Shown: positions 1-64,000 of the stretch, piece by piece | Layout of the letters: every line of letters begins with the position of its first letter | Position numbering within the stretch: the stretch's first letter is position 1 | Assembly (NCBI GenBank): GCA_030447505.1 | Contig: JAUJOT010000006.1 | Coordinates: 1 to 64,000, forward strand | DNA from: Solirubrobacteraceae bacterium | GTDB taxonomy: Bacteria > Actinomycetota > Thermoleophilia > Solirubrobacterales > Solirubrobacteraceae | Length of the DNA: 64,000 nt | Reading direction: 5' to 3' | The notes under the pieces: model-generated | What the model saw: only the letters and a program-made list of their open reading frames with translations | Told to the model about the DNA's origin: nothing | Databases searched by the model: none | Translations under genes and position numbers: made by a program

Positions 1-24
1 TGCTGCTCTGAAACCCTCGACAAA

Positions 25-40
25 CACGGGCCGTCCCGTG
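25..40 (-). terminator. Small hairpin downstream of glutamate dehydrogenase
   Basis: Six-base inverted repeat CACGGG/CCCGTG with a 4-base loop. On the minus strand it is followed by TTTG. It lies about 90 bases beyond the gdh stop codon. It could be a weak terminator, but it is short and lacks a real U-tract. Nothing else is seen in bases 1-127. Confidence 0.25.
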
Positions 41-127
41 GAATCAACCATCTAGAGCGCTCGCGTCCGGTGCACGGGCGGCCGACGGCGCGCCGCTTGC
101 CGGCGGCTGCGAGGACCAGCGCTGCCT

Positions 128-1423
128 TCAGGGATAGATGCCGCGCATCCGGGCGGCCTCGGAGACGCGCTCGATCGCGACCGACAGCGCCGCCATCCGC
201 CAGTCGCAGGAGAGCCGGTCGGCGGCGTCGATGACGCGCCCGAACGCCGCCCGCAGCTGGCGGCGCAGGCGCTCCTGCACGTCGAGCTCGTCCCAGGAGT
301 AGCGCTGGTGGTCCTGCACCCACTCGAAGTAGGAGACCGTCACGCCGCCCGCGTTGGCGAGCACGTCGGGCACGACGAGGATGCCGCGCTCGCGCAGGAT
401 CGCGTCGGCCTCCGGCGTCGTCGGGCCGTTGGCGGCCTCGACGACCATCCCGCACTGCAGCCGGGGCGCGTTCTCGTCGGTGAGCTGGCGCTCGCGCGCG
501 GCCGGGATGACGATCTCGCACGGCACCTCGAGAACGTCCGCCGACCCGACCCGGCGCGCGTCGGGATAGCCGTCGAGCACGCCGTTGGCCTCGACCCAGC
601 GCACGAGCGAGGCGATGTCCAGACCGTCCGGATCGACGAGCCCGGCGGTGTGGTCGGACACGGCGACCACGCGCGCGCCGATCGCGTACAGCTCGGTCGC
701 GGCGACCGCGCCGACGTTGCCGAAGCCCTGGATCGCGACGCGCGCCTCGCGCAGGTCCAGGCCGATGCGCTCACAGACCGCTTCGGTGACGTAGACGACG
801 CCGAGCCCGGTCGCCTCGCGCCGGCCCGTCGTGCCGCCGAGCACGACCGGCTTGCCGGTGACGATCTCGAAGACGGAGTGCCCGACCATCTGCGAGTACG
901 TGTCCATGAACCACGCCATCTCGCGCTCGCCGGTGCCCATGTCGGGCGCCGGGATGTCGCGGTCGGGCCCGATGACGGGGATCAGCTCTGCGGCGTAGCG
1001 GCGGGTCACGCGCTCGAGCTCGGCGACGCTCAGCTCGCTCGGCGCGCAGCGCACGCCGCCCTTCGCGCCGCCGTATGGCAGGCCTAGCAGCGCGCACTTC
1101 CACGTCATCCACATCGCAAGCGCCGCGCACTCGCCGAGCGAGACGTCGGGTCCGTAGCGAAAGCCGCCCTTCGTCGGGCCCATCGTCAGCGTGTGCTGCA
1201 CGCGGTAGCCGGTCAGCCCCAGCACGCGGCCGGAGTCCAGCCGCACCGGGAAGTTCACGACGAGCGAGCGGCGCGGTTCACTCAGGCGCGTGACGAACTC
1301 CGCGTCGAGGTCGAGCAGCGACGATGCGCGATCGAACTGGTCGTTCGCGATCCGGTAGAGCTCAGACGCCCATTCGCGGCCGGGAACGACCTCGTCGACG
1401 TCGTCCTGCGTCTGCGTTGCCAT
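128..1423 (-). CDS. gdhA: Glu/Leu/Phe/Val-family (glutamate) dehydrogenase
   Basis: About 431 residues, normal for the hexameric family. It catalyses reversible oxidative deamination of glutamate to 2-oxoglutarate and ammonia in the cytosol. Visible marks: substrate-binding segment GPTKGGFRYGPDVSLGE (about residues 85-101), catalytic-lysine region LPYGGAKGGV, and an NAD(P) Rossmann fold with IQGFGNVGAVAA near residue 230. The C-terminal half has VVEAANGPTTPEAD and VPDVLANAGGV, typical of glutamate rather than leucine dehydrogenases. I prefer the ATG at 1423 over a TTG at 1432; no strong ribosome site is seen for either. It stands alone, reading away from PEPCK with a decayed gene between. Cofactor preference cannot be read safely. 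Confidence 0.93.
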   Translation of the reverse strand: MATQTQDDVDEVVPGREWASELYRIANDQFDRASSLLDLDAEFVTRLSEPRRSLVVNFPVRLDSGRVLGLTGYRVQHTLTMGPTKGGFRYGPDVSLGECAALAMWMTWKCALLGLPYGGAKGGVRCAPSELSVAELERVTRRYAAELIPVIGPDRDIPAPDMGTGEREMAWFMDTYSQMVGHSVFEIVTGKPVVLGGTTGRREATGLGVVYVTEAVCERIGLDLREARVAIQGFGNVGAVAATELYAIGARVVAVSDHTAGLVDPDGLDIASLVRWVEANGVLDGYPDARRVGSADVLEVPCEIVIPAARERQLTDENAPRLQCGMVVEAANGPTTPEADAILRERGILVVPDVLANAGGVTVSYFEWVQDHQRYSWDELDVQERLRRQLRAAFGRVIDAADRLSCDWRMAALSVAIERVSEAARMRGIYP

Positions 1424-1478
1424 GTCGGGCAACGTACCGCCCGCGCGGCGATGAGGAGCGACTTGCCAGAATCGCCCG

Positions 1479-1763
1479 ATGCGGCTGCTCGTCCTCGGAG
1501 GGACCGGCCGTCACTCGTCGAGCACGCGCTGGCGTGCGCCGGCGCGCGCGGCGGGGGATCCTCGCGCCCGCGGCGCCGGAACGGCCGATCCAGCTGATCG
1601 ACGCCCGTACCTCGCGGCGTTCGTGGTGGCCATGACGGCGGCGCGGGCGACCGGGACGTACAACGCCGTCGGCGCCGACCTGGCGTGGCGGGAAATGCTC
1701 GCCGCATCCCGGGGCCGGCGCGCAGACCGAGCTCGTCTGGGTCCCGGACGAGCGGCTGCTAGC
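1479..1763 (+). pseudogene. Remnant of an NAD-dependent epimerase/reductase
   Basis: The reading frame opens with MRLLVLGGTG, the start of an NAD(P)-binding epimerase-like protein, and LVEHALA appears in another frame. It then jumps to the C-terminal part of such proteins: IQLIDA, YLAAFVVAM, GTYNAVG, WREMLAASRG. After a further frameshift comes TELVWVPDERLLA. The middle of the protein (about 200 residues) is missing, so this is an internally deleted and frameshifted pseudogene. It fills most of the 390-base gap between gdhA and pckG. Family assignment comes from motif memory only. Confidence 0.7.
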
Positions 1764-1814
1764 GGCGCGCCTTCTTACGGCGCCGCATGCGCAGCCAGCG
1801 CTTGAACAGCGCGA

Positions 1815-3629
<1,815 letters not shown>

Positions 3630-3879
3630 GCTGTCTCCTCGTCTGCTGGCGGCATCTGTGTTGATGATTGTCGCGCAATGGGCGTCCGATCGCCCGCGCG
3701 GACAGCGGCGGTTGCGCGGCGCACCGGCGCGACCGCGTCTGCGACGGCAGCGCGGGAGCCGGTCGGGTTGGTCTGCTCGCTGACAGCCCCGAGCACCCCC
3801 TGCCGCAACTTCGACGAGCTGGGCGGGTCGGAATTGAAGAGCACAAGACCCGTTCCCCGAGAAGTGAGGTACCGCTCCA

Positions 3880-4746
3880 ATGCAAGAGCCCAAGAAGCGC
3901 CGCCTGGCCGCTCGCGCGCCGCGGACGCGCTCCGTCGTCGCGGCAACCGGCCTACTCGTCCTGTGCCTGGCGCCGTTCGCCGCGGCAGGGACTGGTGATC
4001 CCGTTCGTCAGGGCGTGCGCAACGGCACGACGACCCAGGAAACCGAGATCATCTCGAACATCAGGTCGACCACCGCGCTGAAGGGCGGCTACTCCACCCG
4101 TCAGTCCAACCTCTCCGCCAGCGGCGGCGGCGCGATCTACGGCTGCCGCTCCAAGGCCGGCGGCTCGGCCGCGAAGCCGCTGCCACAGAACCCGTGCCTG
4201 CGCGCGAACAACCTGTCGACGGGTTATGCGTTCGAGTTCAACGCGAGCAACGGTGATGTCGGGGGACTGTTCTCCGTCGGAGCCGGCGGCGACTCCAAGC
4301 GGCCGTTCATCACGAACGCGACCGGCGTCGCCCTCGGCCTGAACGCCGATGAGGTCGACGGCCTCGACGCGTCGGACATCATCGCCGCGGCGCGCGCGAA
4401 GACCAAGCTCGACGCCGACACGCTCGACGGTCGCGACTCGGCGTCCTTTGCGAGCCTGGCGCCGTTCGCGCAGGTGACGGCCAGCGGGGAGACGGGCGAG
4501 GGCGCCAGCCGCGGCGTGACGAGCGGCGGCGTGACCCGCACCGGGCTTGGCGTCTACGCGGTCACCTTCACCGGCAACCTCAGCAACTGCGCGCTATCGG
4601 CAACGATCACCGGCGCAGAGTTCGGCCACATCACCGCGACCCCGGTCGTCACCGGCGGCAACACGACGGTCGCCGTGCTGACCGCGAGTGCCACTGACCC
4701 CGCCGTTGCGGCGGACCGCCCGTTCCACCTGGTCGCGCACTGCTGA
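3880..4746 (+). CDS. Exported protein with LDG-type repeats, function unknown
   Basis: 288 residues. The N-terminus is basic (KKRR, RAPRTR) followed by a hydrophobic stretch [20 protein letters not shown], a signal peptide with likely cleavage after AAA. The mature part is rich in Gly, Ala, Ser and Thr and low in charge. Two related motifs, [14 protein letters not shown] (about residues 148-161) and [13 protein letters not shown], resemble the A-D-x-L-D-G units seen in tail-fibre-like and other surface proteins. The C-terminal part looks like a beta-rich domain ending in Cys, and Cys pairs suggest extracellular disulfides. A GAGGT sequence lies about 10 bases before the ATG. No enzyme motif is seen. 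A surface or spore-coat structural role is only a guess. Confidence 0.75.
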
Positions 4747-4776
4747 CCTGAGACGAGACGAGACGAAGTCGAGAGC

Positions 4777-4802
4777 GAGGGGGCGCCTGCGGGCGCCCCC
4801 TC
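4777..4802. terminator. Strong intrinsic-type hairpin between convergent genes
   Basis: A perfect 11-base-pair stem (GAGGGGGCGCC with GGCGCCCCCTC) around a TGCG loop. It lies 30 bases past the stop of the secreted-protein gene and 12 bases past the stop of the convergent MaoC gene, so it probably terminates both. The T-run is poor (TCGTCGTTG), as is common for high-GC actinobacterial terminators. Confidence 0.8.
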
Positions 4803-4814
4803 GTCGTTGCCCAG

Positions 4815-5348
4815 CTACTCGACGTCGCCCTCGGTCGCGGGCGTCCCGTGCTCCCTGCGCGGGACGAGCACGAGGCGCTTGAACTCCGCGACGAGCACGC
4901 CGTCCTGGTTGTGGACGCGCGTGTGCACGCGGACCGTGCCGCGGTCGGGCTTGGTCCGGGACTCGCGCTTCTCGAGCACCTCGGACTCGCAGAACAGCGT
5001 GTCGCCGTGGAAGACCGCCGCCGGATGCTTGAGCTCCTCGGTCTGCAGGTTGGCGATCGCCTTGCCGCTGACGTCGGAGACGCTCATGCCCAGCGCGAGC
5101 GAGTAGACCATCGGCCCGACGACGACGTTGCGCCCCTGCTGCGACGCCTCGGCGTAGACGTCGTTGACGTGCAGCGGGTGGTGATTCATCGTCAGCAGGC
5201 AGAAGAGGTGGTCCTCGGTCTCCGTCACCGTCTTGGCCGGCCAGTGCTTGTAGACCGCCCCGACCTCGAACTCCTCGAGGTAGCGGCCGTACGGGTGGGC
5301 GCCGGACGCCTCGCGCTCGGCCTGGTCGGTGCTGAAGTCGTCGCTCAT
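4815..5348 (-). CDS. MaoC-family dehydratase
   Basis: 177 residues with one hot-dog (MaoC) domain. The hydratase-2-like active-site region is NHHPLHVNDVYAE (about residues 55-67), with Asp/His-type catalytic residues. FHGDTLFCESEVLEKRESRTKPDRG is the typical second half, here split by variable residues. Such enzymes add or remove water on enoyl-CoA esters. It lies next to, and divergent from, the malyl-CoA lyase/CoA-ligase module. Its natural substrate might therefore be a mesaconyl- or methylmalyl-type CoA ester, as in ethylmalonyl-CoA or 3-hydroxypropionate chemistry; that is inference from position. Classical mesaconyl-CoA hydratases are longer (two hot-dog folds), so a plain enoyl-CoA hydratase is equally possible. 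Confidence 0.85.
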   Translation of the reverse strand: MSDDFSTDQAEREASGAHPYGRYLEEFEVGAVYKHWPAKTVTETEDHLFCLLTMNHHPLHVNDVYAEASQQGRNVVVGPMVYSLALGMSVSDVSGKAIANLQTEELKHPAAVFHGDTLFCESEVLEKRESRTKPDRGTVRVHTRVHNQDGVLVAEFKRLVLVPRREHGTPATEGDVE

Positions 5349-5481
5349 CGTTCTCCTTCGGGTCGAGCAGCCCGCGGATCATGCCGAACGGCGACAGCGA
5401 GTGGCACGTAGGCGCTGCGCGCAGGCGCGGGTCGCAGGGCACGCACTGGCTCGTGCGCTCGCGGTCTCCGACGGGGTCGAA

Positions 5482-5504
5482 CTGTTCATCCATCGCATGA
5501 ACAG
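5482..5504. promoter_or_regulatory. Inverted repeat, candidate operator
   Basis: Perfect 8-base arms CTGTTCAT/ATGAACAG separated by 7 bases. It sits in the divergent region between the MaoC gene and the malyl-CoA lyase. Arm length and spacing fit a dimeric repressor site (GntR, TetR or IclR style). No regulator gene is adjacent, so the assignment is inference. Confidence 0.4.
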
Positions 5505-5532
5505 ATCGCCCCGCAGCCGCCGGCGCGAGCGT

Positions 5533-5571
5533 GTGACGAATGACCGGCGTTCGGCGCCGGTCATTCGTCAC
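5533..5571. promoter_or_regulatory. Perfect 17-bp palindrome upstream of malyl-CoA lyase
   Basis: GTGACGAATGACCGGCG and its exact reverse complement flank a 5-base loop (TTCGG). The 39-base element ends 74 bases before the mcl start codon. As RNA it would be a very stable hairpin with a UUCG-type loop. It could be a leader attenuator, a terminator for upstream minus-strand transcription, or a DNA operator. No downstream U-run is present, which argues against a plain terminator. Confidence 0.6.
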
Positions 5572-5645
5572 GCCCCGACGAGCGTGCCCGCGCCTCGATA
5601 GCTTGCGGGTCGACCCGCCGCCCCGAGACCCTGGAGAGCCGCCCC

Positions 5646-6710
5646 GTGAAGAACCCCCGAGCCTTCTTCAAGCCGCTGGCGATCGGCGCGCCCGACCCGC
5701 TGCACGAGCTCCCCGCGACGCCGTCGCGGATGATCCACTTCCTCGACTTCTCGAACGAGAAGATGGTCGCCAAGGCGCCCGACATCGCGCGCAAGGTCGA
5801 CATCCTGCTCGGCAACCTCGAGGACGCCGTGCCGGTCGAGCGCAAGGAGGCCGCGCGCGAGGGGCTGATCACCGTCGGCCGCGAGATGGATCTCGGCGAC
5901 ACCGCGCTGTGGACGCGGATCAACTCGCTCGAGTCGCCCTGGGTGCTCGACGACCTGACGCGGCTCGTCGGCGAGATCGGCCACAAGCTCTCCGTCGTCA
6001 TGGTCCCGAAGGTCGAGGGCCCGTGGGACATCCACTACGTCGACCGCCTGCTCGCCCAGCTCGAGGCGAAGGCGAGGCTCGACCGCCCGATCCTCATCCA
6101 CGCGCTGCTCGAGACCGCGCTCGGCGTCTCGAACCTCGAGGAGATCGCGTCTGCGAGCCCGCGCATGCAGGGCATGAGCTTCGGCCCCGCCGACCTGGCC
6201 GCCAGCCGTCGCATGAAGACGACCCGCGTCGGCGGCGGGCATCCCGGCTACCGGACGATCGAGGATCCCGACCCGGACAACCCCGACGCACCGCGCGCGA
6301 GCGCGATGCAGGACCTCTGGCACTACTCGATCGGGCGGATGGTCGACGCCTGCGCGTCGCGCGACCTGCTGCCGTTCTACGGCCCCTTCGGCGACATCAA
6401 GGACGTGCAGGGCTGCGAGGCCCAGTTCCGCGCCTCGTTTCTGATGGGCTGCGTCGGCGCATGGTCGCTGCACCCGGTGCAGATCGAGATCGCCAAGAAG
6501 GTCTTCTCGCCCGATCCCGAGGAGGTCCGCTTCGCCAAGAAGGTCATCGAGGCGATCCCCGACGGCCGCGGCGTGCACATGATCGACGGCAAGATGCAGG
6601 ACGACGCGACCTGGAAGCAGTGCCGAGTGATGGTCGACCTCGCCGAGATGCTCGCCAGGAAGGACCCCGAGCTCGCGGAGGCCTACGAGATGCAGGGCGC
6701 CGCGGCCTGA
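5646..6710 (+). CDS. mcl: L-malyl-CoA/beta-methylmalyl-CoA lyase (HpcH/HpaI, CitE-like)
   Basis: 354 residues. It cleaves malyl-CoA to glyoxylate and acetyl-CoA, or condenses glyoxylate with acetyl- or propionyl-CoA. Evidence: CitE-like barrel with [11 protein letters not shown] (about residue 57), metal and substrate ligands around [15 protein letters not shown], and the stretch [20 protein letters not shown] followed by [11 protein letters not shown], which is characteristic of malyl-CoA lyases rather than citrate-lyase beta subunits. The C-terminal [18 protein letters not shown] is also typical. GTG start with GGAGAG about 9 bases upstream. It is followed 50 bases later by the CoA-ligase pair, giving a malate to malyl-CoA to glyoxylate plus acetyl-CoA route. 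Confidence in family is high, exact substrate moderate. Confidence 0.9.
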
Positions 6711-6760
6711 TCGATAGGGTCCAGCGCTGGTACGTCGGCCCAACGGCAGGTCAGGAGCAG

Positions 6761-7999
6761 ATGCGTTTCTTCGAGTACGAGGCCCGTGAGATCGTCAAGC
6801 GGGCCGGCATCCCGGTCACGGACTTCGGCTTCACGACGGACGCCGCCGAGGCGCGCACGATCGCCGAGCGCATCGGCGGTCCCACCGTGATCAAGTCGCA
6901 GGTCCTGACGGGCGGCCGCATGAAGGCGGGCGGGGTGAAGTTCGCCGACACGCCCGAGCAGGCCGAGGCGCACGCCGCCGACATCCTCGAGCTGGAGATC
7001 AACGGGCACATGCCGCGCGGCGTGCTCGTCGATCCGAAGGCCGACGTCAAGCAGGAGTACTACGCGGGCGTCGTCTGGGACGGCACGGCGAAGAAGCCGG
7101 TGATCCTCTTCAGCGACATGGGCGGCATCGACATCGAGGAGGTCGCCGAGCAGCACCCCGACCACGTCGGTCGCGTGCACATCTCCAACCTGCTGCCGAT
7201 CTCCGACTACCAGGCCAAGGAGTGCATCGCGCAGACCGGCGTGACCGGCAGGGCGCTGCAGCGCCTGACGCCGATCGTGCGCTCACTGGCGCAGCTGTTC
7301 GTCGACAACGACATGGTGCTCGCGGAGATCAACCCGCTCTGCGAGATGAAGGACGGCACGTTCGTCGCGCTCGACGCGCACATGGACATGGAGAGCGAGG
7401 CGCGCGGGCGCCACAAGGGGCTGCTGAAGGACCTCGGCGTCGGCGACGACGAGACGCGCCTGGCGCGCGAGCCGACGGACTTCGAGCTCGCCGGCGAGGA
7501 GGTCGACGGCGCCGATCACCGCGGCGTGGCCGGCAACGTGACGGAGTTCGACGGCAACATCGGGCTCGTGATCGGCGCCGGCGGCGGCTCGCTGACGCTC
7601 TTCGACGCGGTCCGCGCGCACGGCGGCGAGCCCGCGAACTACTGCGAGATCGGCGGCAACCCCTCGGTTCACAAGGCATGCGGGCTGGCGAAGCTCGTGC
7701 TCACCAAGCCGGGTGTGGACAAGATCGCGGTCATGATGTCGATCGTCTCCAACACCCGCGTCGACATCGTCGCGCGCGGCGTCATCAAGGCCTGCCTGGA
7801 GCTCGGCTTCGACCCGGCCGAGAAGATCGCGATCTTCCGGATCCCGGGCGCGTGGGAGGAGGAGGGCTTCAAGATCCTCGAGAAGTACGGCATCGAGTAC
7901 GCCGACCGCTCGGTCTCGATGCACGAGGCCGCCCGTCGCGCGGTCGTGAAGATCACCGGCCCCGACGCCGTCGCAGCGGCCGCGGAGGCTGGCTCATGA
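6761..7999 (+). CDS. ATP-grasp CoA ligase beta subunit (malate- or succinate-CoA ligase)
   Basis: 412 residues with an ATP-grasp domain in the N-terminal half (starts MRFFEYEAREIVKRAGIP; VIKSQVLTGGRMKAGGVKFA) and a ligase CoA domain in the C-terminal half (NIGLVIGAGGGSLTLFDAV, NYCEIGGNPSVHKACGLAKL). It makes a carboxylate CoA thioester from ATP with its alpha subunit. It is slightly longer than standard SucC, and the EIGGNPS segment recalls the citrate-lyase/citryl-CoA-synthetase side of the family. Because malyl-CoA lyase precedes it, malate is the most likely substrate (mtkA role); succinate or citrate remain possible. A strong AGGAG lies 5 bases before the ATG. Confidence 0.85.
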   Translation: MRFFEYEAREIVKRAGIPVTDFGFTTDAAEARTIAERIGGPTVIKSQVLTGGRMKAGGVKFADTPEQAEAHAADILELEINGHMPRGVLVDPKADVKQEYYAGVVWDGTAKKPVILFSDMGGIDIEEVAEQHPDHVGRVHISNLLPISDYQAKECIAQTGVTGRALQRLTPIVRSLAQLFVDNDMVLAEINPLCEMKDGTFVALDAHMDMESEARGRHKGLLKDLGVGDDETRLAREPTDFELAGEEVDGADHRGVAGNVTEFDGNIGLVIGAGGGSLTLFDAVRAHGGEPANYCEIGGNPSVHKACGLAKLVLTKPGVDKIAVMMSIVSNTRVDIVARGVIKACLELGFDPAEKIAIFRIPGAWEEEGFKILEKYGIEYADRSVSMHEAARRAVVKITGPDAVAAAAEAGS

Positions 8000-8054
8000 C
8001 GGCGCGTCATCGCTCGACCGTCGCCAGCGTCGAACCCGAAGGCAGCTCCTCGCG

Positions 8055-9032
8055 ATGAGCATCCTGATCGGCGCCGACACGACGTTCATCGTCCAGGGCA
8101 TCACCGGCCGCGAAGCCGTCAACCTCACGCGCGAGTGCCTGGACTACGGCGCCGGCGCGAAGATCGTCGGCGGCGTCACGCCGGGCCGCAAGGGGCGCGA
8201 CGTCCACGGCGTGCCGGTCTACGACACCGTCGCGCAGTGCGTCGAGGCTCACGGCGGGCCGATCGACGGCTCCGTCGTGACGGTCCCCCCGGCGTTCACG
8301 AAGGACGCCGTCTTCGAGGCGATCGAGAACGCCGTCAAGCTGATCGTCGTCGTCACCGAGCGCATCCCGCGCCGCGACGTCGCGCAGATGGTCGAGCTTG
8401 CCAACATGCGCGGCGCGCGCATCATCGGGCCCAACTGCCTGGGGGTCATCGTCCCCGACGTCGTCAAGATGGGCGGCATCGGCGGCCCCGCGAAGAACGC
8501 CGCGCAGGCGTACTCGGCCGGGCCGATCGGCGTCATCAGCCGCTCCGGGGGCATGACGACGGAGATGTCCTCGACGCTGACGGCCGCCGGCCTGGGCCAG
8601 TCGACCGCCGTGTCGATCGGCGGCGATGCGATCATCGGCTCGACCTACGCCGAGCTGATGCCGTTCTTCGAGGCCGACGAGCAGACGGAGGGCATCGTCA
8701 TCTACACCGAGCCCGGCGGGCGCATGGAGGCCGAGCTGTCGCAGTGGGTCGTCGACAACGACTGCCGGATGCCGATCGTCGCGTTCATGGCGGGACGCTT
8801 CATGGATGAGATGCCGGGCATGAGCTTCGGCCACGCCGGCACGATCGTCGAGGGCAAGGAGGACACCGCGGCCGAGAAGATCGCGCGGCTCGCCGACGCC
8901 GGCATCACCGTCGCCGAGGAGATCTCCGAGATCCCGGAGATCATGAAGTCCAAGCTGGCGGCGCACGTCGAGCACAAGCCGCCGCCCGGCGTCAGCGTGC
9001 CGGCGTGGGTCAGGGGAGGTTCTCCGCTGTGA
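8055..9032 (+). CDS. CoA ligase alpha subunit (SucD/MtkB-like)
   Basis: 325 residues. It carries the CoA-binding Rossmann domain (FIVQGITGREAVNLTRECLDYG, with intervening residues typical of SucD) and the flavodoxin-like ligase domain with the phosphorylated histidine in SFGHAGTIVEG (about residue 258). ISRSGGMTTEMSSTLTAAG and GPNCLGVIVP are further family marks. It partners with the preceding beta subunit; a 55-base gap separates them. The gene ends in a GTGA overlap with the ferredoxin-like gene, implying translational coupling. Malate versus succinate specificity is not decided by sequence alone. Confidence 0.87.
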   Translation: MSILIGADTTFIVQGITGREAVNLTRECLDYGAGAKIVGGVTPGRKGRDVHGVPVYDTVAQCVEAHGGPIDGSVVTVPPAFTKDAVFEAIENAVKLIVVVTERIPRRDVAQMVELANMRGARIIGPNCLGVIVPDVVKMGGIGGPAKNAAQAYSAGPIGVISRSGGMTTEMSSTLTAAGLGQSTAVSIGGDAIIGSTYAELMPFFEADEQTEGIVIYTEPGGRMEAELSQWVVDNDCRMPIVAFMAGRFMDEMPGMSFGHAGTIVEGKEDTAAEKIARLADAGITVAEEISEIPEIMKSKLAAHVEHKPPPGVSVPAWVRGGSPL

Positions 9033-9289
9033 GGACCGATGGCATCTTCATCGGCATCGAGGTCGACGACGAGGCGCTGGCCTCCGAGCCGCGGCTCGCC
9101 GGTCATCTGTCGCAGGTCTGCCCTGTCGACATCTACAGCGAGCCGAGCGACGGCGAGCTCGAGATCGTGCAGCGCAACGTCGACGAGTGCGTGCTGTGCC
9201 GCCTGTGCCTCGAGATCGCGCATCTCGAGGTCGGCGAGAACGCGGTGCGCGTGATCAAGATCTACGACGGCGGCGCCGCCCTGGAGTAG
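9029..9289 (+). CDS. Small ferredoxin-like 4Fe-4S protein
   Basis: 86 residues. It starts at GTG overlapping the SucD-like stop (GTGA) with GGAGG just upstream, so it is the last gene of the mcl operon. It has four cysteines in the order CPVDIY (about residue 31) then CVLCRLC (about residues 54-60), i.e. Cys-Pro first and CxxCxxC second. That matches half of a two-cluster ferredoxin and would bind one [4Fe-4S] cluster. The N-terminal TDGIFIGIEVDDEAL and the segment GELEIVQRNVDECV resemble FixX/polyferredoxin-type folds. A redox role with CoA ligases is unexpected; it may serve a 2-oxoacid:ferredoxin enzyme encoded elsewhere. Confidence 0.7.
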   Translation: MRTDGIFIGIEVDDEALASEPRLAGHLSQVCPVDIYSEPSDGELEIVQRNVDECVLCRLCLEIAHLEVGENAVRVIKIYDGGAALE

Positions 9290-9315
9290 GCGCGGCGGCG
9301 TGCCGCCAGCGCTGT

Positions 9316-9705
9316 TCAGTGGCGCGCGCGACGCGTGCGCTGGCGCTCCTCGTGCTTCTCGACGACGTGCACGATCAGCTTGAGGATCTGCTCGACGCCG
9401 GTGGCCTTCGCCTGACCGTAGGTGAAGGCCTCGCGCCAGTCGGCGACATGGGCCTCCTTCGCCATCACGTTGAAGAACGCGCGTGGCATCTCGACGCGCA
9501 CGCGGGCGTCCTCGGCGATGCCCTTCGTGACCTTGATGTCATCCCGCCCACCCAGCTCGAGGCGGTACATCTGCACGTCGCCCCGGCCGCGCAGCTCGAC
9601 CGCGACGACGAGCTTCAGCGGCGCGAGCGCCGGCACCTCCGCGAGGAAGCGGGTGACCGCGGTCTCGATCAGGGTCTTTGCGTCCTCTGTCTTCTCGGCG
9701 GGCAC
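9316..9705 (-). CDS. SCP2 sterol-carrier-domain protein
   Basis: 129 residues covering a single SCP2-like lipid-binding domain. VAVELRGRGDVQMYRLELGG is the central sheet, followed by ITKGIAEDARVRVEMP-type residues (here IKVTKGIAEDARV). The C-terminal helix region YGQAKATGVEQILKLIVHVV is typical of the fold. Such proteins bind acyl-CoA or lipids in the cytosol. GTG start; convergent with the mcl operon (26-base gap). No clear ribosome site is seen, so the start is uncertain. Confidence 0.65.
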   Translation of the reverse strand: MPAEKTEDAKTLIETAVTRFLAEVPALAPLKLVVAVELRGRGDVQMYRLELGGRDDIKVTKGIAEDARVRVEMPRAFFNVMAKEAHVADWREAFTYGQAKATGVEQILKLIVHVVEKHEERQRTRRARH

Positions 9706-9759
9706 GGCGGGGAGGGTAGTTGATGAGCGTGGGTCCGCCGGAAAGTCCCTCGCCGTCTC

Positions 9760-10419
9760 TCAGGCCGATACGACCGCGAGCTCCGCAAGCGGCGGAGCCG
9801 ACGCCGCGAGCCCGTGCTCATAGGCGTACCGCATCGCGCCCGTGCGGTTGTGCACACCGAGCTTGCGGTAGATGTTCGTCAGGTGAAACTTGACCGTCTT
9901 CTCGCTGATCCACAGCTCGCGGCTGATCGCCTTCGTGCTCAGGCCGCGCGAGATCGCCTCGAGCATCGTCAGCTCGCGCTGCGTGAGGTCGCAGGGGCGC
10001 ACGGGGGCGTCGCTGACAGCGAGATCGGTATCCGGCGCAGTCTGGTAGACGACGCCGGCGACGACCTGTCGCAACGTGGACGCAAGATCGTCGGGGTTGA
10101 TCCGCTTGCCGATGTAGGCGCTGGCGCCGGCGGAGAGCGCCTCCGCGATCTGCGCCGAGTCCTCTGATGCGGACAGCATCACGAGCTTGATCTCGGGATG
10201 GCGCTGCCTGATGAGCTTCAGGCACGCGATCCCGTCGGCGCCCGGCATGCGGTGGTCGAGCAGCACGAGGTCGGGGCGCTGCCGCTCGACGAGCGCGACG
10301 ACCTCGTCGCCCCGCTGCGTCGCCCCGACGACCTCGATCCCGTCGGCGGTCTCCAGTGCGCGTCTGACCGCGCTCAGGATGAGCAGATGGTCATCCGCGA
10401 TGCACACCCGAATCGACAT
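9760..10419 (-). CDS. NarL/LuxR-family response regulator
   Basis: 219 residues. The receiver domain (1-120) has the acidic pocket DDH, phospho-acceptor Asp in LVLLDHRMPGADG (about residue 54), and the conserved Lys in AYIGKRI. The LuxR helix-turn-helix follows at about 145-205: LTQRELTMLEAISRGLSTKA, then SEKTVKFHLTNIYRKLGVHN. The ATG at 10419 (MSIRVC) is chosen because AGGGG lies about 6 bases upstream. No kinase is adjacent. A divergent second response regulator starts 214 bases away. Confidence 0.92.
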   Translation of the reverse strand: MSIRVCIADDHLLILSAVRRALETADGIEVVGATQRGDEVVALVERQRPDLVLLDHRMPGADGIACLKLIRQRHPEIKLVMLSASEDSAQIAEALSAGASAYIGKRINPDDLASTLRQVVAGVVYQTAPDTDLAVSDAPVRPCDLTQRELTMLEAISRGLSTKAISRELWISEKTVKFHLTNIYRKLGVHNRTGAMRYAYEHGLAASAPPLAELAVVSA

Positions 10420-10633
10420 GAGACCCCTCTCGTCGTTGACGCCGGCCGCAGACGAGAGCCACGACGTCGTCCTCGATTCCGCCGCCCGCTCGACCGGCCC
10501 CCCTATGACCGGACCTGCTGCCACGGCTGCTGCTTGTCGTCGGCAGCCTCGCCGAAAGCCGATGATCGGGCAATAGGCCGATCGGGTGGTTCGCGTTCAA
10601 CTGCATGAACGTCAGACGCGCTTGCGCCCTACG

Positions 10634-11362
10634 ATGCCGTCGGTGGACGAATCCGAGGACACAGCGGCTTCGCGCGCGGCTACGCCGTCGGAGGACTCCC
10701 TCCGCGTGATGGTCGTCGACGATCACGACCTCTTCAGGACCGGGCTGCGACGCCTGCTCGAGCGAGACGGCGACCTCGTCGTCGTCGCCGATGCCCGACG
10801 CGGCGACGAAGCGGTGCAGCGCGCCGCCGAGCTGCGACCGGACGTCGTCGTCATGGACATCAACATGCCGGGGATGTCCGGCGTCGAAGCGACGCGCGCG
10901 CTGCTGGACGTCTCGCCGTCGAGTTCGGTGCTGATGCTGACCGTCACCGCCGACCAGGAGGCGGTCCTCGACGCGATCCTCGCGGGCGCCTCGGGCTACC
11001 TGCTCAAGGACGCGACGCTGCCGGAGATCATCCGCGGCATCCGCGGCGCCGCCGCCGGCGAGTTGCTGATCGCTCCGGCGGTCGCCGGCAGCCTGCTCGA
11101 GCGCCTGCGGCGCCACGGCCCGCCCGACGCGCCGCCCGCTGCCACGCCGCAGCTCTCACCGCGCGAGATCGATGTGCTGCGCCTCGTCGTCGCCGGCCAC
11201 GACAACACCGAGATCGGCAGGCGGCTGCACCTGAGCGCGAGCACGATCAAGCACCACGTGTCCAACAGCCTCGAGAAGCTCGGCGTCGACAACCGCGTGC
11301 AGGCCGCCGTGATGGCCGTCCGGCTCGGCCTCGTCGACGAGCAGGACCTGCGCTCAGCCTGA
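10634..11362 (+). CDS. NarL/LuxR-family response regulator
   Basis: About 242 residues. A low-complexity N-terminal stretch of some 20 residues precedes the receiver (VMVVDDHDLFRTGLRRLLE; Asp in VVVMDINMPGMSG; Lys in YLLKDATLPE). The LuxR DNA-binding domain is at the end (LSPREIDVLRLVVAGHDNTE, STIKHHVSNSLEKLGVDNR). ATG 10634 is preferred over an upstream GTG at 10586. It overlaps by 9 bases, tail to tail, with the helical small protein. It is an orphan regulator by position; the nearest kinase lies 1 kb away on the other strand. Confidence 0.9.
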   Translation: MPSVDESEDTAASRAATPSEDSLRVMVVDDHDLFRTGLRRLLERDGDLVVVADARRGDEAVQRAAELRPDVVVMDINMPGMSGVEATRALLDVSPSSSVLMLTVTADQEAVLDAILAGASGYLLKDATLPEIIRGIRGAAAGELLIAPAVAGSLLERLRRHGPPDAPPAATPQLSPREIDVLRLVVAGHDNTEIGRRLHLSASTIKHHVSNSLEKLGVDNRVQAAVMAVRLGLVDEQDLRSA

Positions 11363-11695
11363 CGGCGACGGCGAGCTCGCGTACAGCCGGTCGCGGTCGC
11401 GCCGCAGCGCGGCGAGATCGCTGCGCAGCGCGAGCACGCTGCTCTGGAAGCGCGCGTGCTCGGTCGCCAGCGCGCGCAGCTTGCGCCCGCGGGCGGGAAC
11501 GTCGGCGTCGGTCATGAGCTCGTACAGGCGCTGCTCGGTGGTCATCGACCAGGCGTCGCCCTCGAGCGCCTGCCCGTAGCCTTCTGACAGCGCGTCCTCG
11601 ATCTCGTCCAGCAGCGACTGTCGCGGCGCCGGGCGCGCCGCCTCGTCGCGCAGCCGGGCGACGCGCTGGATCATGGGGGCGAGGTCCGGGTGCAT
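11354..11695 (-). CDS. Small helical protein of unknown function
   Basis: About 113 residues from the ATG at 11695 (MHPDLAPMIQRVARLRDEAA). It is predicted almost all helix, rich in Arg, Leu, Ala and Glu. A C-terminal heptad-like stretch (LRALATEHARFQSSVLALRS) suggests a coiled coil. No signal peptide or known domain is seen. It sits between two response regulators, 58 bases downstream of one on the same strand, and may be co-transcribed with the kinase/regulator pair. Confidence 0.55.
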   Translation of the reverse strand: MHPDLAPMIQRVARLRDEAARPAPRQSLLDEIEDALSEGYGQALEGDAWSMTTEQRLYELMTDADVPARGRKLRALATEHARFQSSVLALRSDLAALRRDRDRLYASSPSPSG

Positions 11696-11753
11696 GGAAT
11701 GCAGTTTCCTCGGCGCGCGACGATCCGCAATGGGCCGGGCGACCCAGATGCGT

Positions 11754-12404
11754 TCACACGCGTTCACGACCGGTCAGGACCGCGATCGCCGCGGCCCTGT
11801 CGGCGACGCCGAGCTTTCCCACCGCGGACGACACATGGCGGCGCACCGTCACCTCGGCGATCGAGAGACGCGCGGCGATCTCGCTCGTGCGCAGGCCCTC
11901 CGTCATCAGCTCGAGCACCTCGAGCTCGCGGTCGGTCATCGAAGGGCCGCCCGGCGTCGTCGGCGCAGAGCGCCCACGCTCGCGCGTTCGCAGGCTCTCG
12001 AGCAAGCGGAACGTCAGGCGCCGCGAGAGCGCCGCCTCACCGTCGAGCACCCCCCGCAGCGTCGCCGCCAGGCGAGTCGGATCGAGGTCCGTGCGGAGGT
12101 ACCCCGAGGCCCCGGCGCGGACGGCTGCCAGGAGGGACTTCGGGCTCTCGGAGTCCGTCAGGACGACGAGCTTCGTGGCCGGCAGCCGGCGGTACATCGC
12201 GTCGACGGCGAGGATCGCGCCACCCGGCAGGGTCTCGTCGATCAGGCAGACCTGGGGTTCGTCGCGCACGGCGATCTCGACGGCCGCGCCCGCGTCGAGC
12301 GCCTCGTCGCAGATCTCGAAGCCGTCGTCCTCGAGCGCAAGCCGGATCCCCGTGCGCGTCGGCGCGTCCTGGTGGGCGAGCAGCAGGCGTACGAGCTCGC
12401 TCAC
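11754..12404 (-). CDS. NarL/LuxR-family response regulator, partner of the adjacent kinase
   Basis: 216 residues. Receiver domain with the acceptor Asp in VCLIDETLPGGAILAVD (about residue 54), and a LuxR domain with MTDRELEVLELMTEGLRTSE and VTVRRHVSSAVGKLGV. In the receiver the acidic pair after LLLAHQ is not DD (QDAP), so phosphorylation chemistry may be altered. The GTG start overlaps the kinase stop codon as GTGA, giving translational coupling, so the two form a two-component system. It ends in GRERV. Confidence 0.9.
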   Translation of the reverse strand: MSELVRLLLAHQDAPTRTGIRLALEDDGFEICDEALDAGAAVEIAVRDEPQVCLIDETLPGGAILAVDAMYRRLPATKLVVLTDSESPKSLLAAVRAGASGYLRTDLDPTRLAATLRGVLDGEAALSRRLTFRLLESLRTRERGRSAPTTPGGPSMTDRELEVLELMTEGLRTSEIAARLSIAEVTVRRHVSSAVGKLGVADRAAAIAVLTGRERV

Positions 12405-13795
12405 GGAAGCAGCACCTTGATCTCGGTCCCCTCCCCGGGTCGCGACTCGACATGCAGCCGGCCTCCGACCTGCTCGGCGCGCTCGCGCATCCCCATGATC
12501 CCGTGCCGGCCGCGCAGCTCCTTCAGCGACGTCGCGTCGAACCCGACACCGTCGTCGACGATGCGGACATGAAGCTGCGGCCGCTGCGCGAGCTCGACAC
12601 GGATCCGCCGTGCCTGCCCGTGGCGTGCCGCGTTCGCGACGGCCTCTCCGACGATCCGCAGCAGCGCCTCGCGCGTCGGCGGCGACAGCTCGAAGCCGTC
12701 GACCATGTCCGACTCGACGCTGGCGCCCCAACGTCCCGCCGTCTCCTCGGCGACCCGCGCGAGCGCTTGCGCGAGCGGCTCGTCGGTCGGACGCACAAGC
12801 GCCGCGATCGCGCCGCGCGACTCGTCGAGGGCGCGGCGCGCCGCGGTGACGATGTCGGCGACGGCTTCCGGGTCGCCGTCCCTGCCGTCCAGGGCGCTGG
12901 CCTGCTGCACGATGAACACGAGGTCCTGGGCCATGCCGTCGTGGATCTCCCGCGCCAGCCGCCGGCGCTCGTCGAACACGGCCGCCTGCTCGAGCTCGCG
13001 CTGCGCGATGCGGATCTCGCGGGCACCGCCGATCAGCAGGGCGACGAAGAACCCAAGCCGCAGCACGTCCCCGGCATAGAAGAACTCCGTGTACAGCGAG
13101 GGAAAGAGGAAGTAGTTCAGCCGCGCGAAGGCGGCGAGCGTGGCGGCGATCGCGAACCACAGCGTCAGCGGGTCCGACGTGCGCTCGGCACGGATGGCGA
13201 ACCCGATCGCCGCGGCCGCGAAGAGCGTCATCACGAGCAGCTGAAGCGCGAGCAGCGACGGCGCGCCCACGACCCGCGGCCGCGACGACGCCTCGGGCGA
13301 CAGTCCGGGGTCGATCGCGAGCGGCAGGGCATCGCCCGCGAACGCCGTTGCGCCCGCGACGACGCCGAGCGCGAGAGCGCACAGAGCAAGCATGCGCCTG
13401 GCTGCCGGGCCAGGTCGCCGCACCGGCTGCACAGCCGCAAAGGCGCCGGCCGCGAACAGCGCCGCCGCGAGGCCGCGGCTGACCGCCGGGGCCCAGGTCT
13501 CGAACGGACCCGGTCCGAGGTTCGCCATCGCGGGGATGGCCGAGAACAGCAGGTTCGCGCCCGCGAACAGCACGAGCGCCGCGGTCAGAAGCAGGTCGCT
13601 GCGGGCGAGGCTGCGCCGGAAGCGGCCGTACATGAGCTGCGCCGCCAGCAGCGAGATCAGCGCAGCAGCGGTCTCGACGGCGACGTGCAGCGACGGACTG
13701 CGGTACGCGACCCGCACGATCGACGTCACACTCACGAGCAGCGTCAGCGCGGTGGCTGCGACGACCACGAGCATGAGCCAGCGGCGCGCGCTCAT
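12401..13795 (-). CDS. Membrane sensor histidine kinase (HisKA_3 type)
   Basis: 464 residues. About seven or eight hydrophobic segments fill residues 1-260, with no obvious extracytoplasmic ligand domain. Then comes the dimerisation/phosphoacceptor helix with the histidine in LAREIHDGMAQDLVFIVQQ, and an ATPase domain: N-box EAVANAARHG, G1 DDGVGFD, G2 GRHGIMGMRERAEQVGG. The ATG at 13795 has AGGTAG about 8 bases upstream; an ATG 30 bases earlier is less likely. It phosphorylates the coupled NarL-type regulator. The membrane domain suggests sensing of a membrane or small-molecule signal, identity unknown. Confidence 0.92.
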   Translation of the reverse strand: MSARRWLMLVVVAATALTLLVSVTSIVRVAYRSPSLHVAVETAAALISLLAAQLMYGRFRRSLARSDLLLTAALVLFAGANLLFSAIPAMANLGPGPFETWAPAVSRGLAAALFAAGAFAAVQPVRRPGPAARRMLALCALALGVVAGATAFAGDALPLAIDPGLSPEASSRPRVVGAPSLLALQLLVMTLFAAAAIGFAIRAERTSDPLTLWFAIAATLAAFARLNYFLFPSLYTEFFYAGDVLRLGFFVALLIGGAREIRIAQRELEQAAVFDERRRLAREIHDGMAQDLVFIVQQASALDGRDGDPEAVADIVTAARRALDESRGAIAALVRPTDEPLAQALARVAEETAGRWGASVESDMVDGFELSPPTREALLRIVGEAVANAARHGQARRIRVELAQRPQLHVRIVDDGVGFDATSLKELRGRHGIMGMRERAEQVGGRLHVESRPGEGTEIKVLLP

Positions 13796-13873
13796 GTCGC
13801 TACCTAACCAAAATATTCGGTCCAATGGCCGCCGGTCGCCGAGATCGGTCGATCTCGCAGCGCCGGCGGAGCG

Positions 13874-14431
13874 CTACCGGAGCGGCTTCAACGGCCCGCC
13901 GCGCACCTTCTCGGGGCGCAGGTCGACCTTCTCGCAGTTGCGGAACCTGTATCCGCGCCGCCGCGAGCGCGCGACGTGGTAGATGTCACGACCGGGTCCG
14001 CAGTCGACGAGCCCGCGGCCGTAGTGCACCGAGATCACGTCGTTGCCGGCGCCGGCATGGATCGTGTTCGTGCCGTGCGAGCCGTAGATGAAATCCGTGC
14101 CGGCGCCGCCGTGGATCCTGTCGTGCTGGCGCGTGGGCTGCCCGCTGGGGTCGAAGTCGCCCCACAGCACGTCCGAGCCGGCCCGCCCGCGCAGGACGTC
14201 TGACCCGTGGTGGCCGAGCAGCTCGTCTGAGCGGCTCGTGCCGGTCAGCGCCGCCGGACCGTCTGCGGCCTTCTTGAGGACGCCGTCGATCGTGGGCCAG
14301 TACCTGTGGTCGGCGCAGTTCTTGCAGCCGCCTCCGGGAGTGTGGCTCGCGCCGGCCACGCCTGCGATGCAGAGCGTGCCCAGCAGGGCGGTCGGGATGG
14401 TGCGCAGGCGGGGCACGCCACCCCGGAACAC
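13874..14431 (-). CDS. Secreted protein with RTX-like calcium-binding repeats
   Basis: 185 residues. Signal peptide at the N-terminus (IPTALLGTLCIAGVAGASH). The mature part contains GGxGxD-type nonapeptide repeats: HHGSDVLRGRAGSDVLWGD, then IHGGAGTDFIYGSHGTN and IHAGAGNDVISVHYG. These form calcium-bound parallel beta-rolls outside the cell. Two Cys pairs occur (CKNC; late CGPG and RNCEKVD). The tail VDCGPGRDIYHVARSRRRGY is typical of the short single-roll proteins common in Thermoleophilia. It stands alone, 6 bases downstream of nothing on its strand and adjacent to the acyl-CoA dehydrogenase stop. Confidence 0.8.
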   Translation of the reverse strand: MFRGGVPRLRTIPTALLGTLCIAGVAGASHTPGGGCKNCADHRYWPTIDGVLKKAADGPAALTGTSRSDELLGHHGSDVLRGRAGSDVLWGDFDPSGQPTRQHDRIHGGAGTDFIYGSHGTNTIHAGAGNDVISVHYGRGLVDCGPGRDIYHVARSRRRGYRFRNCEKVDLRPEKVRGGPLKPLR

Positions 14432-14437
14432 GCGCGC

Positions 14438-15649
14438 TCAGATCTTGTTGCGCTGCAGCAGCTTGCGCCCGATGACCATGCGCTGGATCTCCGACGTGCC
14501 CTCGCCGATCAGCAGCAGCGGCGCGTCGCGATACAGGCGCTCGATCTCGTACTCCTTCGAGTAGCCGTAGCCGCCGTGGATGCGGAAGCACTCCTCGACG
14601 CAGAAGCGCCCGGCCTCCGAGGCGAAGAGCTTCGCCATGCCGGCCTCGAGCTCGGAGCTCTCGCCGGCGTCCTTCAGCCGCGCGGCCTTGCGCGTCAGCA
14701 GGCGCGCGGCCTCGATCTGCGTCGCCATGTCGGCGAGCTTGAACTGGATCGCCTGGTGCTGGGCGATCGGCTTGCCGAACGCCTTGCGCTCCTGCGAGTA
14801 GCGCAGCGCCAGCTCGAGCGCCCGCTGCGCGATGCCGACGCCGCGCGCGGCGACGTTCGCGCGGCCGACCTCGAGCGCGTCCATCATCTGCTGAAAGCCG
14901 CGGTTCATCCCCGCCTGCTCGCCGCCGAGGATGTTCTCCGCGGGGCAGCGGTAGCCGTCGAAGACGAGCTCCGTCGACTCGACGCCCTTGTAGCCCATCT
15001 TCCGCAGCGGCGGCGGGACGATGAAGCCGGCGTACTCGCCGGTGTTCTCCGAGACGCCCGGCTCCTTCTCGGCGATGAAGCACGACATGCCCTTGTAGGG
15101 CGGGTCGGCCTTCGGGTCGGTCCGCACGAGCACGAAGACGATCTTCGAGCGCAGCCCGTTCGTGACCCACATCTTCTGGCCGTTGAGCTCGTAGGCGCCG
15201 TCGTCGAGCTTCTTCGCCGTTGCCTTGAGCGCCTGCACGTCGGAGCCCATCTCCGGCTCCGACAGGCTGAACGCGGCGCGGCACTCGCCGGTCGCCATCT
15301 CGGGGAGGTACTTCTGCTTCTGCTCCGCGGTGCCGAACTTCATCAGCAGGTACGACCCGATGAAGTGCGTGTTGATGATCCCCGAGATCGAGATCCAGCC
15401 GCGCGACAGCTCCTCGACGATCATCACGTAGGTCGTCAGGTCGAGGCCCATCCCGCCGTACTCCTCGGGGATCGTGACCCCGAAGAGGCCGAGCTCCATC
15501 ATCTGGTCGACGATGTCCTGCGGGAACTCGTCCTCGTGGTCGAAGTGCTCGGCGTTGGGCAGGATCTGCTCGTCGGCGAACTGGCGGACCATCGCGATGA
15601 TGTCCTTCTGCTCGTCGGTGTACTCGCTGTAGGCAGGGGCTACGGCCAT
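14438..15649 (-). CDS. Acyl-CoA dehydrogenase
   Basis: 403 residues, full length. It oxidises acyl-CoA to enoyl-CoA with FAD, passing electrons to ETF. Signature one is AAFSLSEPEMGSDVQALKA (about residue 128). The catalytic base is the Glu in IGEGTSEIQRMVIGRKLL near the C-terminus. IHGGYGYSKEYEIERLYRD is the second signature. Substrate chain length cannot be told; the position near the malyl-CoA module allows a short-chain or methylsuccinyl-type role, unproven. It is divergent from an acyl-CoA synthetase (100-base gap), so they may be co-regulated. Confidence 0.94.
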   Translation of the reverse strand: MAVAPAYSEYTDEQKDIIAMVRQFADEQILPNAEHFDHEDEFPQDIVDQMMELGLFGVTIPEEYGGMGLDLTTYVMIVEELSRGWISISGIINTHFIGSYLLMKFGTAEQKQKYLPEMATGECRAAFSLSEPEMGSDVQALKATAKKLDDGAYELNGQKMWVTNGLRSKIVFVLVRTDPKADPPYKGMSCFIAEKEPGVSENTGEYAGFIVPPPLRKMGYKGVESTELVFDGYRCPAENILGGEQAGMNRGFQQMMDALEVGRANVAARGVGIAQRALELALRYSQERKAFGKPIAQHQAIQFKLADMATQIEAARLLTRKAARLKDAGESSELEAGMAKLFASEAGRFCVEECFRIHGGYGYSKEYEIERLYRDAPLLLIGEGTSEIQRMVIGRKLLQRNKI

Positions 15650-15749
15650 GACGTGACGCTCTCCAGGATCAGGAAGTTCCGGGCGTTGTGCGGCGTCGCC
15701 AGCTTATCCGCGCGCGGCCGGGGCGAGGCGCCTGGAAGACTGCCGCCGG

Positions 15750-17207
15750 ATGGGCAACTTCGCCGTCGACGTCGTCGAACGTGCCCCCTCGCGACGGCTG
15801 GCGATCGTCGAGCTGGCGCGCGACGGGGCGCGCCGCGAGTGGTCGTTCGGACAGCTGGCGCGGGCCGCGCGAGGTCTCGCCGCGCACCTGCACGGCGAGC
15901 ACGGCGTGCGGCGCGGCGACACGATCCTGACGCTCGTCGGAAACCGGCCCGACTGGGTCGCGACGATGATCGCGTGCTTTCGCCAGGGCTACGTCGTACT
16001 GCCCTGCAACGAGCAGCTGCGCGCAAAGGACCTGGCACTGCGGATCGCCGTCTGCCGGCCCTGCGTGGTGGTGTGCGACGTGCGAAACGCGGACGTGCTG
16101 CGGGAGTCGGGCTGGAGCGGGCCGACGGTCTGGCTGCCCGGCCTGGCTGACCTGCGCGTCGGCGTCGAGCCGCCCCCGCCCGCTGACCTGTCGCCGCTGG
16201 ATCGCTGCCTGATCACGTTCACGAGCGGCACCGCCGGCGCGCCGAAGGCGGCCGTCCACGGCCAGCGCTACCTCGCCGGCCAGCGTCTCCAGGCCGAGCA
16301 CTGGCTGGCGCCGCGCCGCGGCGACGTCGTCTGGTGCACGGCGGCCAGCGGCTGGAGCAAGTCCGCGCGCAACGCCTTCATCGCGCCGTGGATCCGCGGC
16401 GCCGCCGCGCTCCTGCACGACGCGCGCTTCGATCCCGCAGAGCGCCTCGAGCTGCTCGAGCGCGAGAAGGTCAACGTGCTCTGCATGGCACCGACGGAGT
16501 ACCGCGTCATCGCCAAGCGGGCCACGCTGCGGCCGCTCTCCTCGCTGCGCGGCATCGTCGCCGCCGGCGAGGCGCTCAATCCTGACGTGCTGCGCGCCTG
16601 GCAGGAGGCGACGGGGCTGCAGATCCGCGACGGCTACGGCCAGACGGAGACCGGCCAGCTGACCGGCATGGCGCCGGGGACGGAGGTGCGGCCGGGATCG
16701 ATGGGGCCGGCGCTGCCGGGCGTGGCCCTCACGATCGACGACGGCGAGCTCGTCGTCGACCCCGCGACGGTTCCGACGTTCTTCTTGGGCTACGTCGGCG
16801 ACCCCGCATCGCGCGACCCGACGGCGCAGCCGTGGCGCACCGGCGACCGCGTCGCGCAGGACGAGGACGGGTTTCTGTTCTTCGAGGGACGCACGGACGA
16901 CGTGATCATCTCCGCCGGCTACCGGATCGGCCCGTTCGAGGTCGAGTCGGCGCTCGTCGCACATGAGGCCGTCGCCGAGGCGGCGGTCGTCGCCGCGCGC
17001 GACGACGAGCGCGGCGCGGTCGTGCGCGCCGTCGTCGTCCTGCGCGACGGCTTCGCGCCCTCCGCCGACCTCGCGCGCGCGCTCCAGGAGCACGTCAAGC
17101 AGCAGACCGCGCCCTACAAGTACCCGCGCCGCGTCGACTTCGCCGCCGAGCTGCCGAAGACCGCCAGTGGGAAGGTCAGGCGCGCGCTGCTGCGCGAGCA
17201 GGGCTGA
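15750..17207 (+). CDS. AMP-forming acyl-CoA synthetase
   Basis: 485 residues of the ANL superfamily. The ATP-binding loop is ITFTSGTAGAPKAAVHG (about residue 160). GYGQTETGQLTG is the A5 motif. The hinge and ribose-binding region is WRTGDRVAQDEDGFLFFEGR, and the C-terminal catalytic lysine is in LPKTASGKVRRALL. It makes acyl-CoA from a medium-chain or aromatic acid through an acyl-adenylate. It lies divergent to the acyl-CoA dehydrogenase, so a shared beta-oxidation role is likely. Substrate unknown. Confidence 0.93.
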   Translation: MGNFAVDVVERAPSRRLAIVELARDGARREWSFGQLARAARGLAAHLHGEHGVRRGDTILTLVGNRPDWVATMIACFRQGYVVLPCNEQLRAKDLALRIAVCRPCVVVCDVRNADVLRESGWSGPTVWLPGLADLRVGVEPPPPADLSPLDRCLITFTSGTAGAPKAAVHGQRYLAGQRLQAEHWLAPRRGDVVWCTAASGWSKSARNAFIAPWIRGAAALLHDARFDPAERLELLEREKVNVLCMAPTEYRVIAKRATLRPLSSLRGIVAAGEALNPDVLRAWQEATGLQIRDGYGQTETGQLTGMAPGTEVRPGSMGPALPGVALTIDDGELVVDPATVPTFFLGYVGDPASRDPTAQPWRTGDRVAQDEDGFLFFEGRTDDVIISAGYRIGPFEVESALVAHEAVAEAAVVAARDDERGAVVRAVVVLRDGFAPSADLARALQEHVKQQTAPYKYPRRVDFAAELPKTASGKVRRALLREQG

Positions 17208-17223
17208 CCGCAGGTGGGCGGGG

Positions 17224-17616
17224 CTAACTCGGCAGCGCGACGATCGCGTCGATCTCGACCTGCGCGCCCTTCGGCAGCGCGGCGACGCCGATCGCGACCC
17301 GTGCCGGCGGGTCGGCCGCGAAGAACGCGCGATAGGCGTCGTTGACCTCCGAGAACGCGCCCAGATCGGTCATGTAGAGCGTGCAGCGCACGGCGTCCGT
17401 GAGCCCGGCGCCCGCCGCGGCGCAGACGGCCTGCAGGTTCTCCAGGCAACGCGTCGCCTGCTCGGCGGGCGACGCGCCGACGAGCTCCCCCGACTCGGGG
17501 TCGAGCGCGATCTGGCCGGAGCAGAACAACAGGCCGCCCGCGCGGACGCCGTGGCTGTAGGGACCGATGGCGGCCGGCGCACCGATTGCGGTGACGGGCT
17601 CGCGATGCTGGGACAC
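17224..17616 (-). CDS. RidA-family imine/enamine deaminase
   Basis: 130 residues, typical for the trimeric RidA (YjgF/UK114) family. It hydrolyses reactive 2-aminoacrylate and related imines. IGPYSHGVRAGGLLFCSGQI is the N-terminal signature; the catalytic Arg lies in PARVAIGVAALPKGAQVEID near the C-terminus. It is convergent with the acyl-CoA synthetase (16-base gap). Confidence 0.93.
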   Translation of the reverse strand: MSQHREPVTAIGAPAAIGPYSHGVRAGGLLFCSGQIALDPESGELVGASPAEQATRCLENLQAVCAAAGAGLTDAVRCTLYMTDLGAFSEVNDAYRAFFAADPPARVAIGVAALPKGAQVEIDAIVALPS

Positions 17617-17736
17617 GTTTGGCTTCGCTCCTCGGGGTGAGCTGGGGTACGCGGCGAGACGCTACCCATTTGCGCTGCCGCGTTGATCGCGGATGCGGTT
17701 TTAGCGCCTGCGCCACGACGGGTAGCCGCAGTCGCG

Positions 17737-19728
<1,992 letters not shown>

Positions 19729-19757
19729 GCGGCCGAACCATGCAGTAGAAGTGCTCG

Positions 19758-21818
19758 ATGGCGTCGATGCTGACCGCGCCCGCCGGACGACGAGCGAAGT
19801 GGGTCGTGGCCGCGATCTGGATCGTGGCCATCGTCGGGTCGTTCGCGACCGACCTGCCGGGCAGGTTCGCCGACGCCGAGGAGAACGAGTCGACGTCGTT
19901 TCTGCCCGGCGAGGCCGAGTCGACGAGGGCGCTCGCCGCGACCGAGCGCTTTCAGGGCGGCGAGCTGGCGCCGCTGGTCGTCGTCTACCGTCGCGAAGGT
20001 GGCCTGACGCGCGCCGACAGACGCAGGATCGCCGGCGACCGCGCCGCGCTCAACAGACTGGATCTGCGCGCCACCTCGCCCTTCGGCGAGCCGCTGCTGT
20101 CGGCGGACGGCAGCGCGGCGATCGTGCAGGCGCAGATCACGGGCGACGGCGAAGCGGCGACGATCCTCGACCCCGTCGAGGCGGTCCGCGAGCGCGTCAG
20201 CGATCCGGGCGGAGGCCTCGAGGCGAAGGTCACCGGACCCGCCGGCTACGCGGCCGATCAGATCAAGGTCTTCGAGGGCATCAACGGCGTACTGCTCGGC
20301 GCCGGGTTGCTGCTCGTGCTCGTCCTGCTGGCGCTGATATATCGCAGCCCGGTGTTTCTGTGGATCCCCCTGCTGGCGATCATCTTCGCCGAGCTCGCGA
20401 CGCGCTCGATCGGCTACGGCCTGACGGAGCTCGGCGTCACCGTCAACGGGCAGTCCTCGGCGATCCTGTCGATTCTCGTGCTCGGCGTCGGCACCGACTA
20501 CGCGCTGCTGCTCGTCGCGCGCTACCGCGAGGAGCTGCGCCGCCACGAGGACAGGCACGAGGCGATGGCGCTCGCGCTGCGCACGGCGGGGCCGGCGATC
20601 TTCGCGTCCGGCATGACGGTGATCGCGGCATTGCTCTGCCTGACGCTGGCGGACGTCAACGGCACCTCGGGGCTGGGGCCGGTCGGCGCGCTCGGCGTCG
20701 CCGTCGCGATGCTCGCGATGCTGACGCTGCTGCCCGCCTGGCTCGTGATCTGGGGGCGCGGCGCGTTCTGGCCGCGCGTGCCGCGGCTGGGCACCGAGGG
20801 CGCCGACGAGATGCACGGCGCCTGGCGACGGGTCGGCGACCGCGTCGTGCGCAGCCCGCGGCGCGTGTGGGTCGGCACGGTGGCGCTACTGCTCGTGCTG
20901 TCGCTGGGCCTGTTGAACTTCGACGACGGCCTGACGAGCGGCAACGGCTTCCGCGACGAGGTCGAGGCGGTCGCGGGCCAGCAGCTGCTCGCGCAGTCGT
21001 TCCCCAGCGGCGCCAACGCGCCGACCGACATCATCGTGCCCGACCCCGCGCGCGTCGACGCCGTGCGCGCGGCCGTCGCCGACGCGCCCGGCGTCAGCGA
21101 GGTCCGTCCGGTCAAGCGCGGCGAGGACGGCGTGCTGCTCGCCGCCGTGCTCGAGCCCGATCCGTTCTCGACCGAGGCCTTTGAGCTGATCCCCGCGATC
21201 CGCGCGGCCGCCAAGCGCGCGGGCGGCGAAGCGACGCTCGTCGGCGGGGGCACAGCCGTCGAGTACGACCTGCGCAAGGCCGCGGCGCGCGACAACAGGG
21301 TGATCGTCCCGATCGCGCTCGTCGTCGTGCTGCTGATCCTGATCGCGCTGCTGCGCGCGCTCGTCGCGCCGCTGATGCTGATCGCGACCGTGATCCTCTC
21401 CTACGCCGCCGCGCTCGGCGTCGGCGCGGTCGTCTTCGACGTCGTCTTCGGCTTCCCCGGCAGCGATCCCTCGCTGCCGCTGTTCGCGTTCATCTTCCTG
21501 GTCGCGCTGGGGATCGACTACAACATCTTCCTGATGGCGCGCGTGCGCGAGGAGACGCTGCGTCACGGCACGCGCGAGGGGATGCTGCGCGGGTTGGCGG
21601 TCACCGGCGCGGTGATCACGTCAGCCGGCGTGGTGCTCGCGGGGGTGTTCTCCGTGCTCGGCGTCCTGCCGCTCGTCTTCCTCACCGAGATCGGCTTCGT
21701 CGTGGCGTTCGGCGTTCTGCTCGACACGTTCCTCGTGCGCTCGGTGCTCGTCCCGGCGCTGACGTTCGAGATCGGCCCGAGCATCTGGCTGCCGTCCAGG
21801 CTCGCCAAGGCCCAGTAG
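19758..21818 (+). CDS. MMPL/RND-family transporter
   Basis: 686 residues, two repeated halves with about 12 membrane segments. Each half has the family signature after TM4: GVGTDYALLLVARYREEL (about residue 244) and LGIDYNIFLMARVREE (about residue 585). Each half begins with one helix and a periplasmic domain. Members export lipids, antibiotics or hopanoids using proton motive force. It lies directly after the DUF255 gene and convergent with an aldo/keto reductase (9-base gap). No partner lipid genes are adjacent, so the substrate is unknown. Confidence 0.92.
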   Translation: MASMLTAPAGRRAKWVVAAIWIVAIVGSFATDLPGRFADAEENESTSFLPGEAESTRALAATERFQGGELAPLVVVYRREGGLTRADRRRIAGDRAALNRLDLRATSPFGEPLLSADGSAAIVQAQITGDGEAATILDPVEAVRERVSDPGGGLEAKVTGPAGYAADQIKVFEGINGVLLGAGLLLVLVLLALIYRSPVFLWIPLLAIIFAELATRSIGYGLTELGVTVNGQSSAILSILVLGVGTDYALLLVARYREELRRHEDRHEAMALALRTAGPAIFASGMTVIAALLCLTLADVNGTSGLGPVGALGVAVAMLAMLTLLPAWLVIWGRGAFWPRVPRLGTEGADEMHGAWRRVGDRVVRSPRRVWVGTVALLLVLSLGLLNFDDGLTSGNGFRDEVEAVAGQQLLAQSFPSGANAPTDIIVPDPARVDAVRAAVADAPGVSEVRPVKRGEDGVLLAAVLEPDPFSTEAFELIPAIRAAAKRAGGEATLVGGGTAVEYDLRKAAARDNRVIVPIALVVVLLILIALLRALVAPLMLIATVILSYAAALGVGAVVFDVVFGFPGSDPSLPLFAFIFLVALGIDYNIFLMARVREETLRHGTREGMLRGLAVTGAVITSAGVVLAGVFSVLGVLPLVFLTEIGFVVAFGVLLDTFLVRSVLVPALTFEIGPSIWLPSRLAKAQ

Positions 21819-21827
21819 GCGCCGGCG

Positions 21828-22682
21828 CTACACCGCGTCCTCGAGCTGCGCGAGCTCCTGCTCGTCGAGCTCGAGCTCGGCGGCGGCGATGTTCTCCTCC
21901 AGATGCGCGACGGAGCCGGTTCCCGGGATCGGCAGCATCACGGGAGAGCGCTGCAGCAGCCAGGCCAGCGCGACCTGGGCGGGCGTCGCGGCGTGCTCCT
22001 GCGCGATCTCGGCGACGACGGCGCCCGGCCCGGCGAGGTCTCCCGCCGCGAGCGGAAACCACGGCAAGAAGCCGAGGCCGTCGCGCTCGCAGACGTCGAG
22101 CACCTCCTGCGACCCGCGGTCGGTCAGGTTGAAGCGGTTCTGGACGGACACGACGTCGACGATCGCGCGTGCCTCCCGGAGCTGCTCGACGGAGACGTTG
22201 GAGACGCCGATGTGGCGGATCTTGCCCTCGTCCTGAAGCTCCTTCAGCGCGCCGACGGACTCGGCGTAGGGCACCTCGGGATCGGGCGCATGCAGCTGGT
22301 AGAGCTCGATCCGCTCGACGCGCAGGTCCTTCAGCGAGCCCTCGCAGGCGTCCCGCAGGTGCTGCGGGCGGCCGTTGCGCCCCCACTGGCCCGGGCCGCT
22401 GCGTTCGAGGCCGCCCTTCGTCGCGATCGTCAGCCCGTCGGGATAGGGATGCAGTGCCTCGGCGATGAGCTGCTCGCTGACGTGCGGACCGTAGCTGTCG
22501 GCGGTGTCGATCAGGTCGACTCCGAGCTCGACGACACGCCGCAGCACGTCGAGCGCGCTGTCGCGATCCGGCGGCGGCCCCCAGACGCCCCGGCCGGTGA
22601 TCCGCATCGCGCCGTAGCCAAGCCGATGCACCTCGACGTCAGCGCCGAGCGTCAGCGTGCCGGATGCATCGACGGCGCTCAC
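21828..22682 (-). CDS. Aldo/keto reductase
   Basis: 284 residues, an NADPH-dependent (beta/alpha)8 barrel. The catalytic tetrad is visible: Asp and Tyr in DLIDTADSYGPHVSE, Lys in TIATKGG, His in LYQLHAPDPEVP. The C-terminal NADPH-binding part includes VMLPIPGTGSVAHLEEN. GTG start, 16 bases after glnA on the same strand, so it may be co-transcribed. Substrate is not inferable. Confidence 0.92.
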   Translation of the reverse strand: MSAVDASGTLTLGADVEVHRLGYGAMRITGRGVWGPPPDRDSALDVLRRVVELGVDLIDTADSYGPHVSEQLIAEALHPYPDGLTIATKGGLERSGPGQWGRNGRPQHLRDACEGSLKDLRVERIELYQLHAPDPEVPYAESVGALKELQDEGKIRHIGVSNVSVEQLREARAIVDVVSVQNRFNLTDRGSQEVLDVCERDGLGFLPWFPLAAGDLAGPGAVVAEIAQEHAATPAQVALAWLLQRSPVMLPIPGTGSVAHLEENIAAAELELDEQELAQLEDAV

Positions 22683-22698
22683 TCCCGAGCTGCGGGTG

Positions 22699-24039
22699 TC
22701 ACAGGACCGGCAGGTAGCGATCGAGCTCCCACTGGCTGACCTGCACCCGGTAGTCCTCCCACTCGCGGCGCTTGATCTCGACGTAGCGGTTGAACATGTG
22801 CTCGCCGAGTGCGCGCAGCACGAGCTCGGACTCCGCGGTCAGCTCGATCGCCTCGCCGAGCGTCTCGGGCAGCTGCTCGATGCCGAGCCGGCGGCGGTCG
22901 TCGGGCGACAGGTGGTAGAGGTTCTTCTCCATCGGCTCGGGCAGCTCGTAGCCCTTCTCGATGCCCTCCAGGCCCGCGTGCAGCAGCGCGGCGAACGTCA
23001 TGTACGGGTTGCAGGCGGGGTCAGGGCAGCGCAGCTCCATCCGCGTCGCGTTCTCCTTGCCGGGGTGGTAGAGCGGCACCCGCACGAGCGCGGAGCGGTT
23101 GCGCCGGCTCCACGCGACGTAGACGGGCGCCTCGAAGCCCGGGACGAGGCGCTTGTAGGAGTTCACCCACTGGGCGAAGATCGACGAGATCTCGCGCGCG
23201 TGCCTGAGCTGTCCGGCGATGAAGGCCTTGCCGGTGTCCGACAGGAAGTAAGGGTCGTCGGCGTCGAAGAAGGCGTTGCTTCCGTTCCTGAAGAGGCTCA
23301 TGTGCGTGTGCATCCCGGAGCCGTTCTCGCCGAACAGCGGCTTGGGCATGAACGTCGCATGCCAGCCGTACTTCATCGCGTACTCCTTGACGGTGATCCG
23401 GTACGTCATGCAGTCGTCGGCCATCTTCATGGCGTCGGCGTAGCGCATGTCGATCTCGTGCTGGCTGGGGCCGACCTCGTGGTGCGTGTACTCGACGTGG
23501 ATGCCGAGCTGCTCGAGCGCGAGCACCGTCTCGCGCCGCACGTCAGAGCCGGCGTCGAGTGTCGTGAGGTCGAAGTAGCCGCCGTTGTCGAGGACCTCGG
23601 TCCCCTGCGAGTCCTTGAAGAGGAAGTACTCGAGCTCCGGGCCGACGTTGAACCTGTCGAAGCCGATCGAGCCCGCACGCTGCAGCGCGCGGCGCAGGAC
23701 GTGGCGCGGGTCGCCCTCGTAGGGCGTGCGCTCGGGCGTCAGCACGTCGCAGAACAGCCGCCCGACGCCTTGCTCCTCCGGTCGCCACGGGAGGATCGCG
23801 AACGTCGCCGGGTCCGGCATCGCGAGCATGTCGGACTCCTCGATCGCGTTGAAGCCGGTGATCGACGATCCGTCGAAGCCCATCCCGGACTCGAAGGCGT
23901 CGTCGAGCTCGTCGCGGTTGATCGAAAACGACTTGAGCTGCCCGAGGATGTCCGTGAACCACAGCCGGATGAAGCGGATGTCGCGCTCGGCGACGATCGC
24001 CTTGACGTCGTCGGGCGTCTTGGGGCGGTCGTCACTCAT
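22699..24039 (-). CDS. glnA: Glutamine synthetase, type I-alpha
   Basis: 446 residues. It makes glutamine from glutamate, ammonia and ATP. Beta-grasp domain at 1-100 with GMGFDGSSITGFN; catalytic domain with HHEVGPSQHEIDMRYADA (metal ligands), NGSGMHTHMSLF, and SRRNRSALVRVPLY. The segment near the C-terminus reads KNLYHLSPDDRR rather than the NLYDLPPEE adenylylation site, and the length (446) matches the alpha class, so it is probably not controlled by adenylylation. A hairpin lies upstream at 24067. This may be a secondary copy (glnA-like) rather than the main enzyme. Confidence 0.93.
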   Translation of the reverse strand: MSDDRPKTPDDVKAIVAERDIRFIRLWFTDILGQLKSFSINRDELDDAFESGMGFDGSSITGFNAIEESDMLAMPDPATFAILPWRPEEQGVGRLFCDVLTPERTPYEGDPRHVLRRALQRAGSIGFDRFNVGPELEYFLFKDSQGTEVLDNGGYFDLTTLDAGSDVRRETVLALEQLGIHVEYTHHEVGPSQHEIDMRYADAMKMADDCMTYRITVKEYAMKYGWHATFMPKPLFGENGSGMHTHMSLFRNGSNAFFDADDPYFLSDTGKAFIAGQLRHAREISSIFAQWVNSYKRLVPGFEAPVYVAWSRRNRSALVRVPLYHPGKENATRMELRCPDPACNPYMTFAALLHAGLEGIEKGYELPEPMEKNLYHLSPDDRRRLGIEQLPETLGEAIELTAESELVLRALGEHMFNRYVEIKRREWEDYRVQVSQWELDRYLPVL

Positions 24040-24066
24040 GGGCGGGAGCCTAGTGGGCCGCCCACA

Positions 24067-24098
24067 AACGTTGCACCCGAAACCTCGGGCGCAACGTT
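24067..24098 (-). terminator. Hairpin between HxlR gene and glnA
   Basis: AACGTTGC and GCAACGTT pair perfectly (8 bp), then one mismatch, then CCCGA/TCGGG, with a 4-base AACC loop. On the minus strand it is followed by TTTGTGGG. It lies 111 bases after the HxlR stop and 28 bases before the glnA start. It may be an HxlR terminator or part of the glnA leader. Confidence 0.5.
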
Positions 24099-24209
24099 CC
24101 TGGGCGACCCGCTAGCCGGTCGTCTCGTCATCGCTGTCCGCCGTTTGGGCGAGCAGCTCGCCAGACGCCCACCGGGCCAGGCGCCCTACAGCCGTCTGTC
24201 CCAGGCGGC

Positions 24210-24602
24210 TTACACCATCCAGTGCCGCGCCCAGCGCTCGAGCTCGCGGACCGCGGGCTCGAGGTCGCGGCCCATCTCCGTGAGCGCGTACTCGACGCGC
24301 GCGGGACGGCCCGCGCGCTCCGTCCGAACGACGACGCCGTGGCGCTCGAGCTCCTTCATGCGCTCCGACAGCAGCCGGTCGGAGAGCTCGGGCACGGCTT
24401 CGGCGATCTCACCGAAGCGCAGCGGCTGTCGCTGGATCAGGACGCTGATGATCGCTCCCGTCCAGCGGCGTCCGATGAGCTCGACCGCCCGGTGGTAGTA
24501 GGGGCAGCAGGCGGGCCGGCCTTCGGCTGTGCCGACGAGCGTCCGCCTCGCACGCCCGCCGGCTCGCGGCGCGGGCCGCAGGCCGTCCTCCGCGGATCCC
24601 AT
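24210..24602 (-). CDS. HxlR-family transcriptional regulator
   Basis: 130 residues, one winged-helix domain. It has the family layout CCPYYHRAVELIGRRWTGAI, with redox-type cysteines at the start, then LRFGEIAEAVPELSDRLLSE for the recognition helix and a wing ending HGVVVRTERAGRPARVEYAL. The N-terminal 30 residues are Arg/Ala rich and may not be translated. The start lies 3 bases after the stop of the AhpD-like gene, so the pair form an operon and HxlR probably controls it. Confidence 0.9.
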   Translation of the reverse strand: MGSAEDGLRPAPRAGGRARRTLVGTAEGRPACCPYYHRAVELIGRRWTGAIISVLIQRQPLRFGEIAEAVPELSDRLLSERMKELERHGVVVRTERAGRPARVEYALTEMGRDLEPAVRELERWARHWMV

Positions 24603-24605
24603 CCG

Positions 24606-25169
24606 CTACGCGGCCCGCAGGCTCCGGGTGTCCTCGACGGAGCCGTCGACCGGCACGTCCCCCGCGACGTTGACCATCGCGGTGAAGCGCTCGAGCGCGA
24701 CGTAGGCGATCGCCTCGAGAATCTGCTCGTCGCTCCAGCCGGCCTCGCGCGCCTCCTCGTGCAGGTGCATCGGTGGGCGGCCCGGGCTCTCGACGACGGC
24801 CTCGAGGTAGGTCAGCAGCGCCGCGGCGCGCGCGTCGTTGGACTTGAACTCGCGGGCCAGTGCGACCTCGTCGAGCGCCAGGCCGGCCTGGCGGGCCGTG
24901 CGACTGTGCAGCGCGATCCCGGGCTGTGAGCCGTGGTGCTCGGCGATCGCGAGCGAGATGCGCTCGAGCGTCGGCACGTCGAGCGCGCCGCGGCGCAGCT
25001 CCGAGCGGAAGCGCGCGTAGCCGCGCAGCGCCGCGGGCGAGCCGGCGAGCGCGGCGAGGAAGTTCGGCAGCTGGCCGCCGCCGGCGAGCGCGCCGCGCAG
25101 CACCGCGACTGAGCCCTCCGGAGCGGTGAGCTCGTCGTGGATCTGGAACCTGCTCATCGGTGTCTTCAT
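24606..25169 (-). CDS. AhpD-like/carboxymuconolactone-decarboxylase-family protein lacking the CxxC
   Basis: 187 residues, all-helical AhpD-like fold (ERISLAIAEHHGSQPGIALHS, then TARQAGLALDEVALAREF). In redox-active members this helix carries E...CxxC...H. Here the two Cys positions are Ser and Gly/Ile-type residues (HHGSQPGIALHS), so peroxidase activity is unlikely. SDEQILEAIAYVALERFTAMVNVAG matches the C-terminal helices. Co-transcribed with HxlR. The start could also be the ATG at 25157 (MSRF). It may act as a carboxymuconolactone-type lyase or a sensor; unknown. Confidence 0.8.
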   Translation of the reverse strand: MKTPMSRFQIHDELTAPEGSVAVLRGALAGGGQLPNFLAALAGSPAALRGYARFRSELRRGALDVPTLERISLAIAEHHGSQPGIALHSRTARQAGLALDEVALAREFKSNDARAAALLTYLEAVVESPGRPPMHLHEEAREAGWSDEQILEAIAYVALERFTAMVNVAGDVPVDGSVEDTRSLRAA

Positions 25170-25428
25170 GGGGAAGGCCTTCTGGGGATCGCGATGGATC
25201 AGCGTCCGTGCCGTTGGGGACTGGCGAGTTGCTTACTTCTCGTAAGTGTAGGCCGCGGTCCCTGCCTGCGCAAGACCGGAGCCTCACCTGTTCTACGCAC
25301 GCCGGTAAAGACGAGTTCACGCACGTGTGTCGATCGTGCGAAGGGTCCCCCGCTCTTCACGGGCGCAATCGTGATCTCGGCGCGCTGTCCACCCTCAGCG
25401 CGACGCCCGCCAACGGCAAACGGGACGC

Positions 25429-25755
25429 TCAGGATGAGGGTGGCCGGCTGGCCGCGACGAAATCGGCTTGCGCGAGCTGGTCGAGCACCTCTCGAAAGAT
25501 GCCCCAAGCCGGCTCGCCGATGCCTTCCCTCCATCTGCGCTCCAGCTCGCGCCCGGCCTCCCAGATCGCGGCCTCGAGGCGCCGACCGCGCGCTGTGAGG
25601 CGCACCACCCGGGCGCGGCCGTCAGCAGCGTGCGGCTCGCGCGTCAGATATCCCAAGCGCTCGAGTTGGCCGAGCATGTCGTTGACGGCTTGCTTGGACA
25701 GCTGAGCACCGGCGGCGATCTCTGTCGGGGGCGAGAGGAAACCAGCGACAGTCGG
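25429..25755 (-). pseudogene. MarR-family regulator truncated at its N-terminus
   Basis: In frame it reads VAGFLSPPTEIAAGAQLSKQ then AVNDMLGQLERLGYLTREPH and DGRARVVRLTARGRRLEAAI, the MarR recognition helix, wing and dimer helix. Upstream of about 25755 the similarity stops where the IS481-like transposase remnant begins. The first helices of MarR are therefore missing. A short product from the internal ATG at 25677 is possible but would lack DNA binding. Confidence 0.75.
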
Positions 25756-25774
25756 CCACGCCGCGCGACGCCAG

Positions 25775-26520
25775 GCGCCTCTCGCCTACCCGACCAACCT
25801 CGCCGCCGAGGCGGCCGGAGTCAGTGACCGCACCGCGCGCAAGTGGCTGGCCCGCTACCGCCGCGAGGGCTGCGACGGCCTGCGTGATCGCTCGTCGGCG
25901 CCGGCGACGGTCGCTACCGCACCTGCGAGCGGCGCGTCGAAGCGATCGCTGCGCTGCGGCGCCTACGCATGACCGGCGCGGAGATCGCCGAGGTCCTCTC
26001 GATGGCGCACTCGACCGTGTCGGGGATCCTCATGAAGATCGGGATGGGCAAGCACCGGCAAGCGCGGCGCTACACCGGCTCACGCACGATGCTGAGGGTG
26101 CTCGCCGCCAGATGGTCGGCTGGGAGTTCGTGCACGTCGCGATCGACGACGCCACCCGCCTGGCCTACGTCGAAGTTCTCCACGACCCGAAAAGGCGCTC
26201 ACGGCGATCGGCTTCTTGCGCCGCGCTGTCGAGCACTTCGCCGGCTACGGCATGACCGTCGAACAGCTGATCACCGACAACGGCTCGGCCTACCGCTCAA
26301 CGATCCACGCGATCGCGTGCCGCACGCTCGGGCATCCGCCACCTACGCACCCGGCCCTACCGCCCACAGACCAACGGCAAGGCGAGCGCTTCATCGCACG
26401 CGGCCCTCGCGACCCTCGGGGGCCTCGACGACCCGGGGAAGGTCCCCCGGTGGTCGATCCGCCGCCGATGGCCACCCACCCGGGCGTCGGTCGCTGCCCG
26501 CTTCCGCGCCGGGCCGACGC
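25775..26520 (+). mobile_element. Degraded IS481-like transposase remnant
   Basis: Successive frames give pieces of one IS481-type transposase: helix-turn-helix EAAGVSDRTARKWLARYRRE then GLRDRSS; RRLRMTGAEIAEVLSMAHST; the integrase-core first Asp in EFVHVAIDDATRLAYVEVLH; the second Asp in VEQLITDNGSAYRS; and a frameshifted RPYRPQTNGK-like end. At least four frame changes and a shortened C-terminus show it is inactive. Its left edge truncates the MarR gene, and its right edge touches the manganese catalase stop. No clear terminal inverted repeats were found. Confidence 0.8.
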
Positions 26521-26524
26521 GCTC

Positions 26525-27469
26525 TCAACTGAGCTTGTCCTTGGCCTTCTCGAGCATGCTGTCCTTGACCGTTTCGAGCATGCCGCCCCCCTTCTGCTCG
26601 GGCCGCTCGCTGCCGAGCTGCGGCGAGCCGTGCCCCCCGGACTGGATCTGGGCGGTCTGGTTCATGCTCTCGGGCGGGGGAGACGGGAGGATCGGCTCGC
26701 CCCCGAGCGGACGCGCCGGCTCACTGCTGAACTGGCCGCGGCCGTCGAGCGACGGGCCGGTTGACCAGCGGCCCTCCGGCGGCGGCGGCCCGTCGGGCGT
26801 CGACGTGGACAGGAACGTGTAGTTGAAGTCCTGGTTCTCCTGGTCCGACGGGAAGCTGTCAGGGATCGGCAGCGCGTTCACTCCGCCGATCTCCTCGATG
26901 ACGGCCAGCCACTGCTGCTGGTGCATCGTGTCCCGGGCGATGAGGAAGGCCAGCATGTCCTTCATGCCGGGGTCGTCGGTGAGGTTATACAGGCGGGTGG
27001 CGAGCGTGCGGCCGGTGGCCTCCGCCGCCACGTTGGCGTACATGTCCGCGCCCGCGTTTCCGCTGGCGTAGACGTTCGACATGTCGAAGGCCATCCCGTC
27101 GGCGTCGACGGGCAGCGCGCCCATGCCCGACGACAGGTACTGACGGGGCATCATGCCGCCGAGCATCGCCTGCATGATCGGGCTCTTGGCGGCGACGCCC
27201 TCCTTGACCGCCTCCTTGGAGCCCTCGAGGTTGAGCGCCACGGCGTGGCAGAGCATCTCGATGTGGGCGAGCTCCTCGGTGCCGGTCTGTAGAAGGAGGT
27301 CCTTGTACCTCTTCGGTCCTCGGAAGCTCCAGGCCTGGAAGAGGTACTGCATCGCGACCCGGATCTCACCCTCCACGCCGCCGATCGCCTGCTGCAGGTG
27401 CTTCGCGAAGAGGGGGTTGGGGCTGTCGACGCGGACCTTGTACTGCAGTTGGCCGTCGGTGTAGAACAT
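26525..27469 (-). CDS. Manganese catalase
   Basis: 314 residues, ferritin-like four-helix core. It dismutates hydrogen peroxide with a di-manganese centre in the cytosol. Ligands visible: Glu in GVEGEIRVAMQYLFQAWS (about residue 35), Glu and His in GTEELAHIEMLCH (about 65-70), Glu in AAEATGRTLATRLY and His in ARDTMHQQQWLAVIEEIGG. The C-terminal 90 residues are a low-complexity Pro/Gly/Ser tail ending in a Lys/Glu-rich helix, longer than in most members. ATG 27469 is chosen for its AAGGA about 6 bases upstream. Transposase remnants sit on both sides, so it may have moved with them. Confidence 0.93.
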   Translation of the reverse strand: MFYTDGQLQYKVRVDSPNPLFAKHLQQAIGGVEGEIRVAMQYLFQAWSFRGPKRYKDLLLQTGTEELAHIEMLCHAVALNLEGSKEAVKEGVAAKSPIMQAMLGGMMPRQYLSSGMGALPVDADGMAFDMSNVYASGNAGADMYANVAAEATGRTLATRLYNLTDDPGMKDMLAFLIARDTMHQQQWLAVIEEIGGVNALPIPDSFPSDQENQDFNYTFLSTSTPDGPPPPEGRWSTGPSLDGRGQFSSEPARPLGGEPILPSPPPESMNQTAQIQSGGHGSPQLGSERPEQKGGGMLETVKDSMLEKAKDKLS

Positions 27470-27599
27470 CGCCGGTCCTTTCGCTCGAGGGTGTGCCGCG
27501 GGACTACCCACCGGCACTACCCACCGGGCCGCTTACCCTGCCATCGACCTGTCGAGACGTTCGGTGGTTGCTGAGCCGCGCTCCGACGTTCCCATAGAT

Positions 27600-28310
27600 G
27601 TCAAGGGGCGAGCTTTTGGTGGTTTGCCCGACGAAGCCGGCGCCGCAGGTGATCGCGTGGGGTGGGTGCGATGATGGCGGCGTCGCGCGCTCGATGTAGC
27701 GCTTCAGGCAGCGGATCGTCTCCCGCTTGGTCTTGCTGCGGGCGGGTCGCAGCCGGCGACACAGCGTCGCCTTGCCGCGGATCGAGCGACGCACGGCGAG
27801 CTGTTCGCGTAGCTGCTGGGGCGCGGTGATGATCAGCTGGGAGAGCTGGGCCATCGCCGCGCTGCGGGCCTTGACGGCGCTCGCTCGCGTGGTGCACAAA
27901 GCCGGATCGATTCGACGATCGCGTCGGTCTCTTGGGGATCGTGTGGCCTTGCCGGCGAGCGCCAAGCGGGCGGCCATCTCGGCGTCGATCGGGTCGCTCT
28001 TGCCTACGCCGGCGGCGAGTGTGGGGGTGTCGGTTGGTTGACCTCGAACACCCTGATGTCGTGCTCGCGCAGGCAGCGCACCCGTCCAACGGCGTAGACA
28101 CCTGTGGACTTGATGTCGACGACGTCGACGTGTCCGAAGTCGCGCAGCCAGTCAACAGCCTGGCGTAGCCGGCGAACGTCGAACGTCGTCTCAAAGCTCT
28201 CGGTGCCCAGCAGCGAGCCGCGGCCGTCCAGCGCCGCGGCCTCGTGTGTCGCTGTACGGCGTGAACGCCGCCGATGACAACGCTCTCGGTGTCCTGCATG
28301 CTGTCCATCG
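27600..28310 (-). mobile_element. IS110-like transposase remnant with internal deletion
   Basis: Minus-strand frames give the IS110 N-terminal DEDD domain: VVIGGVHAVQRHT (normally a VDTHKxTH-type motif), EAAALDGRGSLLGTESFETT, then GHVDVVDIKSTGVYAVGRV and IDAEMAARLALAGKA. RASAVKARSAAMAQLSQLII follows. The catalytic C-terminal Ser domain is absent, and sequence jumps to KTKRETIRCLKRYIERA, which is the extreme C-terminus of IS110 transposases. This is an internally deleted, frameshifted element. Confidence 0.8.
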
Positions 28311-28370
28311 CTGTCGCTTCGTTCCGGGCGGGGCGGCCGGTCGGGAAGGGCGGACATAACAGTGACGAGG

Positions 28371-28848
28371 CACTTTTCGCAAGCAGGTTCCTATCAGGTC
28401 ACGCGCCGCCCGACCCGACCACCCCGTTTGATGAGCAGTCCGAGGCGAGCGGCCCGAGCCGACAGGTCCCCAGCAACGACACCCACAGCGTCAGTTGACA
28501 GCAGGTCAGACTCGATCAGCGCGCCGACGAGATCTTCACGGTTTGACGGAGACCTTGAAATCTGGGGCTCCGAGGCTGAAATCCGGGATCGTGTCCTCGA
28601 GGAAGGGCAACAGTCCGGAGTTCCGGGCAGGGTCCCCGCGCCAAACTAACCACGGGCTCAACACGCGCCATAGTGGAGCGGCGTCCCCAGCGGCCACCGA
28701 ATCATCGCCCATTTTCACCCGCCCGGAGCCGACCAACCGGCCGAGCGGAACTAACCCCTCTCCGCGGAAACCCAGCCCCGCTCGGGGAGCACGTCATCCT
28801 GCACACCAACCTTGCGCCCGCTACACCCCGGGCTACTCACGATCTCGG
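28371..28848. other. Intergenic stretch without recognised gene
   Basis: About 480 bases between the IS110-like remnant and the pqqE stop. The first 130 bases are probably the outer end of the IS110-like element. I see no convincing coding frame on either strand. A short CCCCG/CGGGG pairing near 28780 could be a weak hairpin downstream of pqqE. Confidence 0.5.
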
Positions 28849-29946
28849 TCAGTTCCGCACCGGTCGCTTCATCGTGCGATAGACGAACTCGTCGGTCTGT
28901 GCCGACTCGCGTGCCGAGATGACGCGGTCGTGGTGGCGTGAGAACCGGCAGACCGGATCGGTGGCCGCCGCGTCGCCCGTTAGCCGCAGCGCCTGGCAGC
29001 GGCAGCCGCCCCAATCGACCTCCTGTCGTCCGAGCGGGCACGTGCGGCATGGCTCCTGCATCCAGTCCGTGCCGCGGAAGCGGACGAACGCGTCCGAGCT
29101 GCTCCAGATCCACTCCAGCGGATGCTCGCGGACGTTGGCGAACTCGAGCCCCGGGATCGTCGCCGCCGCGTGGCAGGGCAACACGTCGCCGTTCGGAGCG
29201 ACCACCATCGCCGTGCGACCCCAACCGCCCATGCACGGCTTTGGCAGGTCCTCATAGAAGTCGGGGAGCACCCAGAGAACGTCCACCTTGGGGCCGACCC
29301 GCTCACGAAAGCGCTGGACCGCTTCCTCCGCGCGCCGAAGCTGCTTCGGCGATGGCAGCAGCGCCTCCTGGTTTGCGACCGCCCAGCCGTAGTACTGCGT
29401 GTTCGCAAGCTCGAGCCGCTGCGCCCCGAGCTCGAGTGCGAGATCGAGCACCTCCGCGATCCGATCGAGGTTCTGCCGGTGCAGGACGCAGTTGATCGTC
29501 AGCGCGAAGTCGAGCTGCTTCGCGAGCCGCGCGGCCGCGATCTTCTTCTCGAACGACCGGTTTCCCGCGATGCGATCGTTCTCATCGGCGTTCGGACTCT
29601 GGATCGAAATCTGCACGTGATCGAGCCCCGCTGACTTCAGCGCCTCCGCACGCTCGCGCGTGAACAGCGTGCCGGCGGTGATCAGCGAGGAGTACAGACC
29701 GGCGTCGCGCGAGGCCGCGCACAGCTCCACCAGGTCGCCGCGCAGCATCGGCTCGCCCCCCGTGAGCGCGAGCTGAAGGACGCCGAGTCGGCGCGCCTCG
29801 CGAAAGGTGCGGATCCAGTGCTCGGTCTCGAGTTCCCGGCGGTACTTCTCGCCGCCGATGTCGAGCGGATTCGAGCAGTACGGGCAGTGGAGCGGGCACT
29901 GGTAGGAGAGCTCGGCGATCAGCGTCGACGGCCTATGCTGCCGCAT
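28849..29946 (-). CDS. pqqE: PqqA peptide cyclase (radical SAM/SPASM)
   Basis: 365 residues. It forms the Glu-Tyr carbon-carbon crosslink in PqqA using SAM and iron-sulfur clusters. The radical SAM motif is YQCPLHCPYCSNPL (CxxxCxxC, about residues 15-27). TGGEPMLRGD binds SAM. The C-terminal SPASM cysteines are visible in LPCHAAATIPGLEFANV, MQEPCRTCPLGRQEVDWGG and CRCQALRLTGD. ATG 29946 (MRQHRP) overlaps the end of pqqD by 14 bases. Last gene of the pqqABCDE operon. Confidence 0.96.
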   Translation of the reverse strand: MRQHRPSTLIAELSYQCPLHCPYCSNPLDIGGEKYRRELETEHWIRTFREARRLGVLQLALTGGEPMLRGDLVELCAASRDAGLYSSLITAGTLFTRERAEALKSAGLDHVQISIQSPNADENDRIAGNRSFEKKIAAARLAKQLDFALTINCVLHRQNLDRIAEVLDLALELGAQRLELANTQYYGWAVANQEALLPSPKQLRRAEEAVQRFRERVGPKVDVLWVLPDFYEDLPKPCMGGWGRTAMVVAPNGDVLPCHAAATIPGLEFANVREHPLEWIWSSSDAFVRFRGTDWMQEPCRTCPLGRQEVDWGGCRCQALRLTGDAAATDPVCRFSRHHDRVISARESAQTDEFVYRTMKRPVRN

Positions 29947-30196
29947 CGACCACCAGTCCTCTCGCCGCCATGGCGTCGACCACGCGTCGCACGTCGTCGC
30001 GGAGATCGGCGCGGGCATACCGCACGGACAGGGCACCGACGATCTCGTCGAGCGAGCGCTCTCCGTCGCACAGCTCGAGCACCTCCGCCGCGGTGCGATT
30101 GAGCCGCACGGCACCCTCCGGGACCAGCAGCAGGTGCTCCTCGCGCACCTCGTCGTACCGCAGTCGCGCTCCCGTGGCGAGGCAGGGGCGGGTCAC
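29933..30196 (-). CDS. pqqD: PQQ biosynthesis peptide chaperone
   Basis: 87 residues, the usual size. It binds PqqA and presents it to PqqE (RiPP recognition element, winged helix). Visible: LATGARLRYDEVREEHLLLV then PEGAVRLNRTAAEVLELCDG, and LDEIVGALSVRYA. The GTG start at 30196 overlaps the pqqC stop (GTGA). No fusion to pqqC or pqqE, unlike in some organisms. Confidence 0.95.
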   Translation of the reverse strand: MTRPCLATGARLRYDEVREEHLLLVPEGAVRLNRTAAEVLELCDGERSLDEIVGALSVRYARADLRDDVRRVVDAMAARGLVVDAAA

Positions 30197-30930
30197 GCGC
30201 GGGTCACCGGCGGCTGCGTGTCGCCGCGCTCGATGGCATCGAGCTGCGCCCACAGCATCTCGGTCTTGAAGCGCAGCGCCGCGACGGCAGACTGTTGCTG
30301 CTCGCGCGTCCCGCAGCGCTCGATGGTGAGATCGAGCGCGTACTGCGCGTCAGCTGGCGCCTTCACGAGCCGTGTACGGAAGTACTCGAGCCCCGAGGAC
30401 TCGATCCAGTCGTAGTGACGCTCGAGCGCCTCGAGCCGCACGCGCATCGCGGCCGGGGCGAAGAGCTCTGTGAGCGATGACGCGACCGCCTCGAGCCACG
30501 GCTTGTGGCGCGCGAAGGTCACGTAGGCGTCGACCGCGTAGCGCACCGTGGGGAGGACGCGCTGTTCGGAGACGAGGTCTCCGCGCGGCACGCCGAGCGC
30601 CTCGCCGAGCCGCAGCCACGATTCGATGGCGCCCGTTGCGTCGCTCGTGCCGTCGTGGTCGATGATGCGCTGTATCCATACGCGCCGGACCTCCACCTCG
30701 GGGCAGTTGGCGAGGATCGCCGCGTCCTTCAGCGGGATGCACCTCTGGTAGTAGAAGCGGTTCACGGCCCAGCGTTGGAGCTCCGCGCGCGTGAGCTCTC
30801 CCGCGTCCATGCGTCTGTGGAAGGGGTGCAGGTCGTGGTAGCGCGTCGCCTGCGCGCGCAGGCGAGCGGTGAACTCCTCGGGCGGCCACGGGCCGCGATC
30901 ACCCGCCGGTCTCGTGGCAGTCTCGCTCAC
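30193..30930 (-). CDS. pqqC: Pyrroloquinoline-quinone synthase
   Basis: 245 residues, heme-oxygenase-like all-helical fold. It carries out the final ring closure and eight-electron oxidation to PQQ. Family marks: YHDLHPFHRRMDAGELTRAE, VNRFYYQRCIPLKDAAILAN, and RIIDHDGTSDATGAIESWLR, with the active-site His and Arg/Tyr residues. The GTG start overlaps the pqqB stop (GTGA), and its own stop overlaps the pqqD start, so B-C-D are translationally coupled. Confidence 0.96.
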   Translation of the reverse strand: MSETATRPAGDRGPWPPEEFTARLRAQATRYHDLHPFHRRMDAGELTRAELQRWAVNRFYYQRCIPLKDAAILANCPEVEVRRVWIQRIIDHDGTSDATGAIESWLRLGEALGVPRGDLVSEQRVLPTVRYAVDAYVTFARHKPWLEAVASSLTELFAPAAMRVRLEALERHYDWIESSGLEYFRTRLVKAPADAQYALDLTIERCGTREQQQSAVAALRFKTEMLWAQLDAIERGDTQPPVTRA

Positions 30931-31823
30931 AGCTCGATCTCGAGACCGTCGTAGGCAACCTCGACGCCCGCGTGGAGGACCGCCTCGCGCTCGTCGGAGT
31001 CCTCGAGCAGGATCGGGTTCGTGTTGTTGATGTGGACGAGCACCTTGCGCGGTCGCTCCAGCCGCGCGAGCGCCTCGAGCGTCCCGCCGGGCCCCGAGAG
31101 TGGCACGTGTCCCATGTCGCCCGCGCTGCGGACGGAGATGCCGAGTCGAGGAAGCTCGTCGTCGCGCCAGAACGTCCCGTCGACGAGCACGAGATCGCTC
31201 GTCTGCAACCGGGTGAGCACGCCATCGTCCAAGCGGGCGAGACCAGGAGCGTAGGTGACGACGCCGCCGCCCGAGCGATCGCGGAAGACGAACCCACTCG
31301 CCCCGAGCTCTACGCCTGACCCGCTCAGGTAACGCGGCGCGTCGCCGCCCACGTCGAACGGCTCGACTGTGAGGCTCGACCCTTCCAGCGGTCTCGACCG
31401 CTCCCGTTCCAGCCTCTGCCACTCGACCCCGCAATAGCGCTCGAGCATCGCCAACACCGGATACCCGTCCCTCAGCGCGCGCTCGACGCCTTCATCTCCG
31501 AAGACGCGCACCGGCGCTGCCGACTCACGCAGGAGGAGAAGCCCCGCCGTGTGATCGATCTCCGCGTCGGTCAGGAGCACCCCCGCGATCGGCGCCGCGC
31601 GAACGCCGTCGACCTGCCGGGCTGTGAGCGCCTCCAGCTGCTGGCGCGCGTCCGGTGAGGCGTTCACGAGGAACCACGGCCCCTCGCGACCCCGGATCGC
31701 CAGCGACGACTGCGTACGCGGTCGCGCCCGTACACCCTCGCGCGCCGCCTCGCACGTCTCGCAGTGGCAGTTCCACTGCGGAAAGCCTCCGCCGGCGGCC
31801 GAGCCGAGAACACGAACGCGCAC
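30927..31823 (-). CDS. pqqB: PQQ biosynthesis protein PqqB (metallo-beta-lactamase fold)
   Basis: 298 residues. It is thought to hydroxylate the tyrosine part of the processed PqqA dipeptide. The start region VRVLGSAAGGGFPQWNCHCE contains the zinc-binding CxCxxC pattern (NCHCETC) that marks PqqB. LLTDAEIDHTAGLLLLRE has the hydrolase-fold Asp-His metal site, and VHINNTNPILLEDSDE is the conserved C-terminal motif. GTG start at 31823; no good ribosome site, and a 63-base gap separates it from pqqA. Confidence 0.95.
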   Translation of the reverse strand: MRVRVLGSAAGGGFPQWNCHCETCEAAREGVRARPRTQSSLAIRGREGPWFLVNASPDARQQLEALTARQVDGVRAAPIAGVLLTDAEIDHTAGLLLLRESAAPVRVFGDEGVERALRDGYPVLAMLERYCGVEWQRLERERSRPLEGSSLTVEPFDVGGDAPRYLSGSGVELGASGFVFRDRSGGGVVTYAPGLARLDDGVLTRLQTSDLVLVDGTFWRDDELPRLGISVRSAGDMGHVPLSGPGGTLEALARLERPRKVLVHINNTNPILLEDSDEREAVLHAGVEVAYDGLEIEL

Positions 31824-31886
31824 GTGGCAGAGGGAAGCAAGACCAGCCCCGGGCGAGCACCCGAGGCGACGCGTGCTTGAGAGCCG

Positions 31887-31961
31887 TTACCGCCGGTACA
31901 GGTAGGAGGTGACCTCGGAGCAGAGATCGACGAACTCGAATTCGGGCTTGATCCACGTCAC
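31887..31961 (-). CDS. pqqA: PQQ precursor peptide
   Basis: A 24-residue peptide. It begins MTWIKPEFEF and continues VDLCSEVTSYLYRR. The invariant Glu and Tyr, three residues apart (E-V-T-S-Y, residues 16 and 20), are the atoms that become PQQ. The GTG start has a perfect AGGAGG 6 bases upstream, the best ribosome site in the operon, fitting a highly made substrate peptide. It is the first gene of pqqABCDE. The leader lies in a 73-base divergent gap with the M17 peptidase. Confidence 0.95.
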   Translation of the reverse strand: MTWIKPEFEFVDLCSEVTSYLYRR

Positions 31962-32034
31962 GCGAGGCCTCCTACTAGGGTGCACGAAACTTGGACACTA
32001 CCCACCGCAGGAGCCGAACGATCACAGTCAGACG

Positions 32035-33432
32035 ATGGACATCGAAGTAACCGCGGCGGAGCCGTCTGCGGTCGGCGCCGATCTCATCGCTGCCGGCGTG
32101 GGGGCGCGGGCCGCGCAGCTTGGTGCCCCGCAGCGCGCGATCGCGGATGCAGATCCCGTCGCCATCGTCTATACGGCTGCCGCCCCGCTCGCTGTCGTCG
32201 CACTCGAGCCGGACGTCGAGGGACTGCGGACGGGCGCTGCGCGGGCGGTGCGCGCGTGCCGCGGCGGCGGCACGGTGGCGTGGGCGCTCGAGGCGTCCCT
32301 GCCCCTCCCCGTCGAGGAGCAGGTGCGCGCGCTGGCCGAGGGCGCCGTCCTCGGCAGCTACGACGCTCGCCGCTGGCGAAGCGGCGAGCAGCCGCGCGGC
32401 GTCCAGCGCTTCGTGATCTGCGGCTGCGGCGACGACGTCACGCCCGTGGCCAACCGCGCAGCGCTCGTCGCGCGTTGGACGAACGCGGCCCGCGAGCTCG
32501 TCGACGCCCCGCCGAACGTCGTCTCACCGGCCGGGCTCACGGAGCGCGCGGCGGCGTTTCCGCGGCTGCGGGCCGAGACGATCGACCCCGCCGCGGCGGG
32601 GCTTGGCGCACTCGCCGCCGTGGGCGCGAGCAGCCCGGCCCAACCGCTTCTCCTCGTGCTCCGGCACGAGCCGCCCGGCGCGCCGGCCGCACCCCGGCTG
32701 GCGCTCGTCGGGAAGGCCGTCACCTTCGATTCGGGCGGCTACTTCCTCAAGCCGCAGACGGACATCATCCGCCAGAAGGCCGACATGGCGGGCGGCGCGG
32801 CCGTCGTGGCGGCGCTCGGCGCGATCGCCGAACTCGAGCTCCCGCTGTCGGTCACCGGTGTCGTGCCTGCCTGCGAGAACATGCTGAGCGGCACCGCGAT
32901 GCGGCCGACCGACGTCGTCAGGACCGCTGCCGGCCTCACCGTCGAGGTCACGAATCCCGACGCCGAGGGGCGGTTGATCCTGGCGGATGCACTCTGGTAC
33001 GCGCGCCGCGACGGCGCGACGCACCTCGTCGACCTGGCGACACTGACGGGCGCGTTGCGCGCGGGCATGGGAGACGTCTACGGCGGCGTCTTTTCGACCG
33101 ACGAGCTGTGGCGTGACGCCGTCGTCGAAGCGGGCAACGCAAGCGGCGATCTCGCCTGGCCGTGGCCGCTTCACCCGCGCTATCGACCGCTGCTCGACTC
33201 GACCGTGGCGGATTTGCGCAACACAGCGGGAAAGAGCTTCGGATTTCCGATCGTCGCTGCGACGTTCTTACAGCAGTTCGCGGGCGAGGGGCCGTGGGCG
33301 CATGTCGACATGCTCGGGCCCGCTTTGCTCGACGAGGATCGCGGCGACGCGTTCGGCCGCGGCGCGACCGGCTACGGCGTCCGCATGCTCATCGAGCTCG
33401 CCGCGCGCCTGAGCGCCGAGGCGCGGGCGTGA
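32035..33432 (+). CDS. M17 leucyl aminopeptidase-like protein next to pqqA
   Basis: 465 residues. C-terminal M17 peptidase domain with both metal motifs: VGKAVTFDSGGYFLKPQTD (about residue 224) and EVTNPDAEGRLILADALWYA (canonical NTDAEGR has become NPDAEGR). QKADMAGGAAVV supplies another ligand Asp and Lys-like positions. The N-terminal 150 residues are the usual weakly conserved macro-like domain. Such enzymes remove N-terminal residues from peptides. It is divergent from pqqA and flanked by the PQQ dehydrogenase cluster. A role in releasing the crosslinked Glu-Tyr from PqqA is plausible but inferred. Start ATG 32035; a weak ribosome site. Confidence 0.85.
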   Translation: MDIEVTAAEPSAVGADLIAAGVGARAAQLGAPQRAIADADPVAIVYTAAAPLAVVALEPDVEGLRTGAARAVRACRGGGTVAWALEASLPLPVEEQVRALAEGAVLGSYDARRWRSGEQPRGVQRFVICGCGDDVTPVANRAALVARWTNAARELVDAPPNVVSPAGLTERAAAFPRLRAETIDPAAAGLGALAAVGASSPAQPLLLVLRHEPPGAPAAPRLALVGKAVTFDSGGYFLKPQTDIIRQKADMAGGAAVVAALGAIAELELPLSVTGVVPACENMLSGTAMRPTDVVRTAAGLTVEVTNPDAEGRLILADALWYARRDGATHLVDLATLTGALRAGMGDVYGGVFSTDELWRDAVVEAGNASGDLAWPWPLHPRYRPLLDSTVADLRNTAGKSFGFPIVAATFLQQFAGEGPWAHVDMLGPALLDEDRGDAFGRGATGYGVRMLIELAARLSAEARA

Positions 33433-33475
33433 GCGGTCACGGCTGGCAGTGCCGACGCGGTCCCCGACGAGCCGA

Positions 33476-33985
33476 TCACCCGGTCAGCGACATGGCTGCC
33501 GCCGCGAGGACCAAAGCGGCTCCGGCGACAGCGCTGGCGCCAGCGCCACGCTGCATCACCGGGAACACGCGCGGCAGCAGGACACCGACGAGGAGGCCCA
33601 CGAGCGCCAGCAGCGCGCTCGACAACGCCTGCTGACCGGCCTGTCCGAGAAGCCAACCAGCCGTCGGGTCACCGACGAGACCGTAGGTGAGGTTGTCGAG
33701 ACTCAGGGCCCACGGCACGAGCCAGACCGGCCAAAGCGGAGCGACTGCGTGCGTGAGGCCGGCGACGACGAGCAGATAGACCCCCAAGGCGGCCAGCATC
33801 GCCATCTCCATGACCTCGGTCACGCTGGACGAGACCTGCCAGGCGATGGCCGAACCGACCAGGAACGCAACTGCGTCGGCGGCGCCGAAGAGGGCAGCGA
33901 GCGGCAGGCGCGACCGCCGGCCGACGATCGCACCGATCGCCATGCACGCGATCAAACTGTCCAGACCTAGAACCAGGAAGTTCAT
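33476..33985 (-). CDS. MntP-like small membrane exporter
   Basis: 169 residues with six hydrophobic helices. Acidic residues sit inside helices at MNFLVLGLDSLIACMAIGA (first), GAADAVAFLVG (second) and WALSLDNLTYGLVGD (fourth), the pattern of MntP manganese exporters arranged as two three-helix repeats. Substrate here is unknown; manganese is the family default. It lies about 100 bases downstream of the PQQ dehydrogenase on the same strand, so it may belong to that operon. GGAG lies 8 bases before the ATG. Confidence 0.75.
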   Translation of the reverse strand: MNFLVLGLDSLIACMAIGAIVGRRSRLPLAALFGAADAVAFLVGSAIAWQVSSSVTEVMEMAMLAALGVYLLVVAGLTHAVAPLWPVWLVPWALSLDNLTYGLVGDPTAGWLLGQAGQQALSSALLALVGLLVGVLLPRVFPVMQRGAGASAVAGAALVLAAAAMSLTG

Positions 33986-34085
33986 CTCAAACTCCAGACT
34001 GTGTTGCGGATGTCGATCATCCCTGCGGGATGTGGCAGGTCGGTGACCGCTGCTCCCGTCGGCGTGCGATGTCTCGCCTGCAGCC

Positions 34086-35870
34086 CTATTGCGCCAGTGC
34101 GAAGGCGAAGAGAGCGGCTCCGTGTGGCGCCCCGGCCATCTCGGGTGCGAACCCTTCGACCCAACTGCCCCACCCGACCGGCACGGCTATGTACTGGGTT
34201 CCGTCGATGCTGTATGTCGAGGGGCTGCTGTGGTGGCCGCTTCCGCACTGGAACTGCCACAACAGCTCCCCGGTCTCAGCGTGGAACGCGTTGAACTCGC
34301 CCGTAGGCTCGCCGACGAACACGAGGTCGCCTCCGGTGGCGAGCACCGACGCGACCATCGGTGTCTCGTTGCGCCACCGCCACACCTCTTCGCCGGTGGA
34401 CGGATCGAACGCCTTGATGAACCCCTGCATGTTCTTGTCGACGGCCGGGTCCGCTCCGAAGTACGGAAGGCTCTCCTTGAACTCCACGCGCCTCAGCGTG
34501 AGGTTCGCACCGACATCGATCACCGGGACGTAGAAGAGCCCCGTCTTCGGGCTGTAGGCCGTGTGCGTCCATTCCGTGGCCCCGGCCGGCGCCGGCCACA
34601 CGTGGACCGGCTCCCCCTCCCTCTCGGCCCAGATCTTGGGCGTCACCTTACCGTCGGCGGCGATCTCGCCCCAGGTGATGCGTTCGCCGAAGGGCGCCAC
34701 CCGGACCAGCTCACCGTTCGTACGGTCCAGGACGAAGAAGTACCCGTTCTTGTTGAAGTGACCCAGCAGCTTGCGCCCGTCCAACTCGAACAGGATGGGC
34801 GTCATGTTGCTGTCGTAGTCCCACACGTCGTGCGGCGTGTACTGGTAGTGCCAGCGGATCTCGCCGTTGTCAGGGTCCACGGCGATCACGCAGTCGGTGT
34901 AGAGGTTGTCTCCCTCTCGAACGCTTCCGTCGAAGTCGGGCGAGGGGTTGCCGGTCCCCCAGTACATGAGGTTCAGCTCCGGGTCATAGGTGCCGGTGAC
35001 CCAGCAGTTTCCACCCCCCCGCGCCCAGGCGTCACCATCAGCAGGCCACGTCTCGGACCCGGGCTCCCCCGGCTTCGGCACCGTATAGGTCCGCCAGACG
35101 CGCTCTCCGGTGTCGAGATCGAAGGCATCGAGGTGGCCGCGCACCCCGAACTCCCCGCCGGAGCTCCCCACGATCACCAGGTTCTTGACGACCAGGGGAG
35201 CGACCGTCGCGCTCTCGCCGGCCCGCACGTCGCCGTACACCTGGTCCCAGAGACAGTTGCCGGTTTCGGCGTCGATCGCGATCACATGGGCGTTGAGGCT
35301 GACGACGAAGACCTTGCCCTTCGCCACGGCGACGCCGCGGTTGACGTTGCCGCAGCAGATCGGCGTATCGAACGGGATCTCATGCCTGTAGCGCCACAGT
35401 TCCTGCCCGGTCCGGGCGTCGATGGCCCAGACCCAGCCATCCCAGCCCGAGACGTACATGACACCGTCGACGACGATCGGGGCCGCCTCGAAGGCGTACG
35501 TCGACTCCCCCGCCTGCAGGCCGATCGGGCTGAACTGAAACACCCACGCCGGACGGAGGCGCTCGACGTTCTCCGTGTTGATCTGCTCCAGCGTGCTGTA
35601 GCGCTGGCCGTCGTAGGCGCCGTAGTAGGTCAGCCAGTTGTGCGGTTCCGAGCGGGCTTCGAGAATGCGCTCGTAGGTGACATCCCGGACCACCGGTGGC
35701 GCGCTACCGACCGCGGCACTCAGAGATCCGAGGTTGACAGCCCGCTCTGCGGGCACGTAGTGCTTCTGTTGGCCGTGATTCTCGCGTGACTTCCTGACGG
35801 CCGCAATGACCCCGGCCGCGCACATCGAGCCGATTCCCAGCGCGGAGAGCTGCTTTCCCTTGAGCGGCAT
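34086..35870 (-). CDS. PQQ-dependent alcohol-type dehydrogenase with lanthanide signature
   Basis: 594 residues, eight-bladed quinoprotein propeller. N-terminal KQLSALGIGSMCAAGVIAAV is an uncleaved or signal-anchor helix, so the enzyme faces the exterior. PQQ-site marks: the vicinal disulfide PICCGNVNRG, metal-ligand Glu in SGGEFGVRGHLDAF, metal-ligand Asn in GGGNCWVTGTYDPEL, and catalytic Asp in PHDVWDYDSNM. The Asp two residues after the catalytic Asp (DYD) is the known mark of lanthanide-dependent XoxF-type enzymes; calcium enzymes have Ala or similar. Tryptophan-docking repeats such as AIDARTGQELWRY are present. AAGGAG lies 6 bases before the ATG. Confidence 0.92.
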   Translation of the reverse strand: MPLKGKQLSALGIGSMCAAGVIAAVRKSRENHGQQKHYVPAERAVNLGSLSAAVGSAPPVVRDVTYERILEARSEPHNWLTYYGAYDGQRYSTLEQINTENVERLRPAWVFQFSPIGLQAGESTYAFEAAPIVVDGVMYVSGWDGWVWAIDARTGQELWRYRHEIPFDTPICCGNVNRGVAVAKGKVFVVSLNAHVIAIDAETGNCLWDQVYGDVRAGESATVAPLVVKNLVIVGSSGGEFGVRGHLDAFDLDTGERVWRTYTVPKPGEPGSETWPADGDAWARGGGNCWVTGTYDPELNLMYWGTGNPSPDFDGSVREGDNLYTDCVIAVDPDNGEIRWHYQYTPHDVWDYDSNMTPILFELDGRKLLGHFNKNGYFFVLDRTNGELVRVAPFGERITWGEIAADGKVTPKIWAEREGEPVHVWPAPAGATEWTHTAYSPKTGLFYVPVIDVGANLTLRRVEFKESLPYFGADPAVDKNMQGFIKAFDPSTGEEVWRWRNETPMVASVLATGGDLVFVGEPTGEFNAFHAETGELLWQFQCGSGHHSSPSTYSIDGTQYIAVPVGWGSWVEGFAPEMAGAPHGAALFAFALAQ

Positions 35871-35882
35871 CGACTGCTCCTT

Positions 35883-36395
35883 CTACGGTCGGGGCTGGGG
35901 CGGGCGATCCAGGCGAGCCTCGCGCGGAACGTCCCCCAGCACAAGGATCCCCCCGATCAGGCCTCGGCCCTCGTTGTTGGCTATAGCGGAGCTGAACCAG
36001 TAGTAGCCCGGGCCGTCGAGGTTGAGGCTGGCCCTTCCTCGGGAGAGCATCGGCAACCAGATCCATTGCTTGTCGCCGTTGCTCGGCAAGATCGCGCAGT
36101 GAGGGTCCCACGGGTCATCGTTGACGAGCTCGAGGTCGAGGTCGCCCCCATGGGGCATGACGATGACCGACGGTTTCCAGATGAATTCGGCGGGCGGGAT
36201 CCGCAGTTCCGCGCGCAGGCGGCCGTCAGGTCCCTTCTTGGCGTGCGCGAGGCCGCCGTGGATGAACAGTCGGCCCAGCATCGCCTTGTTCTGCCTGTCC
36301 AACCCGGGCAGCGCATTGACGAGCGCGACGACTCGTGGGTTGAGTTGCTTGAGGACGCTCGGCCGAAGCAGGCGTAGGTAGTTCCAGAGGACCAC
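35883..36395 (-). CDS. PQQ-associated cupredoxin-like protein
   Basis: 170 residues. The C-terminal 100 residues look like a cupredoxin beta-barrel: SVIVMPHGGDLDLELVNDDP, DPHCAILPSNGDKQWIWLPM, GPGYYWFSSAIANNEGRGL. The normal blue-copper Cys-x-His-x-Met pattern is absent (YYWFSSAI where YxFxC is expected), so copper binding is doubtful. It directly precedes the dehydrogenase (12-base gap, same strand). This matches, from memory, the PQQ-associated family named after Mycobacterium smegmatis MSMEG_3727. No signal peptide is seen, so location is unclear. GTG start. Confidence 0.75.
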   Translation of the reverse strand: MVLWNYLRLLRPSVLKQLNPRVVALVNALPGLDRQNKAMLGRLFIHGGLAHAKKGPDGRLRAELRIPPAEFIWKPSVIVMPHGGDLDLELVNDDPWDPHCAILPSNGDKQWIWLPMLSRGRASLNLDGPGYYWFSSAIANNEGRGLIGGILVLGDVPREARLDRPPQPRP

Positions 36396-36514
36396 CGTTC
36401 ACCAGCCCTTCAACGGACGTGCCGCCCCGATCGCCGGGATAGCCGCCGAGAACATGGTGCGGAAGGTCTGCCCCCGTCGTTGGCATCCAATCGCGGCAAG
36501 ACCCGTCGTCGGGC

Positions 36515-36706
36515 CTACACGCCCGCGATGCAGCGGCAGTGTCGCCGTGAACTGACGGCGATCGACCTGAAGGTGCTCTTGAGGGTGATCTTCTTGCGCG
36601 GGAGGAAGCGTGGCGCGTCCCCCTCGCTGCGGGCGGCAGCCGAACCGGTGACCATGAGCGACAGAGCAAGCGAGACGAGAGCGCCGACAAGCTTTGTAGT
36701 GGACAT
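36515..36706 (-). CDS. Small exported basic peptide, uncertain
   Basis: 63 residues with a good signal peptide (KLVGALVSLALSLMVTGSAA, then AR). The mature part is short and very basic (PRKKITLKSTFRSIAVSSRR, HCRC). AAGGA lies about 12 bases before the ATG. It reads toward the cupredoxin gene. It may be a real leader/secreted peptide or the start of a broken secreted protein. The rest of 36396-36838 shows nothing else. Confidence 0.4.
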   Translation of the reverse strand: MSTTKLVGALVSLALSLMVTGSAAARSEGDAPRFLPRKKITLKSTFRSIAVSSRRHCRCIAGV

Positions 36707-36838
36707 GGTTCGTCCGTCCTTCCCGGGGGTTGATCAGAGGGCGTGTTGAAATCGCTGGTGCCGCCCTTGCCGGGGCCTTACCGTCAAGTGGCTGTTGCCT
36801 ACGTGGATTGAAGCGACGAGTGGGACGCGCTGGTTGAG

Positions 36839-37495
36839 TCATCCCTTGATGAATCTGCTGATGGCGGCGGTGACTTCCGGCGCCTGCAGGGGGCGCTCGA
36901 ACGCGCGTGGTGCGGGGCGCTGGTCGCGAAGGAGTCGGATCGCGGCGGCGTGGCGTCCCTCGACTTGGACGATCTGGCCGGCGGTTGCGAGAATGTCGCG
37001 GGATTTGATGCGGGGTGCGGCGCCGTTGTAGGCGGCCACTCCGGTGTCCTCGAGGGTCTGCGCCAGCCGCAGGACCTGCGTCTCGCTTCTCCCCGGAAAC
37101 GAGAAGCGGGGCTTGTCGCGGGCCTTGGTTCCGAGCTTGCTCAGCGTGGCCGTGAGCGTTTCGGCGTGGTCTTGCTCATGGCGGCCGAAGGAGCGCGCGA
37201 GCTCCTTGGCTTCGGCGCTGAGCGGTAGTCGGGCGGCGCGGCGGTAGAACTCCGCTTCGAGCTGCTCCAGCGTCAGCGCGAAGCTGACGATCTCGGCGTC
37301 GCTGCCGCCGGTTTGGGCGAGCGCGCGATCGACGAACGGGGTCACGGCGCCGACGCCGGCGACGGCACCGGCGGCGAGCGCGCCGCGGAGGATGAACGCA
37401 CCGCGGGTCATGCCGCCGACATCGACGGCGGCCAGCTCGGGCGCGGCAAGATTGGCGTGGGTCACGGGGCGCTCCGTTTCTCTGAGGGATGTCAT
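36839..37495 (-). CDS. Exported ferritin-like-domain protein
   Basis: 218 residues. The N-terminus has RGAFILRGALAAGAVAGVGAV, a signal-like hydrophobic stretch after an Arg (Tat-like but only one Arg). The rest is a four-helix ferritin-like bundle: SDAEIVSFALTLEQLEAEFYRR, GRHEQDHAETLTATLSKLGT, LRLAQTLEDTGVAAYNGAAP, VQVEGRHAAAIRLL. Glu and His pairs (E..EFY, HEQDH, EGRH) could bind two metal ions. It starts within the stop of the preceding ferritin-like gene (ATGA), so the two are translationally coupled paralogs. Function unknown. Confidence 0.85.
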   Translation of the reverse strand: MTSLRETERPVTHANLAAPELAAVDVGGMTRGAFILRGALAAGAVAGVGAVTPFVDRALAQTGGSDAEIVSFALTLEQLEAEFYRRAARLPLSAEAKELARSFGRHEQDHAETLTATLSKLGTKARDKPRFSFPGRSETQVLRLAQTLEDTGVAAYNGAAPRIKSRDILATAGQIVQVEGRHAAAIRLLRDQRPAPRAFERPLQAPEVTAAISRFIKG

Positions 37496-38229
37496 GTGAC
37501 GATGAACGGCTGGACCTGGGCGAGAACCTCGTTCATCGTCATGGGAAGCGCGAAGCTGCCGTCGGGCGTCGCGGATTTCCCGGTCAACGCGTTGAGCGCC
37601 GCGGCGTGCCGGGCCTCGACGGCGTGGATGCTGAGCGCCGCGGCGAGGATCTCCCGGCTTTTGATGTTCGCTGCCTGTCCGAGGTAGGCGGCCGCGCCGA
37701 TGTTCTCCACGCGCGCGGCGAGCCGTAGGACGCTGTCCGGGCTGTCGAGTGGGAACTTCGTGCGCGGCTCGGGCGGCGGCTGCCGCCCGAGCTTGCGCAG
37801 TGTCGACGTGAGCGCCTGCACGTGTTCGGCCTCGTGCTCGCCGAAGCGCTTGAGCATGTCCAGCTCACGCCCACGAAACAGGTCGCTGTCGATCACCTTG
37901 CGATAGAAGTCGGTCTCAAGCTGCTCGAGCGCCAGCGCGTAGGCGACGATCTCCGCATCGGTCGAGCTCTCCTGCGCCTGGCCCGGGCCTCCCGGCGCGG
38001 TTCCTTCCGACTCTGTGATCTTCGAGCCGTCTGCCCCCTGTTGCGGCTCGGGTTCGTCGCCGCCACCACCGCAGGCGGCCAGCAGGAGGCTCAAGGCGGC
38101 GGCGCCGCCGCCGCCGCCGCCGCCGCCGACCATGCGCACAAACCGCTTGCGGGAGGTGTGATCGTGGGCCAGCTCCTCCAGCGCGCCGCCCTCGTGACGC
38201 GTCGCCGGAACGTTGATCGACGTCTGCAT
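37492..38229 (-). CDS. Ferritin-like lipoprotein
   Basis: 245 residues. SRKRFVRMV, then a poly-Gly run and AAALSLLLAACGGGGDEPE, give a lipoprotein signal with lipobox LAAC, so it is anchored on the outer face of the membrane. After a Gln/Gly/Glu linker comes a ferritin-like bundle (TDAEIVAYALALEQLETDFY, GEHEAEHVQALTSTLRKLGR, ENIGAAAYLGQAA, HAVEARHAAALNAL) parallel to its downstream neighbour. The ATG at 38229 is chosen for its CGGAGG 6 bases upstream; an ATG at 38271 overlapping the upstream stop (ATGA) is the alternative. Middle gene of a three-gene operon. Confidence 0.85.
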   Translation of the reverse strand: MQTSINVPATRHEGGALEELAHDHTSRKRFVRMVGGGGGGGGAAALSLLLAACGGGGDEPEPQQGADGSKITESEGTAPGGPGQAQESSTDAEIVAYALALEQLETDFYRKVIDSDLFRGRELDMLKRFGEHEAEHVQALTSTLRKLGRQPPPEPRTKFPLDSPDSVLRLAARVENIGAAAYLGQAANIKSREILAAALSIHAVEARHAAALNALTGKSATPDGSFALPMTMNEVLAQVQPFIVT

Positions 38230-38267
38230 GTGATCCTCCGCAGGTGCTGATAGGCGGTGCGACGAGC

Positions 38268-39512
38268 TCATGGCTGGTTCTCCGGGAGAGGCGCCTGCGG
38301 CACGCGCGGTGGCCTGGCGGGGAACGCCAGCGCGGGGCAGTTGATGATGATCCCCGCCGACCGCAGCGGCGTGCCGCCCGGTGACGTGACCCTTCCGCGC
38401 GCCGCCAGGCGTCTGATGACGTTGGCGTCGGTCTTGGCGTTGTTCAGGCCGCGTGCGAGCGCTGCGGGCGTGAACTCGACGAGCTGCAGATCCCACAGCG
38501 GGCTGTAGAGCCGCCGATCACGGGCACTGTCGTTGGTCGGGAAGACGTCGAAGACGTTGTGGGCATCCCCGCCTCGCCGGAGCGCGTCGAGGACCGGTCC
38601 GTTCTTCAGATTCGCGTCACGCTCGTTGAGTCCGTCGCGGATGACGTGCGCCTCACCCTGCGACGGCGGACTGGAGCGTGTGCCGACACGTCCGTTGATG
38701 GTCGCAAAGATCGCTGCCCGCGCCGAGTTCTGAAGCCGGCCGCCGTTCGGCGTGGGTGAGAGCGCGAGCGCGGGGACGAAGGTGACGCGTTCGATCGTCG
38801 CAGTCAGCGCATCGGAGGCCTCGAAGCTCAAGTACAGGATCGGCTCGCCGTTGGCGAAGCCCTCGACGAAGAGCACGTCGGCAGTCATGCGCTCCGGGTC
38901 GATGGCCAGCACGCGGTCATGCGTGTTGGTGTGGCGGGTGACGTCGAACGGCGCGTCGCCGGTCGCGATGATCGGGGCGTTGAAGACGACGCCGCTGCCC
39001 TGGACCATCACGAACGGGCTATAAGCGCCGTAAGCCTCGGCTCCCGGGCGAAACGTCGTGGGCGGAAATCCCCGCACGCCGGCCTTCAGTGCGCGTGTGG
39101 GCGCGAAGTTCGGCGCGCCCTGAAACTCCACCGGCGCTCGGCCAAGCAGCTTGTTGCTCGTCTTGACGACCTGCGCGCAGTTGGGGCAGCCGCGTGTGAT
39201 GTTCCGCAAGCGAGGGGCGAAGTTGAGCCGCAACCGTTTGGCGATGCTCTCATCTGATACGTCGGTGATCACAAACCACACCGTTTCGCCGTTCAGCGTG
39301 CCGCGATGCAACGGAAGGCGAGCGAAGTTGCGAGTCAAATCGACGCTCTGGGCACTGCGCAGAGTCAACTTGTCCTTATCGAGCTTCTTGCCGTCGGGAG
39401 CTCGAGCCGGACTGTCCCCGCCGCTCTGGGCGACAGCGAGCAGTGAATTGGCGGACAACGCGCCCAAGACCAGCATCGCTATCACCAGCAGCATTCGTGC
39501 TTGTTTTCTCAT
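38268..39512 (-). CDS. Secreted protein with one CxxC, function unknown
   Basis: 414 residues. Clear signal peptide (ARMLLVIAMLVLGALSANSL, cleaved near AVAQS). The mature protein has a single CxxC in ITRGCPNCAQVVKTS (about residue 110) and one later Cys (IIINCPALAFP). Other recognisable strings: FVMVQGSGVVFNAPIIATGD, TNTHDRVLAIDPE, NDSARDRRLYSPLWDLQLVE. No known domain is recognised. A good GGAGG lies 8 bases before the ATG. It is first gene of the operon with the two ferritin-like proteins, suggesting a metal- or oxidant-related envelope function. Confidence 0.75.
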   Translation of the reverse strand: MRKQARMLLVIAMLVLGALSANSLLAVAQSGGDSPARAPDGKKLDKDKLTLRSAQSVDLTRNFARLPLHRGTLNGETVWFVITDVSDESIAKRLRLNFAPRLRNITRGCPNCAQVVKTSNKLLGRAPVEFQGAPNFAPTRALKAGVRGFPPTTFRPGAEAYGAYSPFVMVQGSGVVFNAPIIATGDAPFDVTRHTNTHDRVLAIDPERMTADVLFVEGFANGEPILYLSFEASDALTATIERVTFVPALALSPTPNGGRLQNSARAAIFATINGRVGTRSSPPSQGEAHVIRDGLNERDANLKNGPVLDALRRGGDAHNVFDVFPTNDSARDRRLYSPLWDLQLVEFTPAALARGLNNAKTDANVIRRLAARGRVTSPGGTPLRSAGIIINCPALAFPARPPRVPQAPLPENQP

Positions 39513-40071
39513 CGCACTGCCTCCGGTCGTCGATCTCTGCCCACGGGGCAGCCACGGCTACTCAGCGTCACGGCAGGCCCCACGGGGCAGGCCCCACGGC
39601 ACGACGTTGGACCGCGGTTTCCCCTCTGAGAAGAGGAAGCAAGCGTTATTCTTTTTTACCAGACTCGTAAGCTGCAATGATAACTCCTCCTGCTGCTACG
39701 CGAGCTCGTGCCGCCCAAGCCGCAACGTCAGCTACGCACGTTGGCGCCGTGCCCCAAGACGCAGATCGCCCAGCGTCGCCTGCGACCTCCCGGCGAGGTC
39801 GGGCCGCGCGATGCTCGATGAGCCATCCCGGGACTGACGGAGACTTCCCAGCCGAGGACTGTGGTCCTGGACCGAGGAAGTACGAACGCTACGAGCGTTC
39901 GGTGCCCAGCACGCGCAGCGTTCTGAGCCGCATCACAGTCCACAGGCTGGGCCGCGAGCGGTCCCACCTCGATCGGCGCGGGATGCACGATGCACACGCG
40001 CACCTTCGACGGTGTCGAAGCTCGATGCGAGGCGTGCCCAGGCCCCGCGCAACGCGTGTTGGGCCGCGACG
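39513..40071. other. Intergenic region, promoter and scattered repeats
   Basis: About 560 bases upstream of the secreted-protein operon. It holds a 14-base tandem pair (GGCAGGCCCCACGG at 39572 and 39586) and an unusually AT-rich stretch with a T6 tract near 39640-39660. It also has an 8-base inverted repeat CGAACGCT/AGCGTTCG with a 3-base spacer at 39883-39901. The AT-rich stretch is the likely promoter of the operon. No convincing gene. Confidence 0.45.
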
Positions 40072-40412
40072 TTAGGTGTGGACACCTTGCAGTGGCCGCA
40101 CCGTGAACGCTTGAAGTGGTCCCACCTCGCGTCGGTTGTTGTTGTCGGTGATCTTACCTGATGGGGCTGTGGTCTTGTCGCGACCTGTCGTCGCGAGCCG
40201 AGCCCGTCGGGCGAGGTGGAGCGGCGATCGATAGGTCGCGCGCGTCCGCGGTGGGGGGTTCAGGTGGTCGTCTTGGTGGTGCGGGTGCGGCCGTGGCGGA
40301 AGCGCCAGGACTCGGTGCCGGTGTCGATGATGTGCGCGCGGTGCGTGAGCGGTCGACGACGGCCTTCGCGAGTCTCGGGTCGTTGAAGACCTTCGTCCAC
40401 TCACCGAACAGT
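40072..40412 (-). mobile_element. IS21-like istB remnant
   Basis: On the minus strand, frames give LFGEWTKVFNDPRLAKAVVD, then after a one-base loss THRAHIIDTGTESWRFRHGR, which is the C-terminal end of IstB ATPases of IS21 elements. Bases 40072-40160 (starting GTGTGGACACC) look like the element's outer end. The N-terminal ATPase part is missing. It abuts the 3-prime end of the broken flippase gene. Confidence 0.65.
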
Positions 40413-40437
40413 CCCCACCCTGAACGGGATTTTCCTG

Positions 40438-41542
40438 TCAGTCACCTCGGACCGGAACGGATGGCGGCGTTTCAGCGGCGGTAGCGGGCCGAGCGCCACC
40501 GCGGTCCTTGCGCCGTGAGATCGCGCGAAACGGCGACCACGGGCCATAGGCCGTCAGGAGCACGACGAGGCCCGTCAGCGTGATCGGGACGAAGAGGACG
40601 CCGCGCAGCAGCAGCAGGTAGGGCAGCCGGTCGACGATATCGGTGCCGAGCGTGGCGAGAGCAGCAAGCACGCCCGCGTCGAACGTGCCGGCGTAACCGG
40701 GCGCCGCCGGCAGCAGCGAGAAGAGGTTCGCCGTCACGACGATCGCAAGCGCCCCGGCGAAGCCGAGCCCCAGCCCCAGCGCGTCGGCGATCATGAGATA
40801 GACGCCGGCTTCCAGCCCCGAGCCCCAGCCCCAGCGCGTCGGCGATCATGAGATAGACGCCGGCTTCCAGCCCCCACACCGTGAGCGAGAGGATGAGCAG
40901 CGCGATTCCCGGGAGGCTGGCGAGCTGGCGCGTCGCCGTGAACAGTGGGCCGATCCGGCGTGCGGCCGCAGCGAGCGCGGCGCGCCTGCGGCGCGCTGCC
41001 CACGCCACTGCGAGCCCGGCGAGCAGCGTGACGGCTGCCGCCGCGAGAGCCACCGTGCCGCCGGCGAGGGAGACGCCAAGCTCACCGAGCAGGCGCGGCG
41101 CGACGATCGCGAGCGCAAGTCCCAGCGCCACGCTGTCCAGCAGGCGCTCGGCCAGCACGGAGCCCGCTGCCTTCGTTCGCCCCACGCGACAGCGCGACGG
41201 GAGGATGAGGATGCGCAGCGCCTCTCCGGCCTTTGCGGGAAGGAGGTTGTTGCCCATGTAGCCGACGGTCGTCAGCCCGTAGACATCGCACCGCCGTGGC
41301 TGCGCATCCATACGCCGCAGGATCTGATGCCAGCGCTCGGCGCGTGCCGCCGTCGCGACCGCGTACAGCGCGATCGCGAGCAGCAGCGTACCGACGGCAT
41401 GGGCGCTTACCGGCAGCTTTGGCACCGGCTGGCGCAGCGCCCAGTATGTGATGCCGGCCAGCGCGAGCAGCGACACGGCGCCCGACAGCACGACATACGC
41501 GCCTGCGACGCGCGGGCGCGTCGCTGCGCTACTAGCTGCCAC
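40438..41542 (-). pseudogene. LPG-synthase-TM/flippase-like membrane protein broken by tandem duplication
   Basis: A polytopic protein of the lysylphosphatidylglycerol-synthase-TM (UPF0104) type: GYMGNNLLPAKAGEALRILI and SVLAERLLDSVALGLALAIV in the first part, LFSLLPAAPGYAGTFDAGVL and LLLRGVLFVPITLTGLVVL in the last part. The two parts are in different frames. A perfect 55-base tandem duplication at 40763-40874 causes the shift; one copy would restore a single frame of roughly 340 residues. The start (GTG 41542) overlaps the preceding flavoprotein gene by 11 bases. As it stands the product would be truncated, though the second frame has its own ATG. Confidence 0.8.
40763..40874. repeat. Perfect 55-bp tandem duplication
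   Basis: Two exact copies (57 bases of identity, period 55) containing GCGTCGGCGATCATGAGATA at 40781 and 40836. Since 55 is not a multiple of three, the duplication frameshifts the flippase-like gene. Loss of one copy by slippage would repair it. Confidence 0.95.
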
Positions 41543-43046
41543 TGACGTCGGCGAGCGGCTTGTTCATGGCGGGCGTCGCCGGCGCGTCGAGGTAGGGCTG
41601 CTCGTCGGCGACGTCCTCCTCGTGGTAGGCGCTGTCGGCGTTCACGGCCCAGATGTCGTGGCCGGCGCCGTCGAGCAGGTTCTCCACCGCACGCAGCGCC
41701 GTCAGCGACGAATGGTCGGAGTTGTTGTAACGATGCAGTCCGTTGCGACCGATCTGGATGAGGTTCGGGACGCCCTCCAACCAGCCGCGAATCTCACCGA
41801 CCCGCTCGGCGTAGGCGGCGTCATACATCGGATAGGCCTTCGGCACGCGGACGACGTGACCGCCGCGCACGGTGCTTTCCTCGGCGAGGTTCAGCGCCGC
41901 GAGCTCGCGCGTGGCCAGTGCGACGAGCTCGTCGTCGCTCATCGTCCACAGCTCATCGCCCTCGAAGCAGAAGTACTCCATGCCGACGCAGGCCTTGTCG
42001 GGGTCGGGAACCATCCACTCACTCCACGACCGGTAGTTCTGGATGCGCCCGACCTGCACCGCCGGCTCGTGGATGTAGATCCAGTTGTCCGGAAAGAGGT
42101 CGTCACCGTCGAGGATCAGGGCGACTGTCAAGAAGTCGCGATAGCGCAAGCCCTGCGCGGCCGCCCTGACCTCGTCCGGCGCGGGCGGATCGATCATCCC
42201 GACGGTCGTGCGCAGCGGAAGCGAGGAGATGACGTGCGGGGACTCGAGCACCTGGCCGTCGACCGTCACGCCCGTGACGCGGCCGTCGCTGACGCGGAGC
42301 TGCTCGACCGGCGCGCGCAGGCGCACCTCGCCGCCGAGCGCCTCGATCTCGCGCGTCATCGCGTCCCACATCTGCCCCGGCCCGTAGCGCGGATAGTGAA
42401 AGCGGTCGATGAGGCTCTTGACGTTGTTGTTCTTGTTTCCGATGAAGGACGCCTTCGCGGCGCTGAAGAACGACAGGCCCTTGATGCGCTGCGCCGCCCA
42501 CTCCGCGCGAATCTCGGACGTCGGCACCCCCCACACCTTCTCGGTGTAGCTCTTGAAGAACAGGTTGAACAGCCGCTTGCCGAAGCGATTTGAGACCCAC
42601 TGCTCAAAAGTGTCCTCCTGGCGCCCGGGTCGCGCAGCGGCCACCAGCCAGGACCCCAGCACACGCGTCAGCTCGACCGGCCCGAGCTTGCGGATCACGT
42701 CCGGCCCGCGCAGCGGATAGTCCAGGAACCGCTGCTTCCAGTAGATGCGTGACATCCGCGGGCGCAGGAGAAACTCGTCGTCGAGCACCTCGTGCCACAG
42801 CTCATCGACCTCCTTGGCCTTCGTGAAGAAGCGATGGCCACCCAGGTCAAAGCGATAGCCGTCCTTGATCACGGTCTTGGCCAGACCGCCGACCTGCTCC
42901 TCGGCCTCGAGGACGAGCACGCGCGTGCCGCGTTTGGCGAGCGCGTACGCCGCCGTCAGACCGGCGGGACCAGCCCCCAGGACCAACACCTTGCCAGCAT
43001 CGGCCAAAGCCGTGAATTCGGGATTTTCGGCGGCGTTGCTCTGCAC
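41532..43046 (-). CDS. FAD-dependent UDP-galactopyranose-mutase-like oxidoreductase
   Basis: 504 residues. FAD Rossmann motif VLVLGAGPAGLTAAYALAKR near residue 18. GYRFDLGGHRFFTKAKEVDE, FLDYPLRGPDVIRKLG and SYTEKVWGVPTSEIRAEWAA place it with UDP-galactopyranose-mutase/protoporphyrinogen-oxidase-like proteins of polysaccharide loci. The C-terminal end has LIQIGRNGLHRYNNSDHS, close to the FAD ribityl site. GTG 43046 is chosen for its AGGAG 5 bases upstream. The exact reaction (sugar ring contraction or lipid-sugar modification) is not settled. It overlaps the flippase-like gene, and glycosyltransferases lie nearby, supporting a cell-envelope role. Confidence 0.85.
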   Translation of the reverse strand: MQSNAAENPEFTALADAGKVLVLGAGPAGLTAAYALAKRGTRVLVLEAEEQVGGLAKTVIKDGYRFDLGGHRFFTKAKEVDELWHEVLDDEFLLRPRMSRIYWKQRFLDYPLRGPDVIRKLGPVELTRVLGSWLVAAARPGRQEDTFEQWVSNRFGKRLFNLFFKSYTEKVWGVPTSEIRAEWAAQRIKGLSFFSAAKASFIGNKNNNVKSLIDRFHYPRYGPGQMWDAMTREIEALGGEVRLRAPVEQLRVSDGRVTGVTVDGQVLESPHVISSLPLRTTVGMIDPPAPDEVRAAAQGLRYRDFLTVALILDGDDLFPDNWIYIHEPAVQVGRIQNYRSWSEWMVPDPDKACVGMEYFCFEGDELWTMSDDELVALATRELAALNLAEESTVRGGHVVRVPKAYPMYDAAYAERVGEIRGWLEGVPNLIQIGRNGLHRYNNSDHSSLTALRAVENLLDGAGHDIWAVNADSAYHEEDVADEQPYLDAPATPAMNKPLADVSGS

Positions 43047-43177
43047 GAGACTCCTAAGCAGGAAATGGAGTGTACGACGACCGACATGCACGCGGCGCAT
43101 GACTGCAGATCGCACGACGGCGACGCGCGTCGCACGGTACTCATGCTCAGCGCCGCCCAAGGGTAGTCTAGAAATCG

Positions 43178-44002
43178 ATGCGGCGGGATCACGCGGAGGG
43201 CGTCGTTGTGCTCACTGGCGCAGGCGGCGCCGTCGGCCACGCAGCAGCGCGAGCGTTTGCGCTGGAGGGGGCGCGCCTCGTGCTCGCAGCGCGACCCGAC
43301 GAGTCGCTGGGCCCCGTCGCCGGCGCGTGCCGAAGCCTCGGGACAGACGTGCTGGCGGTGCCGGCAGACGTGCGTGACGAGCGTGACGTGCAGCGACTGG
43401 CGAGCGTGGCGACGCGCGAGTTCGGGCGGATCGACACGTGGGTGAATGGCGCCGGCGTCATCTCGGCCGGACGTCGGGAAGACGTCACGGGACCGGCGCT
43501 GCTCGCCGCAATCGAGACGAACGTGATCGGCCAGATCCACGCAGCACGAAGCGTCCTGCCGCAGTTTCGCCGCCAGGGTCAGGGCGTGATGATCAACGTA
43601 TCCGCAATCTGGGGCCGCGTCAGCAGCCCGCATGCGGCGCCGTACGTCACCGCCAGGTTCGCCGTGCGCGCGCTGACTGAACGGCTGCGTCATGAAGTGC
43701 GCGACACAGCGGGAGTCGCGATCGCCGTGATCGTGCCCGGCGTCGACGACGCCGCGGCGGTCGCGGATGCGATCGTCGGCTGCGCGCGCTCGCCGCGGCC
43801 CGAGCTGGCGGACGCCGGAGCTCGGCGAACGCGCGAACGGCTGCAGCCGCTGACCGCCATGGCCTGCCGCTGCTTGATCCCGCCGGGGCTGGTGGTGCAC
43901 CGCGCCGACCGCGACGTTCAGCGCAGCGCGACGTGGCGTCCTGGTCTCCTCGGTCGCCGTCTGGGAGCGGCTCGAGCACGGACGCGCCGTTACTCGCGCT
44001 GA
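43178..44002 (+). CDS. Short-chain dehydrogenase/reductase with atypical catalytic Lys
   Basis: 274 residues. NAD(P)-binding TGAGGAVGHAAARAFALEGA at the start; DVRDERDVQRLA; WVNGAGVISAG matches NNAG. Catalytic Ser and Tyr are in INVSAIWGRVSSPHAAPYVT, but the YxxxK motif reads YVTAR, so Lys is replaced by Arg. Activity may be altered or lost. The C-terminal 60 residues are Arg-rich and poorly conserved, perhaps frameshift-derived. Divergent from the flavoprotein. Confidence 0.8.
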   Translation: MRRDHAEGVVVLTGAGGAVGHAAARAFALEGARLVLAARPDESLGPVAGACRSLGTDVLAVPADVRDERDVQRLASVATREFGRIDTWVNGAGVISAGRREDVTGPALLAAIETNVIGQIHAARSVLPQFRRQGQGVMINVSAIWGRVSSPHAAPYVTARFAVRALTERLRHEVRDTAGVAIAVIVPGVDDAAAVADAIVGCARSPRPELADAGARRTRERLQPLTAMACRCLIPPGLVVHRADRDVQRSATWRPGLLGRRLGAARARTRRYSR

Positions 44003-44086
44003 CGTTCGGCCGGACGGCGTCGGCGCCGCACGGCGCTCGTTTGCGGAGTCGCGCCACTCCTTGGGGCGAACGCCCGCGCGCCCGAA

Positions 44087-45649
44087 GTGGATACCCAGCG
44101 GGGCGGACATGCCATCTTACGGCGCGTGACTCTGGTGGACAACCGCGCCGACCAGGCGCGCGCGGTGGGCAGGCGCAGCGTCGATTGGGCGCGGCGTGTC
44201 GTCCGGGAGCACCGCGCGCTGTTCGGCGTCCTGCTCGCCGCCGCCGTCCTGCGCGTCGCGGTCGCGATCGCCTACGCGCCGGCCCTCTTCTTCAGCGACT
44301 CGTGGCAGTACCTCAACCTGGCGTACAGCGCTGACCCCGTCGGTATCGCGCCGAGCCGGCCCAGCGGCTACCCGCTGATTCTGCGCGTGCTCTCGCTCGC
44401 CGGCTCGAACCTCGGGCTGTTCACCGCCCTGCAGCACCTGGCCGGGCTGCTGACCGGCGCGGTCCTGTACGTCGTGCTCATCCGCTTCGGCATACAGCGG
44501 TGGCTGGCGGCCGTCACGGCCGGCGTCGTGCTCCTCGACCTGTACGCGATCACGCTCGAGCAGCACATCCTCACCGAGGCCTTCTTCACGCTGACACTCG
44601 TCGTCGCCCTCGCCGTGACGGTCGCCCGCCCCCGGGACGTCCGCTCCGTCGCAATCGCCGGGGTTCTGCTGGCCGCCGCGGTGACGATAAAGACCGTCGC
44701 GCTGTTCGTCGCGCCGGTCTGGCTGGTCTACCTGCTCTGGGTGCGCTGCGGCCTGCGTCCCCTGCTGGCCGGCGCCACAGCGCTGGCGCTGCCGCTGCTG
44801 GGCTACGGCACCGTGCACCTCTGGCGCACGGGCTCGTTCGGTCTGCAGCAAGCCGAGGGCTGGTTCCTCTACGGCCGCGTAACCGCCATCGCCGACTGTG
44901 AGCGGATCCGCGTCGCGGCCGAGACCCGCCCGCTGTGCGTGCGCTCGGCCGCCGAGCGGGAGGGGCGGTCGACCGGGTACTGGATCTGGGACATCAGATC
45001 GCCAGCCGAGCGGATGTTCGGCGGCAATCCCGACGCGCACGTGTCCGACCCCGACGGCGCCCAGCTGACAGCGCGCGCCAACGACGTGCTCAAGGACTTC
45101 TCGCTCGCGGTCATCCGCGCCCGCCCGCTCGCCTATGGCCAGCTCGTCGCGGCCGACTTCGGGCGCTTCTTCACTCCCGGGACCGGCTTCGACGACCCCG
45201 ACATCGTCACCGTGACGCTGCCCGCGCGCCCGCGCGAGGACTGGGTCTTCGAGGAGGCCCGCGTCAAGTACGCCCCGTCCTACGTTCCCCACGTCCGGCC
45301 GCCCGCAGGAGCGCTCCGCGTGCTCCAGCCCTGGCTGCACGCCCCGCGCTGGCTCTACGGCCTGCTCAGCCTCGCCGCCCTGCTCGCGCTGGCGATCGGA
45401 CTGACGCGCCGCGGCCGCGAGCACGTCCCCCGCCGCCGCGAGATCCTGCTGCTGTCCGGGTCGGGCCTGGTGATGCTGCTCGCCAGCGCGGCCAGCACCG
45501 CGTTCGTCGTGCGCTACCTGATCCCCGCGCTGCCGCTGCTGGCCGCGGGCGGCGTCCTGGCGCTGAGCGACCTCGGTCACGCCATCGCCAGGCGGCGAGG
45601 CCGAGCCACCGGGTCACGACCAGCGCCGCCGGGACCATCGCCCGCCTAG
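44087..45649 (+). CDS. GT39-like polytopic glycosyltransferase
   Basis: About 520 residues with some 10 membrane helices. FFSDSWQYLNLAYSADPVGI has the Asp near the first loop seen in ArnT/PMT-like enzymes, and the loop contains GIAPSRPSGYPLILRVLS. DLYAITLEQHILTEAFF is the Glu-rich second loop. A large C-terminal segment follows the helices. It would transfer a sugar from a polyprenyl phosphate to an envelope acceptor. The GTG at 44126 is an alternative start. It overlaps the convergent GT39-like gene by 36 bases. Confidence 0.82.
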   Translation: MDTQRGGHAILRRVTLVDNRADQARAVGRRSVDWARRVVREHRALFGVLLAAAVLRVAVAIAYAPALFFSDSWQYLNLAYSADPVGIAPSRPSGYPLILRVLSLAGSNLGLFTALQHLAGLLTGAVLYVVLIRFGIQRWLAAVTAGVVLLDLYAITLEQHILTEAFFTLTLVVALAVTVARPRDVRSVAIAGVLLAAAVTIKTVALFVAPVWLVYLLWVRCGLRPLLAGATALALPLLGYGTVHLWRTGSFGLQQAEGWFLYGRVTAIADCERIRVAAETRPLCVRSAAEREGRSTGYWIWDIRSPAERMFGGNPDAHVSDPDGAQLTARANDVLKDFSLAVIRARPLAYGQLVAADFGRFFTPGTGFDDPDIVTVTLPARPREDWVFEEARVKYAPSYVPHVRPPAGALRVLQPWLHAPRWLYGLLSLAALLALAIGLTRRGREHVPRRREILLLSGSGLVMLLASAASTAFVVRYLIPALPLLAAGGVLALSDLGHAIARRRGRATGSRPAPPGPSPA

Positions 45650-47053
45650 GCGGTGCGCGAAGGGCGCTCTCCGCAGAGAAGCCTGATCTGAGCGTGCGAC
45701 GGCGGCACGCCGGCAACAAAGCCACCAGCCGGCTGCGCCGGCCGCCACGAGCACCGGCATGAGCGGCAGGTTGTGCCGCGGCTCGGCGACGAGCGCCGCG
45801 TTGACGACCGTCGTGTAGGCGATCAGCACGGCCACGATGACGAGCAGCGGCTCGCGCCGGATGGCGATACCGATAACCAGGCCCGCGAGCGACGCCAGCA
45901 GAACCGCGAGGTGCAGCACCACGATCGACGTCGGCACCGACGCACGACTTCCGCGGCTCGGCCTGAACCACACGCGCGCGATCTTCGCAGCGGTCATGCG
46001 GGCGTAGGCGACCGGCCGCCCGAGCGCGTAGCGGCGCAGGTTCGCGGCCGCTTCCTGGCGGATCGCCGTCCGGTACGGCACATCCGGGCGCCGCCGCGCA
46101 ACGGCCTGCAGCACCCACTCCGCGCGCAGCTTCTCGTCCGGGACGTTCGACAGCCACGGAAGCCGCGCGCGAGTCTCCGGCCCGAGCTCGCGCTTGAGAC
46201 CGAAGATCGACCCGCTTCCGGGCAGGTATGACGCGACGAACAGCGTCGAGCCGCCGCCGTCGCTGACCGGCACGAAGCGGTTCACCGAGAAGGACGTGTA
46301 GAGGATCCACGGTGCGATCGCCAGCAGCACGCCCGCCGCGAGCAGCAGCGCCGGCTTCGCCGCCGGTCGGCGCTCGCGCCGACGCAGCGCGGCGGTGGCG
46401 GCGGCAACGAAGAACGGCGCGAGCAGAAGATCGGCGCGCACGAGCACGGCCGCGCCGAGCATCGCGCCCGCGATCAGCCACGCCGGTGCATCACCCCGGC
46501 GCCATGCGCGCACGAGCAGCAGCAGCCCGGCGGCCAGGCAGGCGGCGCCCAGCGGCTCGCTGATCTGGCTGGCGGTGGCGTCGATCAGCGGCGGATACAG
46601 CGCGACGACGGACGCCGCGGCGAGTCCGGCAGACGGCCCGGCGACGAGCAGCCCCAGCGCGAAGATGACGACGATGAGGATGACCCCCACCAGCGCCTGG
46701 GCCCACGGAACCGCCGGCAGCACGTATCGGCGCGGTGTCTGGCGGTGGTCGATGGCGTAGGCGATCGCGAACAGGCCCGGCGCGCCCGGCGCCCAATGCA
46801 TCGGCGTCGACATGCGCGGGTCGCCATAGTCATGACGATCGACGAGATTCGTCGCGAGGCGCCCGTAGGCAAGCTCGTCGTGCGACAGGTGCGTCGGCGG
46901 GTCCGCGGCGCGCTCCAGCCGCAGCGCCGCGCCGGCGACGAGCACGAGGACGAGCGCGACGCCGACCCAGGCGTTGAGCCGGTCCCGGTGCAGCCGGAGC
47001 GAGCCGAGCCTGGCGGCTGGGTCAGCGGCTGCGCTTGAAGTAGAGGACCGCAT
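45614..47053 (-). CDS. GT39-like polytopic glycosyltransferase
   Basis: About 479 residues, 10-11 membrane helices. The first loop has THLSHDELAYGRLATNLVDR, with Asp-Glu as in GT39 (catalytic acidic residue), then MHWAPGAPGLFAIAYAI. ATASQISEPLGAACLAAGLL is the second acidic loop. It starts inside the end of the upstream GT39-like gene (32-base overlap), so the two are likely co-translated. The acceptor (polysaccharide, lipid or protein) is unknown. Confidence 0.85.
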   Translation of the reverse strand: MRSSTSSAAADPAARLGSLRLHRDRLNAWVGVALVLVLVAGAALRLERAADPPTHLSHDELAYGRLATNLVDRHDYGDPRMSTPMHWAPGAPGLFAIAYAIDHRQTPRRYVLPAVPWAQALVGVILIVVIFALGLLVAGPSAGLAAASVVALYPPLIDATASQISEPLGAACLAAGLLLLVRAWRRGDAPAWLIAGAMLGAAVLVRADLLLAPFFVAAATAALRRRERRPAAKPALLLAAGVLLAIAPWILYTSFSVNRFVPVSDGGGSTLFVASYLPGSGSIFGLKRELGPETRARLPWLSNVPDEKLRAEWVLQAVARRRPDVPYRTAIRQEAAANLRRYALGRPVAYARMTAAKIARVWFRPSRGSRASVPTSIVVLHLAVLLASLAGLVIGIAIRREPLLVIVAVLIAYTTVVNAALVAEPRHNLPLMPVLVAAGAAGWWLCCRRAAVARSDQASLRRAPFAHRLGGRWSRRRWS

Positions 47054-48602
47054 GGACCGTGGACTTCTTCGAGCGAGCGGTTGGCTTCCACCGCGCGACT
47101 GGTTGCAACGAAGGGTCTGCCGCCAAGCGTTGCAGCCACTGCTGGCTGCGGCGGCGGACAAGCTTCGTCCAGAGCGCGCGCCAGCCGCCCGCACGGGTCA
47201 GCGGGGCGACGACGAGGATCCGCCGCCCGGGCTGCACGGAGGCGATGACGCCGCGCTGGATTCGCGCCGCGTCGGCGGCCTGCAGGCGCTCGCGTGCGTC
47301 GCGCCAATCCATCAGACGCGGATCGCCGACCGGGCCGAGCGTGCTCGCATAGCGCAGGCCGGCGGGCAGATAGTACTTGAGGTTCGGGACCTGCTCGGGC
47401 TGGGTGGAGATCACGAGGTCCCCCGGGCGCAGGCGCTCGGCGAAGCGCGACGTGAGCGTTTCGACGTTGCTCTTGTCGTGAAGCGACGCGACCGATGGCA
47501 TCCCCCACCAGAAGAACGCCACAAGTGCCAGCCCGACGAGCCCGAGCCGGCCGCTCCTGGCAAGCCCCGCGGCCGCCAGCAGCAGCAGCGGGCCCACCAG
47601 CACCGACAGGTAGCGCGTCGCCCACGCGAGGCTGAACTGGCTGTAGACGAACGCGACGGCCGCGGTGCCAGCGGCGAGGACCACCAGCGAGGTGACCAGC
47701 GCGCGGTCGCGTGGCAGCCGGATCGCTGCCAGACCGGCGCCGCCGGCGAGCAGCAGCACCATCGCAGACTTGCCGTCCCCGAGCGTCCGGTACACGGCCT
47801 GCTCGAGGCTCGCCAGTCGCGGGTGCAGCGCCCACGGCGCGCCGGTGTGCTGCGCCTGGGAGAGCAGCGTCGGAAGCCACGGCGCAACGAGCAGCGCCAC
47901 TGCGCCATAGGCCAGCGCGGCGTCGCGCAGCAGCGCCCCCCGGCTGTCGTGCTGCGTCAGCCACAGAAGCAGCGCGACGACGCTTGACAGCGCGAAGAAC
48001 CAGCTCCAGTTGTGCGTGTAGAGCATCGCCGCCAGCCCGAGCGTGAACAGGGGCAGATAGGCGCGGCGCCCGCGGACGAAGGCGTGGACGAACGCGGCGC
48101 TCGTCACCAGTGACAGGAAGGCGAGCAGCGAGTACATCCGCGTCTCCTGCGCGTACGTCGTCAAAAACGGGTTCAGCGCGAACAGCGCCGCCGCGATCCA
48201 GCCGGCGCGCTGCCCGAACAGGCTGTGGGCGGCCCACCACCCAACCGGTATGCAGGCCAGCGCGAACGCCATCGACAGCAGATGCGTCCGCGCCTCGTCG
48301 TCGCCGACGAGCGCGATCCAGACGTGCAGCAACACGTAGTACAACGGCGGCGATCCGTCCTGGCGCAGGACGTGCGGGATGTCTGCCAGCGCATGGGACG
48401 CGATCCCGAGGGACACGCCTTCGTCGATCCAGAACGATGCGCCCAGAGCGCGCGAGCGCAGGTACGCCGACAGCAGCGTCAGCAGCCAGAGCGCGGTCAG
48501 CGTCGCGATCACGCGAGCGGTCGTGCTGAGCGCCGGCAGCCGCGGCAGGACGCGCTCATGGATCCCGCGCGCGGCCCTGCTCACCGGCGCGACGACGTTC
48601 AT
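47022..48602 (-). CDS. GT39-like polytopic glycosyltransferase
   Basis: About 526 residues from the ATG at 48602 (MNVVAPVSRA). The N-terminal helix ends at LRSRALGASFWIDEGVSLGI, with the catalytic-type Asp-Glu, then DIPHVLRQDGSPPLYYVLLH. FLTTYAQETRMYSLLAFLSL is the second family motif (QE-R-Y). C-terminal soluble part about 130 residues. Together with the two neighbouring GT39-like genes it suggests a glycan- or protein-mannosylation region. The ribosome site is weak. Confidence 0.88.
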   Translation of the reverse strand: MNVVAPVSRAARGIHERVLPRLPALSTTARVIATLTALWLLTLLSAYLRSRALGASFWIDEGVSLGIASHALADIPHVLRQDGSPPLYYVLLHVWIALVGDDEARTHLLSMAFALACIPVGWWAAHSLFGQRAGWIAAALFALNPFLTTYAQETRMYSLLAFLSLVTSAAFVHAFVRGRRAYLPLFTLGLAAMLYTHNWSWFFALSSVVALLLWLTQHDSRGALLRDAALAYGAVALLVAPWLPTLLSQAQHTGAPWALHPRLASLEQAVYRTLGDGKSAMVLLLAGGAGLAAIRLPRDRALVTSLVVLAAGTAAVAFVYSQFSLAWATRYLSVLVGPLLLLAAAGLARSGRLGLVGLALVAFFWWGMPSVASLHDKSNVETLTSRFAERLRPGDLVISTQPEQVPNLKYYLPAGLRYASTLGPVGDPRLMDWRDARERLQAADAARIQRGVIASVQPGRRILVVAPLTRAGGWRALWTKLVRRRSQQWLQRLAADPSLQPVARWKPTARSKKSTVHAVLYFKRSR

Positions 48603-48777
48603 GTGGACAAGTCGGAAGTGATCACGAGGGACCGAGGCGCGCCGACGAACCCGCCGCGGAGTCCGCCGAACTTGTGCGGGAGATCCGACCAAGCCGTCGC
48701 TCGAGGATCGTACGGGCTTTCTCGAGATGGGGCATGGTACCGGCGGCCACGCCGCTCGGTCAGCTTCGGACGCGACA

Positions 48778-49725
48778 TCAACGACCAGCGGTCCACGCGT
48801 CGGCCAATTCATGAACGATCTGCACGAGCGCCTCGCAGGCCGGCGAGCGGTACGAGGTCGGCGGGAACGCCAGCTTCACGTGCCGCACGGGAGTCGGCTC
48901 GAGCGGCCGGATCACGATGTCGCTGCGCACGCAGAGCAGCGACAGCTCGGGCAGCAGTGAGAGTCCCTGATCGGCGGCCACCAGCGCCTGGATCGCGTGG
49001 AAGTCAACTGTGTGGTAGCGCGGCTGGAAGCGAGGCTCGAAGCCCTGCAGGCGACACAAGCGGGTGAGCTCGACGCCCCAGGGCGCGCAGTCTCGAGGGC
49101 TGCCGAGGATCACCTCCTCGGCCAGCTGGCCGAGGGCGACGGTCTCGTGGGCGGCGAGCGGATGACCGCTGGGGAGCGCGAGCAGGAAGCGGTCGTCGAA
49201 CAGCGGCTCGTAGACGACGTTCTCCTGCTCTGAGACGACCTCGCCCTGATAGCTGCGCGCCGACGGCCACCCGTCGAGATCGAACATGACGGCGCAGTCG
49301 GTGTTCAGCGCCTCCAGCTCCGGGACGTGCTCGTAGGGCTCGGCGTCTCGGAAGCGCAGCTCGACGCCGGGATGCCGCACGCTGAACAGGCTGACCACCT
49401 GCGCCACGAACGACTCGGTGGCCGTCGGAAACGACCCGAAGCGCAGCTGCCCGCCTTCGCCGCGTGCGATCGCCGCCAGCTCCGCCTGGCCGCGGTCGAG
49501 CTGCTCGAGAGCCACCTGCGTGTGCTCGAGCATGACCTGGCCGGCTTGCGTGAGGCGGGCGCCGCGCGGCCCGCGCTCGAACAGCTGGATCCCCGCCTCC
49601 TGCTCGAGCGCCTTCATCTGCTGCCACACCGCCGACGGCGTGAACGACAGCGCGTTGGCCGCGGCGTTGAAGCTCCCCAGGCGCGCGACCTCGCGCAGCA
49701 TCCGCATTCGTGTTACGTCGAGCAT
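48778..49725 (-). CDS. LysR-family transcriptional regulator
   Basis: 315 residues. N-terminal winged helix (LREVARLGSFNAAANALSFT, PSAVWQQMKALEQEAGIQLF, ERGPRGARLTQAG), then a periplasmic-binding-like effector domain (LRFGSFPTATESFVAQVVSL, LPELSLLCVRSDI). It belongs to a LysR group that begins MLDVTRMRMLREVA. No target gene is obvious: upstream lies the decayed PHA region, downstream the GT39-like genes. Confidence 0.92.
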   Translation of the reverse strand: MLDVTRMRMLREVARLGSFNAAANALSFTPSAVWQQMKALEQEAGIQLFERGPRGARLTQAGQVMLEHTQVALEQLDRGQAELAAIARGEGGQLRFGSFPTATESFVAQVVSLFSVRHPGVELRFRDAEPYEHVPELEALNTDCAVMFDLDGWPSARSYQGEVVSEQENVVYEPLFDDRFLLALPSGHPLAAHETVALGQLAEEVILGSPRDCAPWGVELTRLCRLQGFEPRFQPRYHTVDFHAIQALVAADQGLSLLPELSLLCVRSDIVIRPLEPTPVRHVKLAFPPTSYRSPACEALVQIVHELADAWTAGR

Positions 49726-49882
49726 CTCGTGAGGCTACCGCCGCCGGTCTTGTTAGGTCAGCTTTCGATGGTCGTGAGGAATCGTTCGGATTGCTGCGGC
49801 CAGGGCGGGGGAACACCGGCAGAGCGCGGCGCCTGTCAACCCAGGGGCGCGACGCCGGATCGGTCCACCAGCAGGGGAGGAA

Positions 49883-49990
49883 GTCGCGATCGAAAACCCA
49901 TTCTCGAAGGACGACGCGGACGCAGATGCAGCCGCGCAGCGCATCCGTGAGCTCAACGAGCGCATCATCGAGGCGGAGTTTCTCAAGTAG
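49883..49990 (+). pseudogene. Phasin-like fragment with lost start codon
   Basis: Frame reads ENPFSKDDADADAAAQRIRE then LNERIIEAEFLK and a stop, which resembles the beginning of actinobacterial phasin-like PHA-granule proteins. A near-perfect GGGGAGG lies 8 bases before an ATC codon exactly where ATG is expected (49889). The rest of the protein (about 100 residues) is absent. So both start codon and body are lost. Confidence 0.55.
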
Positions 49991-50016
49991 TCCTTCGGAC
50001 CTGGACCGACTGAGAG

Positions 50017-50538
50017 ATGCCCGGCCAGGGCGACGCGCACGTCGTCCAGGACGCCGAAGCCGACCTCGCGCGTTCGATGGAGCGCGCGGTGGCGAGCGAA
50101 GGCTTCGCCGAGCTTCTGGCGCGCGTCGTCGAGAACCTTGTCGCGCTGCATCGCATCACTTCGAGCGCGTTGGACCTCGTGGTGCGCAACCTGCGACTCG
50201 CCGGACGGCAGGATCTGACCCGGCTCGGTCGGCAGGTCGGCCGCGCCGAGGACAAGCTCGAGCGGGTGCTGCAGGAGGTTCAGACGCTGCAGCAGCCACA
50301 GCAGCCACAGCAGCCACGGCCCGCGGCTGGCGCAATGCTCGCAACGCGCCGTGCGGCAGTGGGCGGTGCCGCGATCACGGCGCTGGTCGTCGCCGCCGCG
50401 TTGCTCGTGCTCAATCCGCCGTCGCTTGGAGGTATCGAGGAGCTCGCCGCGGTCTGCGTCGGCGCGCTTGCGCTGGTCTTGACGACCGCCTGGCTGACGC
50501 TCGTCTTCGCGTGCCGGTCCCAGAGCGAGTCGAGGTGA
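50017..50538 (+). CDS. PHA-granule/synthase-associated helical protein with C-terminal membrane hairpin
   Basis: 173 residues. Residues 1-90 are helical and resemble PhaR/phasin-type partners of PHA synthases (ERAVASEGFAELLARVVENL, VRNLRLAGRQDLTRLGRQVG, EDKLERVLQEVQTL). A QPQQPQQP linker from a 9-base repeat follows. Then two hydrophobic helices occur (GGAAITALVVAAALLVLNPP, LAAVCVGALALVLTTAWLTL). A membrane tail is unusual for such proteins. The stop overlaps the start of the phaC remnant (GTGA), confirming the old operon. Whether it is still made is unknown. Confidence 0.6.
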   Translation: MPGQGDAHVVQDAEADLARSMERAVASEGFAELLARVVENLVALHRITSSALDLVVRNLRLAGRQDLTRLGRQVGRAEDKLERVLQEVQTLQQPQQPQQPRPAAGAMLATRRAAVGGAAITALVVAAALLVLNPPSLGGIEELAAVCVGALALVLTTAWLTLVFACRSQSESR

Positions 50539-51225
50539 CGCGCGTGCCGGTCACCGCGGCGCTTGAGTTCGCGAACATCCTGCTCACCCGGGACGACGCG
50601 CGGATCGGTACGACGCCCGGGGACGTGGTGTGGGCGCATCGCACGACGCTGTATCGGTATCGCAGCGAGCGTCGGCGCCACGCGCTGCCGGTGCTCCTGG
50701 TCTTCGCGCTGATCAACCGCCCGGAGATATTCGACCTGCGGCCGGGCAAAGTCGTTCGTGCAGTTCCTGCTCGACGAGGGCTTTGACGTGTTCCTGCTGG
50801 ACTGGGGGTCGTCCGGCGACGAAGACGCCGACGTCGGGCTGGACGACTACGTCTGCGACTGGCTGCCGTGGGGATCCGCGAGACCCTGCGCGCCGCCGGC
50901 CAGCCGCAGCTCACGCTCGTCGGATGGCGCATCGGCGGCGTGCTCTGCGCGATGCACGCCGCGCTGGCCGCGGACCAGCGCGTGCGCAACCTCGCGCTGC
51001 TCACGACACCGGTCGATACAGACGGCTCGCTGTATGCGCACTGGCTGCGGCGTGACTCCTACGACGTCGACGCGGTCACCGAAGGGCTGCCCGCGATGCC
51101 CGGCGCCTGGATCGACGTCGCCAACAAGATGATGAAACCGGTTACGAACTTCTGGACCACCTACCGGCAGCTCTGGGACGACGTGCAGAAGTCGTCGTTG
51201 TCGTCGACGATGAAGCGCTGGCTGC
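50535..51225 (+). pseudogene. phaC: Decayed class III-like PHA synthase
   Basis: Pieces in three frames: TTPGDVVWAHRTTLYRYRSE then VLLVFALINRPEIFDLRPG; FVQFLLDEGFDVFLLDWGSS and DDYVCDWLPWG; IRETLRAAGQPQLTLVGWRI. One inserted base at about 50748 and a second shift near 50868 break the frame. The lipase-like box that should hold the catalytic Cys (GxCxGG) reads GWRIGG, so Cys is now Arg. It ends about 51225, before the C-terminal Asp/His part. Polymer synthesis from this copy is lost. Confidence 0.8.
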
Positions 51226-51745
51226 GCGCTCGTCGATGCCGTGCTCGACGGCGAACAGCCGCCCGTCGGGGTGAAAGGCCGTGCCGTAGGGGTTGCGCAG
51301 TCCCCAGGCCACGAGCTCGAGGTCGGAGCCGTCGGACATCGTGCTGGCGGGGCGCAACTTCGAGTATCCCGACGTCTTCGGCAACCCGGCCGAAAGGGTC
51401 ACAAGCGGCGCCTACGTGCCGTTCGGCACCGAGACGACCGCGGGCCAGGTGGTCAAGGGCGACGTCAGGGTCAGCGGCTCGATCCTGTGCTGCAACCCCG
51501 CAGTTCGGTCCCGACGGGGCGCTCTACGTCGTCGACTGGGGCGTCGTCAAGATCGCCCCCGAGGTCGGCGGGATCCGGATGAAGCCCGGGACCGGAGCCC
51601 TGTGGCGCATCCGCCGCACGGAGGGCGAACCCGGCGACCGGCCGCCGAAGCCCACCCGCGTCCCGCTCTACGGTTTGATGTTCGGCGCGCCCGCCGCCGC
51701 CGCGACCGCGATCGCCCTCGCCGTGTGGCGCAGGCGACGCTCATG
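51225..51745. pseudogene. Scrambled sorbosone/glucose-dehydrogenase-like gene
   Basis: Three pieces of one soluble-quinoprotein (GSDH-type) gene lie out of order. Minus strand, about 51225-51330: LELVAWGLRNPYGTAFHPDG then RLFAVEHGIDER. Plus strand, about 51335-51500: NFEYPDVFGNPAERVTSGAY. Plus strand, about 51505-51745: FGPDGALYVVDWGVVKIAPE, ending in a C-terminal membrane helix and RRRRS. The middle piece is inverted. It directly abuts the phaC remnant. Confidence 0.65.
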
Positions 51746-51787
51746 AGATCGAGGTCCCGCACTCGGTCCAACTGGCATGCTGAGCGG

Positions 51788-52236
51788 ATGCGGTCGGCCA
51801 CCGCGATCAAGGGCGCTGTCGCCGGAGCAGCCGGCGTCTGGGCGATGGACCGGGTGCGCTGGCCGCTCTACCGCCGTGAGGACCAGCAGGCCGTCGCGCA
51901 GGAGAGCGCCGCCCGCGTCGGTGCGCTGGACGTCGCCCACGCGATGGCGAACAAGCTCGCGGGCCTCGCCGCCATCAAGCTGCAGCCGAGGCAGCCGCAC
52001 CCGCTGGGGCTCGTGGCCCATTACGCCCTCGGCGTCGTCCCCGGTGCCGCCTACGCCGCACTTCGACCCCGCGTACCGCGATCGGCAGCGGGCCACGGAT
52101 TCGCCTACGGCTTCGCACTGTTCGTCATCAACGACGAGATCGCCGCGCCCCTGATCGGGATCGCATCAGGCCCGCGCGCATACCCATCGGCGCCGTCACC
52201 GATCTCGTCCTCGACGCCCTCGACAGTCGAAGATAA
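51788..52236 (+). pseudogene. DUF1440-like membrane protein with 3-prime deletion
   Basis: Starts MRSATAIKGAVAGAAGVWAM and continues through HYALGVVPGAAYAALRPRVP and GFAYGFALFVINDEIAAPLI, typical of small YagU/DUF1440 membrane proteins. After GIASGPRAYP the frame shifts, and the original end (IGAVTDLVLDALDSRR, stop at 52236) is found in another frame. The segment usually joining them is missing, so a short internal deletion has occurred. A product with an altered tail could still be made. Confidence 0.6.
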
Positions 52237-52432
52237 GTTGCTACCGGCGGCTGAGCGCGCGCGCGGCGCGACCAGGGGTCGACTGTATAACCGAGCGAAA
52301 ACGGCGGGCGCGTGGGATCTGCCTTCGCGTCGGTGCGTTGCTTGGGGAACGCGCCGACACGTGAACATCAGACGATCCGGGCGCAGCGCGGACGGGCGCA
52401 GGTCGGACAGCACGCGAGCGGCGGGGGCTGAC

Positions 52433-52731
52433 TTGGTAAGCGATAGCGGGCGCGACGTGTCGCGCGCGCAGGACTTGATCGATGTTGGCGAGCTGAAGAT
52501 CAGCTCACGGCGTGACGCGCACACCCACACGATCGGCCTCGTCGGAGAGCTTGACCTCGCCACCATCGACGGCGTGCACCGCGAGCTCGCGGGCGTCGAG
52601 GCCACAGACGCATCCGCGATCATCATTGATTTGTCGGGCAACGACCGCTTCTCGCTGCTGCGCGGCCCGGCCGCGGTACAGCGCGTCTTTGAGCTATCGG
52701 CATCCAGCAGCTGCTGCCGTTCGGCGACTGA
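52433..52731 (+). pseudogene. STAS-domain anti-anti-sigma factor lacking its phospho-serine segment
   Basis: Frame reads HTIGLVGELDLATIDGVHRE then TDASAIIIDLSG, typical of STAS anti-sigma-factor antagonists. It then jumps to NDRFSLLRGPAAVQRVFEL, skipping the DSTG-type loop and helix that carries the phosphorylated Ser. After one more frameshift comes IGIQQLLPFGD and the stop. The regulatory site is therefore deleted. The start is probably TTG 52433. Confidence 0.7.
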
Positions 52732-53227
52732 CCCACGACAGGCACCCGGCCGCCGCCGGCGTCGCACGTCAGAAGCTGGTGGCTGCGCCATCTTCGCTCG
52801 TCGACGCCTGGATTGGGCTCGCAGCGCCAGATAACGCTGCGAGAAGCGCGCCGCTTATCGCTGAAGATCACAGCTCGCCCCCGCGACGTCACGCTCGTGG
52901 CATCCCGATAGAGGTGTCTAACGACGGCTTTCGGATGAACCGGCCGAGTTTCAGGACTCGACTGACGACGGACACCTGCACGCTGGGGGCGTGCGAGGCG
53001 CGATGGGCGGCCGGAGGACGCGGGGGCGGCGACGGCGGGGCCGGAGAGGATGCCGGGTCGCAGGACCGCCGAGGACACCGGGGTGAGCACGCCCGAAGGG
53101 CGGATGCCGGCGGAACGCCGGGCGCGAAGATGCGGGACGCCGGAGAATGCGGGCCGGCAGCGCGGGCGGGCACCAACGCGCGGACCCGAGCGCGCGGGCG
53201 CCCGGAACGCCTGACGATGCGTGTCGC
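52732..53227. other. Non-coding, GC-extreme region
   Basis: About 500 bases without convincing coding on either strand. Bases 52990-53200 are extremely purine/G rich on the plus strand with many GGACGCCGG-like repeats; they look like decayed sequence or a G-rich repeat tract rather than a gene. Confidence 0.5.
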
Positions 53228-53647
53228 TTAGCGGGCGATAAGCGAGGCGTCGGCGGTGCCGACGGCGACGAGGATCAGCACGATTCCCATGAGCAGCGCC
53301 CACATCGCAACCCGGTCCGGGCGCGCGCCGACGCGCTCGATCGGACGCCGCGGCGGACGGCGGCGGTCGAGCTCCACGCTGCGCGGAACGACGGGAGCCG
53401 CCACCGTGCGGCCGCGGATCTCGACCGTACGACGGGCCGGGATCGCCGTTCCCTTGGTGTGCTGGCCGCGCCGGACGGCAGCGGCCGGACGAGTGACCTC
53501 CGCCTCGACGTGCTGGCGCTCACGCGATACGCGCCGCGCGGCGAGATCGGCGTGATCAGCGCGGCGCCGCGCCTCGTCGGTGCGCTCGTAGGCGTCGCGG
53601 AGATGTTCGACGTCGGCCCACCATGCGCGTGCCTCGGTGTGTGCCAT
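53228..53647 (-). CDS. Small Arg-rich protein with C-terminal membrane helix
   Basis: 139 residues. The first 100 residues are polar and Arg rich with helical Ala/Arg/Glu stretches (EHLRDAYERTDEARRRADHA, RVSRERQHVEAEV). A proline-rich linker PPRRPIERVGARPDRVAMWA precedes one C-terminal helix (LLMGIVLILVAVGTADA). The pattern R-P-D-R-x-A-M-W-A before the helix is one I associate with small Thermoleophilia membrane proteins of unknown role. Likely a tail-anchored membrane protein. Confidence 0.65.
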   Translation of the reverse strand: MAHTEARAWWADVEHLRDAYERTDEARRRADHADLAARRVSRERQHVEAEVTRPAAAVRRGQHTKGTAIPARRTVEIRGRTVAAPVVPRSVELDRRRPPRRPIERVGARPDRVAMWALLMGIVLILVAVGTADASLIAR

Positions 53648-53847
53648 GCGGTTTCAGGCCTCTTTCCTTTGAGTGCCTACGGGGTTAGCTGACGGACTCG
53701 CGCTGAAAGAGCTGCGCTACGCCGCGACCGGCCGGCGATTCGCCCCAGTGTGTGGTTCCCCCGCTCCCCGAGCCCTGCGGACCCCGGGATTCGGCGATCT
53801 GACGGCGGCATCGTAGCAGCGATGGATTTCCCTGCATAGTTGCAGTC

Positions 53848-54678
53848 TTATGCAAACTGCGGACAGAACCGCGCCCGCAGGTTCTGCGTTTCTCGGCGGC
53901 GCGATCGGCGGCCCCCGGGGGGGCCGGGCATCCCGAAACCACACCCAACGTGTGGAGCGCTGTACCAGTGCGTCGCCCGCAAACCGTGTCCATGCCGCGC
54001 TTGACGCGTGCGCGAAGGGCGAGCAGGGCGAAGCCGATGGGCAGCGGGCCGAGGATCGCGTCGTACGATCTGGACGCGTTCGCCGCGCGCCGCCGCGTCA
54101 ATCGCGACGGCGCGCGGTCGGGGCCACTCAGCCGCTTCGCGGGCGGCGCCGCGCCGCTCCGCCGGCGGCATGCGGTGGTTGCCGCGAAACACGTCGTCCG
54201 GGTCGTACGTGGCGTCGGTGCGGATGTGGCGCCCGTCGGCGAGGACGAGTTCGATCGCGGTCGCGCTGTTGGCCTGCAGGCCGTAGCGGCGCGCGAGCCA
54301 GCCCATGCCACCGCCGAGCGAGTAGCCGGCGATGCCGACGTCAGGTGACGAGCCGTGCAGGCCGGCCACGCCGTGTTCGGAGAGCAGGGGCGCGACGCGC
54401 TCCCACTTGACGCCGGCGCCGACGCGGACGCGGTGCGCCCGCGGGTCGATCGAGACGTCCTGCCGGTTGCGCACGTCGACGAGCAGCGCGTCGTCGAGCG
54501 CGCCGTTCGCGCTGACGTTGTGGCCGGTCGCCTGCGGCGCGACCCGCAGGCCGTGGTCGCGGGCGTAGCGGAGCGCGGCTACGACCTCGCGGGCGTCGCG
54601 CGGATACGCGACGCCGCTCGGGCGCAGCTCGACGGCGGTGTTGAAGGAGAAGGCGGAGTCTGTGGTGATGGAGAGCAT
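53848..54678 (-). pseudogene. Internally deleted berberine-bridge-type FAD oxidase
   Basis: Residues 1-156 match the FAD-binding (PCMH) domain: RVAPQATGHNVSANGALDDA, EHGVAGLHGSSPDVGIAGYS, LGGGMGWLARRYGLQANSAT. At ADGRHIRTDAT the sequence jumps to YDPDDVFRGNHRMPPAE, normally the very C-terminal BBE motif. About 250 residues are missing. The remainder of the frame is noise. The N-terminal 40 residues are also lost, where it meets the LuxR remnant at about 54680. Confidence 0.7.
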
Positions 54679-54686
54679 GCTGAGAG

Positions 54687-54900
54687 GCCTACGGCCTCAC
54701 CCCGCGCGAGGTGGAGATCACCCGCCTCATCGCCCGCGGCCTCGGGACGTCGCAGATCGCAGCGAAGCTCTTCCTGTCTCCACACACCGTCCGCGATCAC
54801 GTCAAGACGGTGCTCGAGAAGGTCGGCGTCTCCAGCCGCGGCGAGCTCGTCGCGAAGGCTCTTCGCCGACCACTACGCGCCGCCGCCGCACGTCGCCTGA
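54687..54900 (+). pseudogene. LuxR-type HTH C-terminal remnant
   Basis: Reads AYGLTPREVEITRLIARGLG then TSQIAAKLFLSPHTVRDHVK and VLEKVGVSSRGELVAK, a complete LuxR helix-turn-helix. One extra base then shifts the last residues (LFADHYAPPPHVA with stop at 54898). Everything upstream of the HTH (sensor or receiver part) is missing; it abuts the FAD-oxidase remnant head to head. Confidence 0.7.
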
Positions 54901-55039
54901 CGCGCCCCAAGAACGCCGAGCGTACCGCGCCCCTCGCGCGAGCCGATTGCGCTTCGCGCGACAGGCGAGCGTCTGCCGTGGGTGTCTGGACACGCGCAGA
55001 CGCCTGCTCGGGACGAGAAGCCGGCGGCCGATACGGCCG

Positions 55040-55093
55040 GTCGGCCGTCACCGGTCAGGCGCAAGCGTCGGCCGTCACCGGTCAGGCGCAAGC
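55040..55093. repeat. Perfect 27-bp tandem duplication
   Basis: Two exact copies of a 27-base unit starting GTCGGCCGTCACCGGTCAGG, back to back, in the gap between the LuxR remnant and the cytochrome gene. No gene is affected. It is a second case in this window of a fresh tandem duplication. Confidence 0.9.
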
Positions 55094-55184
55094 GGGAGCG
55101 CGGCTCCCGGCATCCACACGTCAGAGAATCGGCGCCAGCGACCGCCTGGACAGGGCACGTACTTACGGGGACGACCAGCTAGCG

Positions 55185-55667
55185 CTAGCGCCCAGCGACT
55201 GCGGCGACGTACTGGGCGACGAGCTTGGCTTCTTCGCCCTCGTACAGATCGGCGGGCATCTGGCCCTGGCCGCGTGCGCGGCCTTCCTCGATCGCGTTGA
55301 GCGTCAGGCCGACGGTCGGTGCGAGGACGTCGAGATCGGTACCGACGCGACCGACAGCGCCCGAAGCGTCGAGCGCGTGGCAGGTGGCGCACTTCTGGTT
55401 GAACAGGCTGCGGCCCTCCTGCAGGTCGGCGCTGAGCGTCGTGCCGCCCGGCCCGGCGGCGGCCTGGTCGCTGGTCACGACGACCGCCGGGACGATCAGC
55501 CCGAACAGCACGATCGCGCCCGCGACGGCGAACTCGCCGGCGTGCAGCGGGCGGCGGCGCCCGCGCTCGAGCGTGTCGCGCATCCCGCGCGGGCCGCCGC
55601 GCATCGCCACGAGGACGACGCCGAGACCCAACGCGATGAAGAACGAGAGGAAGGCGATTGCTGCCAT
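55185..55667 (-). CDS. Membrane-anchored c-type cytochrome
   Basis: 160 residues. Two N-terminal membrane helices (AAIAFLSFFIALGLGVVLVA and FAVAGAIVLFGLIVPAVVV) are followed by a single-haem domain with CATCH (about residue 96). The distal Met is probably in GQGQMPADLYEG, with KLVAQYVAAVAG as the C-terminal helix. It would carry electrons on the outer face of the membrane. It could be a fragment of a cytochrome bc or alternative complex III gene cluster, but the genes that usually flank such cytochromes are absent. Confidence 0.9.
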   Translation of the reverse strand: MAAIAFLSFFIALGLGVVLVAMRGGPRGMRDTLERGRRRPLHAGEFAVAGAIVLFGLIVPAVVVTSDQAAAGPGGTTLSADLQEGRSLFNQKCATCHALDASGAVGRVGTDLDVLAPTVGLTLNAIEEGRARGQGQMPADLYEGEEAKLVAQYVAAVAGR

Positions 55668-55772
55668 GCGGCGGGCAATCTACTCGACCGCGAGGCGACG
55701 TCGCCTCACCATCGCGCGGACAACAGACGCGACGGCGGTGAATCGCTGCCGTACCGAGGCGCTGCGCGCGCG

Positions 55773-58700
55773 TCATCGCCGCCGTCCGGCACCGAAGCTC
55801 ATGACGGGCGGAGCGACGGCGCGGAAGTCGTCCGTCCCGGTCGGGGCGAGCTGCTGCGCGGCCCGCTGCAGGTCGGCCTGCCGCGCGAGCTCCGTCGCGT
55901 GGGCACCGCCGGCGAAGCCGGTGCTCAGCGAGAAGTCCTTGACCTGCGCCGCCACGCGGTCACCGACCTCCAGGCGGGTCAGGCGCTGCGCGACGATGTT
56001 GATCGCCCCGCCCGCCGACGCGTGGCGCTCCAGGCGCCCGTCGACCACGACGAGCGGCTCGGTCCGGACGGTCAGCCGGTCGCGCTCGTAGATCTGCGGC
56101 GCGACGATGACGTTGACCGTCCCATGCTCGTCCTCGAGCAGCATGAAGGTGATCCCCTTGGCTGTTCCCGGCCTCTGACGCGCGATGACGAGCCCGCCGA
56201 CGCGCACCTGCGCGCCGTGCTGCAGGCGCTCGAGCGCGCCGACGTCGACCGCGCCGGCGGCGTGCAGGCGCGCGCGCAGCAGCCCGAGTGGATGGGCCGA
56301 GGCGGTCAGGCCGGTCATCGCGTAGTCGGCGACCATCTCGTCCCAGTCCGACAGCGGCTGCAGCGGCGGCGGCGCGGGCAGGTCGAGCGCGAGCGCGAGC
56401 TGAACGCCCTCCTGGCCGCGCCCGCGCACGGGCGGGTGGGACGGTTTCGTCACCCCGAGCTGCCACAGCGCGACACGCCGCTCGCCGCCCGCCAGCGCAT
56501 CGCAGGCGCCCGACCAGGCGAGACGCTCGAGCGCTGCACGGCCCGCGCCGGCACGCGAGGCGAGGTCCTCCAGGGAGCGAAACGGGCCGCCCGCGTGGCG
56601 CGCCTGCACGAGTGCCGCGACCTCGTCGGCGCACACGCCGAGCACGTAGCCGAGGCCAACCTGGACCGCGCCGTCCTGCGTCACGATGCAGCCGATCTCG
56701 CTTGCGTTCACGTCCGGCGCGATGACCTCGATCCCACGCCGCTGCGCCTCGTGGACGAGCGCGTCGGGCGGGTAGAAGCCCATCGGCTGCTCGTCGAGCA
56801 GCGCGCAGAGGAACTCCGGCCCGTAGTGCACGCGCAGCCACGTCGACTGGTAGGCGAGCAGGCCGAAGGCGGCGCCGTGGGCCTTTGGAAAGCCGAAGCC
56901 CGAGAAGCCCGAGACCATCGTGAAGACCTGCTCGGCGAGCTCCTCGGTCACGTCCCGGTGCGTCGCCAACGCACCCTCGACGAAGCGCCGGTGGTGGGCC
57001 TCGATCGCCTCCGACGAGCGCTTGCGGCTCATCGCCCGGCGCAGGCCCTCGGCCTCGCCGACGTCGAAGCCGGCGAACGCCTGAGCGACCTCGAGCACCT
57101 GGTCTTGGAAGATGATCGTGCCGAGCGTGTCGCGCAGCGGCGGCTCGAGCGACGGGTGCAGGTACGGGACCTCGTAGCTGGGATCGGCGCGCATCCGCTG
57201 GCGGCGCTCGATGTACGGGTTGACGGCGCCGCCGACGATCGGACCGGGCCGCACGATCGCGACCTGGATCGTGAGGTCGTCGAGGTTCGCCGGCCGCGTG
57301 CGCCGCAGCGAGCCCATCTGCGCGCGCGACTCGATCTGAAAGACGCCGGTCGTGTCGGCGTTCTGGATGCACTCGTACGTCGCCGGGTCGTCGTACGCAA
57401 TCCGGCTGAGGTCGATCCGCTCGCCGCGACGCCGGGCGACGTGCTCGACACAGCGCTCGACGGCCGACAGCATTCCCAGGCCGAGCAGGTCGATCTTCAG
57501 AAAGCCCGCGTCGGCGCAGGAGTCCTTGTCCCACTGCGCGAGCTGGCGGCCCTCCATCGCGGCCGGCACGAGCGGGACGCAGTCGACGAGCGGGCGCGTG
57601 GCGACGATCATCCCGCCGGAGTGCTGGGAGAGGTGGCGCGGCAGGCCGTAGGCCTCGTAGGCCAGGCGCACGAGCCACTGCCAGCGGCCGGTTCGCCGTC
57701 CCGGCCCGAGCGCGACGTCGATGTCGCGGTCGACCTCGAACGACGACCAGCCCTCGCTGCCGCGCGCGACGCGCTCGATCTCCCCCGGCGGCAGCCCGAG
57801 CGCCTTGCCGAGCTCGCGGATCGCGCCGCGCGCGCGGTACGTCGGGAAGGCCGCGACGAGCGCCGAGCGCTCGCGCCCGTAGCGCTCGTGCACGCGCGGG
57901 ATGAGGACCTCCCGGATGTCGCGCGGGAAGTCGAGATCGATGTCCGGCAGTGCGGTGAGCTTCTCGTTGAGGAAGCGCCCGAGCAGGAGCTTGTTGGCGA
58001 TCGGGTCGACGTGGCTGAGGCCGGTCAGATGGCAGACGATCGAGGAGACGCTCGAGCCGCGACCGCGACCGGGCGGCAAGAGCGCGCGCGGATTGGATCC
58101 CGCCTCCCACCCCCCACGCCCGCGCACCTCGCCGGCCACCTCGCGCGCGAGCTCGAGCAGGTCGCGGTGCAGGAGGAAGAAGCCCGCGAGGCCGAGGCCG
58201 TCGATGACGCGCAGCTCCTCCTCCAGACGCGCCTTGGCCTCTTCGTGATGCGTGCTCCCGCGCGGGTAGCGCTCGTCGAAGCGCGCCTGGCAGACCTCGG
58301 CCAGCGCGCGGCTCGCCGTCGTGTCCTCGGCGCCGGGGTAGCGGTAGCCGAGGTCGCTCGTGAGGTCGAAGGTCAGCGTCTCGGCGAGCCGCTGCGATTC
58401 GGCGACGGCGTCGGGATGATCGGCGAAGCGCGCCGCCATCGCCTGCGGCGTCGTGAGCACGTGCGCGTGGTTGCCGCGGCGCAGCGGCTCGCAGGCGTCG
58501 AGCGTCGTGTGCTCGCGGATCGCGACGAACGCGTCCTGCAGGTAGGCGCGCTCGGGCGTGTGCGCGTGGACGTTCCCGGTCGCGACCGTCGCGACGTTCA
58601 GCCGTTGCGCGAGCCCCGCAAGCCCGCGGTTGAGCGCGCGGTCGTGGCGCGCCAGCGGACGCTGCAGCTCGACGCGGAAGGCGTCGCGGCCGAAGGCGGC

Positions 58701-59135
58701 GAGCAGGCGGCGCATCGTCGGCTCGTCGCGCACGCCGCTGCGCGCGCAGCCGCTCAGGCAGACGAGGCCCGCATGGTGGGCGACGACGTCGTCGAGCGTG
58801 ACCGCCGGCTCGCAGCGATCGCGCTGCGGCCCGTCGCGCGTCTGCGCGTGGGCGCGCGTCAGCAGCCGGCAGAGGCTGCGCCAGCCGGTCGCGTCGCGGA
58901 CGAGCAGCGTGAGGTGGCGCCCGTCGGCGAGCGTGACCTCCGCCCCGTGGATCGCGCGCAGCCCGAGCGCCTTGGCCGCCTGCGCGAACTCCATCGAACC
59001 CGACAGCGAGTCGTGATCGGTGAGCGCGAGGGCGCGGTGGCCGTGGCGGACGGCAGCCGCGGCGAGCTCCTCGGGCTGCGAGGCGCCGTCGAGGAACGAG
59101 TAGGCGGAGTGGCAGTGCAGCTCGGTATACGGCAT
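55773..59135 (-). CDS. dnaE2: Error-prone DNA polymerase III alpha subunit
   Basis: 1120 residues, close to the 1050-1100 of DnaE2 proteins. PHP domain first (ELHCHSAYSFLDGASQPEEL), then the polymerase palm with the catalytic acids in LPDIDLDFPRDIREVLIPRV, fingers (GRGRGSSVSSIVCHLTGLSH; SGFSGFGFPKAHGAAFGLLA), helix-hairpin-helix and an OB domain (VRVGGLVIARQRPGTAKGIT). It copies past DNA damage with ImuB. ATG 59135 is used because a LexA-type box ends 2 bases upstream; an ATG at 59153 upstream of the box has GGAGG nearby and is the alternative. Monocistronic by position. Confidence 0.95.
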   Translation of the reverse strand: MPYTELHCHSAYSFLDGASQPEELAAAAVRHGHRALALTDHDSLSGSMEFAQAAKALGLRAIHGAEVTLADGRHLTLLVRDATGWRSLCRLLTRAHAQTRDGPQRDRCEPAVTLDDVVAHHAGLVCLSGCARSGVRDEPTMRRLLAAFGRDAFRVELQRPLARHDRALNRGLAGLAQRLNVATVATGNVHAHTPERAYLQDAFVAIREHTTLDACEPLRRGNHAHVLTTPQAMAARFADHPDAVAESQRLAETLTFDLTSDLGYRYPGAEDTTASRALAEVCQARFDERYPRGSTHHEEAKARLEEELRVIDGLGLAGFFLLHRDLLELAREVAGEVRGRGGWEAGSNPRALLPPGRGRGSSVSSIVCHLTGLSHVDPIANKLLLGRFLNEKLTALPDIDLDFPRDIREVLIPRVHERYGRERSALVAAFPTYRARGAIRELGKALGLPPGEIERVARGSEGWSSFEVDRDIDVALGPGRRTGRWQWLVRLAYEAYGLPRHLSQHSGGMIVATRPLVDCVPLVPAAMEGRQLAQWDKDSCADAGFLKIDLLGLGMLSAVERCVEHVARRRGERIDLSRIAYDDPATYECIQNADTTGVFQIESRAQMGSLRRTRPANLDDLTIQVAIVRPGPIVGGAVNPYIERRQRMRADPSYEVPYLHPSLEPPLRDTLGTIIFQDQVLEVAQAFAGFDVGEAEGLRRAMSRKRSSEAIEAHHRRFVEGALATHRDVTEELAEQVFTMVSGFSGFGFPKAHGAAFGLLAYQSTWLRVHYGPEFLCALLDEQPMGFYPPDALVHEAQRRGIEVIAPDVNASEIGCIVTQDGAVQVGLGYVLGVCADEVAALVQARHAGGPFRSLEDLASRAGAGRAALERLAWSGACDALAGGERRVALWQLGVTKPSHPPVRGRGQEGVQLALALDLPAPPPLQPLSDWDEMVADYAMTGLTASAHPLGLLRARLHAAGAVDVGALERLQHGAQVRVGGLVIARQRPGTAKGITFMLLEDEHGTVNVIVAPQIYERDRLTVRTEPLVVVDGRLERHASAGGAINIVAQRLTRLEVGDRVAAQVKDFSLSTGFAGGAHATELARQADLQRAAQQLAPTGTDDFRAVAPPVMSFGAGRRR

Positions 59136-59137
59136 AC

Positions 59138-59149
59138 GAACAGATGTTC
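59138..59149. promoter_or_regulatory. LexA (SOS) box at dnaE2
   Basis: GAAC-AGAT-GTTC, within CGAACAGATGTTCC, matches the Gram-positive LexA operator (CGAAC-N4-GTTCG type). It lies 2 bases upstream of the ATG at 59135, implying a near-leaderless SOS-regulated transcript. Confidence 0.8.
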
Positions 59150-59281
59150 CCATACGCCTCCGACGTGACTCTCGCATGTCGCGGTGAGAAGGCTTCCAGG
59201 GTCGCTTCGGACGATTTCCCGACCACCCCCGCGGCGCCCTCCCGCCGCCCCGATCGCCGACGCCCACGCCCCACGCACGTC

Positions 59282-60493
59282 TCAAGCGACGACGCAGTCG
59301 AAGCGCTGCTCCCACAATCCACCTGCGGGGCGCGACGACGCCGATAGCAGCCGGCTGTCCTCGATCGTGTGGTCGAACTCGCCCGCGACCTGCACGACCC
59401 TCCCGATACCGGCGGCGGCGCCGCTGGAGGTGCTGTTCGTGCGGTACGTGCGCACGTCGAGATGCGCGCGGTCGCGGATCGCCTCGCCGAGCGCGCGGAT
59501 CGCGGCGCCGCTGCGGGGATCGTCGCGAAAGCGGTTCCAGGCCGCGGCGACGAGCGGGTCGCGCAGATCCAGGCGCGCCGCGAGCTCCCAGCGGCGCCCG
59601 CGGCTGTCGGCGGAGATCACCAGCGCGCGGCCGCCGAGCGCGCGTGCCAGACCGGGCGGCAGGGCCGCGCCGGCGGCGACCGTGCCCGACGTCGAGAGCG
59701 ACAGCTCCTTTGGACGGCGCCCGCGGTCGAGCGTCACCGCGAGCGTCACAGCCCGCTCCGCGCTTGCGACGGGGCCGCCGAGCGCGACCGTGACCGCGCC
59801 CCAGCCCGCGCCGCCGCCGTTCACCGCGAACGTGACGTCGCCGGTGCGCCGATCGCGTCGCCCGCCGATCGTCGCGCCCGCGAGCGCCCGCAGCGATGTT
59901 CCCGCAACCGAGTTGCCGATCCCGATCGTGCCGAGCCCGCGGAGGCCGCCCTCGTAGAAGACCTCGCGCGCGGAGACCGACGGACCGTCGCCGTCGCGGA
60001 TCGCGCGCATCAACGCGGCGGCCTCGCGCGCGTCGCGCGCGACGAAGACCCGGCCCGAGTTGAGCACCGCCTGCGCAGCGAGGCGCGCCTCGTCCGTCAT
60101 CCCGACCTCGCGCCCGTCGAGCGTCGCTTTCGCGCGCGCGCCCAAGGCAACCTCCAGACCGGCGGCACCGCTGCGTGCCACCGTCAGGCGGATCGTCTTG
60201 TCCGACATCACCTCGCGCAGCACGTAGCGGTCGTGGTCGACGCGGACGACGACGAGGCTGACCGCGAAGTGGCGCGCGTCGCGCCTGCTGGCGACCGTGC
60301 ACGGCTTCGCCCTCAGGTCCGGGCACGGGCCACCGCCGACGACGCACAGCGCGTGGCGGATCTGGCCGGCGACGGCATTGACGATCCCCGGCGCGCCGGC
60401 GGCGGCGAACACCAGCGCAGCGGTCAGCGACACGGCCAGTACCGCGATGAGCGCGACGTAATCGACGGTCGCCTGGCCACGCGAGCAGCGCAT
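59282..60493 (-). CDS. Pilin-like N-terminus protein of unknown function
   Basis: 403 residues. Residues 1-30 resemble Flp/TadE-type pilins (RGQATVDYVALIAVLAVSLT): cleavage after Gly, then a hydrophobic helix. Two early Cys occur in HALCVVGGGPCPDL. The rest is a Gly/Ala/Arg-rich beta-type domain (FYEGGLRGLGTIGIGNSVAG, GDVTFAVNGGGAGWGAVTVA) and no known enzyme motif is seen. Too long for a plain pilin, so perhaps a minor pseudopilin or adhesin exported by a Tad-type system. No tad genes are adjacent. Confidence 0.65.
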   Translation of the reverse strand: MRCSRGQATVDYVALIAVLAVSLTAALVFAAAGAPGIVNAVAGQIRHALCVVGGGPCPDLRAKPCTVASRRDARHFAVSLVVVRVDHDRYVLREVMSDKTIRLTVARSGAAGLEVALGARAKATLDGREVGMTDEARLAAQAVLNSGRVFVARDAREAAALMRAIRDGDGPSVSAREVFYEGGLRGLGTIGIGNSVAGTSLRALAGATIGGRRDRRTGDVTFAVNGGGAGWGAVTVALGGPVASAERAVTLAVTLDRGRRPKELSLSTSGTVAAGAALPPGLARALGGRALVISADSRGRRWELAARLDLRDPLVAAAWNRFRDDPRSGAAIRALGEAIRDRAHLDVRTYRTNSTSSGAAAGIGRVVQVAGEFDHTIEDSRLLSASSRPAGGLWEQRFDCVVA

Positions 60494-60526
60494 GTCGCCG
60501 AGGCTGCCGCGCGTCGTGTGACGGAT

Positions 60527-61048
60527 CTACACGTGTCTGCTCGAAAAGAACCCGAGCTTCGTGCCGGCGATCGCACGCGAGCCGGGGAGCCGCACGTAGC
60601 GCCTGCCGTGGCGCGCCTCGTCGGCCGCCACGAGGGGCGCGAGCAGCAGCGCCTGCGTGAGGCCGACGAGCATCGAGCCCAGCGTGATCCGCAGCCCCGC
60701 GTCCCAGCCGACGGCGCCGACGCCGAGCTCGCCGGGGACGACGAACAGTGCGACGAGCACGACGACGACGAGCGGCGGCATCCAGAGCGGCGTCGGCTCG
60801 CCGGCCGGCCGCGTCGCTGAGCTGAGCGGCTGCGCCGCGGCGAGCCAGCGCCGCAGCGACAGCGGCCCGAGCACGGCCAGCAGGATCGTGACGAACGCGA
60901 TCTGGCCCGCGGTGCTGGCCGCGCGATCGCCGGCCTCCGCGACCAACGCGAGCAGCAGCACGCTGCCGAGCGCGCCCGCGGCGGCGAGCACGGCGCCCTC
61001 GATTCGCAGGCGCTCGCGGTACGTCGGCGGTGGCGGCGGTTCGCTCAT
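60527..61048 (-). CDS. Small polytopic membrane protein, unknown
   Basis: 173 residues with about four or five helices (VLAAAGALGSVLLLALVAEA, IAFVTILLAVLGPLSLRRWL, PPLVVVVLVALFVVPGELGV, LGSMLVGLTQALLLAPLVAA). ATG at 61048 immediately follows the TAG stop of the upstream membrane gene, so they are co-translated. No family recognised. Confidence 0.6.
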   Translation of the reverse strand: MSEPPPPPTYRERLRIEGAVLAAAGALGSVLLLALVAEAGDRAASTAGQIAFVTILLAVLGPLSLRRWLAAAQPLSSATRPAGEPTPLWMPPLVVVVLVALFVVPGELGVGAVGWDAGLRITLGSMLVGLTQALLLAPLVAADEARHGRRYVRLPGSRAIAGTKLGFFSSRHV

Positions 61049-62311
61049 CTATCCCGCGACTACGGCGCCGGCGACGGCCGCGATCACGGCGGCGACGAGG
61101 ACGCGGTCGCGCCACGCCGCGCGCAGGAGCTCCGGCGCGACGGCGGGTGGGGGCGCCTCCCTGAAGCGCTCGGCCTCCGCCCCGACCCAGCGCAGCACCG
61201 CGGCCGCGAGCGCGGCCGGGCGGCGCCGAACGTGGCGAACCTCGGCCACGAGCGCGCGGCCCGACGCGCCGAGCGCGCCGCCCGCGCCGAGGCGGTCGAG
61301 GATCTCCGACGCCTCGCTCATCGCGGGCAGGCGGCGCGCGACGCGCAGCGAGCGTCGCGCGACCTCGCGCAGGCCGTCCTCGCCGGCGGCCGCGCGCAAC
61401 CACGTCGCGACGAGCACGAGCAGGCCGGCGCGGATCGTGCGCCGGAGCATCAGGTCCAGATCCGTCCCGCCGATCAGGTTGAAGACGAGAGCCCCGCCGG
61501 CGAGCAGCGCCGCGAGCGCGAGGCCGGCGCGAACCGGCGAGCGATCGGCGCGTGCGGTTGCCCACGCGATCGTCAGCCACGCCGCGACCGCGCCGAGCAC
61601 GAACCACGCCGTCGTCGCGATCAGCACGCAGAACGCGACGACCGCGGCCAGCGCGACCGCGCGCGGGTCATAGCGCGGACGCGGCGCCGCACCCGCAGCG
61701 CCGTCGTCGTCGCTCGCCGGAGCGGGGCTGTCGCGCCGGTCGCGCGCGGCGTTCGCCGCCGGCCACCGGCGCAGCGCTGCGCGGTAGACGAGCACCTGCA
61801 CGACGCTTGCGAACACCGTCCACGCGGCGAGGGCCAAGGCCGTCGCGGTGAGCGCCGCGACCGTGCCTTCGGGCGCGCCCGGGATGCGTCCCGCGATCGC
61901 GTCGTACGCCGCTGCGTAGGCAGCGACTCCACCGACGATCCAGATGTAGAAGAGCGTGAAGACGAGCTGATCGGCGGCCCGGATCGCAGCGCAGGCGCCG
62001 ACCTGCGCCGCGAAGTGCCGGCCGCGCGCATGCAGCCGTCCGAGCAGCGGCGCCGACAGCGCCTGGGTGAGCGGCACGCTGACGCGCGACGGGCCGAGGA
62101 CGGCGATCGTCTGCAGCATCGCGGCGAGGCTCGCGCCGTATCCGATCCGCGCGCCGGCGACCTGCGCCGCGCGGGCAAGCGCGACGCCGCCCGCGAGCGC
62201 GACGGCGTAGCCGCCGGTCGGGACGACCCGCGAGGCGAGAAACGACGCGCTCGCGACGTGGGCGAGACCGGCCTGCGCGACGGCCTGCGAAGCGGGCTGA
62301 TAGACGCGCAT
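61049..62311 (-). CDS. Large polytopic membrane protein, unknown
   Basis: 420 residues. About nine hydrophobic helices, with an interhelical polar loop rich in Asp/Ala/Pro near residue 200. A second half with a soluble Arg-rich stretch (EASEILDRLGAGGALGASGR, EVRHVRRRPAALAAAVLRWV) precedes a C-terminal helix. LDLMLRRTIRAGLLVLVATW is reminiscent of ECF-transporter T components, but this is weak. It lies 16 bases after the DUF6504 gene, so it may be in the imuB operon or simply follow it. Confidence 0.6.
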   Translation of the reverse strand: MRVYQPASQAVAQAGLAHVASASFLASRVVPTGGYAVALAGGVALARAAQVAGARIGYGASLAAMLQTIAVLGPSRVSVPLTQALSAPLLGRLHARGRHFAAQVGACAAIRAADQLVFTLFYIWIVGGVAAYAAAYDAIAGRIPGAPEGTVAALTATALALAAWTVFASVVQVLVYRAALRRWPAANAARDRRDSPAPASDDDGAAGAAPRPRYDPRAVALAAVVAFCVLIATTAWFVLGAVAAWLTIAWATARADRSPVRAGLALAALLAGGALVFNLIGGTDLDLMLRRTIRAGLLVLVATWLRAAAGEDGLREVARRSLRVARRLPAMSEASEILDRLGAGGALGASGRALVAEVRHVRRRPAALAAAVLRWVGAEAERFREAPPPAVAPELLRAAWRDRVLVAAVIAAVAGAVVAG

Positions 62312-62327
62312 GGAACGAGAGTGTGGC

Positions 62328-62573
62328 TCAGCGCTGGCGATACCACCCCCGTTGCACGAGGTCGCGGAAGACGACGACGTTGCGCCCGCAGTGCGTGACG
62401 ACCTCCCAGTAGCGCCGCCGCAGCGGGCGCTCGGTCCACCAGCGGTCCTCGACGAGCCAGGTTTCGCGGACGGCGTCGACCGCGCGCCCGTCGACCTGCA
62501 GCGGTATGCCGGCGCTGTCGGCCTGCACCGTCGCCGGCTGCGGCGCGGCGATCCTCCGCGGACCCGGGCTCAC
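62328..62573 (-). CDS. DUF6504-type protein coupled to imuB
   Basis: 81 residues. The C-terminal core RETWLVEDRWWTERPLRRRY then WEVVTHCGRNVVVFRDLVQR is the small Trp-rich domain often found next to, or fused to, ImuB in actinobacteria. The GTG start overlaps the imuB stop (GTGA), so the two are coupled and probably act in the same SOS mutagenesis complex. Biochemical role unknown. Confidence 0.8.
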   Translation of the reverse strand: MSPGPRRIAAPQPATVQADSAGIPLQVDGRAVDAVRETWLVEDRWWTERPLRRRYWEVVTHCGRNVVVFRDLVQRGWYRQR

Positions 62574-63805
62574 CGGCTCCCGCTCCCGCTCCCGGCCGGT
62601 CCGGGATCGAACGGCGACAGCACGACGCGCCGCTCGGGCACGCGCGAGTCGGGATCGATCTCCAGGACGCGCAGCGCCGCGTCGGGCCCGGCGACGGCGC
62701 GCGCCTGGCGAACGGCCTCGCGCAGGCGCTCGTCGCGGCGTGCTGCGCCGTCGTCGAAGAGCGCGCGCGGCTCGCGATCGGGCGGGCCGAAGCGCTCCAC
62801 GATGAGCTCCAACGTGTCGGCGGGCGCGGGCAGCAGCGCCAGGCGGCCACCGAGCGCGAGGCGCATCCGTTGGGCGTCGGCGAGCGCCTCGCGAAAGACG
62901 ACGCGCTCGCGCCACGTGCCGCCCTCGACGAGCCGCGCCGAGAGCACGACGGAGCGCAGCGTCCGCCCGCGCCGCTCGCGGCGCGCGAGCAGGCGGTCCA
63001 CCAGCAGCCCGAGCGCGCGCCCGAGCTGCTCGCCGGAGCCGGACTCCGGCAGCTCGAGCGCCTCGCGCAGCAGCTCGCCCGGCTGGCGCGGGCGCAGCGG
63101 CGTGTCCTGCCCGCGGGCGAGATCGTGGGCGAGCAGGCCCGGGCGCCCGAAGCGATCGGCGACGGCGTCGCGCGGCAGCGCCGCGAGGTCGCCGAGCGTC
63201 GCGATCCCGAGCCGCTGCAACGGCTCGACGAGAGCCGCGGTCTGCGCGCGACGGCGCAGCAGCTCGACCGGATGCGGGGCGAGCTCGGCCGCCCCGGCGA
63301 CCCGCCGCGGCCGCCGGACGCGCGCGCCGGACGCCGCCACGAACGCACAGAAGCGGGTCGGCCCCTGCCCGATCCGCGGGCCGGCCAGCACCCGCCGCAG
63401 GCGCTCGGAGCCGTCCTGGGCGAGGTAGCCCTCGGCGAGCATCGTCACGATGCGGCCGGCGTGCAGGCGCTCCAGGGCGCGGGCATCGAAGCAGGCCTCG
63501 CCCGGCCGCAGCGACTCGACGGCGGCGCCGAGGCCCTCCAGCCGCGCGAGCGCGCGCTCCCATAGCTCGGCGACGCCGATCGGGTCAGGCGGCACGAGCG
63601 CCAGCCGCGGGCAGCGCGACAGCGCCTCCCCGATCCGCATCCCCGCGTGGATCCCGAACGCCTCAGCGGCCTGCGAGACGGCGCCGACGAACAGCTCGCG
63701 GCCGAGTTCCGGGGCGAGCGCCGCCGGCTCACCGAGCCGAGTGGGACGGAGCCCCGCGGCGACCGCGAGCTCAAATCGCTCGAGCAGGACGCAGACGATC
63801 GTCAT
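62570..63805 (-). CDS. imuB: ImuB-type inactive Y-family polymerase
   Basis: 411 residues. Y-family fold: N-terminal ERFELAVAAGLRPTRLGEPA, then AFGIHAGMRIGEALSRCPRL, helix-hairpin-helix region RLGIATLGDLAALPRDAVAD, and a little-finger domain. The metal-binding acids of active Y polymerases are missing (first strand reads VCVLLERFEL, and the SxDE motif reads SLRPGEACFDA), as expected of ImuB, which links DnaE2 to the beta clamp. No imuA-prime gene is seen upstream or downstream, unlike the mycobacterial cassette. ATG 63805 is chosen with the LexA box directly before it; an ATG at 63823 upstream of the box is the alternative. Confidence 0.92.
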   Translation of the reverse strand: MTIVCVLLERFELAVAAGLRPTRLGEPAALAPELGRELFVGAVSQAAEAFGIHAGMRIGEALSRCPRLALVPPDPIGVAELWERALARLEGLGAAVESLRPGEACFDARALERLHAGRIVTMLAEGYLAQDGSERLRRVLAGPRIGQGPTRFCAFVAASGARVRRPRRVAGAAELAPHPVELLRRRAQTAALVEPLQRLGIATLGDLAALPRDAVADRFGRPGLLAHDLARGQDTPLRPRQPGELLREALELPESGSGEQLGRALGLLVDRLLARRERRGRTLRSVVLSARLVEGGTWRERVVFREALADAQRMRLALGGRLALLPAPADTLELIVERFGPPDREPRALFDDGAARRDERLREAVRQARAVAGPDAALRVLEIDPDSRVPERRVVLSPFDPGPAGSGSGSR

Positions 63806-63807
63806 GA

Positions 63808-63819
63808 GAACGTATGTTC
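63808..63819. promoter_or_regulatory. LexA (SOS) box at imuB
   Basis: GAAC-GTAT-GTTC, within GAACGTATGTTCGC, is an SOS operator of the Gram-positive type. It lies exactly 2 bases upstream of the ATG at 63805, the same geometry as at dnaE2. Confidence 0.8.
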
Positions 63820-63887
63820 GCATCGATCGAGGAGCCGCGCAAGGAACCTTGGCGGCGCACGGGCACGCTCGTAAGCTGAGCGCCGTG

Positions 63888-64000
63888 ATGCGGGCGCACG
63901 CGATGTTCGATACGCGGACGAAGGCGCGCTCGCTTGCGTTCCTCTACGGCGCCGCGGCGCTCACCTGCGTGCTGACGGTCCTGCTGCCGCACGTCCCGTC
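63888..64000 (+). CDS. N-terminal part of a membrane protein, possibly a diguanylate cyclase
   Basis: Runs off the window end. Thirty-seven residues are visible: MRAHAMFDTRTKARSLAFLY followed by GAAALTCVLTVLLPHVP. A basic start then one hydrophobic helix. This resembles the N-terminus of membrane GGDEF sensor proteins common in Solirubrobacterales, but the catalytic part is outside the window. Divergent from imuB by 82 bases. Confidence 0.4.
   Translation, partial: MRAHAMFDTRTKARSLAFLYGAAALTCVLTVLLPHVP

Follow-up and report, generated by a model that had tools for sequence, protein, structure and literature searches.

One of the questions in pyrroloquinoline quinone (PQQ) biosynthesis regards the peptidase that releases the PQQ precursor from PqqA, which is unsettled in many bacteria. 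One paper considers six proteins from four peptidase groups and could not settle which of them acts in the organism it studied (PMC10531626). The excision has so far been ascribed to other protease families, and the PQQ peptidases named in the literature covered here do not include an M17 enzyme. In the window, a stretch of 64,000 nucleotides from a Solirubrobacteraceae bacterium, an M17 aminopeptidase gene stands beside pqqA and raises the question whether such an enzyme may help in the excision. The features that matter here are the following.

28849..30114, minus strand: pqqE, radical SAM/SPASM protein (TIGR02109, 489 bits, cut-off 381)
29933..30253, minus strand: pqqD (Pfam PqqD, E=5e-15, above the Pfam cut-off)
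30193..30930, minus strand: pqqC (TIGR02111, 307 bits, cut-off 240)
30927..31823, minus strand: pqqB (TIGR02108, 361 bits, cut-off 245)
31887..31961, minus strand: pqqA, a 24-codon ORF for the 24-residue precursor VTWIKPEFEFVDLCSEVTSYLYRR
31962..32034, no strand: intergenic, 73 bases separating the start codons of the divergent pqqA and M17 genes
32035..33432, plus strand: M17 leucyl-aminopeptidase-like gene, 465 aa (Pfam PF00883)
34086..35870, minus strand: PQQ-dependent alcohol dehydrogenase, methanol/ethanol family (TIGR03075, 621.5 bits, cut-off 480)
35883..36395, minus strand: MSMEG_3727 family PQQ-associated protein (TIGR04339, 216.6 bits, cut-off 75)

The pqqABCDE operon is complete on the minus strand (28849-31961) with pqqA at its head, and lies on contig C13; the genome measures 3.84 Mb and is split over 13 contigs. 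We place the true start of pqqE near 29946, within its ORF, and that of pqqD is probably further in than annotated. An AGGAGG precedes the pqqA start in the sequence, and the core of VTWIKPEFEFVDLCSEVTSYLYRR, Glu-Val-Thr-Ser-Tyr, fits the expected Glu-x-x-x-Tyr; most pqq loci examined have a pqqA homologue ahead of pqqB. The original prediction placed the M17 gene divergent from pqqA, 73 bases away and inside the PQQ region, and this arrangement is borne out. The gap is 73-88 bases in the closest relatives and ~120 in G340. On the far side of the M17 gene from pqqA stand the MSMEG_3727 gene and the PQQ dehydrogenase, the likely user of PQQ. The mean third-position GC between 26525 and 54000, bounds that were picked by eye, is 0.855 vs 0.928 in the other window genes. 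Based on this lower value and on the absence of pqqC from four genomes of the same genus, the region may have been acquired.

Analysis of the protein sequence identifies it as an M17 peptidase. Peptidase_M17 is the sole Pfam domain that matches it (311.6 bits, cut-off 25, E=7.9e-93, residues 150-453 over the full profile 1-310), with no M16 peptidase domain, and the ATG start at 32035 is backed by the alignment of relatives. The metal and catalytic residues K227, D232, K239, D250, D309, E311 and R313 are invariant in all 56 aligned sequences. An AlphaFold2 model (pLDDT 94.9) superimposes on bovine lens leucine aminopeptidase (LAP; 2ewb) with Z 49.1 and rmsd 2.3 over 435 aligned residues, and its top Foldseek match is BotP, with bovine and other M17 structures equal by Z. 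The model has the fold of the solved M17 structures throughout. None of the NCBIfam leucyl aminopeptidase equivalog cut-offs is reached (the best score is 355.8 bits vs 432 for NF002073), and residues 307-313 read NPDAEGR instead of the canonical NTDAEGR signature. This has no bearing on M17 membership, because another genus, in which pqqC was not detected, has the same change in its M17. The genome also encodes a second, housekeeping M17 on contig C3 that carries NTDAEGR. A plasmid collection searched with the pqq-side protein gave only distant matches, none of which reached 80% query coverage.

The pqq-side M17 falls within a single clade of at least 11 sequences (SH-aLRT 99). This clade is placed inside the f7-type M17 lineage and not among the M17 enzymes of the window's own order, and the housekeeping M17 of the window's genome lies elsewhere in the tree. 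The tree is a quick one without bootstraps in which two members, L073 and L040, are long-branched and of unsure exact place. One further sequence, L143 (CAMCDF010000085.1), is labelled Bifidobacterium breve while its M17 groups with Thermoleophilia sequences, and it is probably a mislabelled bin or contamination.

The co-occurrence with pqqA, which the original prediction had left to be checked, is seen in this clade, which is found almost only in pqq genomes and mostly directly beside pqqA. The neighbourhood with pqqA-E is conserved: seven of the 11 members stand directly beside pqqA or pqqB, in at least two families and at 57-83% identity. PQQ-positive genomes were picked out by a search for pqqC across samples of the order, the class and the phylum, and in four of the 27 examined (the window's own, G170, G187 and G340) the M17 gene was directly beside pqqA. 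L107, L126, L109, G188 and G177 came from a profile search and from the matches listed in a scan of named genomes, and the clade may have further members in other groups. In L109 the M17 gene is beside pqqB with no pqqA seen between them. In G188 and G177 it is cut by a contig end; the G188 copy adjoins the MSMEG_3727 and PQQ dehydrogenase genes and pqqE is elsewhere in that genome, and neither pqqC nor pqqE was detected in G177. Two outer members of the clade, in G404 and G367, occur in genomes with pqq genes and are not side by side with pqqA. The genomes surveyed are samples, mostly metagenome-assembled, and several contigs end at the M17 gene.

At least 10 of the 11 source genomes of the clade have pqq genes, vs ~4% of the 399 class genomes. 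Within this class sample, seven of eight clade carriers and 8 of 391 others are PQQ-positive (Fisher p=1.7e-10, a value that treats related genomes as independent and overstates the association). A stronger point than this test is that at least two families, down to ~57% identity, retain the pqqA side of the gene, while the downstream flank varies. Of the relatives outside the clade, the closest 22 from the class sample are free of pqq genes within flanks of roughly 1.5 kb, and the named ones listed, many with 10 kb flanks, have no pqq neighbour beyond a pair of weak hits of the pqqB query (25-31%) in loci from Acidobacteriota. The identities of M17 and PqqB are correlated (r=0.96 over 36 genome pairs, which are not independent and to which shared species history contributes). 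The linkage may have arisen a single time, with the genes then passed on together. There are also many PQQ-positive relatives without a clade M17, namely G196, G082, G083, G116, G130, G347 and G372, as well as nine f23 and two f30 genomes. In G082 (L064) pqqA directly adjoins a membrane-protein gene with no M17 between them, and pqqB, pqqC and the PQQ dehydrogenase gene are each broken across several frames, the result of assembly errors or decay.

Another question is whether the enzyme itself has changed. Four active-site blocks, whose limits follow the known catalytic motifs but were set once a first list of clade-specific positions was at hand, hold 18 of 41 clade-specific substitutions vs 6.4 expected; the nominal p=5e-6 is descriptive, and the weight rests on the contrast with six control clades, which have 0 to 5 such positions in the same blocks, every one below expectation. 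G404 was left out of the clade in both counts. Two of the clade-specific residues, Gln247 and Leu427, are at the positions of Met270 and Ala451 in the S1 pocket of bovine LAP. The unvarying distance to the metal ligand Asp273 fixes the first match; the second was placed by the HxDxxG motif and by what we take to be the bovine sequence. In the bovine enzyme both Met270 and Ala451 take part in ligand binding (PMC7180978, PMC8151835). The S1-pocket changes are a better sign of specialisation than the Thr-to-Pro change, on which the original prediction had relied. That change is indeed present, as NPDAEGR, but is not diagnostic: a search for the motif as a DNA pattern across the 399 genomes found it also in the M17 of G027, G158 and G175, which belong to one genus and gave no pqqC match, so that it cannot serve as a sufficient marker. 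In these three (L198, L197 and L196, respectively) the Thr-to-Pro change arose independently.

What could such an enzyme do in the pathway? M17 enzymes take residues off the N-terminus one at a time and normally do not cut before proline. PqqA holds a Lys-Pro bond and ends in LYRR. Because of this bond and this C-terminal tail an M17 enzyme cannot work alone on PqqA, and therefore the simplest reading is an endoprotease cut followed by M17 trimming. We lean towards this reading, in which a PQQ-dedicated M17 aminopeptidase would trim the leader from crosslinked PqqA once an endoprotease has made its cut. As we picture it, the Glu and Tyr of PqqA would be crosslinked by PqqE and PqqD, and an endoprotease, perhaps one of two core M16 enzymes, would then open the crosslinked peptide. 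The M17 protein, in this view a cytosolic di-metal aminopeptidase dedicated to PQQ biosynthesis, would strip N-terminal residues singly up to the crosslinked Glu, whose amino group would thereby be exposed for the later PqqB and PqqC steps, and a separate activity would have to take off the short LYRR tail. The substrate, the order of the steps and the endoprotease partner are what we infer. Leader removal in two stages is found in other RiPPs and parallels the proposed scheme (PMC10885120).

A stronger form of this proposal is that in Thermoleophilia the M17 enzyme is dedicated to, and essential for, the release of the crosslinked Glu-Tyr from PqqA and takes the place of the M16 (PqqF/G) route, which would make it the second RiPP-specialised M17 after BotP; this we consider unlikely. 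To call it the PqqA-processing peptidase, a role for which the original prediction had it as a candidate, is probably too strong because an aminopeptidase alone cannot remove the C-terminal tail of PqqA; a PQQ-pathway trimming peptidase would be the fitting description. The same prediction saw no M16 gene, which holds within the window but not for the genome, where there are two, at C7:109850 and C13:234622. Neither is linked to pqq. Two M16 genes are present in 30 of the 32 genomes of the family that were tested, most of which have no pqqC match. Both M16 genes of the window's genome have counterparts in relatives without PQQ, and we reject them as PQQ-specific partners; a core M16 may act on PqqA. 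As for TldD as the alternative, a search detected none in the window's genome, nor in G170, G177, G187, G188, G340 and G367, and as it is also missing from two same-genus genomes without PQQ, this absence is not informative.

The main rival to the trimming role is peptide salvage, where another protease frees the Glu-Tyr and the M17 enzyme degrades the leader and tail fragments, so that it is linked to pqq and dispensable for PQQ. M17 enzymes are general peptide-degrading aminopeptidases, one PqqA is consumed per PQQ so that fragments would accumulate, and many PQQ-positive genomes manage without a clade M17. However, a housekeeping M17 is already present in the genome, and the changed S1 pocket of the clade is unexpected for generic salvage; we regard this role as possible, if rather unlikely. 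A second rival is an ordinary M17 that is merely carried in a horizontally moving island of PQQ and alcohol-oxidation genes and has no role in PQQ. The lower third-position GC of the pqq region, the four same-genus genomes without pqqC and the position of the clade outside the M17 enzymes of the window's order would all fit, but only the pqqA side is kept in the linked genomes, the divergence is focused on the active site, and M17 and PqqB co-diverge, which makes a passenger gene distinctly improbable.

The divergent arrangement across 73 bases also brings up regulation, as PepA of E. coli is a DNA-binding M17 protein and the pqq-side M17 might in the same manner bind DNA and control the divergent pqqA promoter. 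Against this, no catalytic residue has been lost and it is the substrate site where the changes concentrate, the N-terminal part lacks a basic character (13 K/R vs 17 D/E), and outside the region of the pqqA start there is little conservation in the DNA between the two genes. A sigma-70 promoter scan of 31850-32150 gave no match. We find a regulatory role highly improbable.

By comparing the pqq-side M17 with known systems we find its closest precedent in BotP of the bottromycin pathway (PDB 5lhj, 5lhk), a likeness that comes from the structure match. BotP is an M17 enzyme that matures a RiPP by taking the N-terminal residue off the precursor (PMC10885120). The two proteins share the M17 fold and chemistry at 36-37% identity, and both are encoded in RiPP gene clusters, but BotP acts on bottromycin, in a different cluster, and removes the first Met only. 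With the housekeeping PepA and bovine LAP the pqq-side M17 shares the fold, the metal ligands and the catalytic Lys and Arg, and it differs from them in the S1-pocket changes, in the Thr-to-Pro change beside the metal ligands and in the linkage to pqq. The likeness to PqqF/PqqG lies in the proposed place in the pathway, the cutting of crosslinked PqqA (PMC10906245), whereas these are M16 zinc endoproteases unrelated to M17. TldD, PqqH and PqqM are likewise peptidases linked to PQQ in other bacteria, but of other families (TldD/PmbA and DAP2-type; PMC10531626). The M17 enzyme adds to them a specific candidate, marked out by its genomic partnership with pqq and by defined residues of its pocket, from soil actinobacteria that are for the most part uncultured. 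If the proposal is true, the part that M17 enzymes play in natural products made from peptides would reach beyond bottromycin.

Some observations regard the surroundings of the locus. Two Ferritin_2-domain genes and a DUF7482 gene (36839-39512) adjoin the PQQ dehydrogenase in the window. The dehydrogenase itself (34086-35870) reads Asp-Tyr-Asp (HDVWDYDSN) at the site where a second Asp is carried by the lanthanide-dependent members of its family, and it may be lanthanide-dependent. No Fae was detected in the genome of the window. The M17 gene of three relatives shares its contig with genes of tetrahydromethanopterin-type formaldehyde oxidation (L205, G177:C260; L061, G187:C62; and L107), which are Fae, FTR, FhcA or MCH, with Fae, FTR and MCH on the G177 contig; this suggests that the pqq operon is part of a methylotrophy island in these relatives.

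What the first reader, a model, noticed from the sequence alone, without database searches (positions are those of the whole stretch)
34086..36395. Membrane-anchored PQQ dehydrogenase with lanthanide-type DYD motif and a copper-less cupredoxin-like partner
The Asp two residues after the catalytic Asp marks rare-earth-dependent enzymes such as XoxF. It is anchored by an N-terminal helix, has no adjacent cytochrome c, and is preceded by a cupredoxin-fold protein lacking copper ligands. A lanthanide-using alcohol dehydrogenase in a soil actinobacterium with an unknown electron acceptor would be new biology.
Basis: partly seen in the sequence, partly recalled or inferred. Interest (0 to 1): 0.7.

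Follow-up and report, generated by a model that had tools for sequence, protein, structure and literature searches.

The report
Lanthanide-type PQQ dehydrogenase, copper-less partner
A soil actinobacterium carries a known but unstudied cassette: an alcohol-oxidising PQQ enzyme whose metal site resembles rare-earth enzymes, next to a former blue-copper protein that has lost its copper, and comparison with about 80 related loci suggests the pair moved from outside the cell to the cytoplasm.

Summary
34086-35870(-) encodes a PQQ alcohol dehydrogenase (DH) with E240, N308, catalytic D351 and D353 (DYD); its best structural match is the lanthanide enzyme PedH. 35883-36395(-) is a cupredoxin fold lacking Cu ligands. 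The pair is not unique. The partner is the named MSMEG_3727 family (TIGR04339), and at least 104 stretches in sequenced species encode relatives. Every fetched locus with readable flanks has the DH next door, with DYD in 75/75.

New here:
(1) DYD is not a clean lanthanide mark: most other PQQ dehydrogenases of this class have DxD too.
(2) Two outlying homologues keep a complete blue-copper site and export signals. The other aligned ones lost Cys/His/Met, and most conserve Cys100/Ser136/Asp141/Glu142 instead.
(3) Neither protein has an export signal in 75/77 (DH) and 78/80 (partner) loci; the exceptions are the two copper forms. The window is intermediate: helix kept, copper lost.
(4) A metal-cation transporter, MntP or a Na/Ca exchanger, flanks 47/59 operons.

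Best reading: a lanthanide-type (unproven) PQQ alcohol dehydrogenase, probably cytoplasm-facing, with a repurposed, copper-free partner. Metal, location, substrate and electron acceptor are untested.

The parts
34086..35870 (-). PQQ-dependent alcohol dehydrogenase (PedH/ExaF/XoxF-like), 594 aa; metal ligands E240, N308, D351, D353; Cys-Cys pair C172-C173; N-terminal hydrophobic helix 9-25
   Evidence: TIGR03075 621.5 bits; alignment to PedH; AF2 model best VIA match 6zcw Z 43.3; ligands invariant in 41/41 relatives
35883..36395 (-). MSMEG_3727-family PQQ-associated protein, cupredoxin fold, type-1 copper ligands lost (H99 kept; S136, N141, L146), no signal peptide
   Evidence: TIGR04339 216.6 bits, PF23509; fold; ligand columns; hydropathy
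33476..33985 (-). divergent MntP-like membrane protein, 100 bp downstream of the dehydrogenase
   Evidence: No Pfam hit of its own; 31% identity over full length to MntP proteins of related operons; 86% identical copy at the same place in L057
31887..31961 (-). pqqA, MTWIKPEFEFVDLCSEVTSYLYRR, GTG start, ExxxY motif
   Evidence: Translation and comparison with PqqA of related loci
30927..31823 (-). pqqB
   Evidence: TIGR02108 361 bits
30193..30930 (-). pqqC (start inferred)
   Evidence: TIGR02111 307 bits; start
29933..30196 (-). pqqD (start inferred)
   Evidence: TIGR03859 79.6 bits; start
28849..29946 (-). pqqE (start inferred)
   Evidence: TIGR02109 489 bits; start
31909..33432 (+). M17 aminopeptidase between the dehydrogenase and pqq blocks, opposite strand; possibly associated (its first codons overlap pqqA, so the true start is probably downstream)
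   Evidence: PF00883; a 90% identical M17 gene lies directly upstream of the pair in Solirubrobacterales locus L072

Best explanation
A self-contained PQQ alcohol-oxidation cassette of actinobacterial type. Shown: pqqABCDE lie beside the genes and can make the cofactor, and the dehydrogenase is a PedH-like propeller with the four side-chain ligands (Glu, Asn, Asp, Asp) of the lanthanide enzymes. The partner is a cupredoxin fold that descends from, or shares ancestry with, an exported blue-copper protein and lacks its Cys, His and Met. Inferred: the enzyme oxidises a primary alcohol or aldehyde at PQQ activated by a lanthanide ion (Ca2+ not excluded). In most actinobacteria enzyme and partner are cytosolic. 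In the window's lineage the enzyme is held to the membrane by a leftover of a lipoprotein-type signal helix, with the catalytic domain more likely facing the cytoplasm, because the partner has no signal and RKSR follows the helix. The partner no longer carries electrons through copper; it acts as an obligate subunit or metal/cofactor-handling module with a new conserved site (H99, C100, S136, D/N141, E142). Electrons go to the membrane quinone pool or to O2, not to a dedicated cytochrome. The linked MntP or Na/Ca-exchanger gene sets the metal supply, by export of competing or excess cations.
For: Families. PedH is the top sequence and structure match. E240, N308, D351, D353 and CC invariant in 41/41; DYD in 75/75 readable loci. 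The pair is adjacent in every locus with enough flank. Only L058 and L132 keep H99/C136/H141/M146 (C-x4-H-x4-M) and both also carry export signals. DH lacks any N-terminal hydrophobic stretch in 75/77 and the partner in 78/80, allowing alternative starts. Rooted tree: window, copper pair, and all 38 others (98) meet at the base. MntP or Na/Ca exchanger near pqqE in 47 of 59 loci. Single PQQ alcohol dehydrogenase over cut-off in the genome.
Against: The Cys-Cys pair, which forms a disulfide in periplasmic relatives, is invariant here too and fits an oxidising compartment better than the cytosol. DxD is common in other PQQ dehydrogenases, so it does not prove lanthanide use. The copper forms are two metagenome contigs that form one branch, so loss of copper with loss of export is one evolutionary contrast, not many; the root is not well supported (support 39). 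Helix orientation in the window is not settled. No lanthanide transporter, lanmodulin or regulator was tested for.
Confidence: 0.5

Rival explanations
1. Ordinary extracytoplasmic PQQ alcohol dehydrogenase: the window's helix is a signal-anchor with the enzyme outside, and electrons go to a general membrane c-type cytochrome of the cell (for example the one at 55185-55667).
For: Helix of mean hydropathy 1.87, aligned with lipoprotein signals of L058/L132; Cys-Cys pair invariant; the genome has several cytochrome c genes including one in the window.
Against: The partner, which always travels with the enzyme, has no signal in the window; 75/77 related enzymes have no helix; the Cu forms show what an exported pair looks like and the window lost those features; no cytochrome gene is linked.
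Confidence: 0.3
2. Calcium-dependent enzyme in which the second Asp is an ancestral leftover rather than a lanthanide selector.
For: DxD is present in nearly all class-level PQQ dehydrogenases, including those that lost the catalytic Asp; residue after DYD is Ser, not the Gly of PedH; Na/Ca exchangers flank some operons.
Against: Nearest solved relative by sequence and fold is the lanthanide enzyme PedH; in the PedE/PedH pair this same residue is Ser in the Ca enzyme and Asp in the Ln enzyme (PMC5487730).
Confidence: 0.35
3. The partner still binds a metal (not type-1 copper) at the old copper position and shuttles electrons or delivers the active-site metal.
For: Residues 99, 100, 136, 141, 142 are newly and strongly conserved in the copper-less clade (C100 43/46, D141 42/46, E142 44/46), which decay alone would not give.
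Against: The window itself and L057 have Asn at 141; L057 lacks C100; conservation could serve the enzyme interface.
Confidence: 0.25

Closest known systems
MSMEG_3721-3727 PQQ cluster of Mycobacterium smegmatis / TIGR04339 MSMEG_3727 family PQQ-associated protein
   Same: Partner family above cut-off, pair of partner and PQQ alcohol dehydrogenase beside pqq genes
   Different: Window has an N-terminal helix on the enzyme, a divergent MntP-like gene and an M17 gene inside the cluster, and no KatG; the M. smegmatis genes themselves were not compared here
PedH of Pseudomonas putida (6zcw), lanthanide-dependent alcohol dehydrogenase
   Same: Best sequence and structure match, 38-39% identity, Glu/Asn/Asp/Asp ligands, Cys-Cys pair
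   Different: PedH is a periplasmic enzyme (PMC5487730 and general knowledge); here no cytochrome gene, most relatives leaderless, DYDS instead of DFDG, and a cupredoxin-fold partner
XoxF lanthanide methanol dehydrogenase (6dam, 4mae, 6oc5)
   Same: Fold (Z about 40-41) and the DxD metal site
   Different: No XoxG or XoxJ gene beside it; lower identity (34-36%)
Auracyanin and other type-1 blue copper proteins
   Same: Cupredoxin fold; L058/L132 homologues have C-x4-H-x4-M
   Different: Window and main actinobacterial clade lack Cys, His and Met ligands
PQQ dehydrogenases of heterotrophic marine Thaumarchaeota (PMC7300363)
   Same: DYD variants and proposed blue-copper acceptors
   Different: They lack the Cys-Cys motif, and most have signals or membrane segments

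Membership tests
PQQ-dependent methanol/ethanol dehydrogenase family (TIGR03075) | Score above curated cut-off and quinoprotein propeller fold | tested here: met
   621.5 vs 480 bits; model matches only quinoprotein dehydrogenases at the top
PQQ-dependent methanol/ethanol dehydrogenase family (TIGR03075) | Catalytic Asp, Glu and Asn metal ligands, vicinal Cys-Cys | tested here: met
   D351, E240, N308, C172-C173, all 41/41
Lanthanide-dependent alcohol dehydrogenases (PedH/ExaF/XoxF type) | Additional Asp two residues after the catalytic Asp | tested here: met
   D353 aligned with PedH, but the same Asp occurs in many other PQQ dehydrogenases
Lanthanide-dependent alcohol dehydrogenases (PedH/ExaF/XoxF type) | Activity with Ln3+ | not testable with these tools
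   Needs protein
XoxF system | Linked xoxG cytochrome c and xoxJ | tested here: not met
   No cytochrome c gene in the cluster and no gene there that family searches name as xoxJ
MSMEG_3727 family PQQ-associated protein (TIGR04339) | Score above cut-off and adjacency to a PQQ dehydrogenase | tested here: met
   216.6 vs 75 bits; genes 12 bp apart
Type-1 blue copper proteins | Cupredoxin fold | tested here: met
   Z 10.7-13.1
Type-1 blue copper proteins | His, Cys, His, (Met) ligand set | tested here: not met
   H99 only; S136, N141, L146 in the window; met in L058 and L132
MntP (PF02659) for 33476-33985 | Score above Pfam cut-off | tested here: not met
   No hit; homology only through related-operon MntPs at 31% identity

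The most novel reading that the evidence does not exclude
Actinobacteria moved a PQQ alcohol dehydrogenase with its blue-copper partner from the outside of the cell into the cytoplasm, turned the copper protein into a copper-free metal- or redox-handling subunit, and recruited MntP or Na/Ca-exchanger pumps to manage the lanthanide (or competing) cations: a cytosolic lanthanide enzyme system, with the window's lineage as a surviving intermediate.
Probability: 0.15. Interest if true: 0.85.

Novelty: new variant of a known kind. Interest (0 to 1): 0.5.

Why it matters
As far as I know, the characterised lanthanide PQQ enzymes all come from Gram-negative bacteria and work outside the cytoplasmic membrane. 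This cassette is widespread in Streptomyces, Pseudonocardia, Amycolatopsis, Rubrobacter and relatives, many cultivable, and has no assigned function. If the enzymes are leaderless and cytosolic as predicted, it would extend rare-earth or PQQ biochemistry to the cytoplasm of Gram-positive soil bacteria and name candidate metal transporters (MntP, Na/Ca exchanger). The copper-to-no-copper series L058/L132, window, rest gives a directly testable path for how a redox partner is lost or repurposed.

Tried and rejected
1) DYD as proof of lanthanide use: rejected as sole evidence after the class-level control. 2) A cytochrome c partner: none in the cluster; the c-type cytochromes of the genome are elsewhere. 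3) Fold of the partner as a multicopper oxidase or CuA domain: these share the fold but no metal ligands beyond H99; not pursued. 4) More copper-bearing homologues: 200 further genomes of the L132 phylum and 246 of the L058 class held no other family member; the plasmid collection gave one partial Streptomyces hit, not examined. 5) KatG as an obligate part: at least 45 of 69 loci have it upstream, but this genome has no such peroxidase. 6) Metal riboswitch upstream: none in the window cluster nor in eight related loci. 7) Rooting copper loss versus gain by tree: the tree with three outgroups plus class enzymes put the root inside the actinobacterial set, the tree with two outgroups at the base; direction rests on the improbability of regaining three ligands plus a signal. 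8) Literature on lanthanide use in these actinobacterial clusters: none found in the searches run; an XoxF5-like PCR product from Actinobacteria isolates is reported (PMC5606694), a different clade. Key papers (Huang 2019, Good 2020) are not held.

Full report
What is there. The minus strand between 28.8 and 36.4 kb holds, in transcription order, the partner gene (36395-35883), the dehydrogenase (35870-34086, 12 bp on), a small MntP-like membrane protein (33985-33476) and then pqqA (31961-31887), pqqB, pqqC, pqqD and pqqE (to 28849); an M17 aminopeptidase gene lies on the other strand between the two blocks. The dehydrogenase scores 621.5 bits against TIGR03075 (cut-off 480) and the partner 216.6 bits against TIGR04339 (cut-off 75), the MSMEG_3727 family PQQ-associated protein. 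It is the only PQQ alcohol dehydrogenase over cut-off in a 97.65% complete genome.

Metal site. phmmer and structure comparison both place PedH first (6zcv/6zcw, E 4e-114; VIA Z 43.3, 518 residues, 39% identity). In the residue alignment, D353 falls on the second Asp of PedH and on Ser or Thr of the calcium enzymes 1flg, 1kv9 and 1kb0. PedE/PedH work shows that this residue is Ser in the calcium enzyme and Asp in the lanthanide one (PMC5487730). Across 41 relatives E240, N308, D351, Y352, D353 and the Cys pair never vary, and WDYD is read in 75 of 75 loci where it can be read. A control limits this: of the other PQQ-dehydrogenase-like loci found in the same class, almost all also read DxD, several after losing the catalytic Asp or the Asn. 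The lanthanide assignment is therefore plausible, not established.

How common. In 41 relatives and in a 396-genome sample of the phylum, the partner family was over its cut-off in no other sampled genome of the window's own genus, family or class but was in ten genomes of another family. This suggests lateral acquisition, although L057, a 'Thermoleophilaceae' metagenome genome, has the same cluster with an 89% identical partner. The genome scan found 104 relatives and kept 80: Streptomyces, Pseudonocardia, Amycolatopsis, Saccharopolyspora, Geodermatophilus, Rubrobacter, Kineosporia and others. All loci with readable flanks have the dehydrogenase next to the partner (in L057 the gene is frameshifted in the assembly).

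The partner. The model (core pLDDT about 90) is a cupredoxin (Z 10.7-13.1 to copper proteins). Two outlying homologues, L058 (Actinomycetota MAG) and L132 (Armatimonadetes MAG), keep a full type-1 copper set: H99, C136, H141 and M146, spaced C-x4-H-x4-M. The other 44 aligned sequences, window included, have Ser at 136 and Leu at 146; position 141 is Asp in 42, Asn in the window and L057. The copper-less clade has conserved C100, D141 and E142 (43, 42 and 44 of 46), so the site looks repurposed rather than decayed.

Location. Allowing alternative start codons, no hydrophobic stretch precedes the domain in 75 of 77 dehydrogenases and 78 of 80 partners. For the partner, the hydropathy threshold alone flags L058; L132 scores just below it but has a lipobox by inspection, so the exceptions are exactly L058 and L132, whose dehydrogenases are predicted lipoproteins. 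The window and L057 dehydrogenases keep a helix that aligns with the lipoprotein signal of L058, without its Cys, and their partners have none. In the tree with PedH and ExaA as outgroup the window, the copper pair and the other 38 (98) separate at the base; the root is weakly supported. With three outgroups and class enzymes, the window groups with the copper pair at 97. Either way the window is intermediate. The invariant Cys-Cys pair argues against a reducing compartment, so the cytosolic reading is an inference.

Neighbours. Of 59 loci with pqqE and at least 1.2 kb beyond it, 33 have a MntP gene and 14 a Na/Ca-exchanger gene nearby (one locus has both); the window's 33476-33985 protein is a divergent member of the MntP-like set at 31% identity. 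KatG-type peroxidase is upstream in 42 of 69 loci by clustering, and three more carry it in another cluster (L110, L111, L115; one member, L111, was identified). A LytTR-type regulator is near 49 of 69. The window's genome has no such peroxidase. No riboswitch was found in the cluster.

Mechanism. Shown: gene content, ligands, fold, absence of copper ligands, lack of signals in relatives. Inferred: alcohol oxidation at PQQ with Ln3+, cytoplasmic side, partner as subunit or metal/redox module, electrons to quinone or O2, transporter for metal control.

Known versus new. The enzyme class, the partner family and the M. smegmatis cluster are known (PMC6529628). I found no published description of the copper-bearing members, the missing signals, the linked MntP or exchanger genes, or lanthanide use in this clade, but only open-licence papers could be searched.

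Noticed in passing
36400-36704, minus strand: Remnant upstream of the partner gene: a signal-peptide-like start followed by a broken reading frame resembling the N-terminus of the DUF7482 protein encoded at 38268-39512; looks like a decayed paralogue.
   Followed up: partly
36839-38229, minus strand: Two ferritin-like (PF13668) proteins with probable export signals in tandem directly upstream, next to a secreted DUF7482 protein.
   Followed up: no
31909-33432 (+) and L072:1-1092: M17 aminopeptidase 90% identical in window and Solirubrobacterales locus L072, both beside the PQQ pair; M19 dipeptidases sit upstream in 7 of 69 related loci. Possibly a PqqA-processing peptidase.
   Followed up: partly
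55185-55667, minus strand: Membrane-anchored c-type cytochrome (CATCH motif).
   Followed up: no
53659-53806, minus strand: c-di-AMP riboswitch (RF00379, 81.4 bits), unrelated to the finding.
   Followed up: no
L057:8511-10303: Dehydrogenase gene of the nearest relative is broken by several frameshifts, probably assembly errors.
   Followed up: partly
L020 and L021 upstream of the partner gene: Tandem repeat of a leader segment with Shine-Dalgarno and ATG followed by a very short open frame in Rubrobacteraceae-type loci.
   Followed up: no
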